Shown: positions 1 to 64,000 of the stretch, piece after piece
Layout of the letters: each line of letters starts with the position of its first letter
Numbering within the stretch: position 1 is the first letter of the stretch
Source: Rhizobium mongolense subsp. loessense
GTDB lineage: Bacteria; Pseudomonadota; Alphaproteobacteria; Rhizobiales; Rhizobiaceae
Reading direction: 5' to 3'
Length of the DNA: 64,000 nucleotides
Assembly: GCF_900099775.1 (NCBI RefSeq)
Contig: NZ_FMTM01000001.1
Coordinates: 1,178,001-1,242,000 of the forward strand
Notes under the pieces: model-generated
Told to the model about the DNA's origin: nothing
What the model saw: only the letters and a program-made list of their open reading frames with translations
Database searches by the model: none
Made by a program: the position numbers and the translations under genes

Positions 1-236
1 TCGCTTCGCTGATCGGCAGCGTCGCTTCGCTCATTCCCTTCGTTAAGCCTCCGATCACGGCCGACCAGGTTCGCCTGCTGAAGCGCGACAATGTCGTTTC
101 AACGAAGGCCGAAACGGATGGCCTCACGTTGAAGGCGCTCGGCGTCACGCCGACAATGCTAACCTCCGTACTGCCGTCGTATCTGGTGCATTACCGCCCG
201 CATGGTCAGTACACCGGTTCGGGAAAAGCGGCCTGA
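1..236 (+). CDS. NDUFA9-like NAD(P)-binding protein, C-terminal part
   Basis: Open frame entering from the left edge (codons from base 3) and ending with TGA at 234-236; 77 residues remain. The tail reads like the C-terminus of the complex I NDUFA9-subunit-family / atypical SDR proteins that sit beside uppP in rhizobial chromosomes: a VSTKAETDGLTLKALGVTP stretch followed by a conserved SYLVHYRP end. The catalytic Rossmann portion lies outside the window, so the call rests on the tail and the uppP neighbourhood. A hairpin with a T-run follows, consistent with the end of a transcription unit. Confidence 0.6.
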   Translation, partial: ASLIGSVASLIPFVKPPITADQVRLLKRDNVVSTKAETDGLTLKALGVTPTMLTSVLPSYLVHYRPHGQYTGSGKAA

Positions 237-254
237 GAAATTATCCCACCGGTT

Positions 255-290
255 GAACGCCGCTGTGTTTGCTCACCGACGGCGTTTTTC
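255..290 (+). terminator. Rho-independent terminator after NDUFA9-like gene
   Basis: AACGCCG pairs with CGGCGTT across a short loop and is followed directly by TTTTC. It lies 19 bases after the stop codon on the same strand. Confidence 0.75.
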
Positions 291-516
291 TTTTCGATTC
301 TTTCAGGCAACCGAAGCAAGCTTCGCGTGCTTCCTATAGCCGCGAGCCGGGACGGCGTTGCATAAAAGACGCATTAAAAATTTAGTGAAATTAACGCCAC
401 ATTTAGCAGCAACGTTTATTGCTATTTGCCATTCCACTGACTAAACACCCCGCGCGTCCTGAAACGGACTCAGCGCCATTTGCGGCGCGCTAAATCGACT
501 TGAAAGGCTTTATTCG

Positions 517-669
517 ATGGGCAAGTCAATCGCGCTTCTTTTTGCGTGTGCGGCACTGGTTATCCTCGCAGGTTCCTTCATTGCGCCCGGCTCGGTCGCA
601 GCGGTGAAGGGCGGCTGCGCGCCGGCTTATGGCATCGATCCCTGCTCCACAGCCTCCCTCAACCACTGA
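517..669 (+). CDS. small secreted peptide, 50 aa, unknown function
   Basis: ATG at 517 and TGA at 667-669. The product starts MGKSIALLFACAALVILAG, a typical hydrophobic Sec signal region, with a plausible cleavage after a VAA at about residue 29. The short mature part contains two cysteines (GCAP and DPCS) that could form a disulfide. AAAGG lies 13 bases upstream of the ATG. A GC-rich hairpin (679-696) follows without a strong T-run. I do not recognise a family. It is a stand-alone gene between an NDUFA9-like terminator and convergent uppP. Confidence 0.5.
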   Translation: MGKSIALLFACAALVILAGSFIAPGSVAAVKGGCAPAYGIDPCSTASLNH

Positions 670-721
670 GGCAAAGGCCGGCTCTCTCCGGAGCCGCCTT
701 CCGATGTCAAATATCTGAAAA

Positions 722-1522
722 TCAGCCGAACAACGTCAAGCCGATCAGGCCTGCCGCGCCAATGAAGATTCGCCACCAGGCGAAGGGCGCATAGCCCCGG
801 ATCGAGACGAAATCGAGCAGCGCGCGGACAACGAAGAGCGCCGAGACGAAAGCCGCCACGAAGCCGATGACGATGAGCATTCCGTCATCGAAGCTCAGCA
901 TATTGCGGTTCTCGTATAAATCCAAAGTAAAGGCGCCGACCATCGTCGGCATGGCGAGAAAGAACGAGAATTCGGCTGCAGAGCGCTTGTCGGCACCCAT
1001 CAGCAACGCGCCCACGATCGTGGCGCCCGACCGGGATGTTCCCGGGATCATTGCCAGGCACTGGAAGAAACCTATCTTCAGCGCCATCGGCAGGGAAAAC
1101 TCTGTCACATCGTGATATTTCGGCTTGAACTGGATCTTGTCGACGGCAAGGAGGACGAGGCCGCCAAGAATGAGGACGATGCAGATCAGCATCGGCGTTT
1201 CGAAGAGCACGTTCTTGATGAAGTCGTGCGCAATTGCGCCGATAACGGCTGCAGGCAGAAAACCAAAGAGTACGGCAAGGACGAAATGCCGCGCCCGCGC
1301 GCTGCGCGGCAACGCAAGCGCCAGGCTCAACAGCCGCTTGAAGTAGACGAGAAGAATCGCAAGGATCGCGCCGAGCTGGATGAGAACGACAAATGTATTG
1401 CCCGGCGACCGAAAGCCCAGGAAATGCCCTGCCAGCAGGACATGGGCCGTCGAGGAAACCGGTATGAATTCAGTAAGGCCTTCAATAAGGCCTAGAACGA
1501 GTGCACTAAAGATATCAGCCAT
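722..1522 (-). CDS. uppP: undecaprenyl-diphosphatase
   Basis: 266 residues, the usual UppP/BacA length. This integral membrane enzyme removes a phosphate from undecaprenyl diphosphate on the periplasmic side, recycling the lipid carrier of peptidoglycan and other envelope glycans. Both family signatures are present: the N-terminal [17 protein letters not shown] (glutamate-rich E-x3-E and the PVSSTAH loop) and the central [10 protein letters not shown] containing the catalytic-site arginine. Several hydrophobic segments run through the protein. It is monocistronic as far as can be seen, convergent with the small secreted peptide gene and divergent from the GST gene at 1672. Confidence 0.95.
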
Positions 1523-1671
1523 GTTTTATCCCTTGTGAGGCGGGGCCAGGCCCGATTTGCTTGTATTGAAGGGGCCAAGCTCCTATAGCTGCAACGAATG
1601 AGTCATGACTAGGGCGCTATGAATATGAGTGCACCAGAGCATGCCGCGAGAAATCAACAAATCGGGTATCG

Positions 1672-2364
1672 ATGCCGACGCTTTATCATCATCCTATGTC
1701 ATCCGCTTCACGCTTCGTCCGGCTGATTCTGAGCGAGTATGGCTTTCAGGCAGATCTCATTGAAGAGCAGACCTGGGAAAAGCGGCGCGACTTTCTGGCG
1801 CTCAATCCTGCCGGTACCTTGCCGGTCTATGTGGACGACAGCATGCGCGCTCTTTGCGGCGCGACTGTCATTTCGGAATATCTCGATGAAACGCATGGCG
1901 TGCTGAAGCGCGACCGGCGTCTTCTCGCCGAAGATCCCTTCCAACGCGCGGAAATCCGCCGCCTCGGTGAGTGGTTCATGCAGAAGATGGAGACGGATGT
2001 AACTCGGCCCCTGGCGCGCGAGCGCGTGTATAAGCTGCAGATGAGCGCAGATCAGGGCGGCGGAGCACCGGATTCGAAAATCCTGCGCACGGCACGCGCC
2101 AACATCCGCCAGCATATGAAATACCTGACCTGGCTTGCCGGTTCGCGGCAGTGGCTGGCAGGAGATCGCATGAGCTATGCCGACCTTGCTGCGGCCGCTT
2201 CGCTATCGATCCTCGACTATCTCGGCGAGATCGACTGGACGGAATCGCCGATCGCCAAGGATTGGTATCAGCGCATGAAATCACGACCGTCCTTCCGCCC
2301 GCTGCTGACCGAGCGAGTGCGTGGACTGACACCGGTCTCTCACTACGCAGACCTGGATTTCTGA
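1672..2364 (+). CDS. glutathione S-transferase family protein
   Basis: 230 residues with the two-domain GST layout: an N-terminal thioredoxin-like half (SSASRFVRLILSEYG near the start, then NPAGTLPVYVDD with the cis-proline, then an ATVISEYLDE helix) and an all-helical C-terminal half ending in a SYADLAAAASLSILDYLG region typical of GST_C. Probably cytosolic and glutathione-dependent; substrate unknown. It lies 12 bases upstream of queG on the same strand, and queG overlaps the next gene, so the three probably form one transcript. Confidence 0.85.
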   Translation: MPTLYHHPMSSASRFVRLILSEYGFQADLIEEQTWEKRRDFLALNPAGTLPVYVDDSMRALCGATVISEYLDETHGVLKRDRRLLAEDPFQRAEIRRLGEWFMQKMETDVTRPLARERVYKLQMSADQGGGAPDSKILRTARANIRQHMKYLTWLAGSRQWLAGDRMSYADLAAAASLSILDYLGEIDWTESPIAKDWYQRMKSRPSFRPLLTERVRGLTPVSHYADLDF

Positions 2365-2376
2365 CGAGGGCTTTCG

Positions 2377-3534
2377 ATGCCCGAACGGATAGCAGACGAT
2401 AAAGAACGCAAGCGCCGCGACAATTTGACCGCCTTTGTTCGCGCCGAGGCGGCAACGCTCGGCTTTGAGCTCTGTCGCATCACGCGGCCCGATTCGATAC
2501 CCGAAGCGAAGGAACGGCTTGGCGAGTTCATCGATGCCGGACGCCACGGCACGATGGAATGGATGGCTGAAACGCGCGACCGCCGCGGCGATCCCCGCAC
2601 GCTGTGGAGCGATGTGAAATCCATCGTCGTCTTCGGCCTCAATTACGGCCCCGGGGAAGACCCACGCCATATTCTTGAAAAGCCGGACAAGGCGGCAATC
2701 TCCGTCTATGCGCGCAATCGCGACTATCATGACGTCATCAAGGGACGGCTAAAGGAGATCGCCACCCGCTTTGCAGCACGGGCGGGGGCCGACGTCAAAG
2801 TCTTTGTCGACACTGCACCAGTGATGGAAAAGCCGCTCGCCGCGGCAGCAGGTCTCGGCTGGCAGGGCAAACATACCAATCTGGTCAGCCGCAGCCACGG
2901 TTCCTGGCTCTTCCTCGGCTCGATGTTCACGACAGCCGATCTCAATACGGACGACGCTGAGATCGATCACTGCGGCTCTTGCCGCGCTTGCCTCGATGCC
3001 TGTCCGACCAACGCATTTCCGGCGCCCTATCAGATCGACGCACGGCGTTGCATCTCGTACCTGACGATCGAGCACAAAGGTCCGATCGATTTCGAATTCC
3101 GGCCGCTGATCGGCAACCGGATCTATGGTTGCGACGACTGCCTTGCCGCCTGTCCGTGGAACAAGTTTGCCGTCTCGGCATCCGAAATGAAGTTGCAGTC
3201 GCGCGACGACCTGAAAGAGCCGTCGATTGCCTTTCTCCTGACGCTGGACGACGCGGCTTTCCGGTCCTTTTTCAGCGGCTCGCCGGTCAAGCGCATCGGC
3301 AGAGCCCGCTTTATCCGCAATGTATTGATCGCCGCCGGCAATTCCGGTGATCACAGCCTTGTCGATCAATGCAGATGGCTGGCCACTGACGCTTCTCCGG
3401 TTGTTCGCGGCATGGCAATATGGGCGCTTTCGCGATTGATGGAGCCTGGCGAATTTGCCGTCTTTGCGGCACAAAGACCGGATGAGATTGATGCCGGCGT
3501 ACTTGCGGAATGGCAATTGGCGGGAGTGGTGTGA
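2377..3534 (+). CDS. queG: epoxyqueuosine reductase QueG
   Basis: 385 residues. QueG reduces epoxyqueuosine to queuosine in the wobble position of tRNAs for Tyr, His, Asp and Asn, using cobalamin and two [4Fe-4S] clusters. The iron-sulfur ligands are visible: [12 protein letters not shown] in mid-protein, a lone Cys in DARRCISYL, then [13 protein letters not shown]. The conserved [11 protein letters not shown] segment and a C-terminal HEAT-like region ([13 protein letters not shown]) are present, matching the long form. Start ATG 12 bases after the GST stop. The stop overlaps the next start as TGATG. Confidence 0.95.
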
Positions 3535-4406
3535 TGCATGTGATGATTTTCGGCTGCGGTTATTCCGGCACGGCGATTGCCAAAGCTTTCTCAGCCGCAA
3601 GCGCCCGCATTTCCGGCACAACCAGATCGGCCGACAAGGCTGAGCTCCTCCGCAGCCAAGGTATCGAAGCCTTCATTTTCGATGGCGAGATAATCAGCGA
3701 CGCCTTGCTTGACGCCATGGAAAGCGTCACACACCTCGTCCAATCGATCGCTCCGCGGGAAGCCGGAGACCCGTTGATCAATCTCGCAGGCGGCCAGCTC
3801 GGCAAGATGATGCCGGCGCTTCAGTGGATCGGCTACCTTTCCACCGTTGGCGTTTACGGCGACCACCAAGGTGAGTGGGTTAGCGAAGAGACCGTCTGCG
3901 TTCCTGTTTCCGGGCGATCGAAGGAAAGGCTCGAAGCAGAGGATGCGTGGCTGGCGCTCGGCAAGGATCTCGGTATTCCGGTCGCGGTACTGCGGCTGGC
4001 GGGCATCTACGGCCCTGGACGGAATGCGTTCGTCAATCTAGACAGGGGCACGGCCCGCCGCCTGATCAAGAAGAACCAGGTTTTCAATCGCATCCGCGTT
4101 GAGGATATCGGCGCGTCGGCGCGCTACCTCTCAGACCGGTCCCTTGGCGGCATATATAACGTGACGGATGACCTGCCCGGCCCGCCGCAGGATGTCATTG
4201 TCGAAGCAGCGGGGCTGATGGGTGTTGAGCCGCCTCCGGAACAGCCCTTCGAAACCGCGGAACTGACGCCGATGGCACGCTCCTTCTACGGCGAGAACAA
4301 GCGTGTTTCAAACGCCAAATTGAAAGCCGCGGGTTACACCTTTTCCTTCCCGAATTACCCGATGTCGCTCGCGCAGTTGTGGCAGAGCGGACGCTGGCGC
4401 GGTTAA
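3534..4406 (+). CDS. YeeZ-like atypical SDR / NAD-dependent epimerase family protein
   Basis: The start is placed at the ATG overlapping the queG stop (TGATG), giving a protein that opens [19 protein letters not shown] with the Rossmann glycine motif GCGYSG right at the N-terminus. A longer frame from 3510 would lie inside queG. The STVGVYGDHQG region fits extended or atypical SDRs of the YeeZ type. About 290 residues. The reaction is not known for this subgroup; tight coupling to queG suggests co-transcription rather than a proven shared pathway. Confidence 0.8.
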   Translation: MHVMIFGCGYSGTAIAKAFSAASARISGTTRSADKAELLRSQGIEAFIFDGEIISDALLDAMESVTHLVQSIAPREAGDPLINLAGGQLGKMMPALQWIGYLSTVGVYGDHQGEWVSEETVCVPVSGRSKERLEAEDAWLALGKDLGIPVAVLRLAGIYGPGRNAFVNLDRGTARRLIKKNQVFNRIRVEDIGASARYLSDRSLGGIYNVTDDLPGPPQDVIVEAAGLMGVEPPPEQPFETAELTPMARSFYGENKRVSNAKLKAAGYTFSFPNYPMSLAQLWQSGRWRG

Positions 4407-4805
4407 TCCGAACAGGCGATTTCGGCATATTCGAAATGAGTAGAAAATTCCTACTTTGGCGTTCTCGCGATCTGAATTTCGCTCCGCATTATGGTTAACG
4501 GCCTCTAAATTTGCGCAAATGAGGCATCAATTGTGGCATGATCGGAAAATTATTTTTGTTACTTTTGCAGCATAGCGTGACAGTGCGGCGCAACAGAAAA
4601 AATTGTTCTAATTTTACCTGATTTTCTTATATTTTTTCCACTCTTTCGCCTGCTGCACTTTTTCAACGCGAACTCCACGAGACTCGCAAATATTACAGCC
4701 TGTAACATTCCGTGATAATCAGCGGCACTTTTTCGCCACTTTTCGCCGGATTTAAGCCCCGCCGCCCGTAAAGGCGCAAGTTCAATAGTTGAGGGATAAT
4801 CCGTT
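4407..4805. other. AT-rich intergenic region upstream of the rlpA-like gene
   Basis: 399 bases with no convincing gene; a 134-codon reverse frame runs across it into the next gene but looks like a shadow. The stretch is strikingly AT-rich for this chromosome. It contains a 13-base inverted repeat, TTACAG-C-CTGTAA, at 4693-4705, and T-rich tracts near 4550-4660. It probably holds the promoter and a control site of the rlpA-like gene. Confidence 0.5.
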
Positions 4806-5174
4806 TTGAAGAATATCAGCCGTTCTATAGTCACTGCCGTAGCTATTGCAGCTAGTTCTTTCATCCTTCCCGCCGAAGGATTTGCTGCAGCCGGATGTGG
4901 TGGTGCTTCGTGGTACGCACTGCATTCCAAAACAGCCTCCGGCGAACGTATGAATCCTGCCATTTTGACTGCCGCTCACCGTTCGCTCCGCTTCGGCACC
5001 AAGCTTAGAGTCACCAACCGCAACAATGGGCGCAGCGTTATTGTTCGCGTCAATGACCGTGGCCCGTTCATCCGCGGCCGTGTTCTCGACCTCTCGCGGG
5101 CGGCCGCCCAGAACATCGGCATGGTCCGCTCCGGTACCGCCAAGGTTTGCTACGAAGTCGTCGCCGCCAGCTAA
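4806..5174 (+). CDS. RlpA-like double-psi beta-barrel secreted protein
   Basis: 122 residues starting at TTG (4806), with GAGGG about ten bases upstream. A signal peptide ([22 protein letters not shown]) is followed by the DPBB core: [20 protein letters not shown], then [15 protein letters not shown] and [18 protein letters not shown], the canonical RlpA motifs with the conserved ASWY, ASGE and NDRGPF elements. RlpA proteins cleave or bind denuded glycan strands at the septum. This version lacks a SPOR domain and a lipobox cysteine at the usual place, so it is a short soluble member. The long AT-rich leader upstream suggests its own promoter. Confidence 0.88.
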
Positions 5175-5316
5175 GGCTTCCGATACCAGCGCCGGACGGC
5201 GCTTGCTCTTGCCGTCAATCGCGGTTACCACGCGGTTGAGACTTGTGAAACGATCCGCAGCGTCAGGCACGCTTCCCGCGGATTGTGCGCACGTCCGTGG
5301 CAACAGGAGTTTGTGA

Positions 5317-6606
5317 ATGCGTTTGGGCGGCCGCCTCGAGGGGGCGATTTCGGTTCTTGCTGATATCGATCAGCGCAAGAGACCTGTCGCCGATGCGCTG
5401 AAGGATTGGGGCCTTGCGCATCGTTTCGCCGGCTCCGGCGATCGCGCTGCAATCGGCAACATCGTTTATGATGCGCTGCGCATGCGGCTTTCACACGGGT
5501 TCCTAATGGACGACGACAGCCCGCTGGCGATCGCCTATGCCGTCATGCTCCGTCAGTGGGGATTCGCCCCGGAGGCGCTTGCCGCTGAACTCTCCGACGA
5601 TAGGTTCGCGCCGCCTCCTCTGCCCGATGCTGCGCTTACAGCATTCCAGGGCCGGGCTCTTTCCTCCGCGCCTGTCCACGTCCAAGGTGATATTCCCGAG
5701 TGGGTGCAAAGCTCCTTCGAGACGGCATTCGGTGATAGCTGGCTTGCCGAAGCACAGGCGCTCGCTTCCCGGCCGACGCTCGACCTGCGCGCCAACATTT
5801 TGAAGGCCAGCCGTGAAAAAGCTGTCAAAGCGCTTGAAAGAGCCGGTGCTCATGAAGCGAAGATCGCCCGATATGGCATCCGCATTCCCGCAGGCGAGGG
5901 TGCCTCACGGCTTCCGAACGTCACAGCCGAGCTTTCCTTTCAAAAAGGCTGGTTCGAAGTTCAGGACGAAGGATCGCAGATCGTTGCCGATCTGGTGCTG
6001 CCGAGGGATGGAGAGCAGGTGCTCGACTATTGCGCCGGAGGCGGCGGCAAGACGCTTGCCATGGCGGCAGCGATGCACAACAAAGGCCAGATCCATGCCT
6101 ATGACGCCGATCGCAAACGCCTTGCGCCAATCATCGAACGCCTGAAGCGCGCCGGTACGCGCAATGTTCAAGTGCATGACGATGCAAAGGCGCTTTCGAG
6201 CCTGCGCGCTCGCTGCGACAAGGTGCTAGTCGATGCCCCCTGCACGGGCACCGGCACCTGGCGCCGCCGCCCCGATACCAAATGGCGGCTGACGGCAAAG
6301 AACCTCGACGAGCGTACGAGCCAGCAACAGGATGCCTTGAAGCAGGCGAGCGCCTTCGTGCGCCCCGGCGGCGAGCTGATCTACGTCACTTGTTCGGTGC
6401 TGCCGCAGGAGAACGAACAACAGGTCCGACGCTTCGCCGCGGAAAATCCGGCATTCTCCATCGAAAGCGCTCTGGCTGCCTGGAACGAGCTATTCGGCAA
6501 GGATGCACCGCGCCCGCGTTCGTCGGACGGTGAAACGGTTACACTGACGCCGGCATCGACTGATACAGACGGCTTCTTCTTCTGCCGGATGCAGCGTAAA
6601 GCTTAA
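5317..6606 (+). CDS. RsmB/NOP-type rRNA (cytosine-C5) methyltransferase
   Basis: 429 residues. N-terminal NusB-like helical part (IDQRKRPVADALKDWGLAHRF, NIVYDALRMRL) followed by a SAM-dependent methyltransferase domain: DYCAGGGGKTLAMAA (SAM binding), YDADRKRLAP, VDAPCTGTGTWRRRP with the first catalytic cysteine, and VTCSVLPQENEQQV with the second. These are the hallmark cysteines of m5C RNA methyltransferases acting on rRNA. ATG at 5317. The C-terminus ends TDGFFFCRMQRK, as is usual in the family. Confidence 0.93.
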   Translation: MRLGGRLEGAISVLADIDQRKRPVADALKDWGLAHRFAGSGDRAAIGNIVYDALRMRLSHGFLMDDDSPLAIAYAVMLRQWGFAPEALAAELSDDRFAPPPLPDAALTAFQGRALSSAPVHVQGDIPEWVQSSFETAFGDSWLAEAQALASRPTLDLRANILKASREKAVKALERAGAHEAKIARYGIRIPAGEGASRLPNVTAELSFQKGWFEVQDEGSQIVADLVLPRDGEQVLDYCAGGGGKTLAMAAAMHNKGQIHAYDADRKRLAPIIERLKRAGTRNVQVHDDAKALSSLRARCDKVLVDAPCTGTGTWRRRPDTKWRLTAKNLDERTSQQQDALKQASAFVRPGGELIYVTCSVLPQENEQQVRRFAAENPAFSIESALAAWNELFGKDAPRPRSSDGETVTLTPASTDTDGFFFCRMQRKA

Positions 6607-6737
6607 GGCGCCTGATGTGATGGCGCTCGCGCCGAAGATCCAGATCAGAAATTGAACAATTGCGCTATTGGGTCAATTTTCTACCCTTTTCCAAGTAAAT
6701 TCCCTTCTGAACAAGCGCTTTTAAAACAACTTCTATT

Positions 6738-6754
6738 CTTAAAATCATTCCAAA
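6738..6754. promoter_or_regulatory. candidate Irr (ICE) box upstream of the imelysin operon
   Basis: A 17-base element CTTAAAATCATTCCAAA matches the dyad pattern TTTAGAA-N3-TTCTAAA reported for rhizobial Irr sites at 11 of the 14 arm positions. It sits about 80 bases before the imelysin ATG, just before a TTGACA at 6764-6769 that could be a -35 box. Irr control of iron-linked genes is known in rhizobia; this particular site is inferred. Confidence 0.5.
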
Positions 6755-6834
6755 CTAGAGTGTTTGACACTGGTTTTCTTTTGCGCGAAGAGATTCGGGC
6801 GATTTCAGACGGACATCCGTCATAGGAGAGGACC

Positions 6835-8106
6835 ATGAAGCTCAACAAGAATATCTGCGCAGCATTGGCGCTGGCGATAGCACCCCTATCCAGCCCGGCT
6901 CTCGCGGACACCGATGCTGCGGCCGTCGTGAAGCATTATGCCGAAGTGGCGCATGCCAAATACGAGGACTCGCTGATCACCGCAAAGGCGCTCGACAAGG
7001 CCATTGACGCCTTCTTGAAGACGCCGAACGACGAAACGCTGAAGGCTGCCAAGGATGCGTGGCTTGCAGCCCGCGTTCCTTATCAGCAGACAGAAGTCTA
7101 CCGCTTCGGCAATCCAATCGTCGATGACTGGGAAGGCAAGGTCAACGCTTGGCCGCTCGATGAAGGCCTGATCGATTACGTCGATGCCTCCTACGGCGCG
7201 GAGAGCGACGAGAACGCGCTCTATGTTGCAAACGTCATCGCCAACAAGACGATCAAGATCGACGGCAAGGATATCGACGCTTCCAAGCTGACGCCGGAGT
7301 TCCTGTCCGGCACGCTGCAGGAAGCAGGCGGCGTCGAGGCCAATGTCGCGACCGGCTATCATGCCATCGAATTCCTGCTCTGGGGCCAAGACCTGAACGG
7401 AACCGGCCCGGGGGCGGGCAGCCGCCCGGCAACCGATTACGACCTCAAGAATTGCACACATGGCAATTGCGATCGCCGCGCCGAATACCTGAAGTCGGCA
7501 TCCACGCTGCTGGTCTCCGACCTGCAGGAAATGACCGATAATTGGGTGGCTGACGGTGCTGCGACGAAGAATGTCGAGGCCGATCCGAAGGCGGGTCTCG
7601 TCGCGATCCTGACCGGCATGGGCTCGCTCTCCTACGGCGAACTCGCCGGCGAGCGCATGAAGCTCGGCTTGTTGCTGCACGATCCGGAAGAGGAGCATGA
7701 TTGCTTCTCCGACAACACCTATAACTCGCACCTCAACGATGCGATCGGCATCGCCGCCGCTTACAGCGGGCAATACACCCGCGTCGACGGAACGAAGCTG
7801 TCCGGCCCGTCGCTGCACGATCTCGTTGCGGCGAAAGACAAGGCACTCGATACCGAAGTCGCAAGCAAGCTGAAGACGACGCTTGACGCAATGCATGCCA
7901 TGGCAAAACGCGGCGAGACGGTCGAGAAGTATGACCAGATGATCGCCGAAGGCAACAAAGACGGCAACGCCGCCGTTCAAGCCGCCGTCGACGGTCTGGT
8001 TGACCAAACGAAGTCGATCCAGCGTGTTATTGCCGCACTCGATCTTGGCACGGTTCAGCTTGAAGGTTCCGACAGCTTGGATAAGCCTGACGCTGTCTTC
8101 CAATAA
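6835..8106 (+). CDS. imelysin-family periplasmic iron-regulated protein (IrpA-like)
   Basis: 423 residues. Signal peptide ending in ALA before DTDAAAV (cleavage near residue 24) and a two-repeat helical imelysin body. The family metal-site motif GxHxxE is present as GYHAIEFLLWGQD near residue 184. Imelysins (IrpA, IcmP, EfeO C-half) are periplasmic proteins linked to iron uptake; peptidase activity, once assumed, is doubtful for the family. First gene of a four-gene operon. AGGAG lies eight bases before the ATG, and a candidate Irr box lies upstream. Confidence 0.9.
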   Translation: MKLNKNICAALALAIAPLSSPALADTDAAAVVKHYAEVAHAKYEDSLITAKALDKAIDAFLKTPNDETLKAAKDAWLAARVPYQQTEVYRFGNPIVDDWEGKVNAWPLDEGLIDYVDASYGAESDENALYVANVIANKTIKIDGKDIDASKLTPEFLSGTLQEAGGVEANVATGYHAIEFLLWGQDLNGTGPGAGSRPATDYDLKNCTHGNCDRRAEYLKSASTLLVSDLQEMTDNWVADGAATKNVEADPKAGLVAILTGMGSLSYGELAGERMKLGLLLHDPEEEHDCFSDNTYNSHLNDAIGIAAAYSGQYTRVDGTKLSGPSLHDLVAAKDKALDTEVASKLKTTLDAMHAMAKRGETVEKYDQMIAEGNKDGNAAVQAAVDGLVDQTKSIQRVIAALDLGTVQLEGSDSLDKPDAVFQ

Positions 8107-8116
8107 GCAAAAAGGC

Positions 8117-8142
8117 GGGCCGCTTGCAGACCCAAGCGGCCC
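8117..8142 (+). other. stable intercistronic hairpin
   Basis: GGGCCGCTTG (8117-8126) pairs perfectly with CAAGCGGCCC (8133-8142) across a six-base loop. It lies between the imelysin stop and the ATG at 8153 and has no T-run after it. It could stabilise the upstream message or dampen translation of the next gene rather than terminate transcription. Confidence 0.7.
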
Positions 8143-8152
8143 GAACTCTGAA

Positions 8153-9691
8153 ATGCCGCATAATCCGGTTCGTCGCGTTTTTCTCTGCGCTGCTTTCTGC
8201 GCCACGCTTGCCGGCCTTCCGGTGGCTCTTGCCGCCGGTTTTAATCTTCCGACGAAACGTGGCGATCTTTCCGATGCCGATTTGAAGCGCGTCGAGGCCG
8301 TGACGCGCCCGGCGAGTGATTTTTCCAAAGCCGAGCCATACGAGGCGATGCAGGCGGGTGCCGCCACATCGGTCGATCCGATTAGGCAGGATTCCTTTTC
8401 GCATATCTCGGCAAACATTCCCTTCGAGGCAGAGCAGAACTTCAAGCTCGGCAACGCACTCTTCAAGAAGCTCTGGGTTTCCGCGCCATCCTCGACACAG
8501 GCATCGGATGGCCTCGGACCGCTCTTCAATGCGCGCTCCTGCATGAGCTGCCACGTCAACGACGGACGCGGCAGGCCACCGGAAGGCGGCGTCAGCGCCA
8601 CATCGATGTTCTTTCGCCTTGGACGAGCAGCGGCGACACCGGAAGAAGGAGAGGCGATCGCAAATGCTAGCGCCGCCAATTTCCCAGACCCCACTTATGG
8701 TCATCAGCTGCAGGACCTTGCCGTGCCCGGTCTCGCCGCCGAAGGCAAGATGGCCATTCGCTATACGGAAAGGACCGTTACGCTTGTCGGCGGAGAAACT
8801 GTCTCATTGCGCGCGCCGACCTACGAAGTGAAGGATCTTGCCTACGGCCCGCTCGATCCGGCGACCACGATATCGCCGCGCGTCGCTCCGGCGATGATCG
8901 GGCTGGGCCTCATCGAAGCCATTCCAGCAGCCGACATCCTCGCGCATGCCGACCCGGACGACGAAGATGGTAACCGCATTTCAGGCAAGGCTGCCATCGT
9001 GCGCGATCATCGCACAGGCGCGGTCACCCTTGGCCGCTTCGGGTGGAAGGCACAGAATGCAACTGTGCGCGACCAGAGCGCTGCCGCTTTCTCCAGCGAC
9101 ATCGGCATATCGACGCCCGATCGTCCGGATGCACACGGGGATTGCACGCGGGCCGAGATAAAATGCCAAAAAATGCCGACCGGCGTTCAAAAGCGCCTGG
9201 GCAATGAAGAGGCGCCCGGGCCTATCCTCGATCTCGTGACCTTCTATTCTGCGAATCTAGCCGTACCGGCGCGGCGAAAGGCAAGCTTTCCCGGCACGCT
9301 GAGGGGCAAGGAACTTTTCTATCAGTCCGGCTGCATATCTTGCCACGTGCCCAAATTCGTCACGCGTCGGGATGCCGCCGAAAAAGCCCAGTCCTTTCAG
9401 CTTATCTGGCCTTATTCGGATTTCCTGCTGCACGATATGGGCGAAAGTCTTGCCGATGGCCAGCAAGTTGGCAACGCAAGCGGACGTGAATGGCGTACGC
9501 CCCCGCTATGGGGTATAGGACTGACCCGGACTGTCAGCGGACACAGCTTTTTCCTCCACGACGGCCGCGCCAGAAATCTCACCGAAGCGATCCTCTGGCA
9601 CGGCGGCGAAGCCGAGAAAGCCCGCGATGCGTTCTCCTCTCTGCCGAAGGACGATAGAGAGGCCCTGATCAGATTCCTGGAGTCCCTGTAA
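8153..9691 (+). CDS. di-haem oxidoreductase family protein (DUF1111, c-type cytochrome)
   Basis: 512 residues from the ATG at 8153; this start gives a clean signal peptide (VRRVFLCAAFCATLAGLPVALA), while the longer frame from 8000 would lie inside the imelysin gene. Two CxxCH haem c sites are seen, CMSCH near residue 130 and CISCH near residue 394, as in the di-haem thiol-oxidoreductase-like (DUF1111) family. Exported to the periplasm. Its position between two imelysin genes suggests electron transfer to or from iron during uptake. Stop and next start overlap as TAATG. Confidence 0.88.
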   Translation: MPHNPVRRVFLCAAFCATLAGLPVALAAGFNLPTKRGDLSDADLKRVEAVTRPASDFSKAEPYEAMQAGAATSVDPIRQDSFSHISANIPFEAEQNFKLGNALFKKLWVSAPSSTQASDGLGPLFNARSCMSCHVNDGRGRPPEGGVSATSMFFRLGRAAATPEEGEAIANASAANFPDPTYGHQLQDLAVPGLAAEGKMAIRYTERTVTLVGGETVSLRAPTYEVKDLAYGPLDPATTISPRVAPAMIGLGLIEAIPAADILAHADPDDEDGNRISGKAAIVRDHRTGAVTLGRFGWKAQNATVRDQSAAAFSSDIGISTPDRPDAHGDCTRAEIKCQKMPTGVQKRLGNEEAPGPILDLVTFYSANLAVPARRKASFPGTLRGKELFYQSGCISCHVPKFVTRRDAAEKAQSFQLIWPYSDFLLHDMGESLADGQQVGNASGREWRTPPLWGIGLTRTVSGHSFFLHDGRARNLTEAILWHGGEAEKARDAFSSLPKDDREALIRFLESL

Positions 9692-10785
9692 TGCGCCTTT
9701 GGCAACCTCTCCTGCTTTCATTCATGCTTGCGGCATCGGCAACTGCACAGACTGCGTCGACTGCGACGGGGCTGAACGAGGAAGCGGTGCCGGGCGTGAT
9801 GGCGCGCGCCGTCGACGAGGTGATCCGTCCCGGCTATCGCAACATGCAACAGTCTACGGCACGCTTGACGACGGCGATGAAGGACCTTTGCGACGGTGGC
9901 ACGCAGCAGACTTTGGACAAGGCCAAATCTGCTTTCGACGATACGATCCGCTATTGGTCGATCATCGAGATCGTGCAAACCGGCCCGGTGATGCACGACA
10001 ATCTCTTCGAACACATCCTCTTCTTCCCTGACCGAAAGGGCGTCGGTCTTAGACAGGTACAGGCACTGCTTGCCAAGGCCGACCCGAAGGATGCAACGGT
10101 CGACGCGATCGGGGAAAAGAGTGTCGCCTTGCAAGGTCTGACGGCGCTTGAATACGTACTTTACGGCGACGGCTCAGACGAGCTTCTCAAACAAAGGAAC
10201 GGGTTCCGCTGCCAATATGGCGCTGCTGTCGCGGGCAATATCCAGCGCGAGGCAGGCGAAGTCGTTGCGGCTTGGGAAAAGCCGGACGGCGTGCAGGCAA
10301 GCTGGAAACGTCCCGGTCCGCAAAGCGAAGATTTCATGGATAACAAGGAAGCGGTGACGGCGCTTCTCGGCATTCTTGTCCACGGCGTCGAAACCGTCCG
10401 CGATCAGCGGCTGGAGCTGTTTTACAAAGGTCGGGACACGACACCGCGCCCGCGCATGGCTATCTATTGGCGCTCGAAAAACACCTGGAAATCGATGACG
10501 GCAAACCTCGAGGGACTGCGCACGCTCTGGCAGAAGGCCGGAATGGCGGAACTCCTGCCTGCCGACAAGAAACCCGTTGCTGATGCAATCGAGGAGAACT
10601 TCAAGACCCTGCTTGATACCGCCCCGAAGCTCAATCCAGATATCGACGTGGCAACCAGTGATGCGGAGAAAGCCAAGCTCGACGCATTTCTGGCGACGAG
10701 CCGTGAATTGATCACCCGCATCAGCGACGAATATGGCGGCGCGATCGGCCTTTCGGCCGGCTTCTCCTTCTCCGACGGGGACTGA
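9691..10785 (+). CDS. second imelysin-family periplasmic protein
   Basis: 364 residues, ATG overlapping the previous stop. Signal peptide LLLSFMLAASATAQ. The imelysin core is recognisable (LQGLTALEYVLYGDGSDELL; YWRSKNTWKSMTANLEGL), but the GxHxxE motif of the first paralogue is replaced by GLTALEY, so the histidine ligand is missing. The pair is therefore probably not redundant: one complete-site and one His-less imelysin flank the di-haem cytochrome. Four bases separate its stop from the DUF1513 start. Confidence 0.85.
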   Translation: MRLWQPLLLSFMLAASATAQTASTATGLNEEAVPGVMARAVDEVIRPGYRNMQQSTARLTTAMKDLCDGGTQQTLDKAKSAFDDTIRYWSIIEIVQTGPVMHDNLFEHILFFPDRKGVGLRQVQALLAKADPKDATVDAIGEKSVALQGLTALEYVLYGDGSDELLKQRNGFRCQYGAAVAGNIQREAGEVVAAWEKPDGVQASWKRPGPQSEDFMDNKEAVTALLGILVHGVETVRDQRLELFYKGRDTTPRPRMAIYWRSKNTWKSMTANLEGLRTLWQKAGMAELLPADKKPVADAIEENFKTLLDTAPKLNPDIDVATSDAEKAKLDAFLATSRELITRISDEYGGAIGLSAGFSFSDGD

Positions 10786-10789
10786 GCCG

Positions 10790-11881
10790 ATGTGGCGGAG
10801 CGCCGCGATCGACCGGCGCAGTCTCGTCAAGGCAGCAGGCCTGAGCTTTCTCGCCGCATTGCAGCCGCGCGGGCTGCTGGCACTTGAGCGCGCGGATGCG
10901 GTTTATGCCTCGGGCATCCGCGCCGCCGACGGCTCCTTCGCGGTCGCGACCGTGACCGAACGCGGCGAAATCGTCGATCAGGTCGCCCTCCCCGCACGTG
11001 CCCATGGCATGGCTTTCAGCCCAAGCACCGGCAAGACCGTCGCCTTCGCTCGGCGTCCCGGCACCTATGCAATGATCTTCGATCCCTGGAACAGGGGTGA
11101 GCCGGTCGTTATAACCTCCGCCGAAGGCCGCCACTTCTACGGACATGGTACCTTTTCGCCGGATGGCCGGTTGCTTTATGCCAGTGAGAACGATTTTGAC
11201 GGCAATCGCGGCATGGTCGGTCTCTACGACGCGACAAACCGCTTCGCCCGCATCGGCGAGTTCCAGACCTATGGCATCGGCCCGCACGATATGATCGTCT
11301 CGGATGACGGCCGCTGTCTTGTCATCGCCAATGGCGGCATCGAGACCCATCCGGATTACGGCCGCACGAAGCTCAACCTCGGCAACATGCAGCCATCGCT
11401 GACGCTGATCGATGCGTCCAATGGCACGCTCGTCGAAAAACATGTGCTGCCGCGGCAATGGTCGCAGGTCTCGACCCGTCACGTCGATATCGACGCCAAT
11501 GGCCGCGTGTGGTTCGCATGCCAGTACGAGGGCCACCGTAACGACCTGCCGCCGCTCGTGGGCCACTTCGCCAAAGGCGAGGAACTAGCATTCGTCGATC
11601 TGCCGGAAAAAACGACCCGCCAGCTCGGCAACTATGTCGGCGCCATTGCCGTCAACCGCAAAGACGCCCTCGTCGGCGTGACGTCGCCGAAGGGTGCATC
11701 GGCGATCATCGACGCCAACTCCGGCAAGGTACTGGCCGAAGACATCATCCCCGACGCTGCCGGCATTGCGCCCGCCAGGCACGGATTTGCGATCTCGTCC
11801 TATGACGGCGAGTTCCTTGCGACGCGCAGCAATGTGGCATGGGATCAGCATATCGTCAGGATATCACGCGAGCGCGCTTGA
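10790..11881 (+). CDS. DUF1513 family protein with twin-arginine signal
   Basis: 363 residues from the ATG at 10790, chosen because it lies four bases after the previous stop and puts a Tat-type signal at the N-terminus (DRRSLVKAAGLSFLAAL). The body looks like a beta-propeller of the DUF1513 type, with repeated blocks such as HFYGHGTFSPDGRLLYASEND and PHDMIVSDDGRCLVIANGG. Tat export implies folding before secretion. It is the last gene of the imelysin/di-haem operon, an arrangement that recurs in proteobacteria. The function is not established; a role in periplasmic iron handling is inferred. Confidence 0.85.
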   Translation: MWRSAAIDRRSLVKAAGLSFLAALQPRGLLALERADAVYASGIRAADGSFAVATVTERGEIVDQVALPARAHGMAFSPSTGKTVAFARRPGTYAMIFDPWNRGEPVVITSAEGRHFYGHGTFSPDGRLLYASENDFDGNRGMVGLYDATNRFARIGEFQTYGIGPHDMIVSDDGRCLVIANGGIETHPDYGRTKLNLGNMQPSLTLIDASNGTLVEKHVLPRQWSQVSTRHVDIDANGRVWFACQYEGHRNDLPPLVGHFAKGEELAFVDLPEKTTRQLGNYVGAIAVNRKDALVGVTSPKGASAIIDANSGKVLAEDIIPDAAGIAPARHGFAISSYDGEFLATRSNVAWDQHIVRISRERA

Positions 11882-12014
11882 TCTTCAGCCGGTGCTTATG
11901 CTGCGGACCGTCTTTGCGGCACTCCGGCTCGATCGCATATCGGAACTGCTTGCCTTTCATCCTTGTCGAAACCGGCGCGCCGTGCCACTTTCGCGGTCGC
12001 AAGGGGACAACTGT

Positions 12015-12464
12015 ATGAGCGTTAGGAACAACGGCGACTTCCGCGAACGGATCCGTCAGAATTTTACCCGCCAGGCGGCGATGGAAACGATCGGCGCCGA
12101 GCTGACGCGCGTCGAGCACGGCGTGGTGGAGATCGAACTTCCCTTCGACGTCAAGCTCACGCAACAGCATGGCATTCTTCATGCCGGCATCATCTCGGCA
12201 GCTCTCGACAGCGCCTGCGGCTTTGCCGCCTACAGTGTCATCGACGCCAATGCCTCGATCCTGACGATCGAATTCAAGGTCAACCTGATGTCACCTGGCC
12301 GCGGCGAGCGATTCCTGTTTCGCGGCGAGATCACCAAGCCAGGCTCCAATATCATCGTCGCCGACGGGCGCGGCTATGCGATCGGCGACGGACCGGCCAA
12401 GCTGATCGCCTCCATGACGGGAACGATGATGGTCGTTCGCGGCAGAGAGGGAATTACGGGATGA
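12015..12464 (+). CDS. PaaI-type hotdog-fold thioesterase
   Basis: 149 residues from the ATG at 12015 (GGGGACA nearby upstream); the longer frame overlaps the DUF1513 gene. The hotdog-fold thioesterase signature is seen: LTQQHGILHAGIISAALDSACGFAA, with the HGxxxxG helix turn, then ILTIEFKVNLMSPGRGERFLFRGEI. Such proteins hydrolyse acyl-CoA or aryl-CoA thioesters; the substrate is unknown here. The last bases overlap the next gene as ATGA (12461-12464), so translation is coupled. Confidence 0.85.
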   Translation: MSVRNNGDFRERIRQNFTRQAAMETIGAELTRVEHGVVEIELPFDVKLTQQHGILHAGIISAALDSACGFAAYSVIDANASILTIEFKVNLMSPGRGERFLFRGEITKPGSNIIVADGRGYAIGDGPAKLIASMTGTMMVVRGREGITG

Positions 12465-13099
12465 AATTCGAACTGAAACCGGTCGCCGGCAAGTCCATCC
12501 TCTTCGTCATGGCGGCCGAAGCCGAATATGGCCCCTTCCTGCGCTCGCGTTTCGAACCGCTGATGACGGGCGTCGGTCCGGTCGAGGCGGCGGTCGCGAT
12601 GACGAAGACGCTTTCAAGGCTCGATCAGGTCGACGACCTGCCGCAGCTTGTCGTCTCGCTCGGCTCGGCAGGTTCCGCGACGCTGGAGCAGACAGAAGTC
12701 TATCAGGTTTCTTCCGTTTCATATCGCGACATGGATGCATCGCCGCTTGGATTCGAGAAGGGCCACACACCCTTCCTCGATCTTCCAGCGGTCATCGACC
12801 TGCCGCTCCGCATTCCCGGTATTCCAGAGGCCAGCCTTTCCACCGGTGGCAACGTCATTTCAGGGTCGGCCTACAGGAATATCGCTGCCGACATGGTGGA
12901 CATGGAAACATTCGCGATTTTGCGTGCCTGCCAAGGCTATCGGCTGCCGCTGATCGGCCTTCGTGGAATCTCCGACGGCGCTGAAGAACTGCAGCATATT
13001 TCCGGCTGGACAGAGTATCTGCACGTGATAGACCGCAAGCTCTCCTATGCCGTCGATAGCCTATTCACAGCGCTCGAGGATGGTGTTTTCTGGTTCTGA
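12461..13099 (+). CDS. 5'-methylthioadenosine/S-adenosylhomocysteine nucleosidase family protein
   Basis: 212 residues, start overlapping the thioesterase stop. Phosphorylase-superfamily nucleosidase that would cleave the glycosidic bond of MTA or SAH, returning adenine and a thioribose or ribosylhomocysteine. Visible elements: VMAAEAEYGPF at the N-terminus (catalytic-site Glu region), SLGSAGSA in the glycine-rich loop, DMVDMETFAILRAC (substrate-binding Glu) and GISDGAEEL (catalytic Asp). It is a little shorter than enteric MtnN. It may serve purine salvage next to guaA. Confidence 0.8.
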   Translation: MKFELKPVAGKSILFVMAAEAEYGPFLRSRFEPLMTGVGPVEAAVAMTKTLSRLDQVDDLPQLVVSLGSAGSATLEQTEVYQVSSVSYRDMDASPLGFEKGHTPFLDLPAVIDLPLRIPGIPEASLSTGGNVISGSAYRNIAADMVDMETFAILRACQGYRLPLIGLRGISDGAEELQHISGWTEYLHVIDRKLSYAVDSLFTALEDGVFWF

Positions 13100-13193
13100 A
13101 CCCCTCTAAAGCAGGGACAATCAGGACAATAAAATCCCGGCTCGGCCGATTTCCTGGATTGCCAGGACGGGTGCTTTTCATTAAAGGCTCGCC

Positions 13194-14756
13194 ATGACCC
13201 AGACAGCACATCCCGACAGCGTTCTCATCGTCGATTTCGGCAGCCAGGTGACCCAGCTGATCGCACGCCGCGTGCGCGAGGCGGGTGTGTACTGCGAGAT
13301 CGTTCCCTTCCAGTCCGCCGAAGAAGGCTTCAAGCGCCTTCAGCCGAAGGCCGTAATCCTGTCCGGCAGCCCGGCTTCGACGGTCGATGAAGGTTCGCCC
13401 CGCGCGCCGCAGATCATCTTTGACAGCGGCCTGCCGGTCTTCGGTATCTGCTACGGCCAACAGACGATGTGCATGCAGCTCGGCGGCAAGGTCGAGAGCG
13501 GCCATCACCGCGAATTCGGCCGCGCTTTCCTGGACGTCGACAAGGATTGCCCGCTGTTTGAAGGGCTGTGGTCGAAGGGTTCGCGCCATCAGGTCTGGAT
13601 GAGTCACGGCGACCGCGTCACGGCGCTGCCGGAAGGCTTCGAGGTCGTCGCGACCTCCTCCAACGCGCCATATGCCTTCATCGCCGACGAAAAGCGCAAA
13701 TATTACGGCGTGCAGTTCCATCCGGAAGTCGTGCATACCCCGGACGGCGCGAAGCTTATCGGCAACTTCATTCACAACATCGCCGGTATCAAGGGCGACT
13801 GGTCGATGTCGGCCTATCGTCAGAAGGCGGTCGAGCAAATCCGCCAGCAGGTCGGCAACAAGCGCGTCATTTGCGCGCTTTCCGGCGGCGTAGACAGCTC
13901 GGTGGCAGCTCTTCTAATTCATGAAGCCGTCGGCGACCAACTCACCTGCATCCTGGTCGATCATGGCCTGATGCGCAAAGACGAGGCAGCGAGCGTCGTC
14001 GCGATGTTCCGCGAGCATTACAATCTACACTTGCTGCATGTCGATGCCTCGGACAGGTTCATCGGCGAACTAGAAGGCGTCAGCGATCCGGAGACCAAGC
14101 GAAAGATCATCGGGCGCTTGTTCATCGAGACCTTCGAGGAAGAGGCCAAGAAGCTCGGCGGCGCCGATTTCCTGGGCCAGGGCACTCTCTATCCGGATGT
14201 GATCGAAAGCGTATCCTTCACCGGTGGCCCATCGGTTACCATCAAGTCGCACCACAATGTCGGCGGATTGCCGGAGCGCATGAACATGCAGCTCGTCGAG
14301 CCGCTGCGTGAGCTCTTCAAGGACGAAGTGCGCGCACTCGGCAAGGAGCTCGGCCTGCCCGATAGCTTCATCGGCCGCCATCCCTTCCCGGGCCCGGGGC
14401 TCGCAATTCGCTGCCCGGGCGGCATCACTCGCGAGAAGCTCGACATCCTGCGCGAAGCCGATGCCATCTATCTCGACGAAATCCGCAAAGCAGGTCTCTA
14501 TGATGCGATCTGGCAGGCCTTCGCGGTGCTGCTTCCGGTCCAGACCGTCGGCGTCATGGGCGACGGGCGCACATACGAATTCGTCTGCGCGCTTCGCGCC
14601 GTCACCTCGGTCGACGGCATGACGGCGGATTTCTATCACTATGACATGGAATTCCTCGGCCGCGCCGCCACCCGCATTATCAACGAAGTGCGCGGCATCA
14701 ACCGTGTGGTTTACGACGTGACTTCAAAGCCGCCTGGCACGATCGAGTGGGAATGA
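13194..14756 (+). CDS. guaA: GMP synthase (glutamine-hydrolysing)
   Basis: 520 residues, full length. Converts XMP to GMP with glutamine and ATP. N-terminal class I amidotransferase domain with nucleophile cysteine in [10 protein letters not shown] and the later VQFHPEVVH; central ATP pyrophosphatase P-loop [13 protein letters not shown]-terminal dimerisation domain ending [11 protein letters not shown]. The final codons and the stop form the left copy of a 14-base repeat that bounds the genomic island, so integration at this 3' end leaves the protein intact. Confidence 0.98.
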
Positions 14757-14758
14757 TT
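14745..14758. repeat. left island boundary repeat (att) in the guaA 3' end
   Basis: GAGTGGGAATGATT covers the last Glu-Trp-Glu-stop codons of guaA plus two bases. It is identical to 40782-40795; flanking bases differ on both sides. Confidence 0.88.
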
Positions 14759-14871
14759 TTTACCCCTCCGACAGTATCCGTTTGCACGCTCAAATACGCT
14801 ATAACGCATTAAAATATCAGGATAATTGTGATGTCATCTATCGCCGTCTATCGAGGAGCAGCGCTCCGATT

Positions 14872-15149
14872 TGACGGTATAGCAGACGGTACGGGCCAAC
14901 TTGTTCGATCGTGAATTTCTCTATACCGTCACGGCTGAGAGAGCTGATGACGGTATTATTTTTGGTGTTAACAGGCTGATTCACAACGGGAATCCTGCTT
15001 CCTGCATCGCCTGCTTTTGCCTGACGGTATAATCGGCGCCTCTCCTCGGTTTTTTTAGACGGTTTGGAGGCACTCATGCTAACTGATACTGCGATTAAGG
15101 CGCTGAGATCACAGAAGAAATTGTACAAGGTAAGCGATCGTGACGGTAT
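14872..15149. repeat. five-copy TGACGGTAT array next to the integrase
   Basis: The nonamer TGACGGTAT occurs at 14872-14880, 14948-14956, 15022-15030 and 15141-15149, and in reverse orientation (ATACCGTCA) at 14923-14931. A near-copy, AGACGGTAC, lies at 14884-14892. Four copies fall in the 319-base gap between guaA and the integrase start; one is within the integrase gene. This arrangement is what integrase arm-type or excisionase sites look like. Together with the att repeat they fill this otherwise gene-free gap. Function inferred. Confidence 0.75.
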
Positions 15150-16332
15150 GTACGTCGTGGTGCAGCCGTCGGGGGCGATCGTGTTCCGGTACGACTATCG
15201 CCTCAACGGACGTCGCGAGACGCTGACGCTCGGCCGATACGGCCCAGATGGCCTCTCGCTTGCCAGGGCTCGCGAGAAGCTGATCGATGCGAAGCGGGTC
15301 ATTTCTGAGGGCCGGTCGCCTGCTCAAGAGAAGCAGCACGACAAGCGGCGGCTGAAGGAGGCGAAGCGGTTCGGCGAGTTCGGCGAGAAGTGGTTCCAGG
15401 AGTCGCGTATGGCGGACAGCACGCGCGCCATGCGGCGCTCGATCTACGAGCGCGACATCTTGCCAACGTTCCGAAACAGGCTTCTGACAGAGATCACGCC
15501 TGACGATCTCCGCATGATGTGCGGGAAAGTGAAAGAGCGCGGGGCTCCAGCCACGGCCGTCCATGTGCGGGATATCGTGAAGCTGATCTTCGCGTTCGCG
15601 ATCTTGCATGGCGAGAAGGTCGCGAATCCGGCGGACGAAGTTGGGCCCGCGTCAATTGCGACGTTCGTTCCCAAAGACCGTTCGCTGTCTCCTGCGGAGA
15701 TCCGCGTCATGCTCGGTCAGCTCGAGCATGTGCCGACGTTGCCGACTATACGGCTGGGAATGAAGCTCTTCCTCCTAACGATGGTCAGGAAAAGCGAGCT
15801 GCAAGACGCGACGTGGGATGAAGTCGATTTCGAGAACGCCGTCTGGTCGATACCCAAGGAGCGAATGAAGCGGTCGAAGGCGCACAACGTCTATCTGTCA
15901 CAGCAGGCCGTCGACATCTTCATCGCGCTGAAAACCTGCGCAGGCAATTCGCGCTACGTCCTTCCGTCGCGATATGATGCTGACGCGCCGATGTCGCGGG
16001 CGACGTTCAACCGGATTACGACCGCAGTCGTTGTCAGAGCAAAAAAGGAGGGGTTACCACTCGAACCCTTCACTGTTCACGATCTTCGACGCACAGGCTC
16101 GACCTTATTGAATGAGCTCGGCTTCAACAGTGACTGGATCGAGAAGTGCCTGGCGCACGAGGACGGCCGATCCTCGCGTGGTGTCTACAACAAGGCGGAG
16201 TACGAGCATCAGCGCCGGCATATGATGCAGGAGTGGTCTAATCTGGTGGACGCATGGGTCTTGGGGCGAAAGTATGTTCCGACTTTACTCCCGGCCACGA
16301 TGGAACTGCTTGAGCTCGAGCCTAGTGTTTGA
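15076..16332 (+). CDS. tyrosine recombinase, P4-type island integrase
   Basis: 418 residues from the ATG at 15076, preceded by GGAGG six bases upstream; a TTG at 15064 is less likely. N-terminal DUF4102-type arm-binding domain (MLTDTAIKALRSQKKLYKVSD ... YRLNGRRETLTLGRYG), central SAM-like core-binding domain, and C-terminal catalytic domain with Arg in MVRKSELQ (about 238), HDLRR (335-339), a later His in LAHEDG and Tyr in GVYNKAEY (about 371). The active site therefore looks complete. Its 3' end overlaps the convergent AlpA-like gene by 11 bases. It should cut and join the guaA-derived core site. Confidence 0.95.
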   Translation: MLTDTAIKALRSQKKLYKVSDRDGMYVVVQPSGAIVFRYDYRLNGRRETLTLGRYGPDGLSLARAREKLIDAKRVISEGRSPAQEKQHDKRRLKEAKRFGEFGEKWFQESRMADSTRAMRRSIYERDILPTFRNRLLTEITPDDLRMMCGKVKERGAPATAVHVRDIVKLIFAFAILHGEKVANPADEVGPASIATFVPKDRSLSPAEIRVMLGQLEHVPTLPTIRLGMKLFLLTMVRKSELQDATWDEVDFENAVWSIPKERMKRSKAHNVYLSQQAVDIFIALKTCAGNSRYVLPSRYDADAPMSRATFNRITTAVVVRAKKEGLPLEPFTVHDLRRTGSTLLNELGFNSDWIEKCLAHEDGRSSRGVYNKAEYEHQRRHMMQEWSNLVDAWVLGRKYVPTLLPATMELLELEPSV

Positions 16333-16591
16333 TGGGCCGCGAGCGGCGCAATCTCACATCCGGACTGGGAGCGCGCTTAACGGTGTTAGCCCGTGAGGCA
16401 TCGCGTCGAGTGTCGAGCCAGGCTTCGACCTCTGCCAAGTCCCAGACGACGCAGCGCGAGGTGAGATAGAAGCGCTGCGGGAATTCTCCTCGCTGCTCCA
16501 TCTCGTAGATCGTGCTGTCGGCAAGCGGCACGATCTCTCGTAGCTGCTGCCGGCGAATTGTCCTGCGGGCGACATGCTGCGCGGCGCTCAT
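16322..16591 (-). CDS. AlpA-family DNA-binding regulator / excisionase-like protein
   Basis: 89 residues. Start at 16591, preceded on its strand by GGAG seven bases away; a 60-codon upstream extension in frame is not supported by a ribosome site. The winged-helix AlpA/MerR-like signature is present: RRQQLREIVPLADSTIYEME then GEFPQRFYL and VVWDLAEVEAWLDTRR. AlpA-like proteins commonly activate or direct excision of P4-type islands. The convergent 11-base overlap with the integrase gene ties the two together and allows antisense interference. Confidence 0.88.
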   Translation of the reverse strand: MSAAQHVARRTIRRQQLREIVPLADSTIYEMEQRGEFPQRFYLTSRCVVWDLAEVEAWLDTRRDASRANTVKRAPSPDVRLRRSRPIKH

Positions 16592-16780
16592 TCCGTATCT
16601 CCACTTCTTTGCTCTTGTGGAGATAGAAGGCGATAGATCTGCCGCATTGAAGGCCCGGCGTGAACGTGTGCGGTAATATCGGGCTATAGCGTGCACATCG
16701 GCGGGGTTTTCTCGCCCTCGGAAGAGTATCAGGAGCGTCTTTCCGGCGGTTTCGCATAGCGCAAGGTGCATTCTTCGGAG

Positions 16781-17251
16781 TCATGGCTCCATGGAAAGCA
16801 TGTTGTTTGGAATCAGATTGACTTCAGTCGGCGCAGCGTGCGGCGGCAACGGCTGCGGTGTTCTCGTATATCTGGCCGCTGACGATCTTCCGTTGCGCAT
16901 CTCAAATCGCGCGAGGAAGTCGCTGTCGGCGATCCTCGCGGTCTCACGGTGGCGCAGACGGAAATGGCCCTCAACGAAGACTTGCGTACCGGCATCGGTA
17001 AATCGCGTGGTCTCGTAAGCGAGCAGTTCGTATTCTGAGAAGAGAAGTGCCGTCAGGCGTTGGTAGCCTTCGCGGCCTCTATGCTCGTAGCCAGCCCAGG
17101 GGATGGCGGCGCGCAGTTCGTCGTTGCACGCGCAGGAGACCACAAAGCGGAAATCCGGATGCGCGTAGGTGCCAAATGCGTCATCAAGATCGCCGCAATG
17201 TTGCGCGGCGAAGAAGCCCTTTGCGGCTGCGATGTTCGGCTTGTCGGACAT
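16781..17251 (-). CDS. SnoaL/NTF2-like protein with frameshifted C-terminus
   Basis: Start at 17251 (MSDKPNIAAAKGFFAAQHCG). An NTF2-like cone fold is suggested by HPDFRFVVSCACND, PWAGYEHRGREGY and VFVEGHFRLRHRETARIADSDFLARFEMRNG. After that glycine (about residue 121) the frame turns into low-quality sequence. Adding one A in the GGAAG at 16887-16891 restores KIVSGQIYENTAAVAAARCAD and a stop at 16824-16826, the expected family ending. So either a recent one-base deletion or a sequencing error. Written here as the uncorrected open frame. Function unknown; such domains bind small hydrophobic ligands. Confidence 0.7.
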   Translation of the reverse strand: MSDKPNIAAAKGFFAAQHCGDLDDAFGTYAHPDFRFVVSCACNDELRAAIPWAGYEHRGREGYQRLTALLFSEYELLAYETTRFTDAGTQVFVEGHFRLRHRETARIADSDFLARFEMRNGRSSAARYTRTPQPLPPHAAPTEVNLIPNNMLSMEP

Positions 17252-17540
17252 GATGTTAGCGCCTTTGTCGCGGCAACGGTCGTAAGCCGCCGGCATGGCC
17301 GCGTTGCGCGCGGGCACGCGGATAGAGGATGTTGTCGGTAACTTGGCCGGCGCGTCCGGTAGGTCATTGTGTTTCCCTTGTTTTCGGATGCCGTGCTAAT
17401 TTCCGGCAGGAGAGCTATGGCCAATGCCGTCGCCGACAGGGCGACCAGCCCCGTTTGCAACGAACGCCGCGCCTCGCGCTTGGATGAAGATCAGCGCCAA
17501 GAAAGGCGCGGGATAAGCAATCTCATGGGAAACGCCTTGT
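17252..17540 (-). pseudogene. decayed secreted-protein N-terminal region
   Basis: Upstream of the NTF2-like start, a reverse frame gives ARRSLQTGLVALSATALA-IALLPEISTAS-ENKGN, a convincing export signal with a twin arginine, followed by nonsense. The frame carrying the NTF2 domain continues upstream without an ATG-proximal ribosome site. A frameshift between them could have split a secreted NTF2-like protein; an unrelated broken gene is the alternative. No complete gene is supported here. Confidence 0.35.
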
Positions 17541-17610
17541 TGTCGGGCGCCACAGCGTCTGCCGCCGCGACGCGGAGCCGGCGTACGGAAGTATCAGCGG
17601 CCGACTGTTC

Positions 17611-17943
17611 CTATCGCCTGCACTCGCGCCGATCAGGATCCCGCCTGCAGCGGTCCCAGCGCGCGCGATCGGCCATAACCTGAGCGTCTCTCGCAATCTC
17701 TTGCGTCAATCGGGTCCGCTCGAGCGACTCCCGTTGCGCGTTGTCGCGCCGCGCCTGTTGTTCCAACATGCAGTTCGAATAAGCGCGGGACCCGTAGGGT
17801 GCCCCAAAGCTCTGGCAGGTATTCGCGTCCCTGTACTGCCGTTCTTCCGTCGACACACACGCTGATAGAGCGAGGCCAACGAGGGCGATGGAGAGGATGG
17901 CTACCGCGGGCCGACGATCGTCAATGGAAGGGCGTTGCAGCAT
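17611..17943 (-). CDS. small Cys-rich lipoprotein
   Basis: 110 residues from the ATG at 17943, with AAGGAG on the reverse strand eight bases upstream. A lipobox LSAC ends the signal region (AILSIALVGLALSAC), so the mature protein would be lipidated. The mature part has TCQSFGAPYGSRAYSNCMLEQQARRD and a strongly charged helical tail ending in DRRECRR. Four cysteines follow the lipobox. This type of lipoprotein is common in rhizobia, with no assigned function. A longer frame from 18069 lacks a ribosome site. Confidence 0.75.
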   Translation of the reverse strand: MLQRPSIDDRRPAVAILSIALVGLALSACVSTEERQYRDANTCQSFGAPYGSRAYSNCMLEQQARRDNAQRESLERTRLTQEIARDAQVMADRARWDRCRRDPDRRECRR

Positions 17944-18370
17944 TCTGTTGATCTCCTTTCGAGAATGAGCGCTGGCGGTTCGTTGACGACGCGAGCGAGA
18001 CACAGCGGCGCCCCGCGGCCGCCATGACCAGCCGAAACCCCACAGAGCAGGAGAAGATTGCGGCAACATTGTCCGAGTTTGGAAAATCCTCCGGGAGCAG
18101 TCCGATCGCCGCTTGGAAGCGCCTTTCCGGCGCTAAGCACACAACCGAGAAAAATCAGCGCGCGGCGCGTTAGTTATACGTCCTTCGGACAACCGTTCGG
18201 GAACGTTGCAGTGGTCGTCACGACTGAGTTCGAAGTGGAGAATCCGCTCATCCCTGAAGGCCCCGACCTTGAGCCTCGAAATTCGGGCTTCTGAACTCAC
18301 GATCAGTCGCGGCGTGGCCACATTCGCATTTTAGTTATGGCATTATCGATGTGATAGCCAGGAGTTATAA
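17944..18370. other. intergenic region between lipoprotein and LysR genes
   Basis: 427 bases with divergent flanking genes. Short frames are present on both strands but none has a good ribosome site. A reverse frame ending near 17980 contains SVGFRLVMAAAGRR, faintly like the tail of formylglycine-generating-enzyme proteins; too short to call. Divergent promoters must lie here. Confidence 0.4.
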
Positions 18371-19306
18371 GTGGATTTGAACGCGGCCCTGAAGGCATTC
18401 ATCAGAACAGTAGAGAAGGGTTCCATGACCGGCGCGGCGCGAGATCTCGGCATCTCGCAGCCCGCTGTTACAAAACATCTTCTCAATCTCGAGCGACATC
18501 TGAATGCACGGCTTCTCGAGCGATCGCGCCAGAATATCCGCCCGACCACGCACGGTCTGGAGCTTTACGAAGCAAGCCGCGGCGCGATCGCATCCATCGA
18601 TGCCGCCCTCGAGGGTATCCGATTGAACGTAGGCGAAATCGAGGGCAATCTCCGCATTCACGCGCCATCCTGTATCGGTTCAAAGCACCTCCACGGCATC
18701 CTTCTGGATTTTCAGGACCTGCATCCAAAAATTGCCGTCGATCTTGTCTTGGACGACCGTACCGTCGATCTCATCTACGAGAATTTTGATCTCACCCTAC
18801 GCTATGGCCGGATAGAGGCTCAGGAGGTCATTGCCCGGCGCTTCGGCTGGATGCAACGTATTCTCGTTGCCGCTCCCGGTTATCTCGAACGCGTCGGCGA
18901 GGTGAGGTCTCCGGAGCAGTTATCAAGCCTCAGCATAATTTCGACCTTCGTCGTCCTGTCAGGCAAGAATATGTTGCCGCTGATGCGATCCGGATCTCCG
19001 ACAATCGAAATTCCGGTCAAACCTGTCTTCCGGACGAATGACGCTCACGTTCTTCTCAACACACTTCTGGCAGGACGAGGGATCGGACAGGTGCAATGGT
19101 GTCTCGTAACAGACCTGATCGCCGAAGGCAGGCTTGTGCGCGTGCTTCCCGCCTACGCAGTGAAGCCGACTGAGGCGTTCCTTGCCTACCCGTCGAACAA
19201 GTTCATGCGTCCTGTGGTGCGCGCCTTTACCGATTTCGTCATGCCGCGTCTGAAAGAAATTGAAGGAATAAGCCAAAGCGCTGATGATTTGGGATGCGTC
19301 TTATAA
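18371..19306 (+). CDS. LysR-family transcriptional regulator
   Basis: 311 residues, GTG start with AGGAG seven bases upstream. N-terminal winged helix-turn-helix (LNAALKAFIRTVEKGSMTGA, then AARDLGISQPAVTKHLLNLE) and C-terminal effector domain of the CrgA-like subgroup (GNLRIHAPSCIGSKHL, DLTLRYGR, LLNTLLAGRGIGQVQWCLV). Target and ligand unknown. It lies between the lipoprotein gene (divergent) and the L,D-transpeptidase gene 117 bases downstream. Confidence 0.92.
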   Translation: MDLNAALKAFIRTVEKGSMTGAARDLGISQPAVTKHLLNLERHLNARLLERSRQNIRPTTHGLELYEASRGAIASIDAALEGIRLNVGEIEGNLRIHAPSCIGSKHLHGILLDFQDLHPKIAVDLVLDDRTVDLIYENFDLTLRYGRIEAQEVIARRFGWMQRILVAAPGYLERVGEVRSPEQLSSLSIISTFVVLSGKNMLPLMRSGSPTIEIPVKPVFRTNDAHVLLNTLLAGRGIGQVQWCLVTDLIAEGRLVRVLPAYAVKPTEAFLAYPSNKFMRPVVRAFTDFVMPRLKEIEGISQSADDLGCVL

Positions 19307-19422
19307 CAATCAGTTATGCGCGCAATCACTCGATAAACGATAGACAATACTCCCGCGAAATTGTTCTTCTGGTTCGAGATGTTGCCATTCGGGCAACGGT
19401 TAGAGACCAGTGAATACTATCT

Positions 19423-20151
19423 ATGCAGCTAGTGACCCATCAGATATCCCGCCGCACCTTTCTCCTTGGCTCCATGTCCGCCGCCGCCGTTCTTTCCGGC
19501 TGCGCGACGAACAACCCAACTCCGGAGCAGATGATGTTGGCGAAGCAAGTTCAATCACCTTCGCCAGTTGCATCCGATCCTGAGCTTCAAGCTCGTTATG
19601 CGGCATTCGAGGATGGAGGGCACTTCGTGCCTGCCATCCCCTACCAGAATATGGACCCGAAGTATTATCGCCAGCGTGTTGCTGACCCGACGGGAGAAAA
19701 GGTTGGCACGGTGGTCGTCGATACGCCCAACCGTTTCTTATATCTCGTTGAAGAGGGCGGTACGGCCATGCGGTACGGCGTCGGCATAGGCCGAGACGGG
19801 TTTGCCTGGAAGGGCGAGGGTATCATCCACTGGCGCCAGCCGTGGCCACGATGGAAACCTCCTGCAGAGATGATCGCTCGTCAGCCGGAATTGGAAATCT
19901 ATTCCGTCGCGAACGGCGGCATGGATCCCGGGATCATGAATCCGCTCGGCGCGCGGGCGCTCTACATCTTCCAGAACCGGCACGACACTCTATATCGGCT
20001 ACACGGTAGTCCCGAGTGGCAGTCTATCGGCAAGAGCGTCTCTTCCGGATGCGTAAGATTGATCAACCACGACATCGTCGATCTTTATGACCGTGTCCCC
20101 TATCATGCGCGAATTGTCGTGCATCAGGAACCATTTATCAGGATGGTATAG
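19423..20151 (+). CDS. L,D-transpeptidase lipoprotein (ErfK/YkuD family)
   Basis: 242 residues. N-terminal RRTFLLGSMSAAAVLSGC combines a twin arginine with a lipobox (LSGC), so it is probably an anchored periplasmic enzyme. The YkuD domain shows VVDTPNRFLYLVEEGG, YGVGIGRDGFAWKG and the active site LYRLHGS then KSVSSGCVRLIN, with nucleophile Cys in the SSGC form common among alphaproteobacterial members. It would make 3-3 crosslinks in peptidoglycan or attach proteins to it. As island cargo it may remodel the host wall. Confidence 0.92.
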   Translation: MQLVTHQISRRTFLLGSMSAAAVLSGCATNNPTPEQMMLAKQVQSPSPVASDPELQARYAAFEDGGHFVPAIPYQNMDPKYYRQRVADPTGEKVGTVVVDTPNRFLYLVEEGGTAMRYGVGIGRDGFAWKGEGIIHWRQPWPRWKPPAEMIARQPELEIYSVANGGMDPGIMNPLGARALYIFQNRHDTLYRLHGSPEWQSIGKSVSSGCVRLINHDIVDLYDRVPYHARIVVHQEPFIRMV

Positions 20152-20329
20152 GTTTCAAGATAAGGTTCACTTGGCGGGGCCGGAAGGTCGGTGAACGCCT
20201 TGTACGGCAAGCGGTCGAGGACGCCTGACGAGAAGGGACCGCAATTATTCCCGTCGTCGTGAGTGGCAGAATATTCTTGCAAGTGAGCCACTGCTCAGGG
20301 AGCCTGGCTGCACAGCATTAGAGGATAGC

Positions 20330-20893
20330 ATGCAGAAAGAACCCCACCTATTACAGGAGGCAGATGAGACCCTGATGGCCGCTGTCGATGAAGCCATTGA
20401 GCGCGCCGCCCAGACCGCAGGGCATGAACTTCAGTCGCTCGGTGTCGGCAGATCACCACAAGACTATTTTGCGGACGCCGTCCTCCGCCACCTGTTCCTG
20501 CGCCTGTGCGGGGCCGACTTGAGAACCAACACGGGAGGAGATCCAGAAACGGCATGGAAAATCCTCTATATGGGCCGCAGCGTCGCCCGTCACTGGGAGA
20601 GAGTGCGCGGCAGTTCGGCAGCACTTCGGGAGAAAAAAGACCGGCGGGAGGATATGGAACGAGACAAGAGTGAACGACAGCAGCTGGCACTCTCCGCACA
20701 GAATTTCGCATTGCAAACTGTTGTTCGCGCTCTGGTCGATCACGCCCGTGCGTCGGATCTGGAAATCACAGATCGCCTCGAAGCGGCAATCGACGCCCGC
20801 CATGCAAGGCTTGAGTCCCTCTCTGACACCGACCGCGAGTTTACCGAAAGAGCAAAAAGCTACCTGTCGCTCCTCACCACTTCACCAGACTAG
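20330..20893 (+). CDS. protein of unknown function, first of a related pair
   Basis: 187 residues, hydrophilic and mostly helical by eye, no signal peptide. Central block LFLRLCGADLRTNTGGDPETAWKILYMGRSVARHWE matches the small protein encoded next (LMCGADPDTFEGGDP, IRNSQNIARHYW), so the two share a domain. The C-terminal third (EKKDRREDMERDKSERQQLAL) is strongly charged and coiled-coil-like. I do not recognise a family. Start ATG at 20330 with AGAGG seven bases upstream. Confidence 0.6.
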   Translation: MQKEPHLLQEADETLMAAVDEAIERAAQTAGHELQSLGVGRSPQDYFADAVLRHLFLRLCGADLRTNTGGDPETAWKILYMGRSVARHWERVRGSSAALREKKDRREDMERDKSERQQLALSAQNFALQTVVRALVDHARASDLEITDRLEAAIDARHARLESLSDTDREFTERAKSYLSLLTTSPD

Positions 20894-20935
20894 GCGTAGT
20901 GGCTGCACAACCAAAATCATCAAAACTCGGAGTTA

Positions 20936-21283
20936 GTGGTGAAAAATAGTTGCCCTGTTCTCACTCCCGCCGAAAGAAAAGCCGTCGACGTCATCAAACG
21001 TGCGGACACGGCGTTGGCTGCTGCGGTCTCTCTGGTTTTGGAAAAGGCGGTCAAACAGGTTGCCGAAGACTTGCGAGCAATCGATCAGGAAGACGCCGCG
21101 CCGGTGCTGGAATATTTTGCAGGCGTAGTTCATCAGCGAATGTATTGCCTGATGTGCGGTGCAGATCCGGACACTTTTGAAGGAGGCGATCCGGATATTG
21201 CCTACCACGTCATCCGAAACAGTCAAAACATCGCCAGACACTATTGGTCCGCGGACATCGAGCCCTACGCACCCAAGGAGTAA
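20936..21283 (+). CDS. protein of unknown function, second of a related pair
   Basis: 115 residues (GTG at 20936; a second GTG at 20939 has better spacing from GGAG). It aligns with the middle of the preceding 187-residue protein around CGAD, GGDP and the NIARHYW end. A CxxC (CLMCGADPD) is present here, while the neighbour keeps only one cysteine. About 40 bases separate the genes, so they are probably co-transcribed. Function unknown. Confidence 0.6.
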   Translation: MVKNSCPVLTPAERKAVDVIKRADTALAAAVSLVLEKAVKQVAEDLRAIDQEDAAPVLEYFAGVVHQRMYCLMCGADPDTFEGGDPDIAYHVIRNSQNIARHYWSADIEPYAPKE

Positions 21284-21390
21284 AGGGCGTCTTATGACAA
21301 CCGGCGCAGGTGGCGCGACGATTTCCTCGCTCTGTTTCACTCCTTTGGCGCACGACATGTTTCAGCAGATCGGACTGCGTTTATGGCGAT

Positions 21391-22077
21391 TTACGGCATG
21401 GGTGCGAAGCCAAACGCCGACGCGATGCTGTTGACCCCGTTATAGACGCAGTGAAGGACGATGCTGCGCCAAACCGATCCCGTCGCCCGGAAGAAGATGG
21501 CGGATAGAAGGTCAACCATGATCGCAACGGGCAGGATCACGCTGACGCCGTGCGCGAGACCGAATATAATTGAGCTGAGTACGACGCCGGCAAACGCACC
21601 GTAGCGGTTGAGCGCATTCGCAACGACGCCCCTGAACAGGATTTCCTCGCCGAAGGGCGTGAAAATGGCGCCGCCCAGAAATGATAAGAGAAAAGGGAGC
21701 GGGCCGCCACGCGCCGCTGCATGCAGGATGCTTTGAGGATCATTGCTGCCGAACCACGCCTGATATGTGAACTGTATGATCAGGTTAAGACCGTATCCGA
21801 TGATTCCGACTCCAGTCGCGATCATGAGCCAGCGAGGTGAGACCGGTCGGAACCCGAACGAGCGCAGAACCCGTATCCGCAGGCTATATGCTGCGGCGAA
21901 AGCACCGACGCCGACGAAACCTCCTGCCGTCGAGCCGACAACTCCTAGGAGAACGGGATCGTTGCTGGGCAGAAGTCCCATCAGCAGGCCGAACGAAACA
22001 AGAAGCACTGCATATGCGACGAGTCCAATCAGTATTTCTGGCCAGCCGGGTCGGTGCCATTGATCATCTGTGATCAT
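21391..22077 (-). CDS. CPBP-family intramembrane glutamic protease
   Basis: 228 residues from the ATG at 22077, with GAGG six bases upstream on its strand. About six to eight hydrophobic segments. CPBP (Abi/CAAX protease) motifs: PFGEEILFRG (EExxxR), then FGLAHG with the first histidine and VLHCVYNGVNS with the second His and Asn. Family members process prenylated peptides or bacteriocins, or are maturation or immunity proteins; no peptide substrate gene is evident nearby. Confidence 0.88.
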   Translation of the reverse strand: MITDDQWHRPGWPEILIGLVAYAVLLVSFGLLMGLLPSNDPVLLGVVGSTAGGFVGVGAFAAAYSLRIRVLRSFGFRPVSPRWLMIATGVGIIGYGLNLIIQFTYQAWFGSNDPQSILHAAARGGPLPFLLSFLGGAIFTPFGEEILFRGVVANALNRYGAFAGVVLSSIIFGLAHGVSVILPVAIMVDLLSAIFFRATGSVWRSIVLHCVYNGVNSIASAFGFAPMP

Positions 22078-22228
22078 TATCAACCTCAAGTATGACAAGG
22101 CGGCGCCTCGCGGTCGCAGCTCACTGCAAAGGCGCAAGACCGCGAGTATGGATGCAGGCAGCCCGGCATCGCGCTGCGTCCGTGTAGATGCGCAGGGAAA
22201 CATTGCGCCAACATTGGCTCGGCCGCGG

Positions 22229-23551
22229 TTACGACGCCGCAGTGAACTCTAATCGTACGATCGCCCCACCCCTGGGGGCCTCTGCGATTGTGATGCGGCC
22301 GCCATGATGATCGATGACTTGCTTGACCAGATTGAGACCCAGGCCGGTACCGGAAGATCGCGGCCGCAGCCGATGAAAGGGTTCAAGCACCCGTTCGTGC
22401 TCCTCCCCCGGAATACCAACGCCGTTATCCTCGACCTCCAAAGAGGTACCGTTGACCCGCACGATCACCTCGTTCCCGCCATGCTCGACGGCATTCTGGA
22501 TGAGATTTGTGAGCGCGCGTTCTATCGACCCAGCGTTGCCTCTAATCGAACCGGGCTGTTCAACGATCACCTCGATTGCCTTGCCCGACGCGATCAACAC
22601 CGGTGCCAGATCCGCAACGACACTGCGGGCGAGCGCAACGAGGTCGATCCGGTCGCTCGGCGCGCCATTGTCCAACCGATGAAGATCGAGCAGTTGCTCG
22701 GACAGCGTCGCAAGCCGTGAGACGTCCGGCAAGAGCGACCGCAGGCCCTTCTCGGTCGCGGCGTCTATCTTCATTCTCAAAATAGCTATCGGCGTGCGCA
22801 GTTCATGCGCGGCTGACGCGATGAAGCGGTGCTGACGATCATAACCCTCATCGAGACGGTCGAAAGCTTCATTGACAGCGCGGACAAGCGGGCCGATCTC
22901 CCGTGGAACCTTGTCTTCCGAAAGGCGGATGCCGCGACGCCCGGTGTCGATCCGCTCTGCTTCCTCCGCGGTTTTTATGACGCCGGCCAAGGCACGCTTG
23001 ACGATCATTGGCGTCGCGACGATGGAGACGAGAGCCAGAGCGAGGAAAATGGCAGTGGCTACGAGATTGGATGCTATTGTGATGAGCGCCGTGAAGGGTT
23101 GGACCCGACCATGCGCAATGATCTTCATATCGCCTGCGGGGCCTGATTCCTGTCGAACGAGGGCGGAAAGGGTAAAGGGATCGAACTGCCCGCGCATGTC
23201 TGCCGAAGACAGCTTGTCAAGGTGGGGAACGAGGGGAGAGTACTCCGCTGGCACCTGGCCGAAGGCGACCACACTGCCGTCGCTAAACCGGGCCGCGAAC
23301 CAGAGATCCGGCGATTCCTTTTGAAGGTTCGCTAGTTCGGGCGTCACTTCCACTATTGGGGCTCCGGCCGCATCTCGGACGATCGAGTTTGCAGCGACTT
23401 TTACGACGGCCTCCTCGACATACATCCCGTCAAGAGCCGAATTGACGAAAAAGATGATGAAGCCAATGGCGGTAGCCGCGACCGCCAGAAACTGGAGGAT
23501 CAGCTGTCTGGTAACAAGGCGCGTCTTCAACGATGGCTGGCGGCGCTTCAA
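22229..23551 (-). CDS. sensor histidine kinase
   Basis: 440 residues. Two transmembrane segments (about residues 18-37 and 157-181) enclose a periplasmic sensor of roughly 120 residues; then a HAMP-like linker, the dimerisation helix with phospho-acceptor H249 in AAHELRTPIAILR, and a HATPase domain with N box NLIQNAVEHG, G1 EDNGVGIPG and G2 GTGLGLNLV. Start codon overlaps the regulator stop by four bases (ATGA). Forms a complete pair with the next gene; signal unknown. Confidence 0.95.
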   Translation of the reverse strand: MKRRQPSLKTRLVTRQLILQFLAVAATAIGFIIFFVNSALDGMYVEEAVVKVAANSIVRDAAGAPIVEVTPELANLQKESPDLWFAARFSDGSVVAFGQVPAEYSPLVPHLDKLSSADMRGQFDPFTLSALVRQESGPAGDMKIIAHGRVQPFTALITIASNLVATAIFLALALVSIVATPMIVKRALAGVIKTAEEAERIDTGRRGIRLSEDKVPREIGPLVRAVNEAFDRLDEGYDRQHRFIASAAHELRTPIAILRMKIDAATEKGLRSLLPDVSRLATLSEQLLDLHRLDNGAPSDRIDLVALARSVVADLAPVLIASGKAIEVIVEQPGSIRGNAGSIERALTNLIQNAVEHGGNEVIVRVNGTSLEVEDNGVGIPGEEHERVLEPFHRLRPRSSGTGLGLNLVKQVIDHHGGRITIAEAPRGGAIVRLEFTAAS

Positions 23552-24222
23552 TCCGTTGCCCTGAGCAAATAACCCACCCCTCTGACCGTATGAATCTCGA
23601 CGCCAGCGCCCGAATCGCTGAGTTTTCGACGCAGGCGTGAGATATGGGAATCGAGTGTGTTCGACTGGATAGCGTCGTCGAAGCCGTAGACTGCTTCCTC
23701 AAGGGACTCGCGCAGGACAACGCGCCCGCGACGCCGAATCAACGCAGTGAGCACTGCAACTTCACGCCTTTGCAGTACCAACTGCGTTCCGTGAACCCGT
23801 GCTTCGCCAAAGGCCATGTCGAATACGAGGTCGCCGACGACGATCTCGTCTGGTGCAAGTTCGTTCGGGCGGCGCTGCACGGCCCGGATGCGAGCAAGCA
23901 TTTCCTCCAGGTCGAAAGGCTTCACCAGGTAATCGTCGGCGCCATCATCAAGCCCGGATACGCGGTCGCTCAGTTCCCCGCGAGCGCTCAACACAATGAT
24001 AGGCACGCCCGGATTGTCTACCCGCAGCTGTGGAATAAGGCTGAGGCCGTCGCCGTCAGGCAAAGTGCGATCAAGCAAAACGAGCTCGTGCACCTGCGAC
24101 CGGGATGCTTCTCTCGCAAGCGAAATGCTAGTCACCCAGTCGGCCACGAAGCGATCACGTTCGAGGGCGCCGCGCATTGCTTTGGCGAACTCCACCTCGT
24201 CTTCGGCCAGAAGTATCCTCAT
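23548..24222 (-). CDS. OmpR-family response regulator
   Basis: 224 residues from the ATG at 24222 (GGGAG upstream on its strand); the longer frame to 24420 is unsupported. Receiver domain with acidic pocket LLAEDEVEF, phospho-acceptor D51 in LLDRTLPDGDG, and lysine in LVKPFDLEE; C-terminal winged helix ending SRLRRKLSDSG and TVRGVGYLLRATD. It is upstream of and translationally coupled to the kinase. Target genes not evident. Confidence 0.95.
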   Translation of the reverse strand: MRILLAEDEVEFAKAMRGALERDRFVADWVTSISLAREASRSQVHELVLLDRTLPDGDGLSLIPQLRVDNPGVPIIVLSARGELSDRVSGLDDGADDYLVKPFDLEEMLARIRAVQRRPNELAPDEIVVGDLVFDMAFGEARVHGTQLVLQRREVAVLTALIRRRGRVVLRESLEEAVYGFDDAIQSNTLDSHISRLRRKLSDSGAGVEIHTVRGVGYLLRATD

Positions 24223-24448
24223 GCTAGTGCTCCCGCAACGTGGGAAGGTGCGCCTTAATCCGCGAAGAGCACCTCTTGCCACCGAGTTGTAGCTTTCTAA
24301 TACCGATACGCCGCATTTTCCCTGATTTGACACGTATCTGGGGGCTTCGACGGAAAGCTGAGATGACGATCTTCGCCGCAGCCGCGTTATTGACTGAACT
24401 TTTTCGTGCATGAGGTGCACGGGTATGGTCAGGAAACTCCCCGGGTTT

Positions 24449-25591
24449 TCAGAGATTGGAATTGGCTAGGTCGGGATGGGACAGATGCTGGCGATGACCT
24501 GTTTCAGCGGCCTGTGTGATCGCCTCGAGCACCCGGTGACGATCGAGCGCGACCGCGAAGTCCGGCGCATCGGCGGTTCCATCGCGGAGGTCGGCGGCGA
24601 ACTGGGCGTAGAGGCGGGCGACACCAGCCGCGGGTGCGTCGAGTTGCAGGTCGGGAGCCGCATATGCGGGCGGGACCTGTAGCCGCTGGACAGGCTCGCT
24701 GCCGCGGCGCAAAGTGATGGTCACATCGCCGAAGTGGATGTAGCCCGATGCCGTCTCGACGCGCAGACTGCCTTCGGTGCCTTGGATCTCCCACACCATC
24801 GCCGAGCCGGCGGACTGCCCGGCACTGTAGTGCAGCGAAGTGACGATCCCGCCTTCGAGAACGCCGGCGACGACGATCTCGTCCGGCGCGTCCTTCGGGA
24901 GGGACGTGCCATCCGAGAGGCGGACACCGTCGCCTCGCTGATTGGCGACGACGGCGGACAGGCTCTCAAATGCGCCGAGTACGTGCGCGAGCGGTTGGAG
25001 CGCGTGGCCGAGCATGATGCTTAGAAGCGTGGCGCCATTCTCTGCGCGAGCCATGTACTCGAACGGCGGGTCATATCGGCCGAGCCACATGGCGTCGGTC
25101 AAATGCGCTCGGATGCTCGTACTGAGCGGCATGCCGATCACGCCCTGCCGGACGAGGTCGCGAAGATAGCGGATCGGCGGGTGCAGGCCGCCCTGCAACC
25201 CAATAGCCGTTCGCAGCCGCCGTTCGCGGGCAAACCCCTCCAGCGCTTCCGCTTCCGATAGGTTTCGCGCGAGCGGCCATTCGCAATAGACCATCTTGCC
25301 CGCGGCGAGCGCGTCGGAAACGATCTGCTTGTGCTCCGGCACCTTAACCGCAACCACCACCAAGTCGACCTCCGGCCGCAGGACCAGCGCCTGGTGTGTG
25401 TCAAAGGCAAGATCGGCGCCTAGTCGGCTAGCGGTCGCGTTCGCACTCTCCATACGAGTCGTGCTGACAGCGCGGATCTGGAACGCATCGAGCGCCCGCA
25501 GCGCCGGGACGTGAGCAATTCCGCCCCAGCCTCGATCAGCACTGGCGCCGACGATGCCGACGCCGATCCGGGTGTTTGCTGAATTTGTCAT
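24449..25591 (-). CDS. Gfo/Idh/MocA family oxidoreductase
   Basis: 380 residues from the ATG at 25591 (AGGAG upstream). N-terminal Rossmann domain opens TRIGVGIVGASADRGWGGIAH, a variant dinucleotide motif; the expected EKP catalytic lysine region reads CEWPLARNLSE, so the usual lysine of E-K-P is replaced by tryptophan. The second half is the family alpha/beta domain. A closely related gene lies at 27707. NAD(P)-dependent sugar or inositol-like oxidoreduction is typical, but activity may differ without the lysine. Confidence 0.85.
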   Translation of the reverse strand: MTNSANTRIGVGIVGASADRGWGGIAHVPALRALDAFQIRAVSTTRMESANATASRLGADLAFDTHQALVLRPEVDLVVVAVKVPEHKQIVSDALAAGKMVYCEWPLARNLSEAEALEGFARERRLRTAIGLQGGLHPPIRYLRDLVRQGVIGMPLSTSIRAHLTDAMWLGRYDPPFEYMARAENGATLLSIMLGHALQPLAHVLGAFESLSAVVANQRGDGVRLSDGTSLPKDAPDEIVVAGVLEGGIVTSLHYSAGQSAGSAMVWEIQGTEGSLRVETASGYIHFGDVTITLRRGSEPVQRLQVPPAYAAPDLQLDAPAAGVARLYAQFAADLRDGTADAPDFAVALDRHRVLEAITQAAETGHRQHLSHPDLANSNL

Positions 25592-25753
25592 GTAGGCGTG
25601 CTCCTGTCTGGTGCAACCCGGGCAATGCTCGCCGTGCTGCTTCACCATGGTTTCGTTTCCGGACAAATGCTTGGGCGCATAGCGGGTGACCAATCATTGC
25701 CGTTCGCGTTGCGGCTGCGTGGGTTTGAGCCCAAGTAACGCAAACGCAGGTAA

Positions 25754-26476
25754 TTAAACGTGAGTCCAATGGGCCTCGAGTTCGCGCGCGACATCGGCCG
25801 GACGCTCTATCATCGGCCAATGTGAGCTGCGCAGCTTCACGACGGCACGCGCGCCAGTGGCGTTGCCCAGCTCGTCGGCGAAGCGGTGCGGCAAAAACGG
25901 ATCGTCCAGGCCCCAGATCACCAGCGCTGGCGCGGTCATGCTGCTCAAACCCGGCTTCCACTCCGCGCCGACCTCTATTGCGGAACGGTAAAGTGCGAGA
26001 ATGCTTGCCCGCATAGTGGCATCGAGATGCCGAACCGATTCATCCGCCGCATCTCGCGGCATCTGCGCCTCGACGAGCTTCGCCGCAAATTCCTCGAGGT
26101 CGAGGTCCTTCATCCATTGCTCGCCTTCACCTGGCGTCTGCCAGATCTTGGCGAGATAGTGCCATGGGTATTCTGGATCGATGGGCCCGCTGATTCCGGT
26201 CCAGGTTCGCACCAGATCGGGGCGGATCGACGCGAGGCGCCCTGTCAGCAGGCAGCCCCAGTCATGGCCGACCAGGTCCACGGGTTCGCCGATCTGCTCG
26301 ACCTGCTTGATCAACCAGTCGAGATACTCCTCCTTGGTCGAGGCGAAGCCTGATGGCAGCGGCGTGCCAAAGCCCGGGAGATCGAGTGCGACGATATCGG
26401 TGCGCGCCAGATGTGAGCGGACGGGATCCCAAAGGCGATGAGTGTCAGGAACACCGTGAACGAGGACTGCCGGCAT
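25754..26476 (-). CDS. alpha/beta hydrolase, Asp-nucleophile type
   Basis: 240 residues from the ATG at 26476, preceded by AAGGAG six bases upstream. N-terminal VLVHGVPDTHRLWDPV holds the HG oxyanion region. The nucleophile elbow is VGHDWGC, with Asp instead of Ser, as in haloalkane dehalogenases and epoxide hydrolases. An IWGLDDPFLP acid region and a late His in SSHWPMIERP complete a triad. Substrate unknown; epoxide or ester hydrolysis is plausible within this redox-rich block. Confidence 0.85.
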   Translation of the reverse strand: MPAVLVHGVPDTHRLWDPVRSHLARTDIVALDLPGFGTPLPSGFASTKEEYLDWLIKQVEQIGEPVDLVGHDWGCLLTGRLASIRPDLVRTWTGISGPIDPEYPWHYLAKIWQTPGEGEQWMKDLDLEEFAAKLVEAQMPRDAADESVRHLDATMRASILALYRSAIEVGAEWKPGLSSMTAPALVIWGLDDPFLPHRFADELGNATGARAVVKLRSSHWPMIERPADVARELEAHWTHV

Positions 26477-26622
26477 GAATATCTCCTTGTTGAGCGTTGC
26501 GCGTTGTTGAGCGTTGTTAGGAAGATAATCGTCTCGATCGCGTTGCAGTAGCTGGCAGTCATGAAACATGGGGTTGCTGTTTGAGGAACCCAGGCGAACG
26601 GCAGCCGTGTAACCCGCAAGGA

Positions 26623-27639
26623 TCACGAGCCGCGACTGCTCGGCGCATTCAGAAGCCAGCCCGGATACTCGACCGGCAGGCGGCTGACGGAATCGAGACG
26701 CGCCATGTCGTCCGGGTCAAGCTGGACCTCTGTGGCCTGAACGTTCTCGCGCAACTGTTCGACCCGTTTGGCGCCGATGATTACGGTCGACACCACCGGC
26801 TGTTTGAGGAGCCACGCGATCGCGACCTGCGCGGGACTGCGATCATGCTTGTGGGCAACGTCCTTGAGGACGCGGATCAGCGGCTCACCCCGGACGCGGT
26901 CGATCGGGGGGAAGTCGAGTTCGGTCTGCCGTGCGCCTTCGGGATTTCCGCCGTCGGCGTACTTTCCGGTCAGATAGCCTCCGGCGAGCGGGCTCCATAC
27001 CATCAGGCCCACCTGCTCGGAGGCGAGGAGCGGCACGATCTCGCGCTCCACGTCCCGGCCGACGAGCGTGTAATAAGCCTGCAGCGAGGTGATCGGCGCC
27101 AGATTTCTCGCGCGTGTAATGCCGATGGCCTTCATGATCTGCCAGGCGGCCCAGTTTGACAGCCCGATGTAGCGAACATCGCCTGTACGAACGAGGGTGT
27201 CGAGCGCCTCCAGCGTTTCCTCCATCGGGGTCGCCGGATCGAAGGCATGAATCTGGTAGAGATCGATATGGTTGAGCCCCAATCGGCGCAGACTGGCGCG
27301 GCACTCGCTCAGGATGTGAAGCCGCGACGCACCGCCTCGGTTCGGTCCATCGCCCATGGGCGACGCCACCTTCGTCGCGACAACCACATCGTCCCGCGCC
27401 ACGCCCAAATTTTTGAGCGATCGGCCCAGGATCTCCTCGCTCCGGCCATGCGCATAGATGTTGGCCGTATCGAAGAGGTTGACGCCCGCATCCAGCGCGG
27501 CGCCGATCAGCGCATCCGCATCGTTCTGCCCCAGTTTTCCGACCTGTCCCCACAGACCGTCCGATCCCCCGAAGGTCATCGCACCGAAGCAGAGCTCGGA
27601 CACGAACAGTCCGCTGCTGCCAAGCTTGCGCATCCGCAT
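26623..27639 (-). CDS. aldo/keto reductase
   Basis: 338 residues from the ATG at 27639, seven bases after AAGGAG; a second ATG at 27633 is worse spaced. TIM-barrel AKR with MRKLGSSGLFVSELCFGAMTFGG, catalytic Asp/Tyr in LFDTANIYAHGRSEEILG, Lys in VVATKVASP and His in DLYQIHAFD. The C-terminal NADP-binding IIGAKRVEQLREN follows. It would reduce carbonyls or oxidise sugars. It lies in a minus-strand series with two Gfo/Idh genes and the hydrolase, with gaps of about 65-160 bases. Confidence 0.93.
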   Translation of the reverse strand: MRMRKLGSSGLFVSELCFGAMTFGGSDGLWGQVGKLGQNDADALIGAALDAGVNLFDTANIYAHGRSEEILGRSLKNLGVARDDVVVATKVASPMGDGPNRGGASRLHILSECRASLRRLGLNHIDLYQIHAFDPATPMEETLEALDTLVRTGDVRYIGLSNWAAWQIMKAIGITRARNLAPITSLQAYYTLVGRDVEREIVPLLASEQVGLMVWSPLAGGYLTGKYADGGNPEGARQTELDFPPIDRVRGEPLIRVLKDVAHKHDRSPAQVAIAWLLKQPVVSTVIIGAKRVEQLRENVQATEVQLDPDDMARLDSVSRLPVEYPGWLLNAPSSRGS

Positions 27640-27706
27640 ACCACATCTCCTTGTCTTGACGGCCCGGCCCGTAGAACGTGACGCCGGATCCCGTTTGAAA
27701 ATCAGG

Positions 27707-28810
27707 TCAGCCGAGATCGCGCTGCCGCTCGCCCGTCCGGGCCGCGCGCTCCACCGCAGCAACCAGGCGGCTGTTGCGAAGCGCGTGATCGAACCCCGGC
27801 GTCTTGTAAGTGCCCGCGATCAGGTCACGCGCGAGCGAGGCGTAGACTTCCCCGACGTTGATCGCGGCGCCGGCCCAAAAATCCGCGGCGGTCGGGCCGA
27901 CACCAGTCGCGATCGGCGTGTCGGGTGGTGTGAACGCGACGGTCGCCGTGAGCCTGAGATCGCCGACCTGTGCGCCGGCGAGGTGATTGCCGGTCAGGGT
28001 CAACCGTCCCTCGGTTCCACGAATTTCGAAACTGAAGCGCGCGTCTTCGGCTGGAACGCCGGCGAGCACCTGGACCGATACCGGCGCTCCGCTCATGGTC
28101 TTGGCGATCAGGTCAAGATGATCCGGGATCTCGCGGGCCGAGATATCCCCGGTATCGACGACCTCGATCTCCGGCCAGAGGAGCGCGACGCGGGCGTCGA
28201 CCTCGATGATGTTGCCAAGAACCGCTTCGATTACATCGAGAACATGGGCGCTCGTGATCGTCATGAAACTCGCGCCCGACGCGGCCTTGTTGAAATAGTC
28301 GTAGTTGCTCGTCGTCTGGGGCCCGTAGCCGAATGTCGTCGCGTCGACGCGGGCCGACAGCAGACGTCCAAGCTTGCCGGAAGCGACCAGTTCCGCGGCG
28401 CGGCGCACAGCCGGATTGTGGCGGCCCTGCAATCCGATCGCGGTATGAAGCGTCTTGGACGCGGCCGCCATCGCCTCGGTTTCCGACAAGGTCGCTCCGA
28501 GCGGTGACTCTGAATAGACCGCCTTGCCCGCTTTCAGCGCCGCCATTACCAGGTCATGGTGCGCCGGAACCTTCACGGCAACGGTTACGACGTCGATGCT
28601 TTCATCCCGAATGAGCTCATAGGGATCCGCGTACCAGCGTTCGGCGCCGAACGCCTCGGCCGCAGCCCTCGCGCTATCTTCCCGGCGTGTCGCCACGCCT
28701 GCCAGCGCCAGCGATGGCTGCGCCGCAAGCGCGGGGACGTGTGATGCGCCAGCCCAGCTCGCCTGCGTATCCGCGCCGATGATCCCGACACGAAACTTCC
28801 TGTCCGTCAT
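27707..28810 (-). CDS. Gfo/Idh/MocA family oxidoreductase, second copy
   Basis: 367 residues, opening KFRVGIIGADTQASWAGASHVPALAA, very close in layout to the gene at 24449. The EKP equivalent is SESPLGATLSE, again without the usual lysine. Divergence from the first copy is clear, so this is an older duplication. About 100 bases upstream lies the dyad ATCCAT-N3-ATGGAT, also found at the start of the adjacent LysR gene, which suggests direct control by that regulator. Confidence 0.87.
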   Translation of the reverse strand: MTDRKFRVGIIGADTQASWAGASHVPALAAQPSLALAGVATRREDSARAAAEAFGAERWYADPYELIRDESIDVVTVAVKVPAHHDLVMAALKAGKAVYSESPLGATLSETEAMAAASKTLHTAIGLQGRHNPAVRRAAELVASGKLGRLLSARVDATTFGYGPQTTSNYDYFNKAASGASFMTITSAHVLDVIEAVLGNIIEVDARVALLWPEIEVVDTGDISAREIPDHLDLIAKTMSGAPVSVQVLAGVPAEDARFSFEIRGTEGRLTLTGNHLAGAQVGDLRLTATVAFTPPDTPIATGVGPTAADFWAGAAINVGEVYASLARDLIAGTYKTPGFDHALRNSRLVAAVERAARTGERQRDLG

Positions 28811-28913
28811 GATTATGCTCCAGCATTGATATTCGAGCGCTCATTGGCGCTGTCGCCGGGCATTTAAACGGGCGGGGTCGATATCCTGAAATCGATATCT
28901 GATATGCATCATC

Positions 28914-28928
28914 ATCCATCGCATGGAT
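28914..28928. promoter_or_regulatory. candidate LysR operator upstream of the Gfo/Idh gene
   Basis: ATCCAT-CGC-ATGGAT, a perfect six-base dyad with three-base spacer, followed by G. The identical arms and spacing recur at 29900-29914 on the LysR start codon. Two TCGATATC copies lie just to the left (from 28878). Confidence 0.6.
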
Positions 28929-28948
28929 GACTAGCCGTGAGGCCTGCC

Positions 28949-29908
28949 TCAATAATATTGCTGTCTGAGGTCGGCGCAGACCTGTTCAGAGCCTTGCCAC
29001 ACGTGCGGGAAGGCGCCGGAAAGGCAGCTGCGGAGCCAGCGCTGCGCCGGATGCGCGTCATTGCGACGATGCCAGTTTAGGACGAACGGCACGGGGTTCA
29101 GCCGCAGCGGAAAGTCCCGCACCGTGAGTTGCTCCGAACAACCCGATCGCCTGACGACGCTCTCGAGAACGGTTGCCACCATGTCGGAAGCGGCGACCAG
29201 TTCCGGCGCGCTCGCCATATGCTGAACCGTGACTGCGACCCGGCGCTTCAGGCCTTTGGTGGCGAGCGCGGCGTCGGCCACGTCCAGCCCTTCGTTTTCC
29301 GGCGAGACCAGGATGTGCGGCAGCGACAGGAACCCTTCCATGTCGAGCGGCTGGTTCGCCGCAGGATGGTCCCTGCGCAGGATGCAAACGAAGCGATCCT
29401 GAAACAAACGGGCGCTCAGGATTCGACCGGTCTCGACCGGCGGAAGTCCGACCGCCATGTCAACCTCGCCGGCGTCCAGCATGCGAGTGGCCTCGTCCCG
29501 GCTGCCATAGTCGCGAACCCGAAGGTCAACGGACGGCGCCCGGTCGGCGAGGATCCGGATCAGAGGCGGAAGAACCACGCTTTCGGTATGCCCCGAGAGC
29601 CCCAGCGAGAACGTCATCGCCGCAGCAGATGGATCGAACTCTTGCGTGAATTCCAGCGTTTGCTGAATGTTACGCAGTGCCAGCGAGATCGGCTCCGCCA
29701 GCTCCAGCGCGCGTGGTGTGGGCTGGAGGCCGTTGGGTCCCCTGACGAACAATTCGTCCCGCAACAATCCCCTTAGACGATTGAGGGCGGCACTCATCGC
29801 TGGTTGCGTGCGTCCGATACGCTGGCCGGCACGCGTGACGTTCCTCTCGGCGATCAACGCGTCGAGCGCCACAAGCAGGTTGAGGTCAATGCCGTGTAAA
29901 TCCATCAT
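28949..29908 (-). CDS. LysR-family regulator (NodD/PcpR-like architecture)
   Basis: 319 residues. N-terminal MMDLHGIDLNLLVALDALIA, then RNVTRAGQRIGRTQPAMSAALNRLRGLL, is the HTH typical of the LeuO/NodD-like branch. The effector domain follows (VVLPPLIRILADRAPSVDLRV; ILRRDHPA). Its start codon lies inside a perfect dyad (29900-29914) that also precedes the Gfo/Idh gene at 28810, so autoregulation plus control of that gene is likely. It is transcribed in the same direction as the operon, not divergently. Confidence 0.93.
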   Translation of the reverse strand: MMDLHGIDLNLLVALDALIAERNVTRAGQRIGRTQPAMSAALNRLRGLLRDELFVRGPNGLQPTPRALELAEPISLALRNIQQTLEFTQEFDPSAAAMTFSLGLSGHTESVVLPPLIRILADRAPSVDLRVRDYGSRDEATRMLDAGEVDMAVGLPPVETGRILSARLFQDRFVCILRRDHPAANQPLDMEGFLSLPHILVSPENEGLDVADAALATKGLKRRVAVTVQHMASAPELVAASDMVATVLESVVRRSGCSEQLTVRDFPLRLNPVPFVLNWHRRNDAHPAQRWLRSCLSGAFPHVWQGSEQVCADLRQQYY

Positions 29909-29914
29909 ATGGAT
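29900..29914. promoter_or_regulatory. candidate LysR autoregulatory operator over the start codon
   Basis: ATCCAT-CAT-ATGGAT; the three-base spacer is the complement of the first ATG of the LysR gene. Same arms and spacing as 28914-28928. Binding here would block initiation as well as transcription. Confidence 0.6.
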
Positions 29915-29957
29915 GTATAATCGAACGTGCTATCAGCGACAAGCATGGGGCTGCCCA

Positions 29958-30914
29958 TCAGACGGTCAGGACAGGAAGGCCCGTCAGCCGCCGGCTCTCC
30001 ATGTCGGCGTGCGCTCCACCGATCTGGTCGAAGCGATAGCGGACGACTTCGAGGTCGCTGAAAAGATCTGCCCGGACCGCATCCCAGAGCTGTTCCGTAG
30101 CGACCGCGACGGTTCCGCCATGCACATACTGCGCGGTTCCGCCGGCACGGATCTGGATGCCGCGCGACGCCATCTGCTCGGTCACTGCCGGAGGCTGCCC
30201 CGACGCAGCGCCGATCGCTGCGATCACGCCGCCATCGCGCACGGCGGCAACGCCCAATGGAAAGGTCGCTTTCCCGACAAAATCATAGACCACGTCGACA
30301 CCTGCCTGCGCGATCGCGCGGATCTTGGTGGACAGCTCCGGGTCGCTTGCGAGAAACGCGTGGGTCGCGCCCGCCTCGACTTTGGCGAGCTTCTCAGGTG
30401 ACCCGGCCACGCCGATCACCGTCGCGCCGAGCGTACGCGCCCAACGCGAAAGGATTGAACCGACACTGCCCGATGCGCCGAGCACGAGAATGACGTCGCC
30501 GGCGGTGAGCCGGTGCAGCGCATAAAGCCCCATCCACGCGGTCAGGCCCTTCGCCAGGAACGTTGCCGCGACCTCGTTGGAGATGTCATGGGGCAGCCGG
30601 ACCGGCTTCTGTACGGGTATCAGTGACGCGGTGGCGTAGGCTCCCTCGAAGAAGAAATAGGCGGCGCGGTCGCCCCGTTCGAACCCCGTCACGCCCGGTC
30701 CGACAGCGTCGATCACGCCGGCCGCCTCGAAGCCCGGCGTGGCGGGCAGGCGCATCGGGAAGAGCCCCGTGCGCACCATCACGTCGACATAGTTGATGCC
30801 GATCACATCCTGGACCAGTCGCACCTGACCCGTCCCGGGTGGTCCAACGTCCGTCTCGACGATCTTGAGAACGGCGGGCGTGCCGATTGACTGCATTTCG
30901 ACTTTTCTGGCCAT
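29958..30914 (-). CDS. zinc-less quinone oxidoreductase (medium-chain dehydrogenase)
   Basis: 318 residues from the ATG at 30914, eight bases after AAGGA; ATGs at 30920 and 30941 are less well placed. QOR-type MDR: VRLVQDVIGINYVDVMVRTG, PGFEAAGVIDAVGPGV, then nucleotide motif VLGASGSVGSILSRWA. It lacks the cysteine cluster of zinc alcohol dehydrogenases. It would reduce quinones with NADPH. A close paralogue in opposite orientation lies at 36124. Confidence 0.93.
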   Translation of the reverse strand: MARKVEMQSIGTPAVLKIVETDVGPPGTGQVRLVQDVIGINYVDVMVRTGLFPMRLPATPGFEAAGVIDAVGPGVTGFERGDRAAYFFFEGAYATASLIPVQKPVRLPHDISNEVAATFLAKGLTAWMGLYALHRLTAGDVILVLGASGSVGSILSRWARTLGATVIGVAGSPEKLAKVEAGATHAFLASDPELSTKIRAIAQAGVDVVYDFVGKATFPLGVAAVRDGGVIAAIGAASGQPPAVTEQMASRGIQIRAGGTAQYVHGGTVAVATEQLWDAVRADLFSDLEVVRYRFDQIGGAHADMESRRLTGLPVLTV

Positions 30915-30967
30915 AACCATTTTCCTTGGAGGGTGCCGCACGACAATCGCGGCGCGACGAAACGTTC

Positions 30968-31828
30968 CTACGCGTGGGCGACCGGCCGCATCGTGCCGGC
31001 ATGAGGGAACTTGCCCTGACGGTAAGCGGCATAGTAGCCGGCGAGTTCACTCGCCGATCCCGCAATGAACGGCCCTTGCGCTACCACCTCGATGCTCTGT
31101 GGCTGCCCGGCGTAAAGCAGCACCCGCGCGCCGCGATCGCGTGCGCGCATCGTGAGCGAGCTCGTGCCATCGCCCATCGGCGCGGTCCAGCCCACCGAGC
31201 CTGTGGCCAGCTGCTCGCTGGTGACGCCAGCCTCCACCTCGCCATCGATCAAGACGATGAAGGCGTTGTAGGAGGCGGGCAGTTGCGGCGCGAAGGCGGC
31301 TCCTGCTTCCATATGAACGTCGATCAAGGTGACAGGTACCGCGTTCAAGGTCGGCGCTGCCGCATCCTCCAGCTGGCCGCTGTAGACTATCGCCGTGACC
31401 CCCGGCTCAGCGTGCACCGGCATATCGGCACGGCGCAGGACCTGCACCCGGGGGCGCATGTTGCGCTTCGCCTCCGGCAGGATCAGCCAGAGCTGGAACA
31501 GACGCATCCCCGTCGAGACCACCGCATTCTCCGAGTGGACGATGCCGCTGCCCGCCGTCATCCACTCCACATCGCCTTCCTCCAGCCGGCCGCCGGTATC
31601 CTCCATCGTGCCTTTGAGCATGAAGGTCACGGTTTCGAGGCCGGCATGGGGATGTGCATCGCCGAAACGTCCCTCCAGTGTGATGTTGTCGTCGGCCATC
31701 AGGAAGAACGGATCGGTCGAGGCAAGATCGCCGGGCGCGATCACCAATGCGGCCTTGTGCCGCTCGCCGTCGAAGCCCGGGCCGAGTGGAGGTATGCTTG
31801 TGACGCGGTCAATCGATCTCTGCAGCAT
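30968..31828 (-). CDS. pirin family protein
   Basis: 286 residues from the ATG at 31828 (AAGGA eight bases upstream); the extension to 31897 is unsupported. Bicupin with pirin metal-site motifs: FGDAHPHAGLETVTFMLKG and GDVEWMTAGSGIVHSE. Some pirins oxidise quercetin; others act as redox sensors. It lies directly upstream of the quinone oxidoreductase (about 50 bases), suggesting one transcript. Confidence 0.92.
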   Translation of the reverse strand: MLQRSIDRVTSIPPLGPGFDGERHKAALVIAPGDLASTDPFFLMADDNITLEGRFGDAHPHAGLETVTFMLKGTMEDTGGRLEEGDVEWMTAGSGIVHSENAVVSTGMRLFQLWLILPEAKRNMRPRVQVLRRADMPVHAEPGVTAIVYSGQLEDAAAPTLNAVPVTLIDVHMEAGAAFAPQLPASYNAFIVLIDGEVEAGVTSEQLATGSVGWTAPMGDGTSSLTMRARDRGARVLLYAGQPQSIEVVAQGPFIAGSASELAGYYAAYRQGKFPHAGTMRPVAHA

Positions 31829-31931
31829 AATTCTGGTCCTTCTCGTAACTTGGGACCGAGTTCGCCGCGATCGGCGCCACCTCGGCATCATCGCCAATCA
31901 TCTCGGATCGAACCGGCCTCGATCAAGATAG

Positions 31932-31958
31932 GGGTTCGAGAACCCAGTGTTGCGCAAC
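31932..31958. promoter_or_regulatory. clustered inverted repeats upstream of the pirin gene
   Basis: GGGTTC-GA-GAACCC (31932-31945) is followed by a perfect ten-base palindrome GTTGCGCAAC (31949-31958), then a GGAACCC half-copy (31961-31967). They lie 100-140 bases before the pirin ATG in a gene-free 290-base gap, and read like an operator region. Confidence 0.5.
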
Positions 31959-32118
31959 GAGGAACCCAAAAATGCGTGAAGAAGTGCAACTGATCGACTA
32001 GGGGGATGGACTGAGTTCAGAGTCCTGAGATGATCGAAACGTATTGCTACAGGTCGCCGAAGGAAGGCCGGCCTGATTCTGCGCTCGCGCTTTGGAGAGC
32101 CGTATAACCCTCTCCACT

Positions 32119-33226
32119 TACTGCCTCTTGAGCCCGAGGATGACGATCGCGCCAGTAAGGGTCGCCGAAGCCGTATAAAGGATTGCGCCAGTCGAGCCGA
32201 GGCCCTCGATGATGAGACCGCCAATTGCCGCGCCTGTCGCTATCGCGACCTGGAAAATCGACGCCAGAAGCGCACCGGCACTTTCGGCGTGATCAGGCGC
32301 TGCGCGTGCATTCCAGATCGAGATCGCAACGGGGAAACCACCGAAGGCACCCCCCCACAGAGCGGTCGCACGAACGCAACTCCCGCGACCGTGCCGAAAA
32401 GGCTGAGCGCAAATGCAGCACTGGCTATCAGGAGTGAGAACAAGGCGACGGCCCAGGCGGGATTGCGCTCGGCGATGACCCCGCCGGCGAAATTTCCCAG
32501 GAAGCCGCCAAGGCCGAAGACCAGGAGAGCGAGCGAGACGGTCGAAATGTCGAGGCGCGTGACCTCCTCCAAAAAGGGGCGGATGAAGGTGAACCCGGCG
32601 AAGTGCCCTGACACGACGAGGAATGCCGTTCCAAAACCGATGGCCACCGAACGGCGCGACAGCGCCGCTTTGAAGGAGTTCAGGCCGGGCGCGGCCATGG
32701 GAGGCAGCTTAGGAAGGGTTAGTATCTGGATCGCCAGCGCAACCAAGCCAATGCCGGAGGCGGCGAGAAAAGTGGCGCGCCACCCCCATAGGCCACCAAG
32801 AAAAGTGCCCAGCGGTGCAGCAAAGACTGTGGTGAGGGAGATACCAGAAACTTCCAAGAGCGAAACCCAGCATCGCGCGAGCGGCGATGAGTATTAAGAT
32901 GTTTGATGCATAGGCCGAGAGGACGTTGGAGATGATGAGCATCGCTGTCAAGCCAAAGACAAGCTTTTGGCGGTCTAGCTTGCCTGACACTAAAATAAGA
33001 GATGGCCCGGCGATCGCAGCCACCGCGGCTGTAGCCGTGATAGCCTGGCCAACCACACCCTTGGAGCGCCCAGTTCAGTCGCTATCGGCGTAAGCAGACT
33101 GATCGGCAAAAATTCCGCAGTCACCAGCCCAAATGCTCCAAACGCCATCGATAATACGGCTAGCCACGAAGCGGGCGGCGCTCTAGGGAGACCATCGCGC
33201 TCGTTTGAATTGGCTATTTCAGACAA
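32119..33226 (-). pseudogene. MFS sugar/drug efflux transporter, disrupted
   Basis: Three or more frames together spell a 12-TM MFS protein. The N-terminus starts at a TTG near 33226 with GGAG upstream (SWLAVLSMAFGAFGLVTAEF). A one-base deletion around 33060-33067 shifts to GQAITATAAVAAIAGPSLIL. After LGFALGSFW (about 32860) a stretch of roughly 20 residues is missing and the frame changes to VFAAPLGTFLGGLWGWRATF. A last shift near 32350 leads to AILYTASATLTGAIVILGL and the stop at 32119. At least three lesions make this non-functional. Confidence 0.85.
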
Positions 33227-33399
33227 GGGATTTTCTCCGGATAGAGGTAGACCTGCCTCAGCGTGAGCCGCGCGGCGCGGCGCCGTGATCCACCCGACGG
33301 CGCATTGCAACCGTATCCATCAAAGCCGCGTTGAGCCATTGACTGGTTGGTGAGGCGTTGGGGCGTCGAAGCGAATTTTGGATTTCGCTCCGGCATATT

Positions 33400-34164
33400 T
33401 CAGGATGTGAAACCACCATCAGCCCGGATGTCGGCACCCGTTACAAAGGAGGCTTCTGGAGTTGCAAGGAATGCGACAACGCTCGCAATTTCCTGGGGCT
33501 TTCCATAGCGGCCCGCCGCGATGCGCGAGACTTGCATAGCCGCAAACTCGCCATCGACAGGGTTCATGTCAGTGTCGGTTGGGCCCGGATGAACTGTGTT
33601 GACTGTGATGCCGCGTGGGCCGAGGTCATGAGCCAAGCTCCGGTTGAAGCCGGCGACTGCCCCCTTGGTGAGGCCGTATGCTGACAGCCCAGGAACCCCG
33701 GCATATTTCGTGATTGAGCTGCCGATCTGTATGATCCGGCCGCCATCCTTCATATGGCGTACGGCTTCCTGCGTGGCAACAAAAACGCCTGTTACATTGA
33801 CTGCGAGCATTGCCTGATAGTCATCAAATGCGATTTCGTCGATCGGACCCGCGAAGGCAATACCGGCATTGTTCACCAGAATGTCGAGGCCGCCGAACTT
33901 ATCGACTGTCGCGGCGACAGCGGCGCGTATTGCATCCGGATTAGGGGCATCAGCGGCGATGGCCAGCGCGCGCCCGCCCATTTTTTCGATGGCGACAGCA
34001 ACTTCCTCAGCCTTCGCAGGTGATCCGCGATAGGTGAAGGCCACCTGAGCACCATCCGCTGCGAGACGCTGGGCGATTGATGCGCCGATTGATCGCGATC
34101 CACCGGTAACGAGTGCGGTCTTGCCGCTCAGTGGAAGGTACCCAGAAGCGGTCACTTCAGTCAT
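33400..34164 (-). CDS. SDR-family oxidoreductase
   Basis: 254 residues. Classical SDR: TALVTGGSRSIGASIAQRLA (TGxxxGxG variant with S-I-G), LVNNAGIAFAG, catalytic Ser in IIQIGSSITK, Tyr/Lys in SAYGLTKGAV, and a C-terminal GADIRADGGFTS end as in 3-oxoacyl-ACP-reductase-like members. NADP(H) preference is likely. It stands between the broken MFS gene and the LysR gene at 34338, all on the minus strand. A paralogue of the same length class is at 37174. Confidence 0.93.
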   Translation of the reverse strand: MTEVTASGYLPLSGKTALVTGGSRSIGASIAQRLAADGAQVAFTYRGSPAKAEEVAVAIEKMGGRALAIAADAPNPDAIRAAVAATVDKFGGLDILVNNAGIAFAGPIDEIAFDDYQAMLAVNVTGVFVATQEAVRHMKDGGRIIQIGSSITKYAGVPGLSAYGLTKGAVAGFNRSLAHDLGPRGITVNTVHPGPTDTDMNPVDGEFAAMQVSRIAAGRYGKPQEIASVVAFLATPEASFVTGADIRADGGFTS

Positions 34165-34337
34165 TTCTCACTCCATTTACGTGCCGAGCGTTTCGGTGGA
34201 ATGATATTTGTCCATTTTTTCCTAGAGTATTAGCGGCATATCATTTGGATCATATTCAAGCATCTGTTGATAATGGAAGACTTGATGCGGTCCAGGGGCC
34301 ACGTTTTCTCGGAGAATATGACAAGGACGCGTGGACG

Positions 34338-35267
34338 CTATCTGAGGCTGCCTGCAAATCGGGCGCTAAGACGCTCACTACGGAAATATTCAGTGTAGAA
34401 GTCAATGAAAGCGCGGGTTTTCAGCGGTTGGAGCACGCGGCCTGAATAGTAGAGCGAGATAGATCCGGCATCGGCATACCACTTCGGAAGGATACGTTCG
34501 AGCGCACCACTTTCCACATGCTGCAGCACATCGGGTACGGCCAACAATGCTATGCCCAACCCCGCGATCGCCGCCTGCGCCATGGGCGCGGCGTCGCTCA
34601 TCACGATCGTTTCGTTGAGCAGCGCGCGCTCTTCGCGCCCTTGGGCGTCGCGCATCATCCATTGCCTAATCCGGCCCGAATTCGAGGACCGCATCAGTAT
34701 TCCGGCATGATCGGCCAGATCGGCGGGGCTAGTCGGCCGGCGCCGTCCAGCGAAATAGCCAGGCGATGCGACCGCGATAACGTGAACCGGTGCGAGCGTC
34801 GTGGAAACGATGCCCGGATTGAGTTCGAAACCACCGCCGATCGCGGCGTCGAAACCCTCGGCGATAAGATCGACCTTACGGCTGTCGAAATGCCAGTCAG
34901 GTCTGATGCCCGGATAACGGGCCAGAAAGTCGGGCAGTGCGGGAAGAACGTATCCCATAGCGAACGTTAAACTCATGCTGAGCTTCAGAACGCCGACAGG
35001 CTCACCCTTCGTTTGTGATGCCCCGTCGATTGCCCCTTGAAGGTGGTTCAGGCTGTCGCCGATGCTTGCCAGAAAGGACTCCCCCGCCTCGGTCAAGGTC
35101 AACTTCCGCGTCGAGCGGTGAAACAGCCGTATGCCGAGGTTCCGTTCCAGCATCGCAACGTTCCGGCTGACTGCGGCCGGTGTGATCGAGAGACGCCGAG
35201 CAGCCCCGGAAAAGCTGCTCGCTTCCGCGCTTCGAACGAACGCTTCTAGGTTTGCCAGCGTCTCCAC
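34338..35267 (-). CDS. LysR-family regulator (CrgA-like)
   Basis: 309 residues from the GTG at 35267, which gives the canonical VETLANLEAFVRSAEASSFS start; AAGGTG lies upstream. A longer ATG frame from 35309 is possible. HTH: AARRLSITPAAVSRNVAMLE. Effector domain: GVLKLSMSLTFAMGYVLP and MAQAAIAGLGIALLAVPDVL. It is divergent from the NADP oxidoreductase at 35459, the usual arrangement for a LysR and its target. Confidence 0.92.
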   Translation of the reverse strand: METLANLEAFVRSAEASSFSGAARRLSITPAAVSRNVAMLERNLGIRLFHRSTRKLTLTEAGESFLASIGDSLNHLQGAIDGASQTKGEPVGVLKLSMSLTFAMGYVLPALPDFLARYPGIRPDWHFDSRKVDLIAEGFDAAIGGGFELNPGIVSTTLAPVHVIAVASPGYFAGRRRPTSPADLADHAGILMRSSNSGRIRQWMMRDAQGREERALLNETIVMSDAAPMAQAAIAGLGIALLAVPDVLQHVESGALERILPKWYADAGSISLYYSGRVLQPLKTRAFIDFYTEYFRSERLSARFAGSLR

Positions 35268-35277
35268 AATAAGCACC

Positions 35278-35294
35278 TTCAAACATTGATTGAA
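35278..35294. promoter_or_regulatory. candidate LysR operator in the divergent region
   Basis: TTCAA-N7-TTGAA, a T-N11-A-type dyad, lies just upstream of the LysR start in the 190-base divergent gap to the gene at 35459. Weak on sequence alone. Confidence 0.35.
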
Positions 35295-35458
35295 ACTGAA
35301 ACAATTCATCTATGACTTATGTTGCGTGTATTTGCCAGCCATATTCCAGTCAACAGCAGCACGGGTTTTCTGCAACGCCAACCGCATCAGGCCAAGGATG
35401 CAGCGGGAAAACCGACCGTCGCGGATACAATTCTCACCGCACCGCAAAGGACTGGATC

Positions 35459-36055
35459 ATGACCGTTGGAATTATCGGAGCCGGCAATATAGGGGGCGCA
35501 TTTGCCACGGCGCTCGGCAAGGCAGGAATCGAAGCCGTGATCGCAAACAGCCGTGGACCGGAAAGCCTCACGACGCTTGTTTCGAAGCTCGGCAGCACAA
35601 TCCGGGCTGGAAGCCTGCAAGAGGCCGCGGCGCAAGACATCGTTCTCGTGGCAGTCCCGTGGTCAAAGATACCTGGCGCGCTCGCCGGTTTGAACTTCGA
35701 CGACAGGATCGTAATCGACGCCAACAACTCCATCGAAGCGCCGCTTTACAGGCCGGCGGACCTTGGCGGCCGCACCTCTACGGATATTTTCACCGCCCTT
35801 GTGCCAGGCGCGCGCGTCGTCAAGGCGTTCAACCACCTGACGCCAAAGCAACTGTCGGGCGACCCCCACTCGGAAGGCGGCAGGCGCGTCCTGTTTTATT
35901 CGGGCAACGATATGAGGGCGAAGGCGGAGGTTGCTGCCATCATTGATCGCATCGGCTTCTTCGGGATCGATCTCGGCGCGCTTGCGGTCGGCAGCCAGCT
36001 GGTTCAGTTCCCGGGCGGCCCGCTGCCCGCTCTCAACCTCGTCAAGTTCGACTGA
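35459..36055 (+). CDS. F420-type NADP oxidoreductase-like NAD(P)-binding protein
   Basis: 198 residues from the ATG at 35459, seven bases after AAGGA; the longer frame lacks support. Opens MTVGIIGAGNIGGAFATALG, a perfect GxGxxG Rossmann site, followed by IANSRGPESL, whose serine-arginine pair suggests NADP. KAFNHL and FYSGND match the NADP-oxidoreductase, coenzyme F420-dependent-like family. In rhizobia these members probably use another electron partner. 68 bases before a quinone oxidoreductase on the same strand. Confidence 0.88.
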   Translation: MTVGIIGAGNIGGAFATALGKAGIEAVIANSRGPESLTTLVSKLGSTIRAGSLQEAAAQDIVLVAVPWSKIPGALAGLNFDDRIVIDANNSIEAPLYRPADLGGRTSTDIFTALVPGARVVKAFNHLTPKQLSGDPHSEGGRRVLFYSGNDMRAKAEVAAIIDRIGFFGIDLGALAVGSQLVQFPGGPLPALNLVKFD

Positions 36056-36123
36056 ACATCGCTGCGCTCCATCCGTCTGCAATCGGATGCGCCGCCAGCC
36101 ATCTGAAACCCGGAGACGATATC

Positions 36124-37077
36124 GTGTCAAAATTCATTCAAATGCAGTCAACCGGCGGCCCCTCCGTCCTGCAAATCATCGAGAAAGACCTGCGCGCGCC
36201 ACGAGCCGGCGAGGTTAGGCTCATTCAGGACGCGATCGGCCTCAACTTTGTCGATACGATGATACGAAAAGGCCAGTATCCGATGGCGTTGCCGGCGGTT
36301 CCCGGTTTCGAAGCAGCCGGGACGATCACCGAGGTCGGATCCGGCGTCGAGGGGCTGTCGGTCGGCGACCGAGTGGCTTACTTCTTTTCGGAAGGTGCAT
36401 ATGCCACCGAGAGGATCATTCCGACCGCGCCGCTCATCCGCCTGCCCGCCGATATCTCGAACGAGACTGCGGCGACCTTCCTGGCGAAGGGTGGGACGGC
36501 CTGGATGGGGATGCGTGGTCTCCACGATCTCAAATCCACCGACACAGTGCTGGTACTTGGGGCATCGGGAAGCGTGGGTGCTATCCTGTCTCGCTGGGCG
36601 AAGTCGCTGGGTGCTACAGTGATTGGCGTCGCCGGATCGCCGGATAAGCTCGACAAGGTCGCGGCCGGTGCCACCCACGCCTTCCACGCTGGCGAGCCAG
36701 ATATCGCGGCCAAGATCCGTGCGATCGCACCTGACGGTGTCGACGTCGTTTATGATTTCGTCGGCCGGGCGACTTTCTCGTTGGGCGTGTCAAGCGTCCG
36801 AGATGGTGGTGTGATTGCCGCGATCGGAGCCGCGTCGGGTCAGCCAGCGCCGGCCTCTGATGTTGTGCGACGAGGCGTTGATGTCCGCAGCGGCGGTGCC
36901 CCGCAATACGTCCGGGGACCGACAGTCGAGATCGCCACCTCTCAGCTATGGGATGCGCTGCGCTCAGGCATCTTCAGTGATCTCGAAACCGCCCGCTATC
37001 CGTTCGACGAGATAGCCCGCGCGCATGACGACATGGACAACCGCCGCTTGAGCGGTCTGCCGGTCCTGATCGCGTAA
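36124..37077 (+). CDS. quinone oxidoreductase, paralogue of the 29958 gene
   Basis: 317 residues, GTG start eight bases after GGAGACG. It aligns over its whole length with the protein of 29958-30914 (shared GEVRLIQDAIGLNFVDTMIR pattern, TWLAKG/TAWMG segment, VLGASGSVGAILSRWAKSLG and SGLPVL end). Zinc-less QOR family, NADPH-dependent. Part of a plus-strand series with the F420-type protein and the SDR at 37174. Confidence 0.93.
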   Translation: MSKFIQMQSTGGPSVLQIIEKDLRAPRAGEVRLIQDAIGLNFVDTMIRKGQYPMALPAVPGFEAAGTITEVGSGVEGLSVGDRVAYFFSEGAYATERIIPTAPLIRLPADISNETAATFLAKGGTAWMGMRGLHDLKSTDTVLVLGASGSVGAILSRWAKSLGATVIGVAGSPDKLDKVAAGATHAFHAGEPDIAAKIRAIAPDGVDVVYDFVGRATFSLGVSSVRDGGVIAAIGAASGQPAPASDVVRRGVDVRSGGAPQYVRGPTVEIATSQLWDALRSGIFSDLETARYPFDEIARAHDDMDNRRLSGLPVLIA

Positions 37078-37173
37078 TCCGAAAATAATCGTGCGGCGGC
37101 AGGCCGCTCGGACGCCCGCCGCAAGGCGGCCGGGCGAAACATTTCCCCTGTCGATAAAGAAAGGAATAAATCT

Positions 37174-37911
37174 ATGAGTGAACTAGCAGGTAAACGTGCG
37201 CTTGTGACTGGCGCGTCCCGCGGCATTGGAGCCGCGATCGCAATCGCACTGGCCGAAAAAGGTGCCGACGTAGCGATCACGTACGAACGCGCCGCTGATC
37301 GGGCAGCGCAAGTTGTCGCAACGATCGAAGGCAAAGGGCGCAAGGCGTTAGCTATCCAGGCTGACAGCATGGACCCCAATGCGGTCAAGCGGTCGGTTGA
37401 TGAGACGGCGCAGGCGTTGGGCGGCCTCGACATATTGGTGAACAATGCGGCTATCGCGATCTACAAGGATGTGGCGGATTTCACCCTCGCCGAGATCGAC
37501 GCCCTTTTTGCTGTCAACGCTCGCTCACCGATCTTGGCATCGCAAGCCGCGATGCCGTATCTTGGCAAAGGTGGCCGGATCGTCACAATCGGCTCGGCAG
37601 GCGCAGAGCGCATTGTCGGACCATCGACGGTTTATTCAATGACCAAATCGGCACTTCAATCATTTACCCGCGGTCTGGCGCGAGAACTTGGCCCCCGTGA
37701 CATCACTGTCAACCTCATTCAGCCGGGATCAACCAACACGGAAATGAACCCGGCCGAGGGCGAGTTCGGAGATTTCCAGCGTGCCCTAATACCGCTCGGC
37801 CGGTACGGCGAGCCGGAGGATGTCGCGGCTGCGGTAGCATTCCTCGCATCTGGTGCGGCCCGACAAATCACCGGAACCATCTTGACCGTTGATGGTGGCA
37901 CGCTGACCTAA
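37174..37911 (+). CDS. SDR-family oxidoreductase
   Basis: 245 residues. TGASRGIGAAIAIALAEKG (TGxxxGIG), LVNNAAIAIYKD, catalytic Ser in IVTIGSAGAE, Tyr-x3-Lys in STVYSMTKSAL, and ITGTILTVDGGTLT at the end. Similar length and tail to the SDR at 33400, including a DTDMNPVDGEF / NTEMNPAEGEF block, so the two are paralogues. GAAAGGAA lies ahead of the ATG. Third gene of the plus-strand redox set. Confidence 0.93.
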   Translation: MSELAGKRALVTGASRGIGAAIAIALAEKGADVAITYERAADRAAQVVATIEGKGRKALAIQADSMDPNAVKRSVDETAQALGGLDILVNNAAIAIYKDVADFTLAEIDALFAVNARSPILASQAAMPYLGKGGRIVTIGSAGAERIVGPSTVYSMTKSALQSFTRGLARELGPRDITVNLIQPGSTNTEMNPAEGEFGDFQRALIPLGRYGEPEDVAAAVAFLASGAARQITGTILTVDGGTLT

Positions 37912-38243
37912 ACACACTCCCGCGGGTCCACGACTTGAAACATAGGAGAGTGGGAGCTAACTGGATACTACCACCTACTAGCTCTCCACTCTCATTCCAC
38001 TTTGCACCATCATCAAAGCGTGGTCGAACGGAGTGTAGGTCGCGTGTCTTTCAGGAGCGGACCGGCCCGTCGCGCTGGGAATCGAGTCACAGCGGCGGAC
38101 CCGCCTCGATGCCTCGGCGCCTCCAGAGAGCAGACCTATCGCTACATACGCCGAAGCGTCTTGAGCTAGGGGCAAAGGTTGGCGTTGGCACCTTGCTTTG
38201 CTGCCCAATATGCTGAGATTGGTGAATCTCAAGGAGTTCAACC
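37912..38243. other. intergenic region with two hairpins
   Basis: 332 bases, no supported gene. Near the left, an imperfect inverted repeat (GAGAGTGGGAGCTA with TAGCTCTCCACTCTC, 37945-37993) follows the SDR and may act as a terminator though no T-run follows. At the right, TGAGATT (38214-38220) pairs with AATCTCA (38225-38231) directly before the AGGAG ribosome site of the next gene. Confidence 0.5.
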
Positions 38244-38654
38244 ATGTCACTGCGCCAGCCCGGCCAAGTTCGATTTCCCTTTCACTCACAATTGCCAAGG
38301 GATGACGGCTGTGGGGTTCGCGTCCTGCAAATGCTCACTGGCATGACCTATGATCAGGTCGCGGCCATGGTGGATTGGGGCGACAGGTCAGTCCATTATA
38401 CGCGGTGGGATGACGTCTGCCGGGTGTTGAGGTCGCTCGGCTGGCCTATCGGCGCGCCGATAAGAACCAGCGATTGGAGTGATATTCAAGGTGTGGCCGT
38501 CGTCCACGTCGATGGGGACCATTTCCTGCTCTATGACTCGGTCAATCGTCTGTTTTACGATCCAGGAGAACCGGAGGGGCCGGCTGTGGTTACCAGCCAT
38601 ACTCCAACCAGCTATCTGACGGTTCAGCCTGGGGAACGTGCGCCTGCTCGATGA
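38244..38654 (+). CDS. papain-like (C39/BtrH-like) cysteine-peptidase-fold protein
   Basis: 136 residues, AAGGAG seven bases before the ATG. A DDGCGVRVLQMLTGMTYDQV segment has the Cys at the start of a helix as in C39 peptidases, and HVDGDHFLLYDSVNRLFYDP supplies the His and Asp. No signal peptide or transporter domain; a lone peptidase-like domain. Enzyme activity is not proven. A short hairpin (38214-38231) abuts its ribosome site. Confidence 0.7.
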   Translation: MSLRQPGQVRFPFHSQLPRDDGCGVRVLQMLTGMTYDQVAAMVDWGDRSVHYTRWDDVCRVLRSLGWPIGAPIRTSDWSDIQGVAVVHVDGDHFLLYDSVNRLFYDPGEPEGPAVVTSHTPTSYLTVQPGERAPAR

Positions 38655-38687
38655 AATGGCCACTCCGGGCTGATCTTGATCGATAGG

Positions 38688-38980
38688 TCAGGTCGGGCCG
38701 GACGTCTGCTTTGCAGGTTTCCCGACGAAAGCCCTTCCCACGAATTCGCACAGTCCGACGGGTCGTCCGCCGAGCCGCAGGATGTGGAGAGCCGTGGAAC
38801 CGCTGCGCCGGAGCGTCGAAAGTTCTTCCCTGGGCATCCGCAGACGCATCCCATACAGGGGCATCCCTATGGATTGATAGAGCTGAAGATAATCGTCCGC
38901 ATCAAGACGTTCTATCGAGATGCTGGCGGCGGCAACCGGAGACGACAACGCAGCGCCCTGCGGGGCGCAAGCTGTTCCAT
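38688..38980 (-). pseudogene. GNAT acetyltransferase, truncated and frameshifted
   Basis: A start at 38980 gives MEQLAPR, and a one-base shift near 38958 leads into QGAALSSPVAAASISIERL, then YLQLYQSIGMPLYGMRLRMP and STALHILRLGGRPVGLCEF. This is the N-terminal half of a GNAT protein; the acetyl-CoA-binding half is missing and replaced by an unrelated tail. Non-functional. Confidence 0.7.
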
Positions 38981-39056
38981 AAGGTGACGCGAAGACGGAC
39001 CATAAAATGCGGAGCTCAACAACCCCCGAGGGAAAGCGGACGAGTTATGGCAGAAC

Positions 39057-39430
39057 TCAAAGGTCCGTTGCCTCCGGTTTGGCACCCGCTGCCGTCAGCA
39101 TCGCGTGGATCTGGCCCCGGCGGGGTCTGGTGATTGAAGAGACCGACCGCTGAGAGAGCTTTCGACTTCGCCATCCGCGTCGAGCAATCGGGCTGCCCAC
39201 GCTTCGATTTCCACGTCCCGCTGCAAACGCGGCGTCTTTGAAGTCGTCCCAATCCGCTGGGCTGGTTAGGGAGTGCTTGATGGTTTCCTCCGGGCGTGGG
39301 TTCCCGTTCAAACGCTGCAGCATCAGGGCATCGGCCCAATAGAGATGGTTCAAGGTCGCTGCGATCGATTGGAAGAGCGCAGCGCCAACACAGTCGATCA
39401 ACCCGCGGCCGCGGGCGGCCCCCATGGTGC
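39057..39430 (-). pseudogene. DinB-family protein remnant
   Basis: Reverse frames share DinB-like segments: FQSIAATLNHLYWADALML then LTSPADWDDFK, followed after a frameshift by RDVEIEAW-AARLLDADGEVES in another frame and by a last piece GQIHAMLTAAGAKPEATDL in the first. HLYWAD and QIHAML are DinB landmarks with metal-binding histidines. At least two shifts and no proper N-terminus, so a decaying copy. Confidence 0.65.
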
Positions 39431-39558
39431 ATCGAGTGATGGTGGCTGGCAGCCGCCACGCCCTGGCCGAGGTGTTACTACCGCACTGGCCGCGATGGCG
39501 ATTGGTGGTGCCCTGCTGGTTCTGGCGGCCTGGAGATTGCCCTGACCCGGCGAACGAC

Positions 39559-40470
39559 TCAGATTTCCCGGTCGAACTTCTCGTAGAGGAAATCCACCAA
39601 TGCCCGCACACGCGCGATACCGGCGCGCGCAGGCGGCATGAAGATCTGCAGATCACCCCCTTCGTGCGGGAAATCGGGCAGGACCGCTTCGAGCTCGCCT
39701 CGCTCCAAAGGGCCTTCGACCATGAACATTGGAGCAAGTACAACCCCCAGACCTGCGCGCGCAGCGGCCAGGAGCATCTGCCCGTTATCAGTGCAGAACC
39801 GGGAGTTCATGCGCACGTGCTCCCAGCCTTCGCGGCCCTGAAAGCGCCAACGGCCGGGATCCAGCGCGTAGAGAATGGTGTCGTGCGCCGCCAGGTCAGC
39901 GGGAATCGTGGGGCGTCCGCGCGCATCGAGATAGGCCGGGCTGGCAACCACTGCCCAGCGAACCTTGGCAAACTTGCGGGTGATGAGAATCGAGTCCGGA
40001 ACGGCGCCGGGCCAGATCGCAAGATCATACGCCTCGGCGACCATGTCCACCTGACGATCGGTAAAGCGAACATCGAACTGGATAAGCGGATAGAGAAGCG
40101 CGAATTCCGCCAGTAGCGGCGCTAGCAGAAACTCGCCAAAGGCGGCTGGAACCTGAATTCGCAGCTGGCCAGAAATCTCGCTGGTCGACTTGCTGACGAC
40201 CTCCTGCGCCGATTCCAGTTGCGATAGGCCTGCGGCGGCATGCGCATGATATTCGCGACCAATATCCGTCAACCTCGTGCCCCTCGGGGTGCGGGTCAGC
40301 AACTGAGCACCAAGAACAGCCTCGAGGCGGCTGACGCGCCGGCTCACGATAGATTTGACGATGCCGAGGCGCGCGGCAGCATTTGCAATGCTTCCGGTTT
40401 CCACCACTCGGATGAATGCGATCACGTCCAACAAGTCAACGGGCTCGGGTTCCGGCATTAGCAACTCCAC
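39559..40470 (-). CDS. LysR-family regulator
   Basis: 303 residues. HTH region VIAFIRVVETGSIANAAARL then GIVKSIVSRRVSRLEAVLGA; effector half with GQLRIQVPAAFGEFLLAP and ARAGLGVVLAPMFMVEG. Last gene of the island before the right boundary. Its targets may be the flanking decayed genes, leaving it an orphan. Confidence 0.92.
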   Translation of the reverse strand: MELLMPEPEPVDLLDVIAFIRVVETGSIANAAARLGIVKSIVSRRVSRLEAVLGAQLLTRTPRGTRLTDIGREYHAHAAAGLSQLESAQEVVSKSTSEISGQLRIQVPAAFGEFLLAPLLAEFALLYPLIQFDVRFTDRQVDMVAEAYDLAIWPGAVPDSILITRKFAKVRWAVVASPAYLDARGRPTIPADLAAHDTILYALDPGRWRFQGREGWEHVRMNSRFCTDNGQMLLAAARAGLGVVLAPMFMVEGPLERGELEAVLPDFPHEGGDLQIFMPPARAGIARVRALVDFLYEKFDREI

Positions 40471-40809
40471 GTTTCTGCCTTGGCGGCTACTGCAACACTA
40501 CAGGATCGGTATTTTCGAGGAAAGGGCAGCGGAAACAACATCCGCCTCCTTGGTCGGGCTCAGCGAAATCGACCTTGGACGATCTCGCTGAAATATCGAG
40601 GAAATGGGAGCTGACCAGGGCGTTGATCTGCTTCAGGCGCTGCCGGATCCAAGTCGCCATCGCGCTTTCACAAAACCAGTAAAATCAAAACGCTGGATTT
40701 TTGACGGTCTCGTTCAGGGCGCTAAGGGTCGAGAAGGAAATTTTCAACAATAAAAACAACTGCTTAAGGTACAAAATAATAGAGTGGGAATGATTGTCAT
40801 CCCCACTGA
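40471..40809. other. right end of the island, gene-free
   Basis: 339 bases with no supported gene. The part after about 40680 is AT-rich. It holds the right boundary repeat (40782-40795) and a 23-base imperfect palindrome over it (40784-40806; GTGGG paired with CCCAC, ATGA with TCAT). That palindrome could be a bidirectional terminator for guaA and ogt in the uninterrupted chromosome. Confidence 0.7.
40782..40795. repeat. right island boundary repeat (att)
   Basis: GAGTGGGAATGATT, identical to the guaA 3' end at 14745-14758; it lies 14 bases from the end of ogt. Confidence 0.88.
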
Positions 40810-41373
40810 CTAAAATCCCATGGATTGCTGCGTCGGCTGCGGCGGTGCAAGTCGAACGCCTTCCAGTTCCAGCATCCTGAGCTTGGAATTCGAGCCGCCC
40901 GGCGCCGAAAATCCGCCGATCTTGCCACCTGCGGCAAGCACCCGGTGGCACGGGATGATGAGGGCAACCGGGTTCTTTGCCATCGCCTGACCCACGTCCT
41001 TAGCCGCTTCCGGGCCGGCGCCAAGTTCCTTCGCCAACGCGCCGTAGGTGGTCGTTCGGCCCCAGCCGACGCGGCGCGCAGCAGCGTAGACGCTCTTGAA
41101 GAATGCATCCTGCCCTTCAAGATCGACCTTTACGCCTGAAAAATCTGTTTCTTTGCCGTTGAAGTAACGCTTTACCGCAGCGATCGCCTCGGTAACCTCA
41201 GGCGTCGGTGGACCCGATTCGGCCGCCGGAAGGCGGCGCAGCAGAAGTCGCTCCGTCGCGTCCGCGGCTTTTGTCGGGAGCTGGAAACGTGTGATGCCGT
41301 TCTCGTTCCAGGCAATTCCGCAGAAACCACCAGCCGTTTCGAAGATCAGATATTGGTGCGCTTTCTCAGCCAT
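40810..41373 (-). CDS. ogt: methylated-DNA--protein-cysteine methyltransferase
   Basis: 187 residues from the ATG at 41373, with GGAGG before it on its strand. Suicide repair of O6-alkylguanine in DNA: the acceptor cysteine is C142 in VALIIPCHRVLAAGG. The helix-turn-helix region SVYAAARRVGWGRTTTYGALA with the arginine finger is intact. Core chromosomal gene; convergent with guaA before the island arrived. Confidence 0.93.
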   Translation of the reverse strand: MAEKAHQYLIFETAGGFCGIAWNENGITRFQLPTKAADATERLLLRRLPAAESGPPTPEVTEAIAAVKRYFNGKETDFSGVKVDLEGQDAFFKSVYAAARRVGWGRTTTYGALAKELGAGPEAAKDVGQAMAKNPVALIIPCHRVLAAGGKIGGFSAPGGSNSKLRMLELEGVRLAPPQPTQQSMGF

Positions 41374-41714
41374 GACATCGCCTCCGTGCTTCACTTGCGC
41401 CCTAAAATCGTGCGGCCGGACCTCAAGTTCAACCCGTTTCTTGCAACAGTTTGCCGTTTCGCACAGCCTTGGCAAGATCATATGTTCTAATTTTGTTCGT
41501 GCGTTTTAGCTTCGGTGCGCTAGACTTGGAACTCTGCGGGAGACAATCGAGACGATCGCGACGCGGTTGAATGGCCCTGCCCAGCACGGACAAAGTCAAA
41601 CTTCCTTTCAGCGCAATGTTCTTGCTTCAAACGAAGTGCGTCACCTGCCGCCTTGCACTTGCCCGCCGGACTCGCATAAAGCTCGCTTAATCAGAATTTG
41701 CGGAGTGACGTGGC

Positions 41715-42776
41715 GTGGATATTTCCGAAATCATCATTCCGGGCGACACACCCGGCATCGAGTGGCGTCTGCCGGTTTTTCGGTTCAAGGGCAACGACCC
41801 GGCCGCACCGAAGGTTTACATCCAGGCGGCGCTCCATGCCGACGAACTCCCGGGCACAGCACTTCTGCATTTTCTCTGCATAAGGCTGCGTGATGCAGAA
41901 AGTGCCGACAGCATTGCAGGCGACATCACAATCGTGCCCCAGGCCAATCCGATTGGTGCAGCACAGTCGCATTTCGGCGAGATTCAGGGCCGTTTCGATC
42001 TCGGCTCGCGGACCAATTTCAACCGGGATTTCCCTCTGATTTCGCTGCGGGACCGCGACAACCTGATCGACGGTCTCGATCGTTACCCGGCAGTCGATCG
42101 GCTAAAGCGGCAGCTGATGCATATGGCGCTTGGCGCCGATCTCGTGCTCGATCTGCATTGCGACGACGAGTCCCTGCAATATGCCTATATCGACGAGGCG
42201 TTCTGGCCGGAGGCGAGCGACCTTGCGGCCGCCTTGGCGATGGACGCGGTGCTCCTTTCCGATGGCGAGAGCTCGGCCTTCGAGGAGGCAATCAGCTTTG
42301 CCTGGAAATATGAAGTGCCTGGCGAGAAGCGCACCCGTCTGCCCGGCAAGCTTTCCGTCACCTTGGAACTTCGCGGCAAACGCGATGTCTACCCGGATAT
42401 GGCCAAAGCAGATGCCGAAGGGCTATGGCGCTTTCTCGCAGAACGCGAGATCATCAGAGACGGGAGTGTATCGCCAAGCATGTTCGCCGGTCCGGCCGTG
42501 CCGCTGGACAATATCGAGATGATCCGCTCGCCGGAGTCCGGCACGGTCCTCTTTCATCGCAGCATCGGTGAAGTGGTTGCCGAGGGCGACCTGCTGGCAA
42601 CGATTATCACTCGTCCTGGCATGGCGGACGGCAGCATCCAAGTTCGTGCGCCGCAAGCCGGCCTTGTCGTCACCCGCGTTTCCGACCGCCTAGTACGGCG
42701 GCGCGCGGACCTGATGAAGATCGCCTGCAGCCAGCCCAGCAGCGTGGCCCGCAAAGCCGGAACCCTCGAGGATTAA
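41715..42776 (+). CDS. succinylglutamate desuccinylase/aspartoacylase family protein
   Basis: 353 residues from a GTG start. M14-like zinc amidohydrolase: HADELPGTALLH (His and Glu ligands), DLGSRTNFNRDFPL (substrate arginine region) and LVLDLHCDDESL (third ligand His). A C-terminal half carries a biotinyl-lipoyl-like SPESGTVLFHRSIGEVVAEGD strand pattern. It deacylates N-acyl amino acids or similar; exact substrate unknown. One base before the ArsC-like gene. Confidence 0.88.
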   Translation: MDISEIIIPGDTPGIEWRLPVFRFKGNDPAAPKVYIQAALHADELPGTALLHFLCIRLRDAESADSIAGDITIVPQANPIGAAQSHFGEIQGRFDLGSRTNFNRDFPLISLRDRDNLIDGLDRYPAVDRLKRQLMHMALGADLVLDLHCDDESLQYAYIDEAFWPEASDLAAALAMDAVLLSDGESSAFEEAISFAWKYEVPGEKRTRLPGKLSVTLELRGKRDVYPDMAKADAEGLWRFLAEREIIRDGSVSPSMFAGPAVPLDNIEMIRSPESGTVLFHRSIGEVVAEGDLLATIITRPGMADGSIQVRAPQAGLVVTRVSDRLVRRRADLMKIACSQPSSVARKAGTLED

Positions 42777-42777
42777 T

Positions 42778-43128
42778 ATGACTGCCATCATTTATGGTAT
42801 CAAGAACTGCGACACGATGAAGAAGGCGCGCGCCTGGCTGGAAGAGCATGGCGTTGCCTATGATTTTCACGACTACAAGGCCGTGGGTATCGACCGCGCC
42901 CATCTGGAGCAATGGGTCGACAGAGCCGGATGGGAAACCGTGCTCAACCGCGCGGGAACGACCTTCCGCAAACTGCCGGACGCCGACCGCGAAAACCTCA
43001 CGCGGGAAAAGGCGATCGCCCTGATGCTTGACCAGCCATCGATGATCAAGCGGCCGGTTCTGGAAGCAAGCGGCAAGCTGTTGGTCGGCTTCAAGCCTGA
43101 CAGCTACGGGGCGGAATTCGAAAAATAA
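42778..43128 (+). CDS. ArsC/Spx-like thioredoxin-fold protein (YffB type)
   Basis: 116 residues. The N-terminal active-site cysteine is in IIYGIKNCDTMKKARAWLEE, without the second CxxC cysteine of glutaredoxins; later IKRPVLEASGKLLVGFK is the ArsC-family cis-proline loop. YffB-like proteins use glutathione and are not proven arsenate reductases. It follows the desuccinylase stop by one base and its TAA overlaps the ybaK ATG (TAATG), so the three genes are coupled. Confidence 0.9.
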   Translation: MTAIIYGIKNCDTMKKARAWLEEHGVAYDFHDYKAVGIDRAHLEQWVDRAGWETVLNRAGTTFRKLPDADRENLTREKAIALMLDQPSMIKRPVLEASGKLLVGFKPDSYGAEFEK

Positions 43129-43601
43129 TGTCTAAGACGACGCGCGCCACGCAGGTTCTTGCCAAAGCCGGCGTTACTTTCACGGTGCATAGCTACGATT
43201 ATGATGCGAATGCCGAACGCGTCGGCCTCCAGGCCGCCGAAGCGCTCGGCGAGGAGCCGCATCGCGTGCTGAAGACGCTGATGGCGGAAGTGGACGGTAA
43301 GCCAGTCTGTGTCATCGTGCCCTCCGATCGCGAAGTCAGCATGAAGAAGCTTGCCAGCGCCTTCGCCGGCAAGTCGGCAAACATGATGAAGCCTGCCGAT
43401 GCCGAGCGGCTGACCGGATATCATGTCGGCGGCATCAGCCCGTTCGGCCAGAAAAAGCTCGTTCCGACGGCGCTGGAGGAGGCCACGCTCACTGAGCCTC
43501 TGGTTTACATGAACGGCGGTCAACGCGGGCTGCAGGTGCGCCTTGCGCCGAAGGAGGCGCTCACGACGCTGAATGCAAAAGTTGCCTCGCTCATCGCTTA
43601 G
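43128..43601 (+). CDS. ybaK: Cys-tRNA(Pro)/Cys-tRNA deacylase YbaK
   Basis: 157 residues. Clears Cys mischarged on tRNA-Pro. YbaK-family marks: HRVLKTLMAEVDGKPVCVIV with the catalytic-site lysine, SMKKLASAFAGKSANM, and GYHVGGISPFGQKK with the GGISPFG loop. Overlaps the previous stop by one base; its 3' end overlaps the convergent MarR gene. Confidence 0.93.
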   Translation: MSKTTRATQVLAKAGVTFTVHSYDYDANAERVGLQAAEALGEEPHRVLKTLMAEVDGKPVCVIVPSDREVSMKKLASAFAGKSANMMKPADAERLTGYHVGGISPFGQKKLVPTALEEATLTEPLVYMNGGQRGLQVRLAPKEALTTLNAKVASLIA

Positions 43602-44038
43602 GCGGAAAATCGCGCCAGCAGATTCATGAGCGCCGTGGCGGCTGGTTCGTCAAGCCTCGAGCCGACGTGGACCTCGATCGCTTTGGAATAAACTGTCCAC
43701 ATGCGTTCGCGAAGCGCCCGGCCTGCCTCGGTAATTACAACCCATCGGCCGCGCCCGTCTTCGGCAAACGTCTCGCGGCTCACGAGCTCCTCGCGTTCGA
43801 GCCGGTCGATCAGCCGCGAGAGATTGTATTGCGCAAGCAGCGTCCGCTCTTCGATTTCGAAGGGGCGCAGTTTGCCTTCCTCCGCGCGCGCCAACTCCCA
43901 GAGCACATCATACCAGCCAAGCGGCGGCAGGCCGGCTTTCTTGAGGTCACTCTCGATGGCCCGCAGCAGCCGCTGCTGAGCACGCATGATGGCGATCCAG
44001 ACCTGCGTAATTGTCTCGGATCGAAGTTCTTTGCCCAT
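43598..44038 (-). CDS. MarR-family transcriptional regulator
   Basis: 146 residues from the ATG at 44038; a start at 44074 is possible but adds 12 unlikely residues. No clear ribosome site, so it may be leaderless or weakly translated. Winged helix seen in TLLAQYNLSRLIDRLEREEL then FAEDGRGRWVVITEAG. Divergent from the DoxX gene over an 81-base gap holding two matched repeats, so it likely represses both. Confidence 0.9.
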   Translation of the reverse strand: MGKELRSETITQVWIAIMRAQQRLLRAIESDLKKAGLPPLGWYDVLWELARAEEGKLRPFEIEERTLLAQYNLSRLIDRLEREELVSRETFAEDGRGRWVVITEAGRALRERMWTVYSKAIEVHVGSRLDEPAATALMNLLARFSA

Positions 44039-44042
44039 ATAG

Positions 44043-44096
44043 ATGCAATTACATTTATCTTGACGAAGGAGCAAGACAAATTATATGCATTTACAT
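44043..44096. promoter_or_regulatory. divergent promoter with paired MarR-operator-like repeats
   Basis: ATGCAATTACAT (44043-44054) and ATGCATTTACAT (44085-44096) differ at one base and are 42 bases apart, four helical turns, on the same face. Between them TTGACG (44060-44065) and TATATG (44082-44087) form a good promoter toward the DoxX gene, with the right repeat overlapping its -10. Confidence 0.6.
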
Positions 44097-44119
44097 CTAA
44101 CATCGGGAAATTGACGAAT

Positions 44120-44545
44120 ATGGACACAGATAAATCCATCCTCTATGCAACCGCCCTGCTGCGGATCAGCCTCGGCACGATGTACCTCGCCCACAGCATG
44201 CTCCTGAAACTGATGACCTTCGGACTGCTGGGGACCGCCGGATATTTTACGTCGATCGGCTTGCCGGGCTGGCTGGCCTACCTCACTTTTGCCGCCGAAG
44301 CGGTCGGCGGGACGCTCTTGGTTCTCGGCATTCAGAGCCGCATCGCCGCCTTGGCGCTCGTACCGGCCCTTGTCGGCGCAATCATCTGGGCGCATGGCGC
44401 GAACGGCTGGGTCTTTACTGCGCCCGGCGGCGGCTGGGAATATCCGCTCTATCTGATCGTGCTTTCGATTGCCCAGGCCATGCTCGGAGATGGCGCCTTC
44501 GCCCTTCGCCCTTCACAACCGCTTGCACCTGCAAAGGCCTCTTAA
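44120..44545 (+). CDS. DoxX family membrane protein
   Basis: 141 residues, ATG at 44120. Four hydrophobic segments, with the DoxX pattern ATALLRISLGTMYLAHSMLLK, PGWLAYLTFAAEAVGGTLLVLG and SRIAALALVPALVGAIIWAHG. DoxX proteins associate with thiol oxidative-stress defence. It is followed 11 bases later by a GST, supporting a stress-detoxification transcript controlled by the divergent MarR. Confidence 0.88.
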   Translation: MDTDKSILYATALLRISLGTMYLAHSMLLKLMTFGLLGTAGYFTSIGLPGWLAYLTFAAEAVGGTLLVLGIQSRIAALALVPALVGAIIWAHGANGWVFTAPGGGWEYPLYLIVLSIAQAMLGDGAFALRPSQPLAPAKAS

Positions 44546-44556
44546 GGGAATATGCC

Positions 44557-45234
44557 ATGCAAAAGCTTACCCTCATCTCGCACCATCTGTGCCCTTATGT
44601 GCAGCGTGCTGCGATTACGCTTGGTGAGAAGGGTGCGGCCTTCGAACGCGTTTTCATCGATCTCGATGACAAGCCGGACTGGTTCTTGAAGATTTCTCCG
44701 CTCGGCAAGGTTCCGCTTTTGCTGATCGAGGAAGACGGGCGGCAAGTCGTCCTTTTCGAAAGTGCGGCAATATGCGAATACATCGACGAAACGCAACCCG
44801 GGCCGAGGCTTCATCCGCAAGATGCCCTGACACGCGCCCGACATCGCGGATGGATGGAGTTCGGCTCGTCCATCCTGGCCGATCTGTGGATGTATGAAAC
44901 CACTAGCGACCGAAAGGTGCTGGAGACCAAACGAACGGTCCTTGCATCGAAATTCCTTATCATCGAAACCGAGCTTTCCGGCGGACCACTTTTCGTCGGG
45001 AAAAGTTTCAGCCTCGTGGATGCCGTCTTCGCACCGATCTTCCGATATTTCGATGTTTTCGACACAATCGGCGACAGCCACATCTTTGATGGCCTGGAAA
45101 AGGTGAAGCGTTGGCGAAGCACTCTTTTGCAGCGGCCGAGCGTTAGGCAAGCCGCCGCTACCGATTATCACGAGCGTCTCGTCGCGTTCCTTGAGAAACA
45201 TCAGTCGGCATTGCTTGAACAGGCGGCTGCTTAA
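44557..45234 (+). CDS. glutathione S-transferase
   Basis: 225 residues. N-terminal thioredoxin-like fold with the catalytic CPYVQRAAITLGEKG, then SPLGKVPLLLIEEDGRQ and FESAAICEYIDET; helical C-terminal domain with FSLVDAVFAPIFRYFDV. The CPYxQR start suggests the glutaredoxin-like or omega/beta side of the family, possibly with thiol-transfer activity. Directly downstream of DoxX. Confidence 0.92.
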   Translation: MQKLTLISHHLCPYVQRAAITLGEKGAAFERVFIDLDDKPDWFLKISPLGKVPLLLIEEDGRQVVLFESAAICEYIDETQPGPRLHPQDALTRARHRGWMEFGSSILADLWMYETTSDRKVLETKRTVLASKFLIIETELSGGPLFVGKSFSLVDAVFAPIFRYFDVFDTIGDSHIFDGLEKVKRWRSTLLQRPSVRQAAATDYHERLVAFLEKHQSALLEQAAA

Positions 45235-45346
45235 GATCGGGCAATCTCTTGCCGCCCTGCATTTTCACGCTGGCGAACTTCATTTTCGCCCAAAAGGGGT
45301 CTAAGTCTGGCATCTTCAGAGAGAAGATTTCAGGAGGTAGCCGGCC

Positions 45347-46600
45347 ATGACGTTCATGCCCCAGAGTCAGAATTCCGTCGATCCAATCAAGCTCGAAAAG
45401 CTCGCCGAGGTCGCCGTCAAGGTCGGCCTGCAGCTTCAAAGGGGTCAAGATCTGGTAATGACCGCGCCGATTGTCGCAATGCCGCTGGTTCGCTTGATCA
45501 CCAATCACGCCTACATGGCCGGCGCGGGCCTTGTTACGACTTTCTACTCCGACGAAGAAACGACACTTGCCCGCTATCAATACGGCACCGACGAAGGCTT
45601 CGACCGTGCGTCCGGCTGGCTCTACGAAGGTATGGCAAAGGCATATCAAAACGGCGCGGCACGTCTTGCAATTGCCGGCGACAATCCGATGCTGCTTTCC
45701 GAACAGGATCCAGGCAAGGTCGGCCGCGCGAACCGGGCGAATTCCACTGCCTACAAACCAGCACTCGAAAAGATCTCGAACTTCGACATTAATTGGAACA
45801 TCGTTGCCTATCCGAATCCCTCCTGGGCGAAGGTCGTGTTTGCGGACGATCCTGAGCCGATTGCGGTCGCGAAACTGGCAAAGGCAATCTTTGCCGCCTC
45901 GCGCGTCGATCTCGACGATCCGGTCTCAGCCTGGAGGGAGCACAATACGAACCTTGCCGCCCGCTCATCCTGGCTGAATGGTCAGCGCTTCGCAGCACTG
46001 CATTTCAAGGGACCGGGTACCGATCTGACTGTTGGCCTTGCCGACGGTCATGAGTGGCATGGCGGCGCCTCCGTCGCCAAGAACGGCGTAACCTGCAACC
46101 CGAATATACCGACGGAGGAGGTTTTCACGACGCCGCACGCGCTGCGCGTCGAGGGCCATGTCTCAAGCACCAAGCCGCTCTCCCACCAGGGCACGCTGAT
46201 AGACAACATCCAGGTTCGTTTCGAAGAAGGCCGGATTGTCGAGGCCAAGGCTTCGCGTGGCGCGCAGGTATTGAACAAGGTGCTCGACACCGACGACGGC
46301 GCCCGCCGCCTCGGCGAAGTGGCGCTCGTGCCGCATTCCTCACCGATCTCGGCGAGCGGTATCCTGTTCTACAATACGCTTTTTGATGAAAACGCCTCGT
46401 GCCATATCGCGCTCGGACAATGCTACTCGAAGTGCTTCCTCGACGGCGCAAAGCTCAGCCAGGACCAGATCAAGGCGCAGGGCGGAAATTCCAGCCTTAT
46501 CCATATCGATTGGATGATCGGTTCCGACAAAGTGGATATCGATGGCATCAAGCCGGACGGCTCACGGGTTCCGGTGATGCGGCAGGGAGAATGGGCCTGA
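45347..46600 (+). CDS. M29-family aminopeptidase
   Basis: 417 residues, AGGAGG ahead of the ATG. Thermophilic-type M29 metallopeptidase that trims N-terminal residues using two metal ions. Ligand motifs visible: NIPTEEVFTTPH, LGEVALVPHSSPI, SCHIALGQCY and LIHIDWMIGSDKVDIDG. The 3' end overlaps the convergent EamA gene by 53 bases. Confidence 0.95.
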   Translation: MTFMPQSQNSVDPIKLEKLAEVAVKVGLQLQRGQDLVMTAPIVAMPLVRLITNHAYMAGAGLVTTFYSDEETTLARYQYGTDEGFDRASGWLYEGMAKAYQNGAARLAIAGDNPMLLSEQDPGKVGRANRANSTAYKPALEKISNFDINWNIVAYPNPSWAKVVFADDPEPIAVAKLAKAIFAASRVDLDDPVSAWREHNTNLAARSSWLNGQRFAALHFKGPGTDLTVGLADGHEWHGGASVAKNGVTCNPNIPTEEVFTTPHALRVEGHVSSTKPLSHQGTLIDNIQVRFEEGRIVEAKASRGAQVLNKVLDTDDGARRLGEVALVPHSSPISASGILFYNTLFDENASCHIALGQCYSKCFLDGAKLSQDQIKAQGGNSSLIHIDWMIGSDKVDIDGIKPDGSRVPVMRQGEWA

Positions 46601-47459
46601 CGGGCGCCATTGCTCTCTGGCTGATCCAGACGCTCGCCAGCACAAGCAGGAAACCGAAGAGCTGCACGGGCGTCAAGCTCTGGCCAAGCGCCAGCCAACC
46701 GAGAAACGTCGCAACCAGCGGGCTCAAAAAGCCAAGTGACGCGGCCGCTGCTGGTTCGATCTTCGACAGGCCGCGGAGCCATACGACATAGGTGAAGGCC
46801 GCACCAATCAGTCCGAGATAGGCCATGCCCAGCACATTTGCAGTTGTCGGCATCGGAAGAGCCGGCTCGAACATCAGCGCGACGGGCACAAGCAAAAGCC
46901 CACCAGCCGTCAGTTGCCATGCCGTGAAGGCGAGGTTCGAAACCGGCGGCGTCCAACGGCGCGAAAGCACCGTGCCGAAAGCCATTGATACGGCGCCCGC
47001 GAGGCCGGCGGCAACGCCAACTGGATCGAGCGCAGCCTTGGGTGTTAACACCATCAGCGCGACGCCAGCCATTCCGGTCAAACCGGCAAACACGACGAGA
47101 AGCTTGATCGGCTTGCCAAGAAAGAGGCGCGATAAAGCGATAACGATCAGAGGCTGAATAGCCCCTACCGTCGCGGCGACACCGCCTGGAAGCCGGTAAG
47201 CGGAAACGAAAAGCATCGCCCAGAAGAACGAAAAATTCAGCGCGCCGAGGATGAAGACCCTCCCCCACCAGGTACCAAACGGCAAGCGACGGATGGTGGC
47301 GAGCAAGAGGAGGCCGGCAGGCAAGGCGCGCAGCATTGCGACAGTCAGCGGATAGCCGGCAGGCAGGAACGCCGTCGTTACGAAGTAGGTGCTGCCCCAG
47401 ATGGCGGGCGCAATGGCCGTCGTCAGGACATCGGCTGCATATGTGCTATTTTTCTTCAT
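46548..47459 (-). CDS. EamA-family (DMT) transporter
   Basis: 303 residues, about ten hydrophobic segments in two EamA repeats (IAPAIWGSTYFVTTAFLPAG ... AALDPVGVAAGLAGAVSMAFG). Probably exports a metabolite or drug. Divergent from the MarR gene at 47559 across a 99-base region full of TCAAGA half-sites, so very likely its target. Confidence 0.93.
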   Translation of the reverse strand: MKKNSTYAADVLTTAIAPAIWGSTYFVTTAFLPAGYPLTVAMLRALPAGLLLLATIRRLPFGTWWGRVFILGALNFSFFWAMLFVSAYRLPGGVAATVGAIQPLIVIALSRLFLGKPIKLLVVFAGLTGMAGVALMVLTPKAALDPVGVAAGLAGAVSMAFGTVLSRRWTPPVSNLAFTAWQLTAGGLLLVPVALMFEPALPMPTTANVLGMAYLGLIGAAFTYVVWLRGLSKIEPAAAASLGFLSPLVATFLGWLALGQSLTPVQLFGFLLVLASVWISQRAMAPVRPILPAASPEPVSRPA

Positions 47460-47460
47460 A

Positions 47461-47518
47461 TCAAGAATCTCTATTTCAAGATAAATTCACCATAGGAGCA
47501 TTTATCTTGACGTCAAGA
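47461..47518. promoter_or_regulatory. MarR operator cluster between eamA and marR
   Basis: TCAAGATAAAT (47476-47486) is mirrored exactly by ATTTATCTTGA (47500-47510), and TCTTGACGTCAAGA (47505-47518) is a perfect 14-base palindrome. An additional TCAAGA lies at 47461-47466. Four copies of one half-site in 58 bases, between divergent genes. Confidence 0.75.
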
Positions 47519-47558
47519 CATATCATGCTATCGCTTGTTCATGAAGGATGAGGAAGCA

Positions 47559-48041
47559 ATGGACCGGGTCGATAAAATCCTTTCCCAATGGCAACGTGAG
47601 CGGCCAGACCTCGATGTCGAGGCCATGGCTATCCTGGGGCGCCTGAAACGACTGACGACACATCTCGGACGCGAGGTAGAGCAAGTCCTGCTGCAGCACG
47701 GGCTTTCGTCATCCGCCTTCGACGTGCTGGCAACGCTTCGGCGTTCCGGAAAACCCTATCGCCTCTCGCCTGGAGATCTGCTGGCGATGACGATGGTGAG
47801 CTCCGGTACGATGACCAACCGCATCGACCAGCTCGAGAAAGCAGGTTTCGTCGAACGCGTACTTAACCCCGACGACCGGCGAAGTGTGCTGATTGCATTA
47901 ACGGAGAATGGTTTTGCGGCCGTCGAGGCCACGGTCGGTGCCCATGTCGCTAATCAGCAGCGGCTTATCGAAAACCTCAGCGATGAAGACAAGGCAGCTC
48001 TCGATGCGCTGCTGCGCAAGTTCCTCGCGAAATTCGAATAG
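47559..48041 (+). CDS. MarR-family transcriptional regulator
   Basis: 160 residues from the ATG at 47559, five bases after GAGGA; an in-frame ATG at 47541 is an alternative. Winged helix: LSSSAFDVLATLRRSGKPYR, LSPGDLLAMTMVSSGTMTNR and the wing NPDDRRSVLIALTENG. Likely represses itself and the EamA gene through the TCAAGA palindromes, relieved by a small-molecule substrate. Confidence 0.93.
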   Translation: MDRVDKILSQWQRERPDLDVEAMAILGRLKRLTTHLGREVEQVLLQHGLSSSAFDVLATLRRSGKPYRLSPGDLLAMTMVSSGTMTNRIDQLEKAGFVERVLNPDDRRSVLIALTENGFAAVEATVGAHVANQQRLIENLSDEDKAALDALLRKFLAKFE

Positions 48042-48632
48042 TCAGATCGCGCTCAGCGCCTTGCGCACGCGATCAAGATGAGCTTGTCGTTTGGCAGCCG
48101 TCGCGCGATCCATGTCGTGCAGGCTGAGCATTCGAAAATTCAGGCCCTTAGAGCAGAAATTCGCAATGCCGCGCTTCAGTAGCCGGCGCACCGGATCGCC
48201 CATGGAGAGATGAACCAGCCACCACGGCGAGCCTGTCGTCGTCAGAGCCCAGAGCAGCTTAATATTTGTCAACTGCGGAACGATCCGCCCGCCGGCCACA
48301 TCATGCGAGAAGGCAACACCGGGCGCGAAGACCCGATCGAAGAACCCCTTGAGGATCGCCGGGAAATTGAACCACCATTGGGGAAAGACGAGGATCAAAC
48401 CATCGGCCGCCTTCAACCGCTCCACAATCTTTGAGACGCCGGAGGTGTCATAGGGAATGTCGAAGTAGCCGCCGCGCTCGGCCTTCGTGAGGCGAGGGTC
48501 GAAATCCTCGGCGTAGAGATCGAGCAGATCAACCGAATGACCAGCTTCCGCCAGAGCTTCACGCGCAGTCTTTGCAACAGAGGCCGCAAAACTCTCGTTA
48601 AGCGGATGGGCGAGCACAAGCAGGATACGCAT
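48042..48632 (-). CDS. NAD(P)H-dependent flavin oxidoreductase (NQO1/MdaB-like)
   Basis: 196 residues. Flavodoxin-like fold: MRILLVLAHPLNESFAASVA, then ILVFPQWWFNFPAILKGFFDRVF and ALTTTGSPWW, which bind FMN/FAD and the quinone. Two-electron quinone or azo reduction. It lies eight bases downstream of xseA on the same strand. Confidence 0.92.
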   Translation of the reverse strand: MRILLVLAHPLNESFAASVAKTAREALAEAGHSVDLLDLYAEDFDPRLTKAERGGYFDIPYDTSGVSKIVERLKAADGLILVFPQWWFNFPAILKGFFDRVFAPGVAFSHDVAGGRIVPQLTNIKLLWALTTTGSPWWLVHLSMGDPVRRLLKRGIANFCSKGLNFRMLSLHDMDRATAAKRQAHLDRVRKALSAI

Positions 48633-48640
48633 CGGTCCTC

Positions 48641-50221
48641 CTAGAACAGGCTACCCTGCTTCGGCGGCATGCTCGGCTCGTCAGGCCTTGCCAACCGTTT
48701 CCTCGGTGGCGCACCGCCTTCCGTTGTCACGGCGCCGACGCGGCCGTCGGCAAACTCGATCGAAATGCCCACGCCGACCGAAAGCGCCGCGGCTTGCGAT
48801 ACCGGCCGGTTTTCATCGTCGCGGATCACTGCATAACCGCGGTTCAGAACGTTCTTGTAGGAGAGCGACTGCAATACGCGGTCCTGTGCCGAAAGCTCGC
48901 CCCTTGCCCGTGTCAACTGATGGCGGACAGCGGTATCGGCGTGACGGGACAAGTTTGCCAGATGGTCGCGTATGCGTGCCGTCTGCGTCTTCAGTCGCGT
49001 CGGCAAGGACGCAAAGACGGCATCGGCCCGCCCGACACGGGACCTGGAGCGATCGATCGATCGCTCCACCGTGCGCTCGGCGCGCGTCATCCGCTCGGCA
49101 AGCATCTGGCGGCGCTCGGCAATGCGGTTCGAAAGAACGTCCGGCCTCAGATGCGATGCGGTGCGCTCGAAACTCCGACGCTTGTTGATGGTGTTGAGCT
49201 CCAGCCCGCGGCCGAGGCCTGCGGCCGCTTCATCAAAGCGCCGGCGCGGCAGTGCCAACAACTGATCGAGCGACGGCAGCGCTCGCATCAATGCCCGAAC
49301 GGACTGCCGCCTGTGATCCATCTGCCGGCTCATACAGCCTTGCAGACGGGCCGAAAGCGCAGAGACCTGGGCGTCCAGTTCGGCTTTGACGGGAACGGCC
49401 ATTTCTGCAGCCCCCGTCGGCGTCGGCGCACGCACATCGGCCGCATAGTCGATCAGCGTCCAATCGGTTTCGTGGCCAACCGCCGAGATAAGCGGAACTT
49501 CACTTTCAGCAGCGGCGCGCACGACAATCTCGTCATTGAAGCTCCAGAGATCTTCCAGGCTGCCGCCACCACGCGCGACGATCAGCACATCAGGCCTCGG
49601 TATTTCGCCGCCCGCCTGGAAGCCGTTGAAACCGCGAATGGCATTGGCCACCTCCTCGCCGGAACCATCGCCTTGCACCTTGACTGGCCAGACGATGACA
49701 TGGACTGGAAAACGATCGGAAATGCGGTGCAGGATATCGCGAATAACGGCGCCCGTTGGCGACGTGACGACGCCGATGACGCTCGGCATGAACGGCAGCC
49801 GCCTCTTGCGCGCTGCGTCGAAAAGACCCTCAGCACCAAGCCTGCGCTTGCGCTCCTCGATCAACGCCATCAGCGCGCCCGCACCCGCGGGCTCCAGCGT
49901 TTCAATGACGATCTGGTACTTCGACGAGCCTGGGAAGGTCGTCACCTTGCCGGTGGCGACCACCTCCATGCCTTCTTCCGGCCGGAACCTTAGCCGCGAG
50001 AACGTGCCTTTCCAGATGACGGCGTCGATACGGGCGCGATCGTCCTTCAGCGAGAAATAGGCATGCCCCGATGAATGCGGGCCGCGATAGCCGGAAATTT
50101 CGCCACGCACCCGGACCTGGTCGAAAGCGGTTTCGACCGTGCGCTTGATCGATCCCGAAAGTTCGGAGACCGAATATTCAGTCAGGTTGGTGGGCGAATC
50201 GGTGTCGAAGACATTGCTCAT
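48641..50221 (-). CDS. xseA: exodeoxyribonuclease VII large subunit
   Basis: 526 residues. N-terminal OB fold ([40 protein letters not shown]), then the XseA catalytic domain with [40 protein letters not shown] and [17 protein letters not shown]; long coiled-coil arginine-rich C-terminal half. Degrades single-stranded DNA with XseB, which is not in this window. ATG at 50221. Confidence 0.96.
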
Positions 50222-50275
50222 CCTTCCTTTCTAGCGAAAGCAGAGGGAAAGATCAGTAGAGCATCGGGTTAGCGC

Positions 50276-52132
50276 TCAATTTTCCGGTTTGAAGAGAAAG
50301 AACTGCACCCCAACGCCCGCAGCCTTGGGAAGCGGTTGGAGGTAGGACGGCACATTGCCCCTCGCCAATTGAGAATAAAGACCCTCCGGCTTCAGTTTTG
50401 CAAACTGCATTGTCGGATAATCGTCGGGACAGAAAGCCAAAACACGAACGTCCGCCCCCCTCAGGAAGGCCTCTGCATCCTTCGGTTCCGAAAGGCCGAT
50501 ATGCATTTCGGTCAGCATACCCCGGGGATTGCGATGATAAGGTGCGGTCAGAACATGCTGGCTCGTAAAGCGGAGGATCGGCACGCCGAGTTCAGATGAG
50601 GCCGCCACCATGCCGACAGGCATCGCATTCAGCGGCGCAAGAGCCTCTCTTGAGATACACGAAGGCTTGTTTTCCTCGTCTTTCGCTTCGTTCTTGTCTT
50701 CCTCCGTTTGCCTCTGCAACTCAATGAAGGCTCCTGCAACGGCCCAAACAGCAGGTACGCTGGCAAGCACCAGCATGATGTAACAGAATGCGGCAGCGAC
50801 ATTTTCGCGATCGCTGTTCGATATACGGCGGATGTCGATAATCAGCAGCGCTAGCGGCAGGATAGCGATCAGGTTTGCAAAGGGTGCCCCGCGCACCTGC
50901 ATGAGGCCGATGGCCCAGCAGAGGACGAGCAGGAAAAGCAGTATGGCGTGAATTCGCACCCTGTCGCGATAGAGGATTCGGAATGCGCTGACAGCAATGC
51001 CCAAAAGACCGACTGCGTAAAAGGCACCGATGCCGAAAGGCTCGTCGCGGATCATGTCGAGAATCGAGCGTGCTTCTGAAATATTGTTCAGCCACAGCTC
51101 AACGAGCATTGGGTCGAGATCGTCAAGCGGATTATGCAGGCATTGGGGCGCGATCACCATGGCTGAAGCTGCAACAGCGATGCCGATACCACCAAGTGCA
51201 GCGAAGCGTCCTCTTCTCGACGTACGGCTTGCGAAAACAGCCGCAACGGAAAGCATCCCACCGCCGATCGCAGCGAGGCTGTAAAAACCAAGCGAAAAAT
51301 TGTCGCAGGTTACGGTCGAATATAGGCGGGGCGGCATAGTCGAGAAGAACAGAATACTGACGGCCAGAGTGAGCGTCAGCCCGAATGCTTTGGCAGCCCT
51401 CTGAAAGGCTTCCCCCACCCAAGCCCAATGAAGAGCGACGACAAGGCAAACCGATGCGACAAAAGGTGTGGTCTCGACACCAATGGCCACCGCCAGGGCC
51501 GCCGTCAAGCCTGCAACGACATAGCTCCAGGCCCGGTGCTCCTCATCGAGAAGCATTGCCGTCATCAACGCGACAAGCCCGATCTGCACGTTGTGATGAT
51601 CGATCGCACCGGGCACGAAACGGTTGCTTGTCCATACGCCTAGTGCGGTCATCACCAGACAGATATGCATGGCAGGCACGCCGCCGATGCGGCGGCCCGC
51701 ACTCGCCATCGCAAGCATGAGAGGGATAACGAGTGAGACAGGCCAGATCGCGAGCGCCACGGCCTCGGCCTGCTCGCCCGCCAGAAACAAGCCGAAGAAC
51801 TTGATGAGCCCCGCGATCGGCAAATCGATCAGCCGCGACCAGTGCATCAGCGTGCCATCAACGCCCAGCCGGTATTGCGTCAAATCGAACCAGCTCTGTC
51901 CGGAAAGAAAATCCCTTACTTCGACGAGCCGCATGCCGTCGTCATTGTCCGGACCGACATAGTCTTTCGTCCCGATCAGCTTCACCGGCAAAATACTCGC
52001 GATTAGCACCGCGCTATAAAGCGACACCGACGGCCATAGACGCATGAGAAGCATGCGGATGGCGGCAAGCAACACGATAGGCGGCGAAGATTTAGAAGCT
52101 GAATTGCCGGTCATTCCTGCGACGTTCGCCAT
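50276..52132 (-). CDS. GT-C-fold membrane glycosyltransferase-like protein
   Basis: 618 residues, 11-13 hydrophobic segments, then a soluble C-terminal part. First loop has an acidic YVGPDNDDGMRLVEVRDF motif where GT-C enzymes carry their metal-binding Asp; later VPGAIDHHNVQIGL resembles the DHH motif of STT3/AglB-like proteins. These suggest transfer from a polyprenyl-linked donor on the periplasmic side. No close named family recognised. It is divergent from the GT2 gene at 52272. Confidence 0.75.
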   Translation of the reverse strand: MANVAGMTGNSASKSSPPIVLLAAIRMLLMRLWPSVSLYSAVLIASILPVKLIGTKDYVGPDNDDGMRLVEVRDFLSGQSWFDLTQYRLGVDGTLMHWSRLIDLPIAGLIKFFGLFLAGEQAEAVALAIWPVSLVIPLMLAMASAGRRIGGVPAMHICLVMTALGVWTSNRFVPGAIDHHNVQIGLVALMTAMLLDEEHRAWSYVVAGLTAALAVAIGVETTPFVASVCLVVALHWAWVGEAFQRAAKAFGLTLTLAVSILFFSTMPPRLYSTVTCDNFSLGFYSLAAIGGGMLSVAAVFASRTSRRGRFAALGGIGIAVAASAMVIAPQCLHNPLDDLDPMLVELWLNNISEARSILDMIRDEPFGIGAFYAVGLLGIAVSAFRILYRDRVRIHAILLFLLVLCWAIGLMQVRGAPFANLIAILPLALLIIDIRRISNSDRENVAAAFCYIMLVLASVPAVWAVAGAFIELQRQTEEDKNEAKDEENKPSCISREALAPLNAMPVGMVAASSELGVPILRFTSQHVLTAPYHRNPRGMLTEMHIGLSEPKDAEAFLRGADVRVLAFCPDDYPTMQFAKLKPEGLYSQLARGNVPSYLQPLPKAAGVGVQFFLFKPEN

Positions 52133-52271
52133 TCCTGCTGTCCCGTCCTAAGCTGCGCGAACTTTAGCTTTTGCAGATCAAGAAAGTGTAAAGCGTCCGA
52201 ATGGCTGCCGACTCTTCCCGCGTTATAGGGTCTTATTAACGCTGGTGTTTTAGACTGCACGCCAATTGTGA

Positions 52272-53288
52272 ATGGCAAGTGGCATCATGACACGATCACA
52301 GACCAAAACCCTAAACATCGCTGTCCTGCTTCCGTGCTACAACGAAGCAGCCACGATCGGTGCGGTGGTTCGCGGCTTCAAAGCGGCGCTGCCGCAAGCA
52401 CAGATACATGTCTACGACAACAATTCGACAGACGGCACCGCGCTCCATGCGATGCTGGCCGGCGGCGCTGTCGTGCGCGAACGGCGCCAGGGCAAGGGCC
52501 ATGTTGTGCGCCGCATGTTCGCCGATATCGACGCCGACATCTATCTGATGGCAGATGGCGACGGCACTTATGCGCCGGAAGACGGCGAAGAGCTGATCCG
52601 CACGCTGCTGACCGAACGCGCCGACATGGTAGTCGGAACGCGGCGCGGCGTTCATTCCGACGCGGGGCGCAATGGACATGCTTTCGGCAACCGCATCTTC
52701 AACATTCTCTACCGCACGATCTTCGGTCCGGACTTCACCGATATCTTCTCAGGCTACCGGGCCTTCTCGCGCCGTTTCGTCAAGAGCTTCCCGGCCGTTT
52801 CCGCCGGTTTCGAAATCGAGACCGAAATGTCTGTCCACGCCTCTCGGCTCAAGCTGCCGGTCGCCGAGCTGGAACTCGATTACGGCCGCCGCCCGGAAGG
52901 TTCGCACTCGAAACTCTCGACCTTGAAGGACGGCGGCAAGATTCTCTGGATGTTCGCCATGCTGATGAAGGAAACGCGGCCCTTTGCCTTCTTCGGCCTC
53001 ATCAGCGCGTGCTTCATGCTGTCGAGCATGGCTTTCATGGCGCCTGTGCTGGCGGAATACTTCGAGACCGGGCTTGTCAACCGCATGCCGACATGGGTTC
53101 TCTCCATGGCGCTGATGATGATCTCCTTCATGGTCTTCACAGCGGGTCTGATCCTTGATTCCGTCGCACGCTCGAGGGCCGAGCAGCTTCGCATTCATTA
53201 CCTCAACGTCGCCGCGTCGAGCCAGGGTCTAACGCCGGAAAAGTCCATTGAAACCGCGCCAGATGGCAAGACCACGCGTATCGCATAG
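52272..53288 (+). CDS. GT2-family glycosyltransferase (DPM1/ArnC-like)
   Basis: 338 residues. Nucleotide-sugar binding start IAVLLPCYNEAATIGAVVRG, NNSTDGT, then the metal-binding DGDGTYAPED (DxD) and acceptor region DIFSGYRAFSRRF. Two hydrophobic segments at the C-terminus (AFFGLISACFMLSSMAFMAP, WVLSMALMMISFMVFTAG) anchor it in the membrane, as in polyprenyl-phosphate mannose or glucose synthases. First of a four-gene series. Confidence 0.92.
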   Translation: MASGIMTRSQTKTLNIAVLLPCYNEAATIGAVVRGFKAALPQAQIHVYDNNSTDGTALHAMLAGGAVVRERRQGKGHVVRRMFADIDADIYLMADGDGTYAPEDGEELIRTLLTERADMVVGTRRGVHSDAGRNGHAFGNRIFNILYRTIFGPDFTDIFSGYRAFSRRFVKSFPAVSAGFEIETEMSVHASRLKLPVAELELDYGRRPEGSHSKLSTLKDGGKILWMFAMLMKETRPFAFFGLISACFMLSSMAFMAPVLAEYFETGLVNRMPTWVLSMALMMISFMVFTAGLILDSVARSRAEQLRIHYLNVAASSQGLTPEKSIETAPDGKTTRIA

Positions 53289-53318
53289 TTGCTTCCGCTC
53301 AAAGGTGATGCCCTTTCC

Positions 53319-54023
53319 ATGAACAGAGAAACCACAAACCGCATTCGTTTCGTGCTGGAAGATATCCTGCCGCCGGTTGTCCGTGATTCCGGTGCGTTTC
53401 GCTGGGCAGCGCGGCGCGTCTGGGGCGACCATATCACGCACTTGGCGAAATTTCGTGAGCGAGCACCGTTTCTTTCGGCAGAGGAATATGCCGAGCTTTA
53501 CCGCAAGCATCCCCGTGTTCACGAAGGCACGGACAATTCTGCGGCCTGTATCAACCGCATCCTCGGATCGATCGCGGGAGAGAGCGTCTGCGATATCGGT
53601 TGCGGTACGGGTGCGCTGCTCCGCAGCATCCAGGCGGCGCATCCCGGGCTTAATCGCCTTACAGGCGTCGACTTCGTGATTGAAGACGCAGCACGGCTGC
53701 CTGGCATCGAATATGTCGCGGCCAAGGTCGAAAACCTCCCCTTTGCAGATGCGGAATTCGACACGGTCATCTGCACGCATGTGATCGAGCATATTCTCGA
53801 CTACCGGCAAGCGATTGCGGAACTGCGCCGGATTGCAAAACGCCGCCTGATCATCATTGTGCCGAGGGAACGCGAATACCGCTACACGTTCAATCCGCAC
53901 TTCAACTTCTTCCCTTATACGCACTCCTTCCTGAGAGCTGTCCACCCGGTGCCTCCGGCCTTTGTCTGCGAGGATATCGGTCGCGACATCTTCTATTCGG
54001 AAGAGAGAGGTGCAGCGGATTGA
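53319..54023 (+). CDS. class I SAM-dependent methyltransferase
   Basis: 234 residues from the ATG at 53319; a TTG at 53289 would extend it. SAM-binding loop ESVCDIGCGTGALLRSIQAA, then VENLPFADAEFDTVICTHVIEH. The product may be a methylated sugar or lipid intermediate given its place in the set. Its stop lies 11 bases before the next ATG. Confidence 0.88.
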   Translation: MNRETTNRIRFVLEDILPPVVRDSGAFRWAARRVWGDHITHLAKFRERAPFLSAEEYAELYRKHPRVHEGTDNSAACINRILGSIAGESVCDIGCGTGALLRSIQAAHPGLNRLTGVDFVIEDAARLPGIEYVAAKVENLPFADAEFDTVICTHVIEHILDYRQAIAELRRIAKRRLIIIVPREREYRYTFNPHFNFFPYTHSFLRAVHPVPPAFVCEDIGRDIFYSEERGAAD

Positions 54024-54034
54024 AGGACGGTTCG

Positions 54035-54397
54035 ATGATTTCCACTTTTTCGACAGCAACATGGATTGGGCTTATCGGCACGCCGCTGCTGATTGCCTCG
54101 GGCCAAGTGCTGTTCAAGCTGGCGAGCGCGGCCACAGGCGAGCTCAGTGTCCGCAATATTCTTGCTCTGCTTCTCAATCCGGTGTTGCTTGCAGCGCTGC
54201 TCCTTTACGGTCTCGGAACGATTATTTGGATTTACGTCCTGAAAGCCGTCCCGCTGACGATTGCTTACTCCTTTATGGGATTGACCTTCTGTTTCGTGCC
54301 TTTGCTGGCGCAGGTCTTCCTTGGAGAAGCCCTTACTGTTCGCTACGCCATTGGCGCGGCTTTCATCATTGCCGGCATGCTCGCGATCAATGGCTGA
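54035..54397 (+). CDS. small 4-TM protein, EamA/SMR-like (ArnE/ArnF-like)
   Basis: 120 residues from the ATG at 54035 (AAGGA seven bases upstream). Four hydrophobic helices, with the SMR/EamA half-repeat: GTPLLIASGQVLFKLASA, AVPLTIAYSFMGLTFCFVP, GEALTVRYAIGAAFIIAGM. In Arn systems such dimers flip undecaprenyl-phosphate sugars. The last bases overlap the next ATG. Confidence 0.85.
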   Translation: MISTFSTATWIGLIGTPLLIASGQVLFKLASAATGELSVRNILALLLNPVLLAALLLYGLGTIIWIYVLKAVPLTIAYSFMGLTFCFVPLLAQVFLGEALTVRYAIGAAFIIAGMLAING

Positions 54398-54782
54398 CGC
54401 CTCTCTCAATCGAAGCGGGTCGCTTCTGCGCTTTGCCGCATTGTCGCTGCTTGGATTGGCGGCCGAAACGCTACTCTTCCATTTGCTGCTGCAGGTGATG
54501 CAAGGCCCTCTTTTGACGCGGGCAGTGAGCCTTGTTGCAATCCTTGGCATTATGCTCGCTATGCTGCGACGCATCGATCTCACGACGGGTGGCCGGCTGT
54601 CGGTCGGTCGCACCGGTATCGTCGCCATCCTGCTGATTGCGGCGATCTTGAATTATGCTCTCTACGCCACGCTCATAACGGTATTGCCGTCTCTGCAGCC
54701 GTTGGCGGCGATGGTTCTCGCCTCCGCCTCTACACTGTGCTTTGCAATTTTCGGCTACATCCGCTTCGCTTTTCGCGAATAA
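54390..54782 (+). CDS. small 4-TM membrane protein, GtrA-like
   Basis: 130 residues, ATG at 54390, eight bases before the previous stop ends. Four hydrophobic helices beginning LLRFAALSLLGLAAETLLFH. Layout fits GtrA/DPMS-type flippase proteins that accompany GT2 synthases. With the preceding protein it could form a heteromeric flippase. Function inferred from context only. Confidence 0.75.
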   Translation: MADASLNRSGSLLRFAALSLLGLAAETLLFHLLLQVMQGPLLTRAVSLVAILGIMLAMLRRIDLTTGGRLSVGRTGIVAILLIAAILNYALYATLITVLPSLQPLAAMVLASASTLCFAIFGYIRFAFRE

Positions 54783-55769
54783 TCAAACAGGCTCCCAGCC
54801 GTCCTTCTCGCTCGCGCGGTAGATCGCGTCGATCACCTTTTGGTTCAGCTTCGAGCTTTCGAGCGTGACGACCTCTTCCTTCTCGCCCTTGGCAGCGCGG
54901 GCGAAAGCTTCTGCTTCACATTTGTATTGGCGGCTGTCCTGGAAGCGGAAGATGGTCGACTCGTTGTGGTTGCGGTTGGCGAGTTCCAGTTCCTCCGGAC
55001 CCCAGCGGTCGGCGTTGAAAGGCGATTTCACCTCGATGTAGCCTTCCGTGCCGTGGAACACCATGACCTGGCGGTTTGCCATCTGGGTGGAGATGTAGAA
55101 GCTCAGCTCGAAATCGCCGAAGTCGGCCTTCACGCTCGAATAGATATCGGTGCCGAATTCCGGGTCACGTTCGGTGACGGCCTGGATGCGCAGTGGTTCC
55201 TTGCCCGTCGAAAAGCGCGTGCTGATGGTCGGATAGACTCCGATATCGGGCAGGCCGCCGCCGCCAAGTGCGGGAATGTTGCGCATGTTGCCGGGATCGC
55301 GATTGAAATAGGTGAAGGCACCTTGGACATGGCGAAGCTTGCCGATCGCGCCGTCGGCGATCAGCGAGCGGACCTTTCGCCAGACCGGCGCGTAGGTCAC
55401 CATATAGGCTTCGGTAATCAGGACCTTGCTGCGATCACGCGCAGCAATGAGGCTGTCGATTTCGTGGGCATTGAGGGCGATCGGTTTTTCGCAAAGGACG
55501 TGCTTGCCGGCGTCTGCCGCCTTGATGGTCCATTCGACATGCTGCGACGTCGGCAGCGGAATGTAGACGGCGTCGATCACGTCGGAGGCGAGCATCTCCT
55601 CATAGGAGCCGAAGGCGTGCGGCACGGAAAAGCGGTCGGCCATCTCGCGCGCCTTTTTCAGGTCGCGGCTGGCAATCGCGGTGACGACGCAGTTTTCCGC
55701 GTCCTGAATGGCCGGAACGACGAGTTCACGGCCAATCTTTGCCGTCGAAATGATACCGAAACGGAGCAT
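54783..55769 (-). CDS. Gfo/Idh/MocA family oxidoreductase
   Basis: 328 residues. Rossmann start [19 protein letters not shown], then a canonical [16 protein letters not shown] with the catalytic EKP lysine intact (unlike the two island copies), followed by [17 protein letters not shown](P)-dependent sugar dehydrogenation likely. Its stop is adjacent to the stop of the convergent small membrane gene (no gap). Confidence 0.93.
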
Positions 55770-55948
55770 GGCTTAGCCTCCCAGAGCTTGAATGGGTGCA
55801 ACCTTATTCAGGGGTAGCGGGTGACGCAATGGCGTGCGCGCAAATCACGAAAGATTGGTTTCCTCTGCCGGAACCTGCGCTAGTTTACTCAAGGCGACGC
55901 TCTGCCGCATCCGTACTTTCAATCAAATCAGCAATTTAGGATAGCGCC

Positions 55949-56896
55949 ATGGAAATGCGCCGGCTCGGAAAAACAGGTCTTTCAATCTCGCCTATCGTCT
56001 TCGGCGGCAATGTCTTCGGATGGACGGCCGACGAGAAAACGTCTTTTGATATCCTCGATGCATTTTTCTACGCGGGTCTCAATACCATCGACACGGCCGA
56101 CGTCTATTCCTCCTGGGTGCCGGGCAACAAAGGCGGCGATTCCGAGGAGATCATCGGCAAGTGGCTGAAGAACGGAAAGCTCTCCCGCGACAGGGCGGTC
56201 ATCATCACCAAGGTCGGCTCCGACATGGGCCAAGGCAAGACGCTGAAAGAGCAGTATATCCTAAAGGCCGTGGAGGATTCGCTCCGCCGCCTGCAGACGG
56301 ATTACATCGACCTCTACCTCTCCCATTGGCCCGACGAAAATACCCCTTATGAAGAAACGCTCGGCGCCTTCGCCAAGCTGAAGCAGCAGGGCAAAATCCG
56401 AGCGATCGGCTGCTCCAATCTCGATGCCGGCCAGCTTCAGGCATCCTTCGATGCCGCCGAGAAGGCTGGCGTTCCTCGCTACGATGTGGTGCAACCCGAA
56501 TATAATCTTTATGAGCGATCGAGCTTCGAAGGCCAGCTTGCCGATCTTTGCGTGAAGGAAGATGTCGGTGTCATCACCTATTTCAGCCTCGCAGCCGGCT
56601 TTCTCTCCGGCAAGTACCGCAGCAAGGCCGATACGCAGGGCAGCGCCCGCAAAGATCGGGTCGCGAAGTATCTCGATGATAAGGGCATGTGCCTTCTCGC
56701 CGCGCTCGATCAGATTTCCGCCGAGACGGGCGCGAAACCAGCCGAGATCTCGCTCGCCTGGCTGCTCAACAAGAAAGGCGTGACGGCACCGATCGCCAGT
56801 GCTACCAGCACCTCACAGCTCGATAGCCTGGTGAAGGCAGCGAAGCTTGAGCTCTCTGGCGAAGCAATGAGACTGCTCGACAGAGCAGGCGCCTGA
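55949..56896 (+). CDS. aldo/keto reductase
   Basis: 315 residues. AKR barrel with MRRLGKTGLSISPIVFGGN, catalytic Asp/Tyr in TIDTADVYSSWVPGN, Lys in VIITKVGSDMG and His in DLYLSHWPDENT. C-terminal ATSTSQLDSLVKAA binds NADP. It lies nine bases before a GNAT gene on the same strand. Confidence 0.94.
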   Translation: MEMRRLGKTGLSISPIVFGGNVFGWTADEKTSFDILDAFFYAGLNTIDTADVYSSWVPGNKGGDSEEIIGKWLKNGKLSRDRAVIITKVGSDMGQGKTLKEQYILKAVEDSLRRLQTDYIDLYLSHWPDENTPYEETLGAFAKLKQQGKIRAIGCSNLDAGQLQASFDAAEKAGVPRYDVVQPEYNLYERSSFEGQLADLCVKEDVGVITYFSLAAGFLSGKYRSKADTQGSARKDRVAKYLDDKGMCLLAALDQISAETGAKPAEISLAWLLNKKGVTAPIASATSTSQLDSLVKAAKLELSGEAMRLLDRAGA

Positions 56897-56905
56897 GGGG
56901 ATGAC

Positions 56906-57349
56906 ATGACCGTGACGATCCGCGATGCGAGACCGGAAGACGAAGCGCGCTGGCGCGAACTCTGGAAGGATTACCTCGCCTTTTATGAAGTCACGGTCGA
57001 TGGCGACATTACCGATTCAACCTGGCGCCGGGTTTTCGATCCGGCGTCAGCAATCTTCATGCGCGTTGCGGAAGTCGACGCAGAGGTGATGGGCTTTTCC
57101 CTATCACTGACGCATGAAGGCACATGGATTCGGGGCAAGGACTGCTATCTCGAAGACCTGTTCGTCGACCCCGGCGCCCGCGGCAAAGGGGTCGGTCGGG
57201 CGCTTTTGGATGACCTGATTTTGCTCTGCAAGCAGCACGGCTGGTCGCGCCTTTACTGGCACACCAATGAACAGAACAAGACGGCACGTGCGCTCTACGA
57301 CAGCTATGTCGAAAGCGACGGACACATCCGCTATCGCATCAGTTTCTGA
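56906..57349 (+). CDS. GNAT-family N-acetyltransferase
   Basis: 147 residues. TVTIRDARPEDEARWRELWK start, then LEDLFVDPGARGKGVGRALL with the acetyl-CoA binding RGKGVGRAL loop and YWHTNEQNKTARALYDSY at the end. Acceptor unknown. ATG nine bases after the aldo/keto reductase stop. 11-base convergent overlap with the M15-like gene. Confidence 0.92.
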   Translation: MTVTIRDARPEDEARWRELWKDYLAFYEVTVDGDITDSTWRRVFDPASAIFMRVAEVDAEVMGFSLSLTHEGTWIRGKDCYLEDLFVDPGARGKGVGRALLDDLILLCKQHGWSRLYWHTNEQNKTARALYDSYVESDGHIRYRISF

Positions 57350-57956
57350 ACGGCGGAAAGCCCTCGTAGAATTTCGAATGATCGCCTTGCCAATTCGCCA
57401 TGCCGGGCTTGGTGAGAGTTCCGCGCGGCCGCACATAGCTATGGATCGCACGCTTTGGCCGCTCGTGCCATTGGATATTAAAGGCCCATAGCTTTGGAAA
57501 GAAGCAGAGCGATGCATAGGGCAGATGATCGTGGATCCACCAGGCGAGCTTCTGCCAATCTTCCTCATCACGATAAGTATCGATCATCCAGGGCACGACG
57601 ACACAGGCCGTCGCCCCCATGCAGCCATCGAAATCGCGCATGTCCCAGATATGGTCCGCCGTACTCGAGGCATTCGTCGAGCAATTGAGCTTGTTCTTGT
57701 TTCCAAATTCATTGACGGCGGCAGAACGGTAGCCCGAGCGGATGTGCAGCCTGCCGAACGTTGCCTGAAGCGGCTCGAGCAGTTCCTTGCAAAGCCGTCT
57801 ACCCGCCTCAATTGCAAGATCCGGGTCGTCTGGAATATTTGGAATGCGATAGAAATCGGCGATCTCGGAATGCAGGAAATCGCGGAGGAAGAAATTCTTC
57901 GAAAGCCGCGCCCGGCCCATATCCTCGAGCGATTTCATCGACCCAGGCTTTTTCAT
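57339..57956 (-). CDS. M15-like peptidase-family protein
   Basis: 205 residues, without a signal peptide. Segments FLRDFLHSEIADFYRIPNIP, LHIRSGYRSAAVN and TADHIWDMRDFDGC resemble the zinc D-Ala-D-Ala carboxypeptidase (M15) fold, with His and Asp metal ligands in DHIWD; a later WHERPKRAIHSY could supply the third ligand. Similar proteins occur in phage and rhizobial genomes. Activity unproven. Confidence 0.75.
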   Translation of the reverse strand: MKKPGSMKSLEDMGRARLSKNFFLRDFLHSEIADFYRIPNIPDDPDLAIEAGRRLCKELLEPLQATFGRLHIRSGYRSAAVNEFGNKNKLNCSTNASSTADHIWDMRDFDGCMGATACVVVPWMIDTYRDEEDWQKLAWWIHDHLPYASLCFFPKLWAFNIQWHERPKRAIHSYVRPRGTLTKPGMANWQGDHSKFYEGFPPFRN

Positions 57957-58032
57957 GCGTCTCTCCTCCGTCCGCCGGCACGAACCTATCCCGTCATCCA
58001 GCTATTGCCACCCGGAAATCGCGGGCTCCAGC

Positions 58033-58057
58033 GGAACAATTTCCAATCAGGTCGCTT
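58033..58057 (+). promoter_or_regulatory. candidate RpoE2/EcfG general-stress promoter
   Basis: GGAAC (58034 region) followed 18 bases later by TT fits the alphaproteobacterial general-stress pattern GGAAC-N18/19-TT. It lies about 55 bases before the YciE-like gene, a typical stress-regulated family. Confidence 0.5.
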
Positions 58058-58109
58058 CTCTAAGGGTTCACGACTGCGTGATTCCAAAACGAGAACAAGG
58101 ATCGAAGAA

Positions 58110-58610
58110 ATGGCCAAGGGAAAGACACTTGAGGATCTCTACTACGACACTCTGAAGGATATCTACTTCGCCGAGCGGCAGATTCTGCGCGCCCTGCCGA
58201 AGATGGCCCGCGCTGCTCAGTCCGCCGAACTGAAGGCCGGTTTCGAAAAGCATAAGGAAGAAACCGAAGCCCATGTAGAACGCCTGCAGCAGGTGTTCGA
58301 GATTGCCGGCAAACGTGCTCAGGGCAAGACCTGCGAAGCAATTCAAGGCATCATCGCTGAAGGCGAAGAGATCATGGAAGAATTCAAGGGGACGGCCGCA
58401 GTCGACGCCGGCCTGATCTCTGCGGCGCAGGCCGTGGAGCACTACGAGATCGCCCGTTACGGCACTCTGAAGACCTGGGCGCAAAACCTCGGCTACAAAG
58501 ACGCCGTTGTGCTGCTGGACCAGACCCTGCAGGAAGAAGCGGCAACTGACAAGTTACTCACGAAACTCGCCGTCACCGCCGCAAACCAGAAAGCCGCCCG
58601 CGCAGCTTGA
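58110..58610 (+). CDS. ferritin-like stress protein (YciE/DUF892)
   Basis: 166 residues from the ATG at 58110; longer frames overlap the reverse gene. Four-helix bundle with LEDLYYDTLKDIYFAERQIL, EKHKEETEAHVERLQQVFE and QAVEHYEIARYGTLKTWA: the glutamates and histidines that form a di-iron site in YciE proteins. Members are induced in general stress; role probably in iron or oxidative protection. AAGGATCG lies 6-13 bases upstream. A candidate EcfG promoter precedes it. Confidence 0.92.
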   Translation: MAKGKTLEDLYYDTLKDIYFAERQILRALPKMARAAQSAELKAGFEKHKEETEAHVERLQQVFEIAGKRAQGKTCEAIQGIIAEGEEIMEEFKGTAAVDAGLISAAQAVEHYEIARYGTLKTWAQNLGYKDAVVLLDQTLQEEAATDKLLTKLAVTAANQKAARAA

Positions 58611-58622
58611 CGACAATCACCT

Positions 58623-58649
58623 GGAGCAGCCGGTCGGACCGGCTGCTCC
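58623..58649 (+). terminator. strong hairpin after the YciE-like gene
   Basis: GGAGCAGCCGG (58623-58633) pairs perfectly with CCGGCTGCTCC (58639-58649) around TCGGA. No T-run follows, so it may stabilise the 3' end rather than terminate by itself. Confidence 0.65.
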
Positions 58650-58727
58650 ACACTTGGCATGGCTTGCCAAAGGACCGCCTGCCTCTAAATCTTCCAGCTA
58701 TCATGGCGCCGATACGGAGGGTGCAAG

Positions 58728-59087
58728 ATGTCCGAACAGCAGGCAATCGAAGCAGTCGTCCATCTCTACGTCGAAGGCATGACCTTTGCCAACGAAGCCG
58801 CATTGCGAAAGGCCTTCCATCCGCAAAGCACAATCATCGGTCACTATGAACATGCGGTTGAATGGCTGACGCGCGACGAATTCATCGCTGCGATCACCGC
58901 CGAAGGCACCGCCCCGCCGGGAACGCAACCGTATATGGATATAGCAATGATCGATGTCGCAGGCGATGCCGCGATGGCGAAGGTGACCGACGAATTCGCC
59001 GGGATGCGCTTTACCGACTATCTGTCGATGCTGAAGATCGACGGTCGATGGACCATCGTCAACAAGCTTTACTACCTGCATTCCTAG
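58728..59087 (+). CDS. NTF2-like / putative lumazine-binding-type protein
   Basis: 119 residues. NTF2-fold pattern: AIEAVVHLYVEGMTFANEA, FHPQSTIIGHYEHAVEWLTR, YLSMLKIDGRWTIVNKLYYLHS. Found as small stand-alone domain with unknown ligand. AGGGTG precedes the ATG. Convergent with pheT. Confidence 0.85.
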   Translation: MSEQQAIEAVVHLYVEGMTFANEAALRKAFHPQSTIIGHYEHAVEWLTRDEFIAAITAEGTAPPGTQPYMDIAMIDVAGDAAMAKVTDEFAGMRFTDYLSMLKIDGRWTIVNKLYYLHS

Positions 59088-59152
59088 GCGGCGCAGCTTT
59101 CACTGCTTCAGGCCGGCCCGGCCGCCGGCCCGGAGGCCTATCGTATGCTTTG

Positions 59153-61576
59153 TCAGCTTCGTAGCATACCGCCGGTAAACTTCGTCACGCTCGCCACGAT
59201 CTTCTGCGTCAAAGCCTCAAAATCCTCGTCCGTCAACGTCCGCTCGACGGGCTGGATCTGCACTTCAATCGCAACCGACTTCTTGCCTTCGCCAAGCGAT
59301 CCGCCTTCGAAGATGTCGAAGACATTGACGCCGGTGACCAGCTTGCGGTCGGCACCGCTCGCAGCCTTTATGATCGCGCCTGCTTCAACCGCCTTGTCGA
59401 CGACGAAAGCGAAATCGCGCTTGACGGCCTGGAAGGGCGAAAGGTCCAGCGCCGGCTTCGTGCGCGTCGCCTTCTTCTTAGGCTCGGGCATAGCGTCGAT
59501 ATAGACCTCGAAGCCGCAGAGCGCGCCTGAGACATCGAGCGCTTCGAGCGTCGAAGGATGGAATTCGCCGAAATAGCCAAGAACGACCTTCGGGCCTATC
59601 TTGATGGTGCCGGAACGGCCGGGATGATACCATTCCGGTCCGCCCTGCTCTATCTGGATGTTGCCCATCGGCAGGCCGCAGGCCTCGATCACCGCTAGCG
59701 CATCGGCCTTGGCGTCGAAGACATCGACCAGCTTGCCGCCGCCCTTCAAATTGTTCGACCACATGCGGCCAGCGCCGGTGAGCGACGCCGTGCCGCGGCG
59801 AATGCCACCGGCAACACGACGCTGGCCTTCCGGCCTGTCATTCTCGTAGGTTCCTGAAACTTCGAAGATCGCCACATCGCCGTAGCCCTTGTCGGCGTTT
59901 CGCTGCGCAGCCATCAACAGACCCGGCAGGAGCGACGGACGCATGTCGGACATTTCGGCTGCGATCGGGTTCGCAAGCTTGAGTGCCGGCGAGCCGCCGC
60001 CGAAGAGCTTCGCCTGCTCTTGCGAAATGAAGGACCACGTGACGGCCTCCAGCATGCCGCGCGAGGCGAGCGCCCGCTTGGCCATACGCGTGCGGATCTG
60101 CAGCGTCGTCAGAATCTTTCCGTTCACGGCGGCATGGCTTTCCAACGGCGCCGGCTTGATATTGTCGACGCCGTGGATGCGCATGACTTCCTCAACGAGG
60201 TCGGCCTTACCGCCGACGTCCGGACGCCAGGAAGGAACAGCGACTGAGACCCTTTCGCCCGAGCCCGACACAACGAAGCCGAGGCGGGTCAGGATATCCT
60301 TGCTCTCCTCAGTCGAGACTTCTAGGCCGGTCAGGCGCCTGACTTCCCAGTAAGGAAAATCGACGATCTTCGGCTGATAGCCCTTGTAGCCGACGACATC
60401 CGCCTTCGCCGGCGTGCCGCCGCAAAGTTCAAGAACGAGTTCCGTGGTGCGCTCCAGACCGGGAACCATATATTCCGGATCGACGCCGCGCTCGAAGCGA
60501 TAGCGGGCATCGGTGATGATGCCCAGACCGCGGCCGGACTTGGCGATGTTCATCGGGTCCCAGAGCGCGCATTCGATCAGCACGTCGGTCGTGTTTTCGT
60601 CGCAGCCGGAATGCTCGCCGCCCATGATGCCGCCGATCGACTCGATGCCGTCCGCATCGGCGATCACGACATTGTTGGGGCCAAGCTTGTATTCACGCTG
60701 GTCGAGCGCCAGCACCGTCTCGCCTTCCCTCGCACGGCGGACGGTCAGATTGCCGCTTACCTTGGCAGCGTCAAAGACGTGCATCGGCCGGCCCTGATCA
60801 AAGGTCATGTAGTTGGTGATATCGACCAGCGCATTAATTGGACGCAGGCCGATCGCCAGCAGCCGCTGCTGCATCCAGCGCGGGCTCGAGCCGTTCTTGA
60901 CGCTGCGCACGAGGCGGAGCGCAAAACCCGGGCAGAGCTTTTCGTCGTCAAGATCGAGCTTCACCTTGACAGGCGTCTCGCCTTCGACGGCGAAGGACGG
61001 CGCAGGCCGCGTCTTCAGCGTGCCGAGACCCGAAGCGGCCAGATCGCGGGCGATGCCGTAAATGCTCGTGCAGTCCGGACGGTTCGGGGTGAGGTTGATC
61101 TCGATGACAGGATCGTCCAGATGGGCATAAGCCGCATAGCTGGTCCCAATTGGCGCGTCGTCGGGCAAATCGATGATGCCCTCATGATTGTCAGAGATCA
61201 TGAGCTCCTTTTCGGAGCACATCATCCCATGGCTTTCGACGCCGCGGATATTGCCGACCGAAAGCGTCACATCGATGCCGGGAACATAGGTGCCCGATGC
61301 GGCAAATGCGCCGACGAGGCCCGCCCGCGCATTCGGCGCCCCGCAGACGACCTGGATCGGTGCACCCCTGCCGGTATCGACCGAGAGAACCTTCAGGCGG
61401 TCGGCCTGCGGATGTTTCTCAGCGGAGAGAACCTTGGCGATGACGAAGGGCCTGAAGGCCGCCTTGTCATCGACATGTTCGACCTCCAGCCCGATCATCG
61501 TCAGGCGGGTGCAGATTTCATCGAGGGTGGCATCCGTTTCCAGATGATCCTTCAGCCAGGAGAGCGTGAATTTCAT
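59153..61576 (-). CDS. pheT: phenylalanine--tRNA ligase beta subunit
   Basis: 807 residues, full length. N-terminal tRNA-binding EMAP-like domain ([20 protein letters not shown]), B3/B4 editing domain, B5, then the catalytic-like core, and a C-terminal anticodon-binding FDX-ACB domain ([20 protein letters not shown]). Partner of PheS; together an alpha2-beta2 enzyme that charges tRNA-Phe. 15 bases after pheS. Confidence 0.98.
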
Positions 61577-61591
61577 GATCTCAATCCTCCC

Positions 61592-62680
61592 TTACACGCT
61601 CAAGCCGCCGAACAGCGTCGGCATGTCGAGCGGGCGGAAGCCATAGTGGGTCATCCAGCGGACATCGGCGTTGAAGAAGTCGCGCAGGTCGGGCATGCCA
61701 TATTTCAACATGGCGATGCGGTCGAGGCCCATGCCCCAAGCAAAGCCCTGATATTCGTCCGGGTCGAGACCGCCATAGCGCAGCACGTTCGGATGGACCA
61801 TGCCACAGCCGAGGATTTCCATCCAATCCGTTCCCTCGCCGAATTTGACGATCGGGCCCGAGCGGTCGCATTGGATATCGACTTCAAAGGACGGCTCGGT
61901 GAACGGGAAGAAGGACGGGCGAAAACGCATCGTGACGCTGTCGACCTCGAAGAAGGCCTTGCAGAACTCTTCGAGCACCCAGCGCATGTTGGCGACGTTC
62001 GCCTTCGTGTCGATCACCAGGCCCTCGACCTGATGGAACATCGGCGAATGGGTCGCGTCCGAATCCTGGCGATAGGTCTTGCCAGGGATGATGATGCGGA
62101 TCGGCGGCTTCTGCGCCTCCATGGTGCGCACCTGTACGGGCGAGGTGTGCGTACGCAGCACTTTTCGCGCGCCGTTCTCATCCGGTTGGAAGAAGAAGGT
62201 GTCGTGCATTTCGCGGGCTGGGTGGCCTTCGGGGAAATTCAGCGCCGTGAAATTGTAATAGTCGGTCTCGACATCCGGACCTTCGGCGATCGAGAAGCCC
62301 ATGTCGCCGAAGATTGCGGTGATTTCGTCGACGATCTGGCTGATCGGGTGGATGCGGCCGCGCTCGGCGGGCGAAGAGCGGACCGGCAGGCTGACGTCGA
62401 CCGTCTCGGCCCTGAGGCGGGCATTGACCGCCGCTTCCTTGAGCGTCGCCTTGCGAGCGGCAAGCGCATCAGCGACCTCATTCTTGAGGACGTTGATTGC
62501 AACACCCTTGGTCTGGCGCTCTTCAGGCGACATCGTGCCGAGGGTCTTCAGGAGCTCGGAAACGGAGCCCTTTTTCCCGAGGGCCGAAAGGCGCACGGCT
62601 TCGAGTGCCGGTTCGTCGTTGGCGGCAACAATTTCCGCAAGCAGCGATGATTTGAGCTGGTCGATATCTGACATCGTCAA
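61592..62680 (-). CDS. pheS: phenylalanine--tRNA ligase alpha subunit
   Basis: 362 residues. Class II catalytic core: motif 2 region [37 protein letters not shown] and motif 3 [19 protein letters not shown]-terminal coiled-coil for tRNA. ATG at 62680 lies 66 bases after the terminator at 62746, so pheST probably has its own start of transcription or is attenuated. Confidence 0.98.
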
Positions 62681-62745
62681 TTCTTTCCGTCCGGGATCAG
62701 GCGGGCAATCGGAGGCTGGTTAGAACCGGCCGGGCAAGCAGTAGA

Positions 62746-62786
62746 GAGAAAGAAAAACCCGCGCCAGCCCAAACCAGCGCGGGTTT
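62746..62786 (-). terminator. terminator/attenuator between rplT and pheS
   Basis: On the minus strand AAACCCGCGC pairs with GCGCGGGTTT (62755-62764 with 62777-62786) followed by TTTTTCTTTC. A perfect intrinsic terminator, 66 bases before the pheS start. Confidence 0.85.
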
Positions 62787-62824
62787 CCCAAAATTCAAAT
62801 AGCGTCAAGCTTGGGAAGCGCTGG

Positions 62825-63229
62825 TTAACGAACCGCGCTTTCAAACTCGTTCTTCGTACCGGCATCCTTGAGGTACTCGAGGGCCTTCTTGGAGGCTGCG
62901 ACGAGCGCGCCGAATGCTTCCGGCTCATGGATCGCCATGTCCGAGAGGACTTTGCGGTCGACCTCGATGCCAGCCTTGTTCAGGCCGTCGATGAAGCGGC
63001 CGTAGGTCAGGCCGAATTCGCGGACGGCAGCGTTGATGCGCTGGATCCAAAGCGCGCGGAAATTGCGCTTGTTGACCTTGCGGTCGCGGTAGGCGTACTG
63101 CTTGGCGCGATCGACGGCAGCCTTGGCGGTACGGATGGTGTTCTTGCGGCGGCCGTAGAAGCCCTTTGCTGCCTTCAGAACTTTCTTGTGCTTGGCATGG
63201 GCTGTAACGCCTCTTTTTACACGTGCCAT
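62825..63229 (-). CDS. rplT: 50S ribosomal protein L20
   Basis: 134 residues. Basic N-terminal extension [20 protein letters not shown] and the globular core [20 protein letters not shown]; builds early 50S particles and often regulates its own operon. 39 bases after rpmI. Canonical length apart from a slightly long tail. Confidence 0.98.
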
Positions 63230-63268
63230 TTCATGATCTCCTTAATCTAAAGCGTTCGCGGAATAGTC

Positions 63269-63472
63269 TTAGAGACCGTTCGGCAGGTAGTTCTTCACAA
63301 CCTTGCGGCCATCGGGTTCTGCGAGAACCATCGTGCCACGTGCATCGCGAATGAACTTGTTGGTACGCTTGATCATGCCATGGCGTTTGCCAGCAGCGGC
63401 GGCCTTGACCTTGCCGGTCGCGGTAATTTTGAACCGCTTCTTGGCCGAGGACTTCGTCTTCATCTTGGGCAT
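63269..63472 (-). CDS. rpmI: 50S ribosomal protein L35
   Basis: 67 residues, [20 protein letters not shown], with the conserved [16 protein letters not shown] and LPNGL end. Highly basic. First gene after infC in this cluster; rplT follows at once. Confidence 0.98.
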
Positions 63473-63717
63473 TTTGCTACTCCGTTTCTATCCTCCCTGC
63501 GCGCTTCTTCAAAAAAGCCCTCCTGCGATGTCCGGTCTTCCGGCCGTCGCAACAAGGTGCGGGAGCGTTTGTTGTTGATCTGCGGCATGGCGACGAAACC
63601 ATCCCCGCAAGCATTCGAAACTGCCACGGCATGCCCTGCCGGTCAGTTCGGACGCGCGCTTATACCCGCAGCGCCGCGAAAGTGCAACGGGGCAGACGAG
63701 GATTCTTCAGGCGTGCT

Positions 63718-63751
63718 GAAAAACACAAAAGCCGCCCTTACAGACGGCTTT
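63718..63751 (-). terminator. terminator after infC
   Basis: On the minus strand AAAGCCG pairs with CGGCTTT around TCTGTAAGGG and is followed by TGTGTTTTT. It lies 20 bases downstream of infC, so rpmI-rplT probably needs a separate promoter in the 246 bases before rpmI. Confidence 0.8.
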
Positions 63752-63771
63752 GATGTATTGATGAGGACCGC

Positions 63772-64000
63772 TCACTTCGGCGCGAGCACCATCATCATCT
63801 GGCGGCCTTCAAGCTTCGGTTCGGCTTCGACCTTTGCAAATTCCAGTGTGTCGGCCTTGACCTGCTGCAGAAGCTTCATGCCGAGTTCCTGGTGGGCCAT
63901 TTCGCGGCCACGGAACTTCAGCGTCACCTTCACCTTGTCGCCTTCCTCAAAGAAGCGGCCCATAGCCTTCATCTTCACCTCATAATCATGGGTGTCGATG
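63772..64000 (-). CDS. infC: translation initiation factor IF-3, C-terminal part
   Basis: The coding frame leaves the right edge, so only about 75 C-terminal residues are present. [40 protein letters not shown] and MMMVLAPK are the IF3-C landmarks, which bind the 30S platform. Genes infC-rpmI-rplT in this order are standard. Confidence 0.97.

Follow-up and report, generated by a model that had tools for sequence, protein, structure and literature searches.

A candidate three-component glycosylation module with a predicted distant oligosaccharyltransferase homologue in Rhizobium mongolense subsp. loessense

We describe a candidate three-component module for extracytoplasmic glycosylation, running from a GT2 synthase through a flippase to a GT-C transferase, in a 64-kb window (the whole stretch of DNA analysed here), and we put the probability of this reading at about 75%. 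What the comparisons show is gene linkage, fold homology and residue conservation. Judged from its model and alignments, the GT-C protein is a predicted distant homologue of oligosaccharyltransferases (OSTs) that has an OST-type fold and lacks the WWDYG motif. It is probably an extracytoplasmic transferase of single sugars from polyprenyl phosphate and not an enzyme of N-glycosylation.

Organization of the locus

The five genes that the initial annotation grouped as a lipid-linked sugar module are all present as open reading frames (ORFs). The GT-C protein (618 amino acids; STT3/AglB-type fold), the proposed extracytoplasmic sugar transferase, is encoded on the reverse strand at 50276..52132. 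A divergent intergenic region of 154 bases (52133..52286, from the ORF coordinates) separates it from the four forward-strand genes. These begin with a predicted AglJ-like polyprenyl-phosphate-sugar synthase of the GT2 type (52287..53288, with 52272 as a possible alternative start; 333 amino acids, with about two C-terminal transmembrane segments), followed by a class I SAM-dependent methyltransferase (53319..54023, with a TTG at 53289 as a possible alternative start). Small membrane protein 1, ArnE/EamA-like by its profile scores and either an accessory protein or an alternative flippase, occupies 54035..54397, starting at ATG 54035 or TTG 54020. Small membrane protein 2 (54390..54782), whose gene start overlaps the stop of the protein 1 gene, is the proposed flippase of the polyprenyl-phosphate sugar; it is considered GtrA-like from its counterparts in relatives (alignment A3).

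Counted by simple hydropathy, membrane segments number about 13 in GT-C, 2 in GT2, 3 in protein 1 and 4 in protein 2. The expectation that both small proteins span the membrane four times is therefore borne out for protein 2, whose model shows four helices, whereas for protein 1 it holds only roughly. No sigma-70-like promoter or terminator pattern was found in 52000-52400, and no Rfam families or tRNAs were found within the window.

A conserved core with exchangeable partners

We sampled 121 genomes of the family from 109 genera (GT-C at E at most 1e-10, GT2 at E at most 1e-30). GT-C and GT2 occur together in 52 of them, GT-C alone in 9, GT2 alone in 3 and neither in 57. Loci were inspected in 20 of the 61 family genomes with GT-C and in 7 of the 9 with GT-C only, leaving aside G435 and G488, which are partial matches. 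Among named Rhizobium loci, GT2 is present in 46 of 46 and a GtrA-like gene in 45 of 46, the exception (L069) having an ArnE-like one instead. The methyltransferase and the ArnE-like protein are found in only 4 of the 46; both are accessory, and a fixed five-gene pathway is thereby ruled out. The gene set proposed at the outset is thus conserved in part: GT2, a small flippase-type protein and GT-C stay together, whereas the five genes do not form one set. The conserved core consists of GT2, a small GtrA-type protein (ArnE/EamA-type in some relatives; both types here) and the divergent GT-C.

Parts of this core are replaced in some relatives, with the layout unchanged. An EamA-type protein takes the place of GtrA in two loci (L167 and L168), and a different GT2 with a GtrA-like gene lies in front of GT-C in five others (L151, L152, L153, L156 and L157). 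A quick tree, which takes 6 of the 46 named Rhizobium loci and omits L158, mixes the loci with swapped synthases or flippases with those of the AglJ type. The family extends further: with an E limit of 1e-5, members were found in 43 of the 289 genomes sampled across the class, and GT2 occurs in 18 of the 29 genomes with GT-C in an order-level sample, lying apart from GT-C in 9 of the 18. Of 40 loci from the order and class levels, 21 have no recognised GT2, GtrA or ArnE-like gene within 3.5 kb of GT-C (these 40 and the 46 Rhizobium loci share one genome, as L107 (G023) and L073).

These genes could in principle be neighbours by chance or shared ancestry, with no common function, as many distant GT-C genes do stand alone. 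However, 51 of the 55 GT2 genes in the family sample adjoin the GT-C gene divergently, with gaps of 142 to 1150 bases, and components are swapped at the same site; we regard coincidence as highly improbable.

The GT-C protein has a predicted OST fold

Structure prediction, proposed earlier as a check on the GT-C protein, recovered the OST fold, and alignment located a metal site of OST type. The AF2 model (pLDDT 88.5) matches AglB over positions 20..618 with Z 23.8 (550 residues aligned, 3.6 Å), and Foldseek returned a best E of 1.1e-10. Further structural matches are STT3 (Z up to 21.8), DPY19 (20.9), PglB (up to 17.0) and ArnT (15.8). The C-terminal domain matches 3vu0 (Z 10.3) and, in a profile search with alignment A2, 3vgp (E 1.8e-7).

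Family profiles point in the same direction. The alignments were hand-chosen from the available loci (A1, 35 rows; A2, 42 rows), and the A2 profile finds AglB at E 9.6e-10 (HMMER). The same search also scores unrelated potassium channel chains down to E 1.4e-4, which we took to be chance matches of hydrophobic helices; because of them, STT3A rows (E 2e-4) were given no weight and only the AglB rows count. Of the 35 A1 members, 19 match the NCBIfam model archaeo_STT3 with E no higher than 0.1 (the strongest at 2.3e-9), and 2 match PF02516 (best E 9.4e-4). PF02516 gave no hit to the window GT-C protein at E 1 and, with the limit set to E 0.01, none anywhere in the genome.

At phylum level, with an E limit of 1e-10, the family was found in 54 of 398 sampled genomes, 4 of which lie outside the class; even so, the window protein passes no Pfam or NCBIfam cut-off.

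Predicted active site and acceptor pocket

The Asp-rich and DHH motifs that first drew attention to this protein are real (D64/D65 and D178-H179-H180) and are kept across A2 beyond chance. Asp64 (51941..51943, reverse strand, as for all positions in this section), at the end of the first DxD motif (D-N-D), is a proposed metal ligand conserved in 42 of 42 A2 rows; the profile match to AglB begins after it, and its pairing with AglB Asp47 is by motif position only. The second metal motif, D178-H179-H180 (51593..51601), aligns with AglB D161-H162-H163, its residues being kept in 39, 41 and 40 of the 42 rows. In the same HMMER alignment Glu353 (51074..51076), invariant in A2, is the counterpart of AglB Glu360 in the TIXE motif, and Arg414 (50891..50893; R in 40 rows, K in 2) falls opposite the arginine in the 'QNRF' stretch of AglB. 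The metal ligands of AglB, including Asp47, and the TIXE glutamate are described in PMC8342417. The five catalytic positions are jointly intact in 37 of 42 A2 rows and 32 of 35 A1 rows; part of the set is missing in the other five and three, respectively.

The sequon pocket looks different. At the place of WWDYG, which forms the Ser/Thr pocket, the alignment to 3vgp puts SSELG (50585..50599), with no tryptophans, and neither WWDYG nor WWD occurs in the last 160 residues of any of 63 distinct aligned rows. We therefore do not expect an N-X-S/T sequon as the acceptor. The family has conserved motifs of its own, namely HWSR..D and PYHR, the latter being absent from the aligned AglB stretch; Y532-H533-R534 of PYHR (50531..50539) are kept in 41, 39 and 37 of the 42 A2 rows.

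The reaction linked with oligosaccharyltransferases is N-glycosylation, and their donors are usually oligosaccharides. A canonical enzyme of this kind would account for the fold, the metal site and the archaeo_STT3 matches, but WWDYG is absent from the 63 rows, PF02516 has no match in the genome, and the partner GT2 is of the type that makes monosaccharide donors; we reject this reading as very unlikely. A less improbable but still doubtful alternative is a true protein glycosyltransferase that acts on a non-sequon site in exported proteins, a bacterial OST-fold counterpart of DPY19. The 22 best structural matches (Z 23.8 to 16.6) are all protein glycosyltransferases of the OST and DPY19 kinds, ahead of ArnT, and the family keeps both the TIXE glutamate and the C-terminal domain by which OSTs hold the peptide. 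However, WWDYG is absent, and DPY19 lacks a metal site (PMC10154233) whereas the GT-C family keeps one. The domain in common with OSTs may also bind something other than a peptide.

Synthase, accessory methyltransferase and putative flippases

GT2 scores 55.9 bits against PF00535 (cut-off 23.3) and carries a DGD in ADGDGTY (52554..52562, forward strand), which we take to be the metal and nucleotide-sugar motif of GT2 enzymes. The initial annotation called it a DPM/ArnC-like synthase. A GT2 of the polyprenyl-phosphate-sugar type fits, but AglJ (TIGR04182, 213 bits, under the curated cut-off of 325) is nearer than ArnC (23 bits). Its PDB matches are glucosyl-3-phosphoglycerate synthase (E 4e-8) and dolichol-phosphate-mannose synthase (5mlz, E 4e-5). 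AglJ-like GT2s elsewhere adjoin a GT87 protein, so the synthase is not dedicated to GT-C. This comparison covers 11 of 18 order-level genomes with GT2 only and 9 genomes with GT2 apart from GT-C; the eight neighbouring proteins scanned comprise three GT87, one EamA, one weak PMT, one DUF2207 and two with no match.

The methyltransferase call was borne out (PF08241, 61.2 bits against a cut-off of 21.2), and the enzyme may methylate the sugar. PADLOC matched it, alone of the five proteins, as mad2 (39.7 bits); we took this for a general methyltransferase match, and an anti-phage system was rejected.

The small proteins had been likened to ArnE/F or GtrA, and one of each kind was found: one is ArnE/EamA-like and the other GtrA-like, which removes an ArnE/ArnF heterodimer from consideration. 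Protein 1 falls just short of EamA (27.7 bits against 28.2) and reaches half of the curated ArnE cut-off (NF011625, 46.9 bits against 92); its counterparts in L167 and L168 pass the EamA cut-off. Protein 2 matches PF04138 (GtrA) faintly (E 0.015, 15.9 bits against a gathering cut-off of 26.1). We nevertheless take it as GtrA-like because counterparts in relatives match that family strongly: five score 59 to 78 bits (E 7e-16 to 7e-22), and those in L107, L044 and L113 lie at E 7e-22 to 1e-19. No protein in the whole genome matches PF04138, so there is no background count, and the protein 2 model has no significant relative in the PDB, with nothing below E 1.8. The GtrA-type protein GtcA is called a putative flippase in PMC7389260.

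Proposed mechanism and possible acceptors

We hypothesize that the AglJ-like GT2 would load polyprenyl phosphate with one hexose, taken from a nucleotide sugar, at the cytoplasmic face, as its family suggests. The GtrA-like protein, perhaps with the ArnE-like one, would then flip the polyprenyl-phosphate sugar to the periplasmic face, where GT-C would move the single sugar from polyprenyl phosphate onto an acceptor. For this step D64, D178 and H180 would bind a divalent metal, and E353 and R414 would also take part. We expect the acceptor to be a glycan or lipid of the envelope, or else a different protein site. The synthesis-flip-transfer logic first suggested for this locus is supported by neighbours that are conserved together in the family and by a GT-C with an OST-type metal site in alignment. 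Neither of the two observations named beforehand as counting against it, unlinked neighbours and a GT-C lacking a catalytic site in models, was made.

That logic is not new in rhizobia, which have a known RgtE pathway for lipid-linked galacturonic acid. The initial annotation knew of no described rhizobial pathway with this five-gene set, and none was found in the open-licence papers searched.

The chances are roughly even that the module's sugar is added to a surface polysaccharide or to the lipid A core, in the manner of Gtr, CsbB-GtcA-YfhO or RgtE-RgtABCD. An exchangeable synthase is expected if the sugar varies, and the layout of GT2, GtrA and GT-C is that of three-component systems described in PMC7389260 and PMC11127046. 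On the other hand, the nearest solved structures are OSTs and DPY19 and not glycan-modifying GT-C enzymes such as ArnT; in 45 of the 46 named Rhizobium loci xseA comes after the GT-C gene, and the listed ORFs of the window show no cluster for O-antigen or EPS beside the module.

More tentatively still, the family could be a widespread, undescribed alphaproteobacterial branch of the OST superfamily in which the metal site was retained and the sequon pocket given up. Its members would transfer a single sugar from polyprenyl phosphate, outside the cytoplasm, to a protein site of a new kind, with donor synthase and flippase as exchangeable cassettes; we think this possible but unlikely. GT-C is probably built like the enzyme that glycosylates proteins in human cells, minus the usual part for protein-site recognition. 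A bacterial branch with the OST fold and metal site and another acceptor pocket, coupled to a synthase of monosaccharide donors, would show how this enzyme class shifted substrate, and the family would give a natural comparison for testing the role of WWDYG. The module would also draw attention to a so far unstudied modification of the envelope or of proteins in plant symbionts.

Comparison with known systems

The closest likeness of GT-C is to AglB, STT3 and PglB (GT66), with which it shares the full-length fold (membrane part and C-terminal domain), the DxD and DHH motifs, a TIXE-type glutamate and the arginine. It differs from them in lacking WWDYG and a PF02516 match and in having PYHR and HWSR..D, and its partner GT2 suggests a polyprenyl-phosphate-monosaccharide donor. 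Haloarchaeal N-glycosylation likewise joins AglJ to AglB, as an AglJ-like GT2 and an AglB-like transferase are joined here, and euryarchaeal OSTs also use monophosphate donors, according to PMC8342417. In the present case, however, GT2 scores under the AglJ cut-off, GT-C has no WWDYG and no further sugar-chain-building glycosyltransferase is found among the ORFs beside the module.

DPY19 C-mannosyltransferases resemble GT-C in their OST-like fold and lipid-phosphate-monosaccharide donor, but are metal-independent, according to PMC10154233. The CsbB-GtcA-YfhO and Gtr (O-antigen) systems have the same three parts, a GT2 synthase, a GtrA-type putative flippase and a GT-C transferase; here the best match is the OST fold, GT2 is AglJ-like, and a methyltransferase and a second small membrane protein are optional. 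Finally, the pentofuranose three-component system that founded GT136 follows the same logic of lipid-linked donor, flippase and GT-C, and is set apart by its own phosphoribose synthase, MATE flippase and pentofuranose sugar (PMC11127046).

Gene layout and family assignments

The five genes proposed in the initial annotation are open reading frames within the interval given there. A GT2 glycosyltransferase (52287–53288), a methyltransferase (53319–54023) and two small membrane proteins (54035–54397 and 54390–54782) form a tight run on the plus strand, and the GT-C gene (50276–52132, 618 amino acids) is on the minus strand, separated from the start of GT2 by 154 bases. The two small genes overlap, as described initially, with the second starting at 54390 and the first ending at 54397; the first has a possible alternative start at 54020, within the end of the methyltransferase gene (54023). 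The gene beyond the GT-C stop, xseA, is 54 bases away in this 6.7-Mb genome, whereas the spacing is about 0.5 to 1.0 kb in many Rhizobium loci (L035–L076). The nearest GT-C protein from named genomes, that of R. mongolense USDA 1844, is 97% identical.

Pfam assigned the GT2 to PF00535 and the methyltransferase to PF08241. The GT2 is nearest to archaeal AglJ in NCBIfam (213 bits, cut-off 325), and the first small protein scores 46.9 bits for ArnE (cut-off 92) and 27.7 bits for EamA (cut-off 28.2); as the curated cut-offs are not reached, AglJ and ArnE were both rejected as labels. The second small protein reaches only 15.9 bits against Pfam GtrA, and its counterparts in three other loci (L107, L044 and L113) reach 71 to 78 bits (E 7e-22 to 1e-19); judging by its sequence, it is fast-evolving.

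The GT-C protein resembles oligosaccharyltransferases

Foldseek comparison of the AlphaFold2 model of the GT-C protein (pLDDT 88.5, pTM 0.88; 35-row alignment) with the PDB placed STT3, AglB, DPY19 and PglB chains, some in translocon entries, in the top 22 positions (best E 1.1e-10). VIA-align gave Z 23.8 for AglB (550 residues, 3.6 Å), up to 21.8 for STT3, 20.9 for DPY19, 17.0 for PglB and 15.8 for ArnT; because unrelated helical bundles can score up to about 13 without kinship, the oligosaccharyltransferase (OST) rows are clear of background and the others less so. Sequence-profile searches provide evidence independent of structure. A profile from 42 relatives gave E 9.6e-10 for the membrane part of A. 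fulgidus AglB; the separate C-terminal domain of AglB was matched at E 1.8e-7 (1.1e-4 with an earlier, narrower profile of 35 relatives). STT3A rows in the 42-row search (E 2e-4) carry no proof, because unrelated potassium channels reach E 1.4e-4. NCBIfam archaeo_STT3 matches 19 of the 35 relatives at E up to 0.1 (best 2.3e-9), and the window protein itself at 15.7 bits (cut-off 450).

The metal ligands of AglB are D47, D161 and H163, and E360 is its TIXE glutamate (PMC8342417). In the 42-row profile alignment, D178-H179-H180 of the GT-C protein aligns to AglB D161-H162-H163, and E353 to E360. D64, in a D-N-D motif, stands at the place of the first DxD, a pairing made by position only because the AglB alignment begins after this motif. 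D64, E220, E353, C492 and C568 are invariant in all 42 rows; D178 is kept in 39, H179 in 41, H180 in 40, R414 in 40 (K in 2), Y532 in 41 and H533 in 39. D64, D178, H180, E353 and R/K414 occur together in 37 of the 42 rows and in 32/35 of the smaller alignment, and rows without the full set may be misaligned or inactive. One GT-C relative (L027 1405–3264, the same place as L133 7905–9791) has no DHH and lies alongside a divergent GtrA gene; it is perhaps inactive or functionally altered.

In OSTs, the sequon site has a Ser/Thr pocket built by WWDYG together with DK/MI (PMC8342417). WWDYG was found in none of 63 distinct rows of GT-C relatives, where its place is mostly x-x-D/N-x-G, and a PYHR motif close to that place is conserved in the GT-C family and missing from the aligned AglB stretch. 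With neither WWDYG nor a qualifying PF02516 match, the protein was not labelled an OST; retention of the metal ligands led us to reject DPY19 as a label.

The layout persists across the family

The genes had been proposed as a module, and this holds for part of the set. The 46 GT-C loci from named genomes were retrieved by exact patterns from the window protein and are therefore close relatives. Within 3.5 kb of GT-C, all 46 have the GT2 and 45 a GtrA-like gene, the exception (L069) having an ArnE-like gene instead; the methyltransferase and the ArnE-like gene are each confined to 4/46, the same four loci.

Across 121 genomes of the family from 109 genera (E at most 1e-10 for GT-C and 1e-30 for GT2), GT-C occurs in 61 and GT2 in 55: both in 52, GT-C only in 9, GT2 only in 3 and neither in 57 (Fisher p 6e-21, ignoring kinship of genomes). 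GT2 adjoins GT-C divergently in 51 of the 55, the two genes lying 142 to 1150 bases apart. We fetched 20 loci from the 61 GT-C genomes, taking L158 as the same genome as L069; a GtrA-like or ArnE-like gene lies near GT-C in 18 (weakest L151, 26 bits) and was found in neither L154 nor L169. In L167 and L168 an EamA-type protein directly follows GT2, and the GtrA-like gene is absent. Seven of the GT-C-only genomes were fetched, and five of them (L151, L152, L153, L156 and L157) have a different GT2 of about 415 amino acids, which together with a GtrA-like gene precedes GT-C on the same strand; Pfam runs on three of the GT2s and two of the GtrA-like proteins from these loci all gave scores above cut-off. 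In a quick tree the swapped-synthase loci are intermixed with AglJ-type loci, and the pair L156/L157 adjoins L108, L114 and L115. That the layout survives swapping of components is the strongest indication that the synthase, the small membrane protein and GT-C act together.

The linkage loosens at higher ranks. Among 150 genomes of the order, 29 have GT-C and 36 GT2 (both 18, GT-C only 11, GT2 only 18, neither 103; p 8e-7), and GT2 adjoins GT-C in just 9 of the 18 with both. In a set of 40 loci from the order and class levels, GT2 lies within 3.5 kb of GT-C in 9, a GtrA-like gene alone in 10 and neither in 21; one of the 10, L135, is doubtful, scoring 46 bits in a frame that overlaps GT-C. In 20 loci with GT2 apart or GT-C missing, a GT87 protein adjoins GT2 in three (L178, L184 and L186), so the AglJ-like synthase type evidently also supplies other transferases. 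In L176, the AglJ-like GT2 follows an EamA transporter with two EamA stretches.

Other settings of GT-C relatives

Other Alphaproteobacteria show a second type of neighbourhood, in which a GT-C relative is accompanied by an FAD oxidoreductase and a GtrA-like protein but no AglJ-like GT2 (L120, L127, L130, L140, L142, L145 and L146); L118 is of this type too, without GtrA. Three flavoproteins were scanned with Pfam and two with NCBIfam (PRK07208 family), along with two of the GtrA proteins. The flavoproteins have faint similarity to UDP-galactopyranose mutase and may act in sugar ring form or oxidation. Tandem GT-C copies occur in L112 (6918–10851) and L142 (8001–11527), and several family genomes have a second, more distant copy elsewhere. 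Eleven plasmid records match GT-C, 3 with an annotated gene beneath the match: two hypothetical proteins and one AcrB/AcrD/AcrF family protein (NZ_CP155751.1 198832–200451, a Sphingomonas plasmid), which looks like a misannotation of a GT-C relative.

Proposed mechanism and related systems

As a monosaccharide synthase adjoins GT-C, the simplest model is synthesis, flipping and transfer of one sugar. The GT2 would make polyprenyl-P-hexose inside the cell, the GtrA-like protein, with the ArnE-like one or replaced by it, would flip it, and GT-C would move the single sugar outside through a metal-dependent, OST-like site. The methyltransferase, an optional gene, could cap the sugar. By analogy, links to AglJ-like, DPM-like and GT87 proteins point to a hexose and to nothing more specific. 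Donors of euryarchaeal OSTs are monophosphate-linked (PMC8342417), and the same fold in DPY19 accepts a lipid-P-monosaccharide, according to PMC10154233.

The open-licence literature matches listed contain no description of the GT-C family or the rhizobial locus, subscription papers being mostly outside this coverage. The gene layout matches that of a three-component extracytoplasmic glycosylation system, which is the predicted function. CsbB-GtcA-YfhO (PMC7389260) and a pentofuranose system (PMC11127046) follow an equal three-part logic, but each with a different GT-C protein. The organisation is known, and the OST-derived transferase within it seems new.
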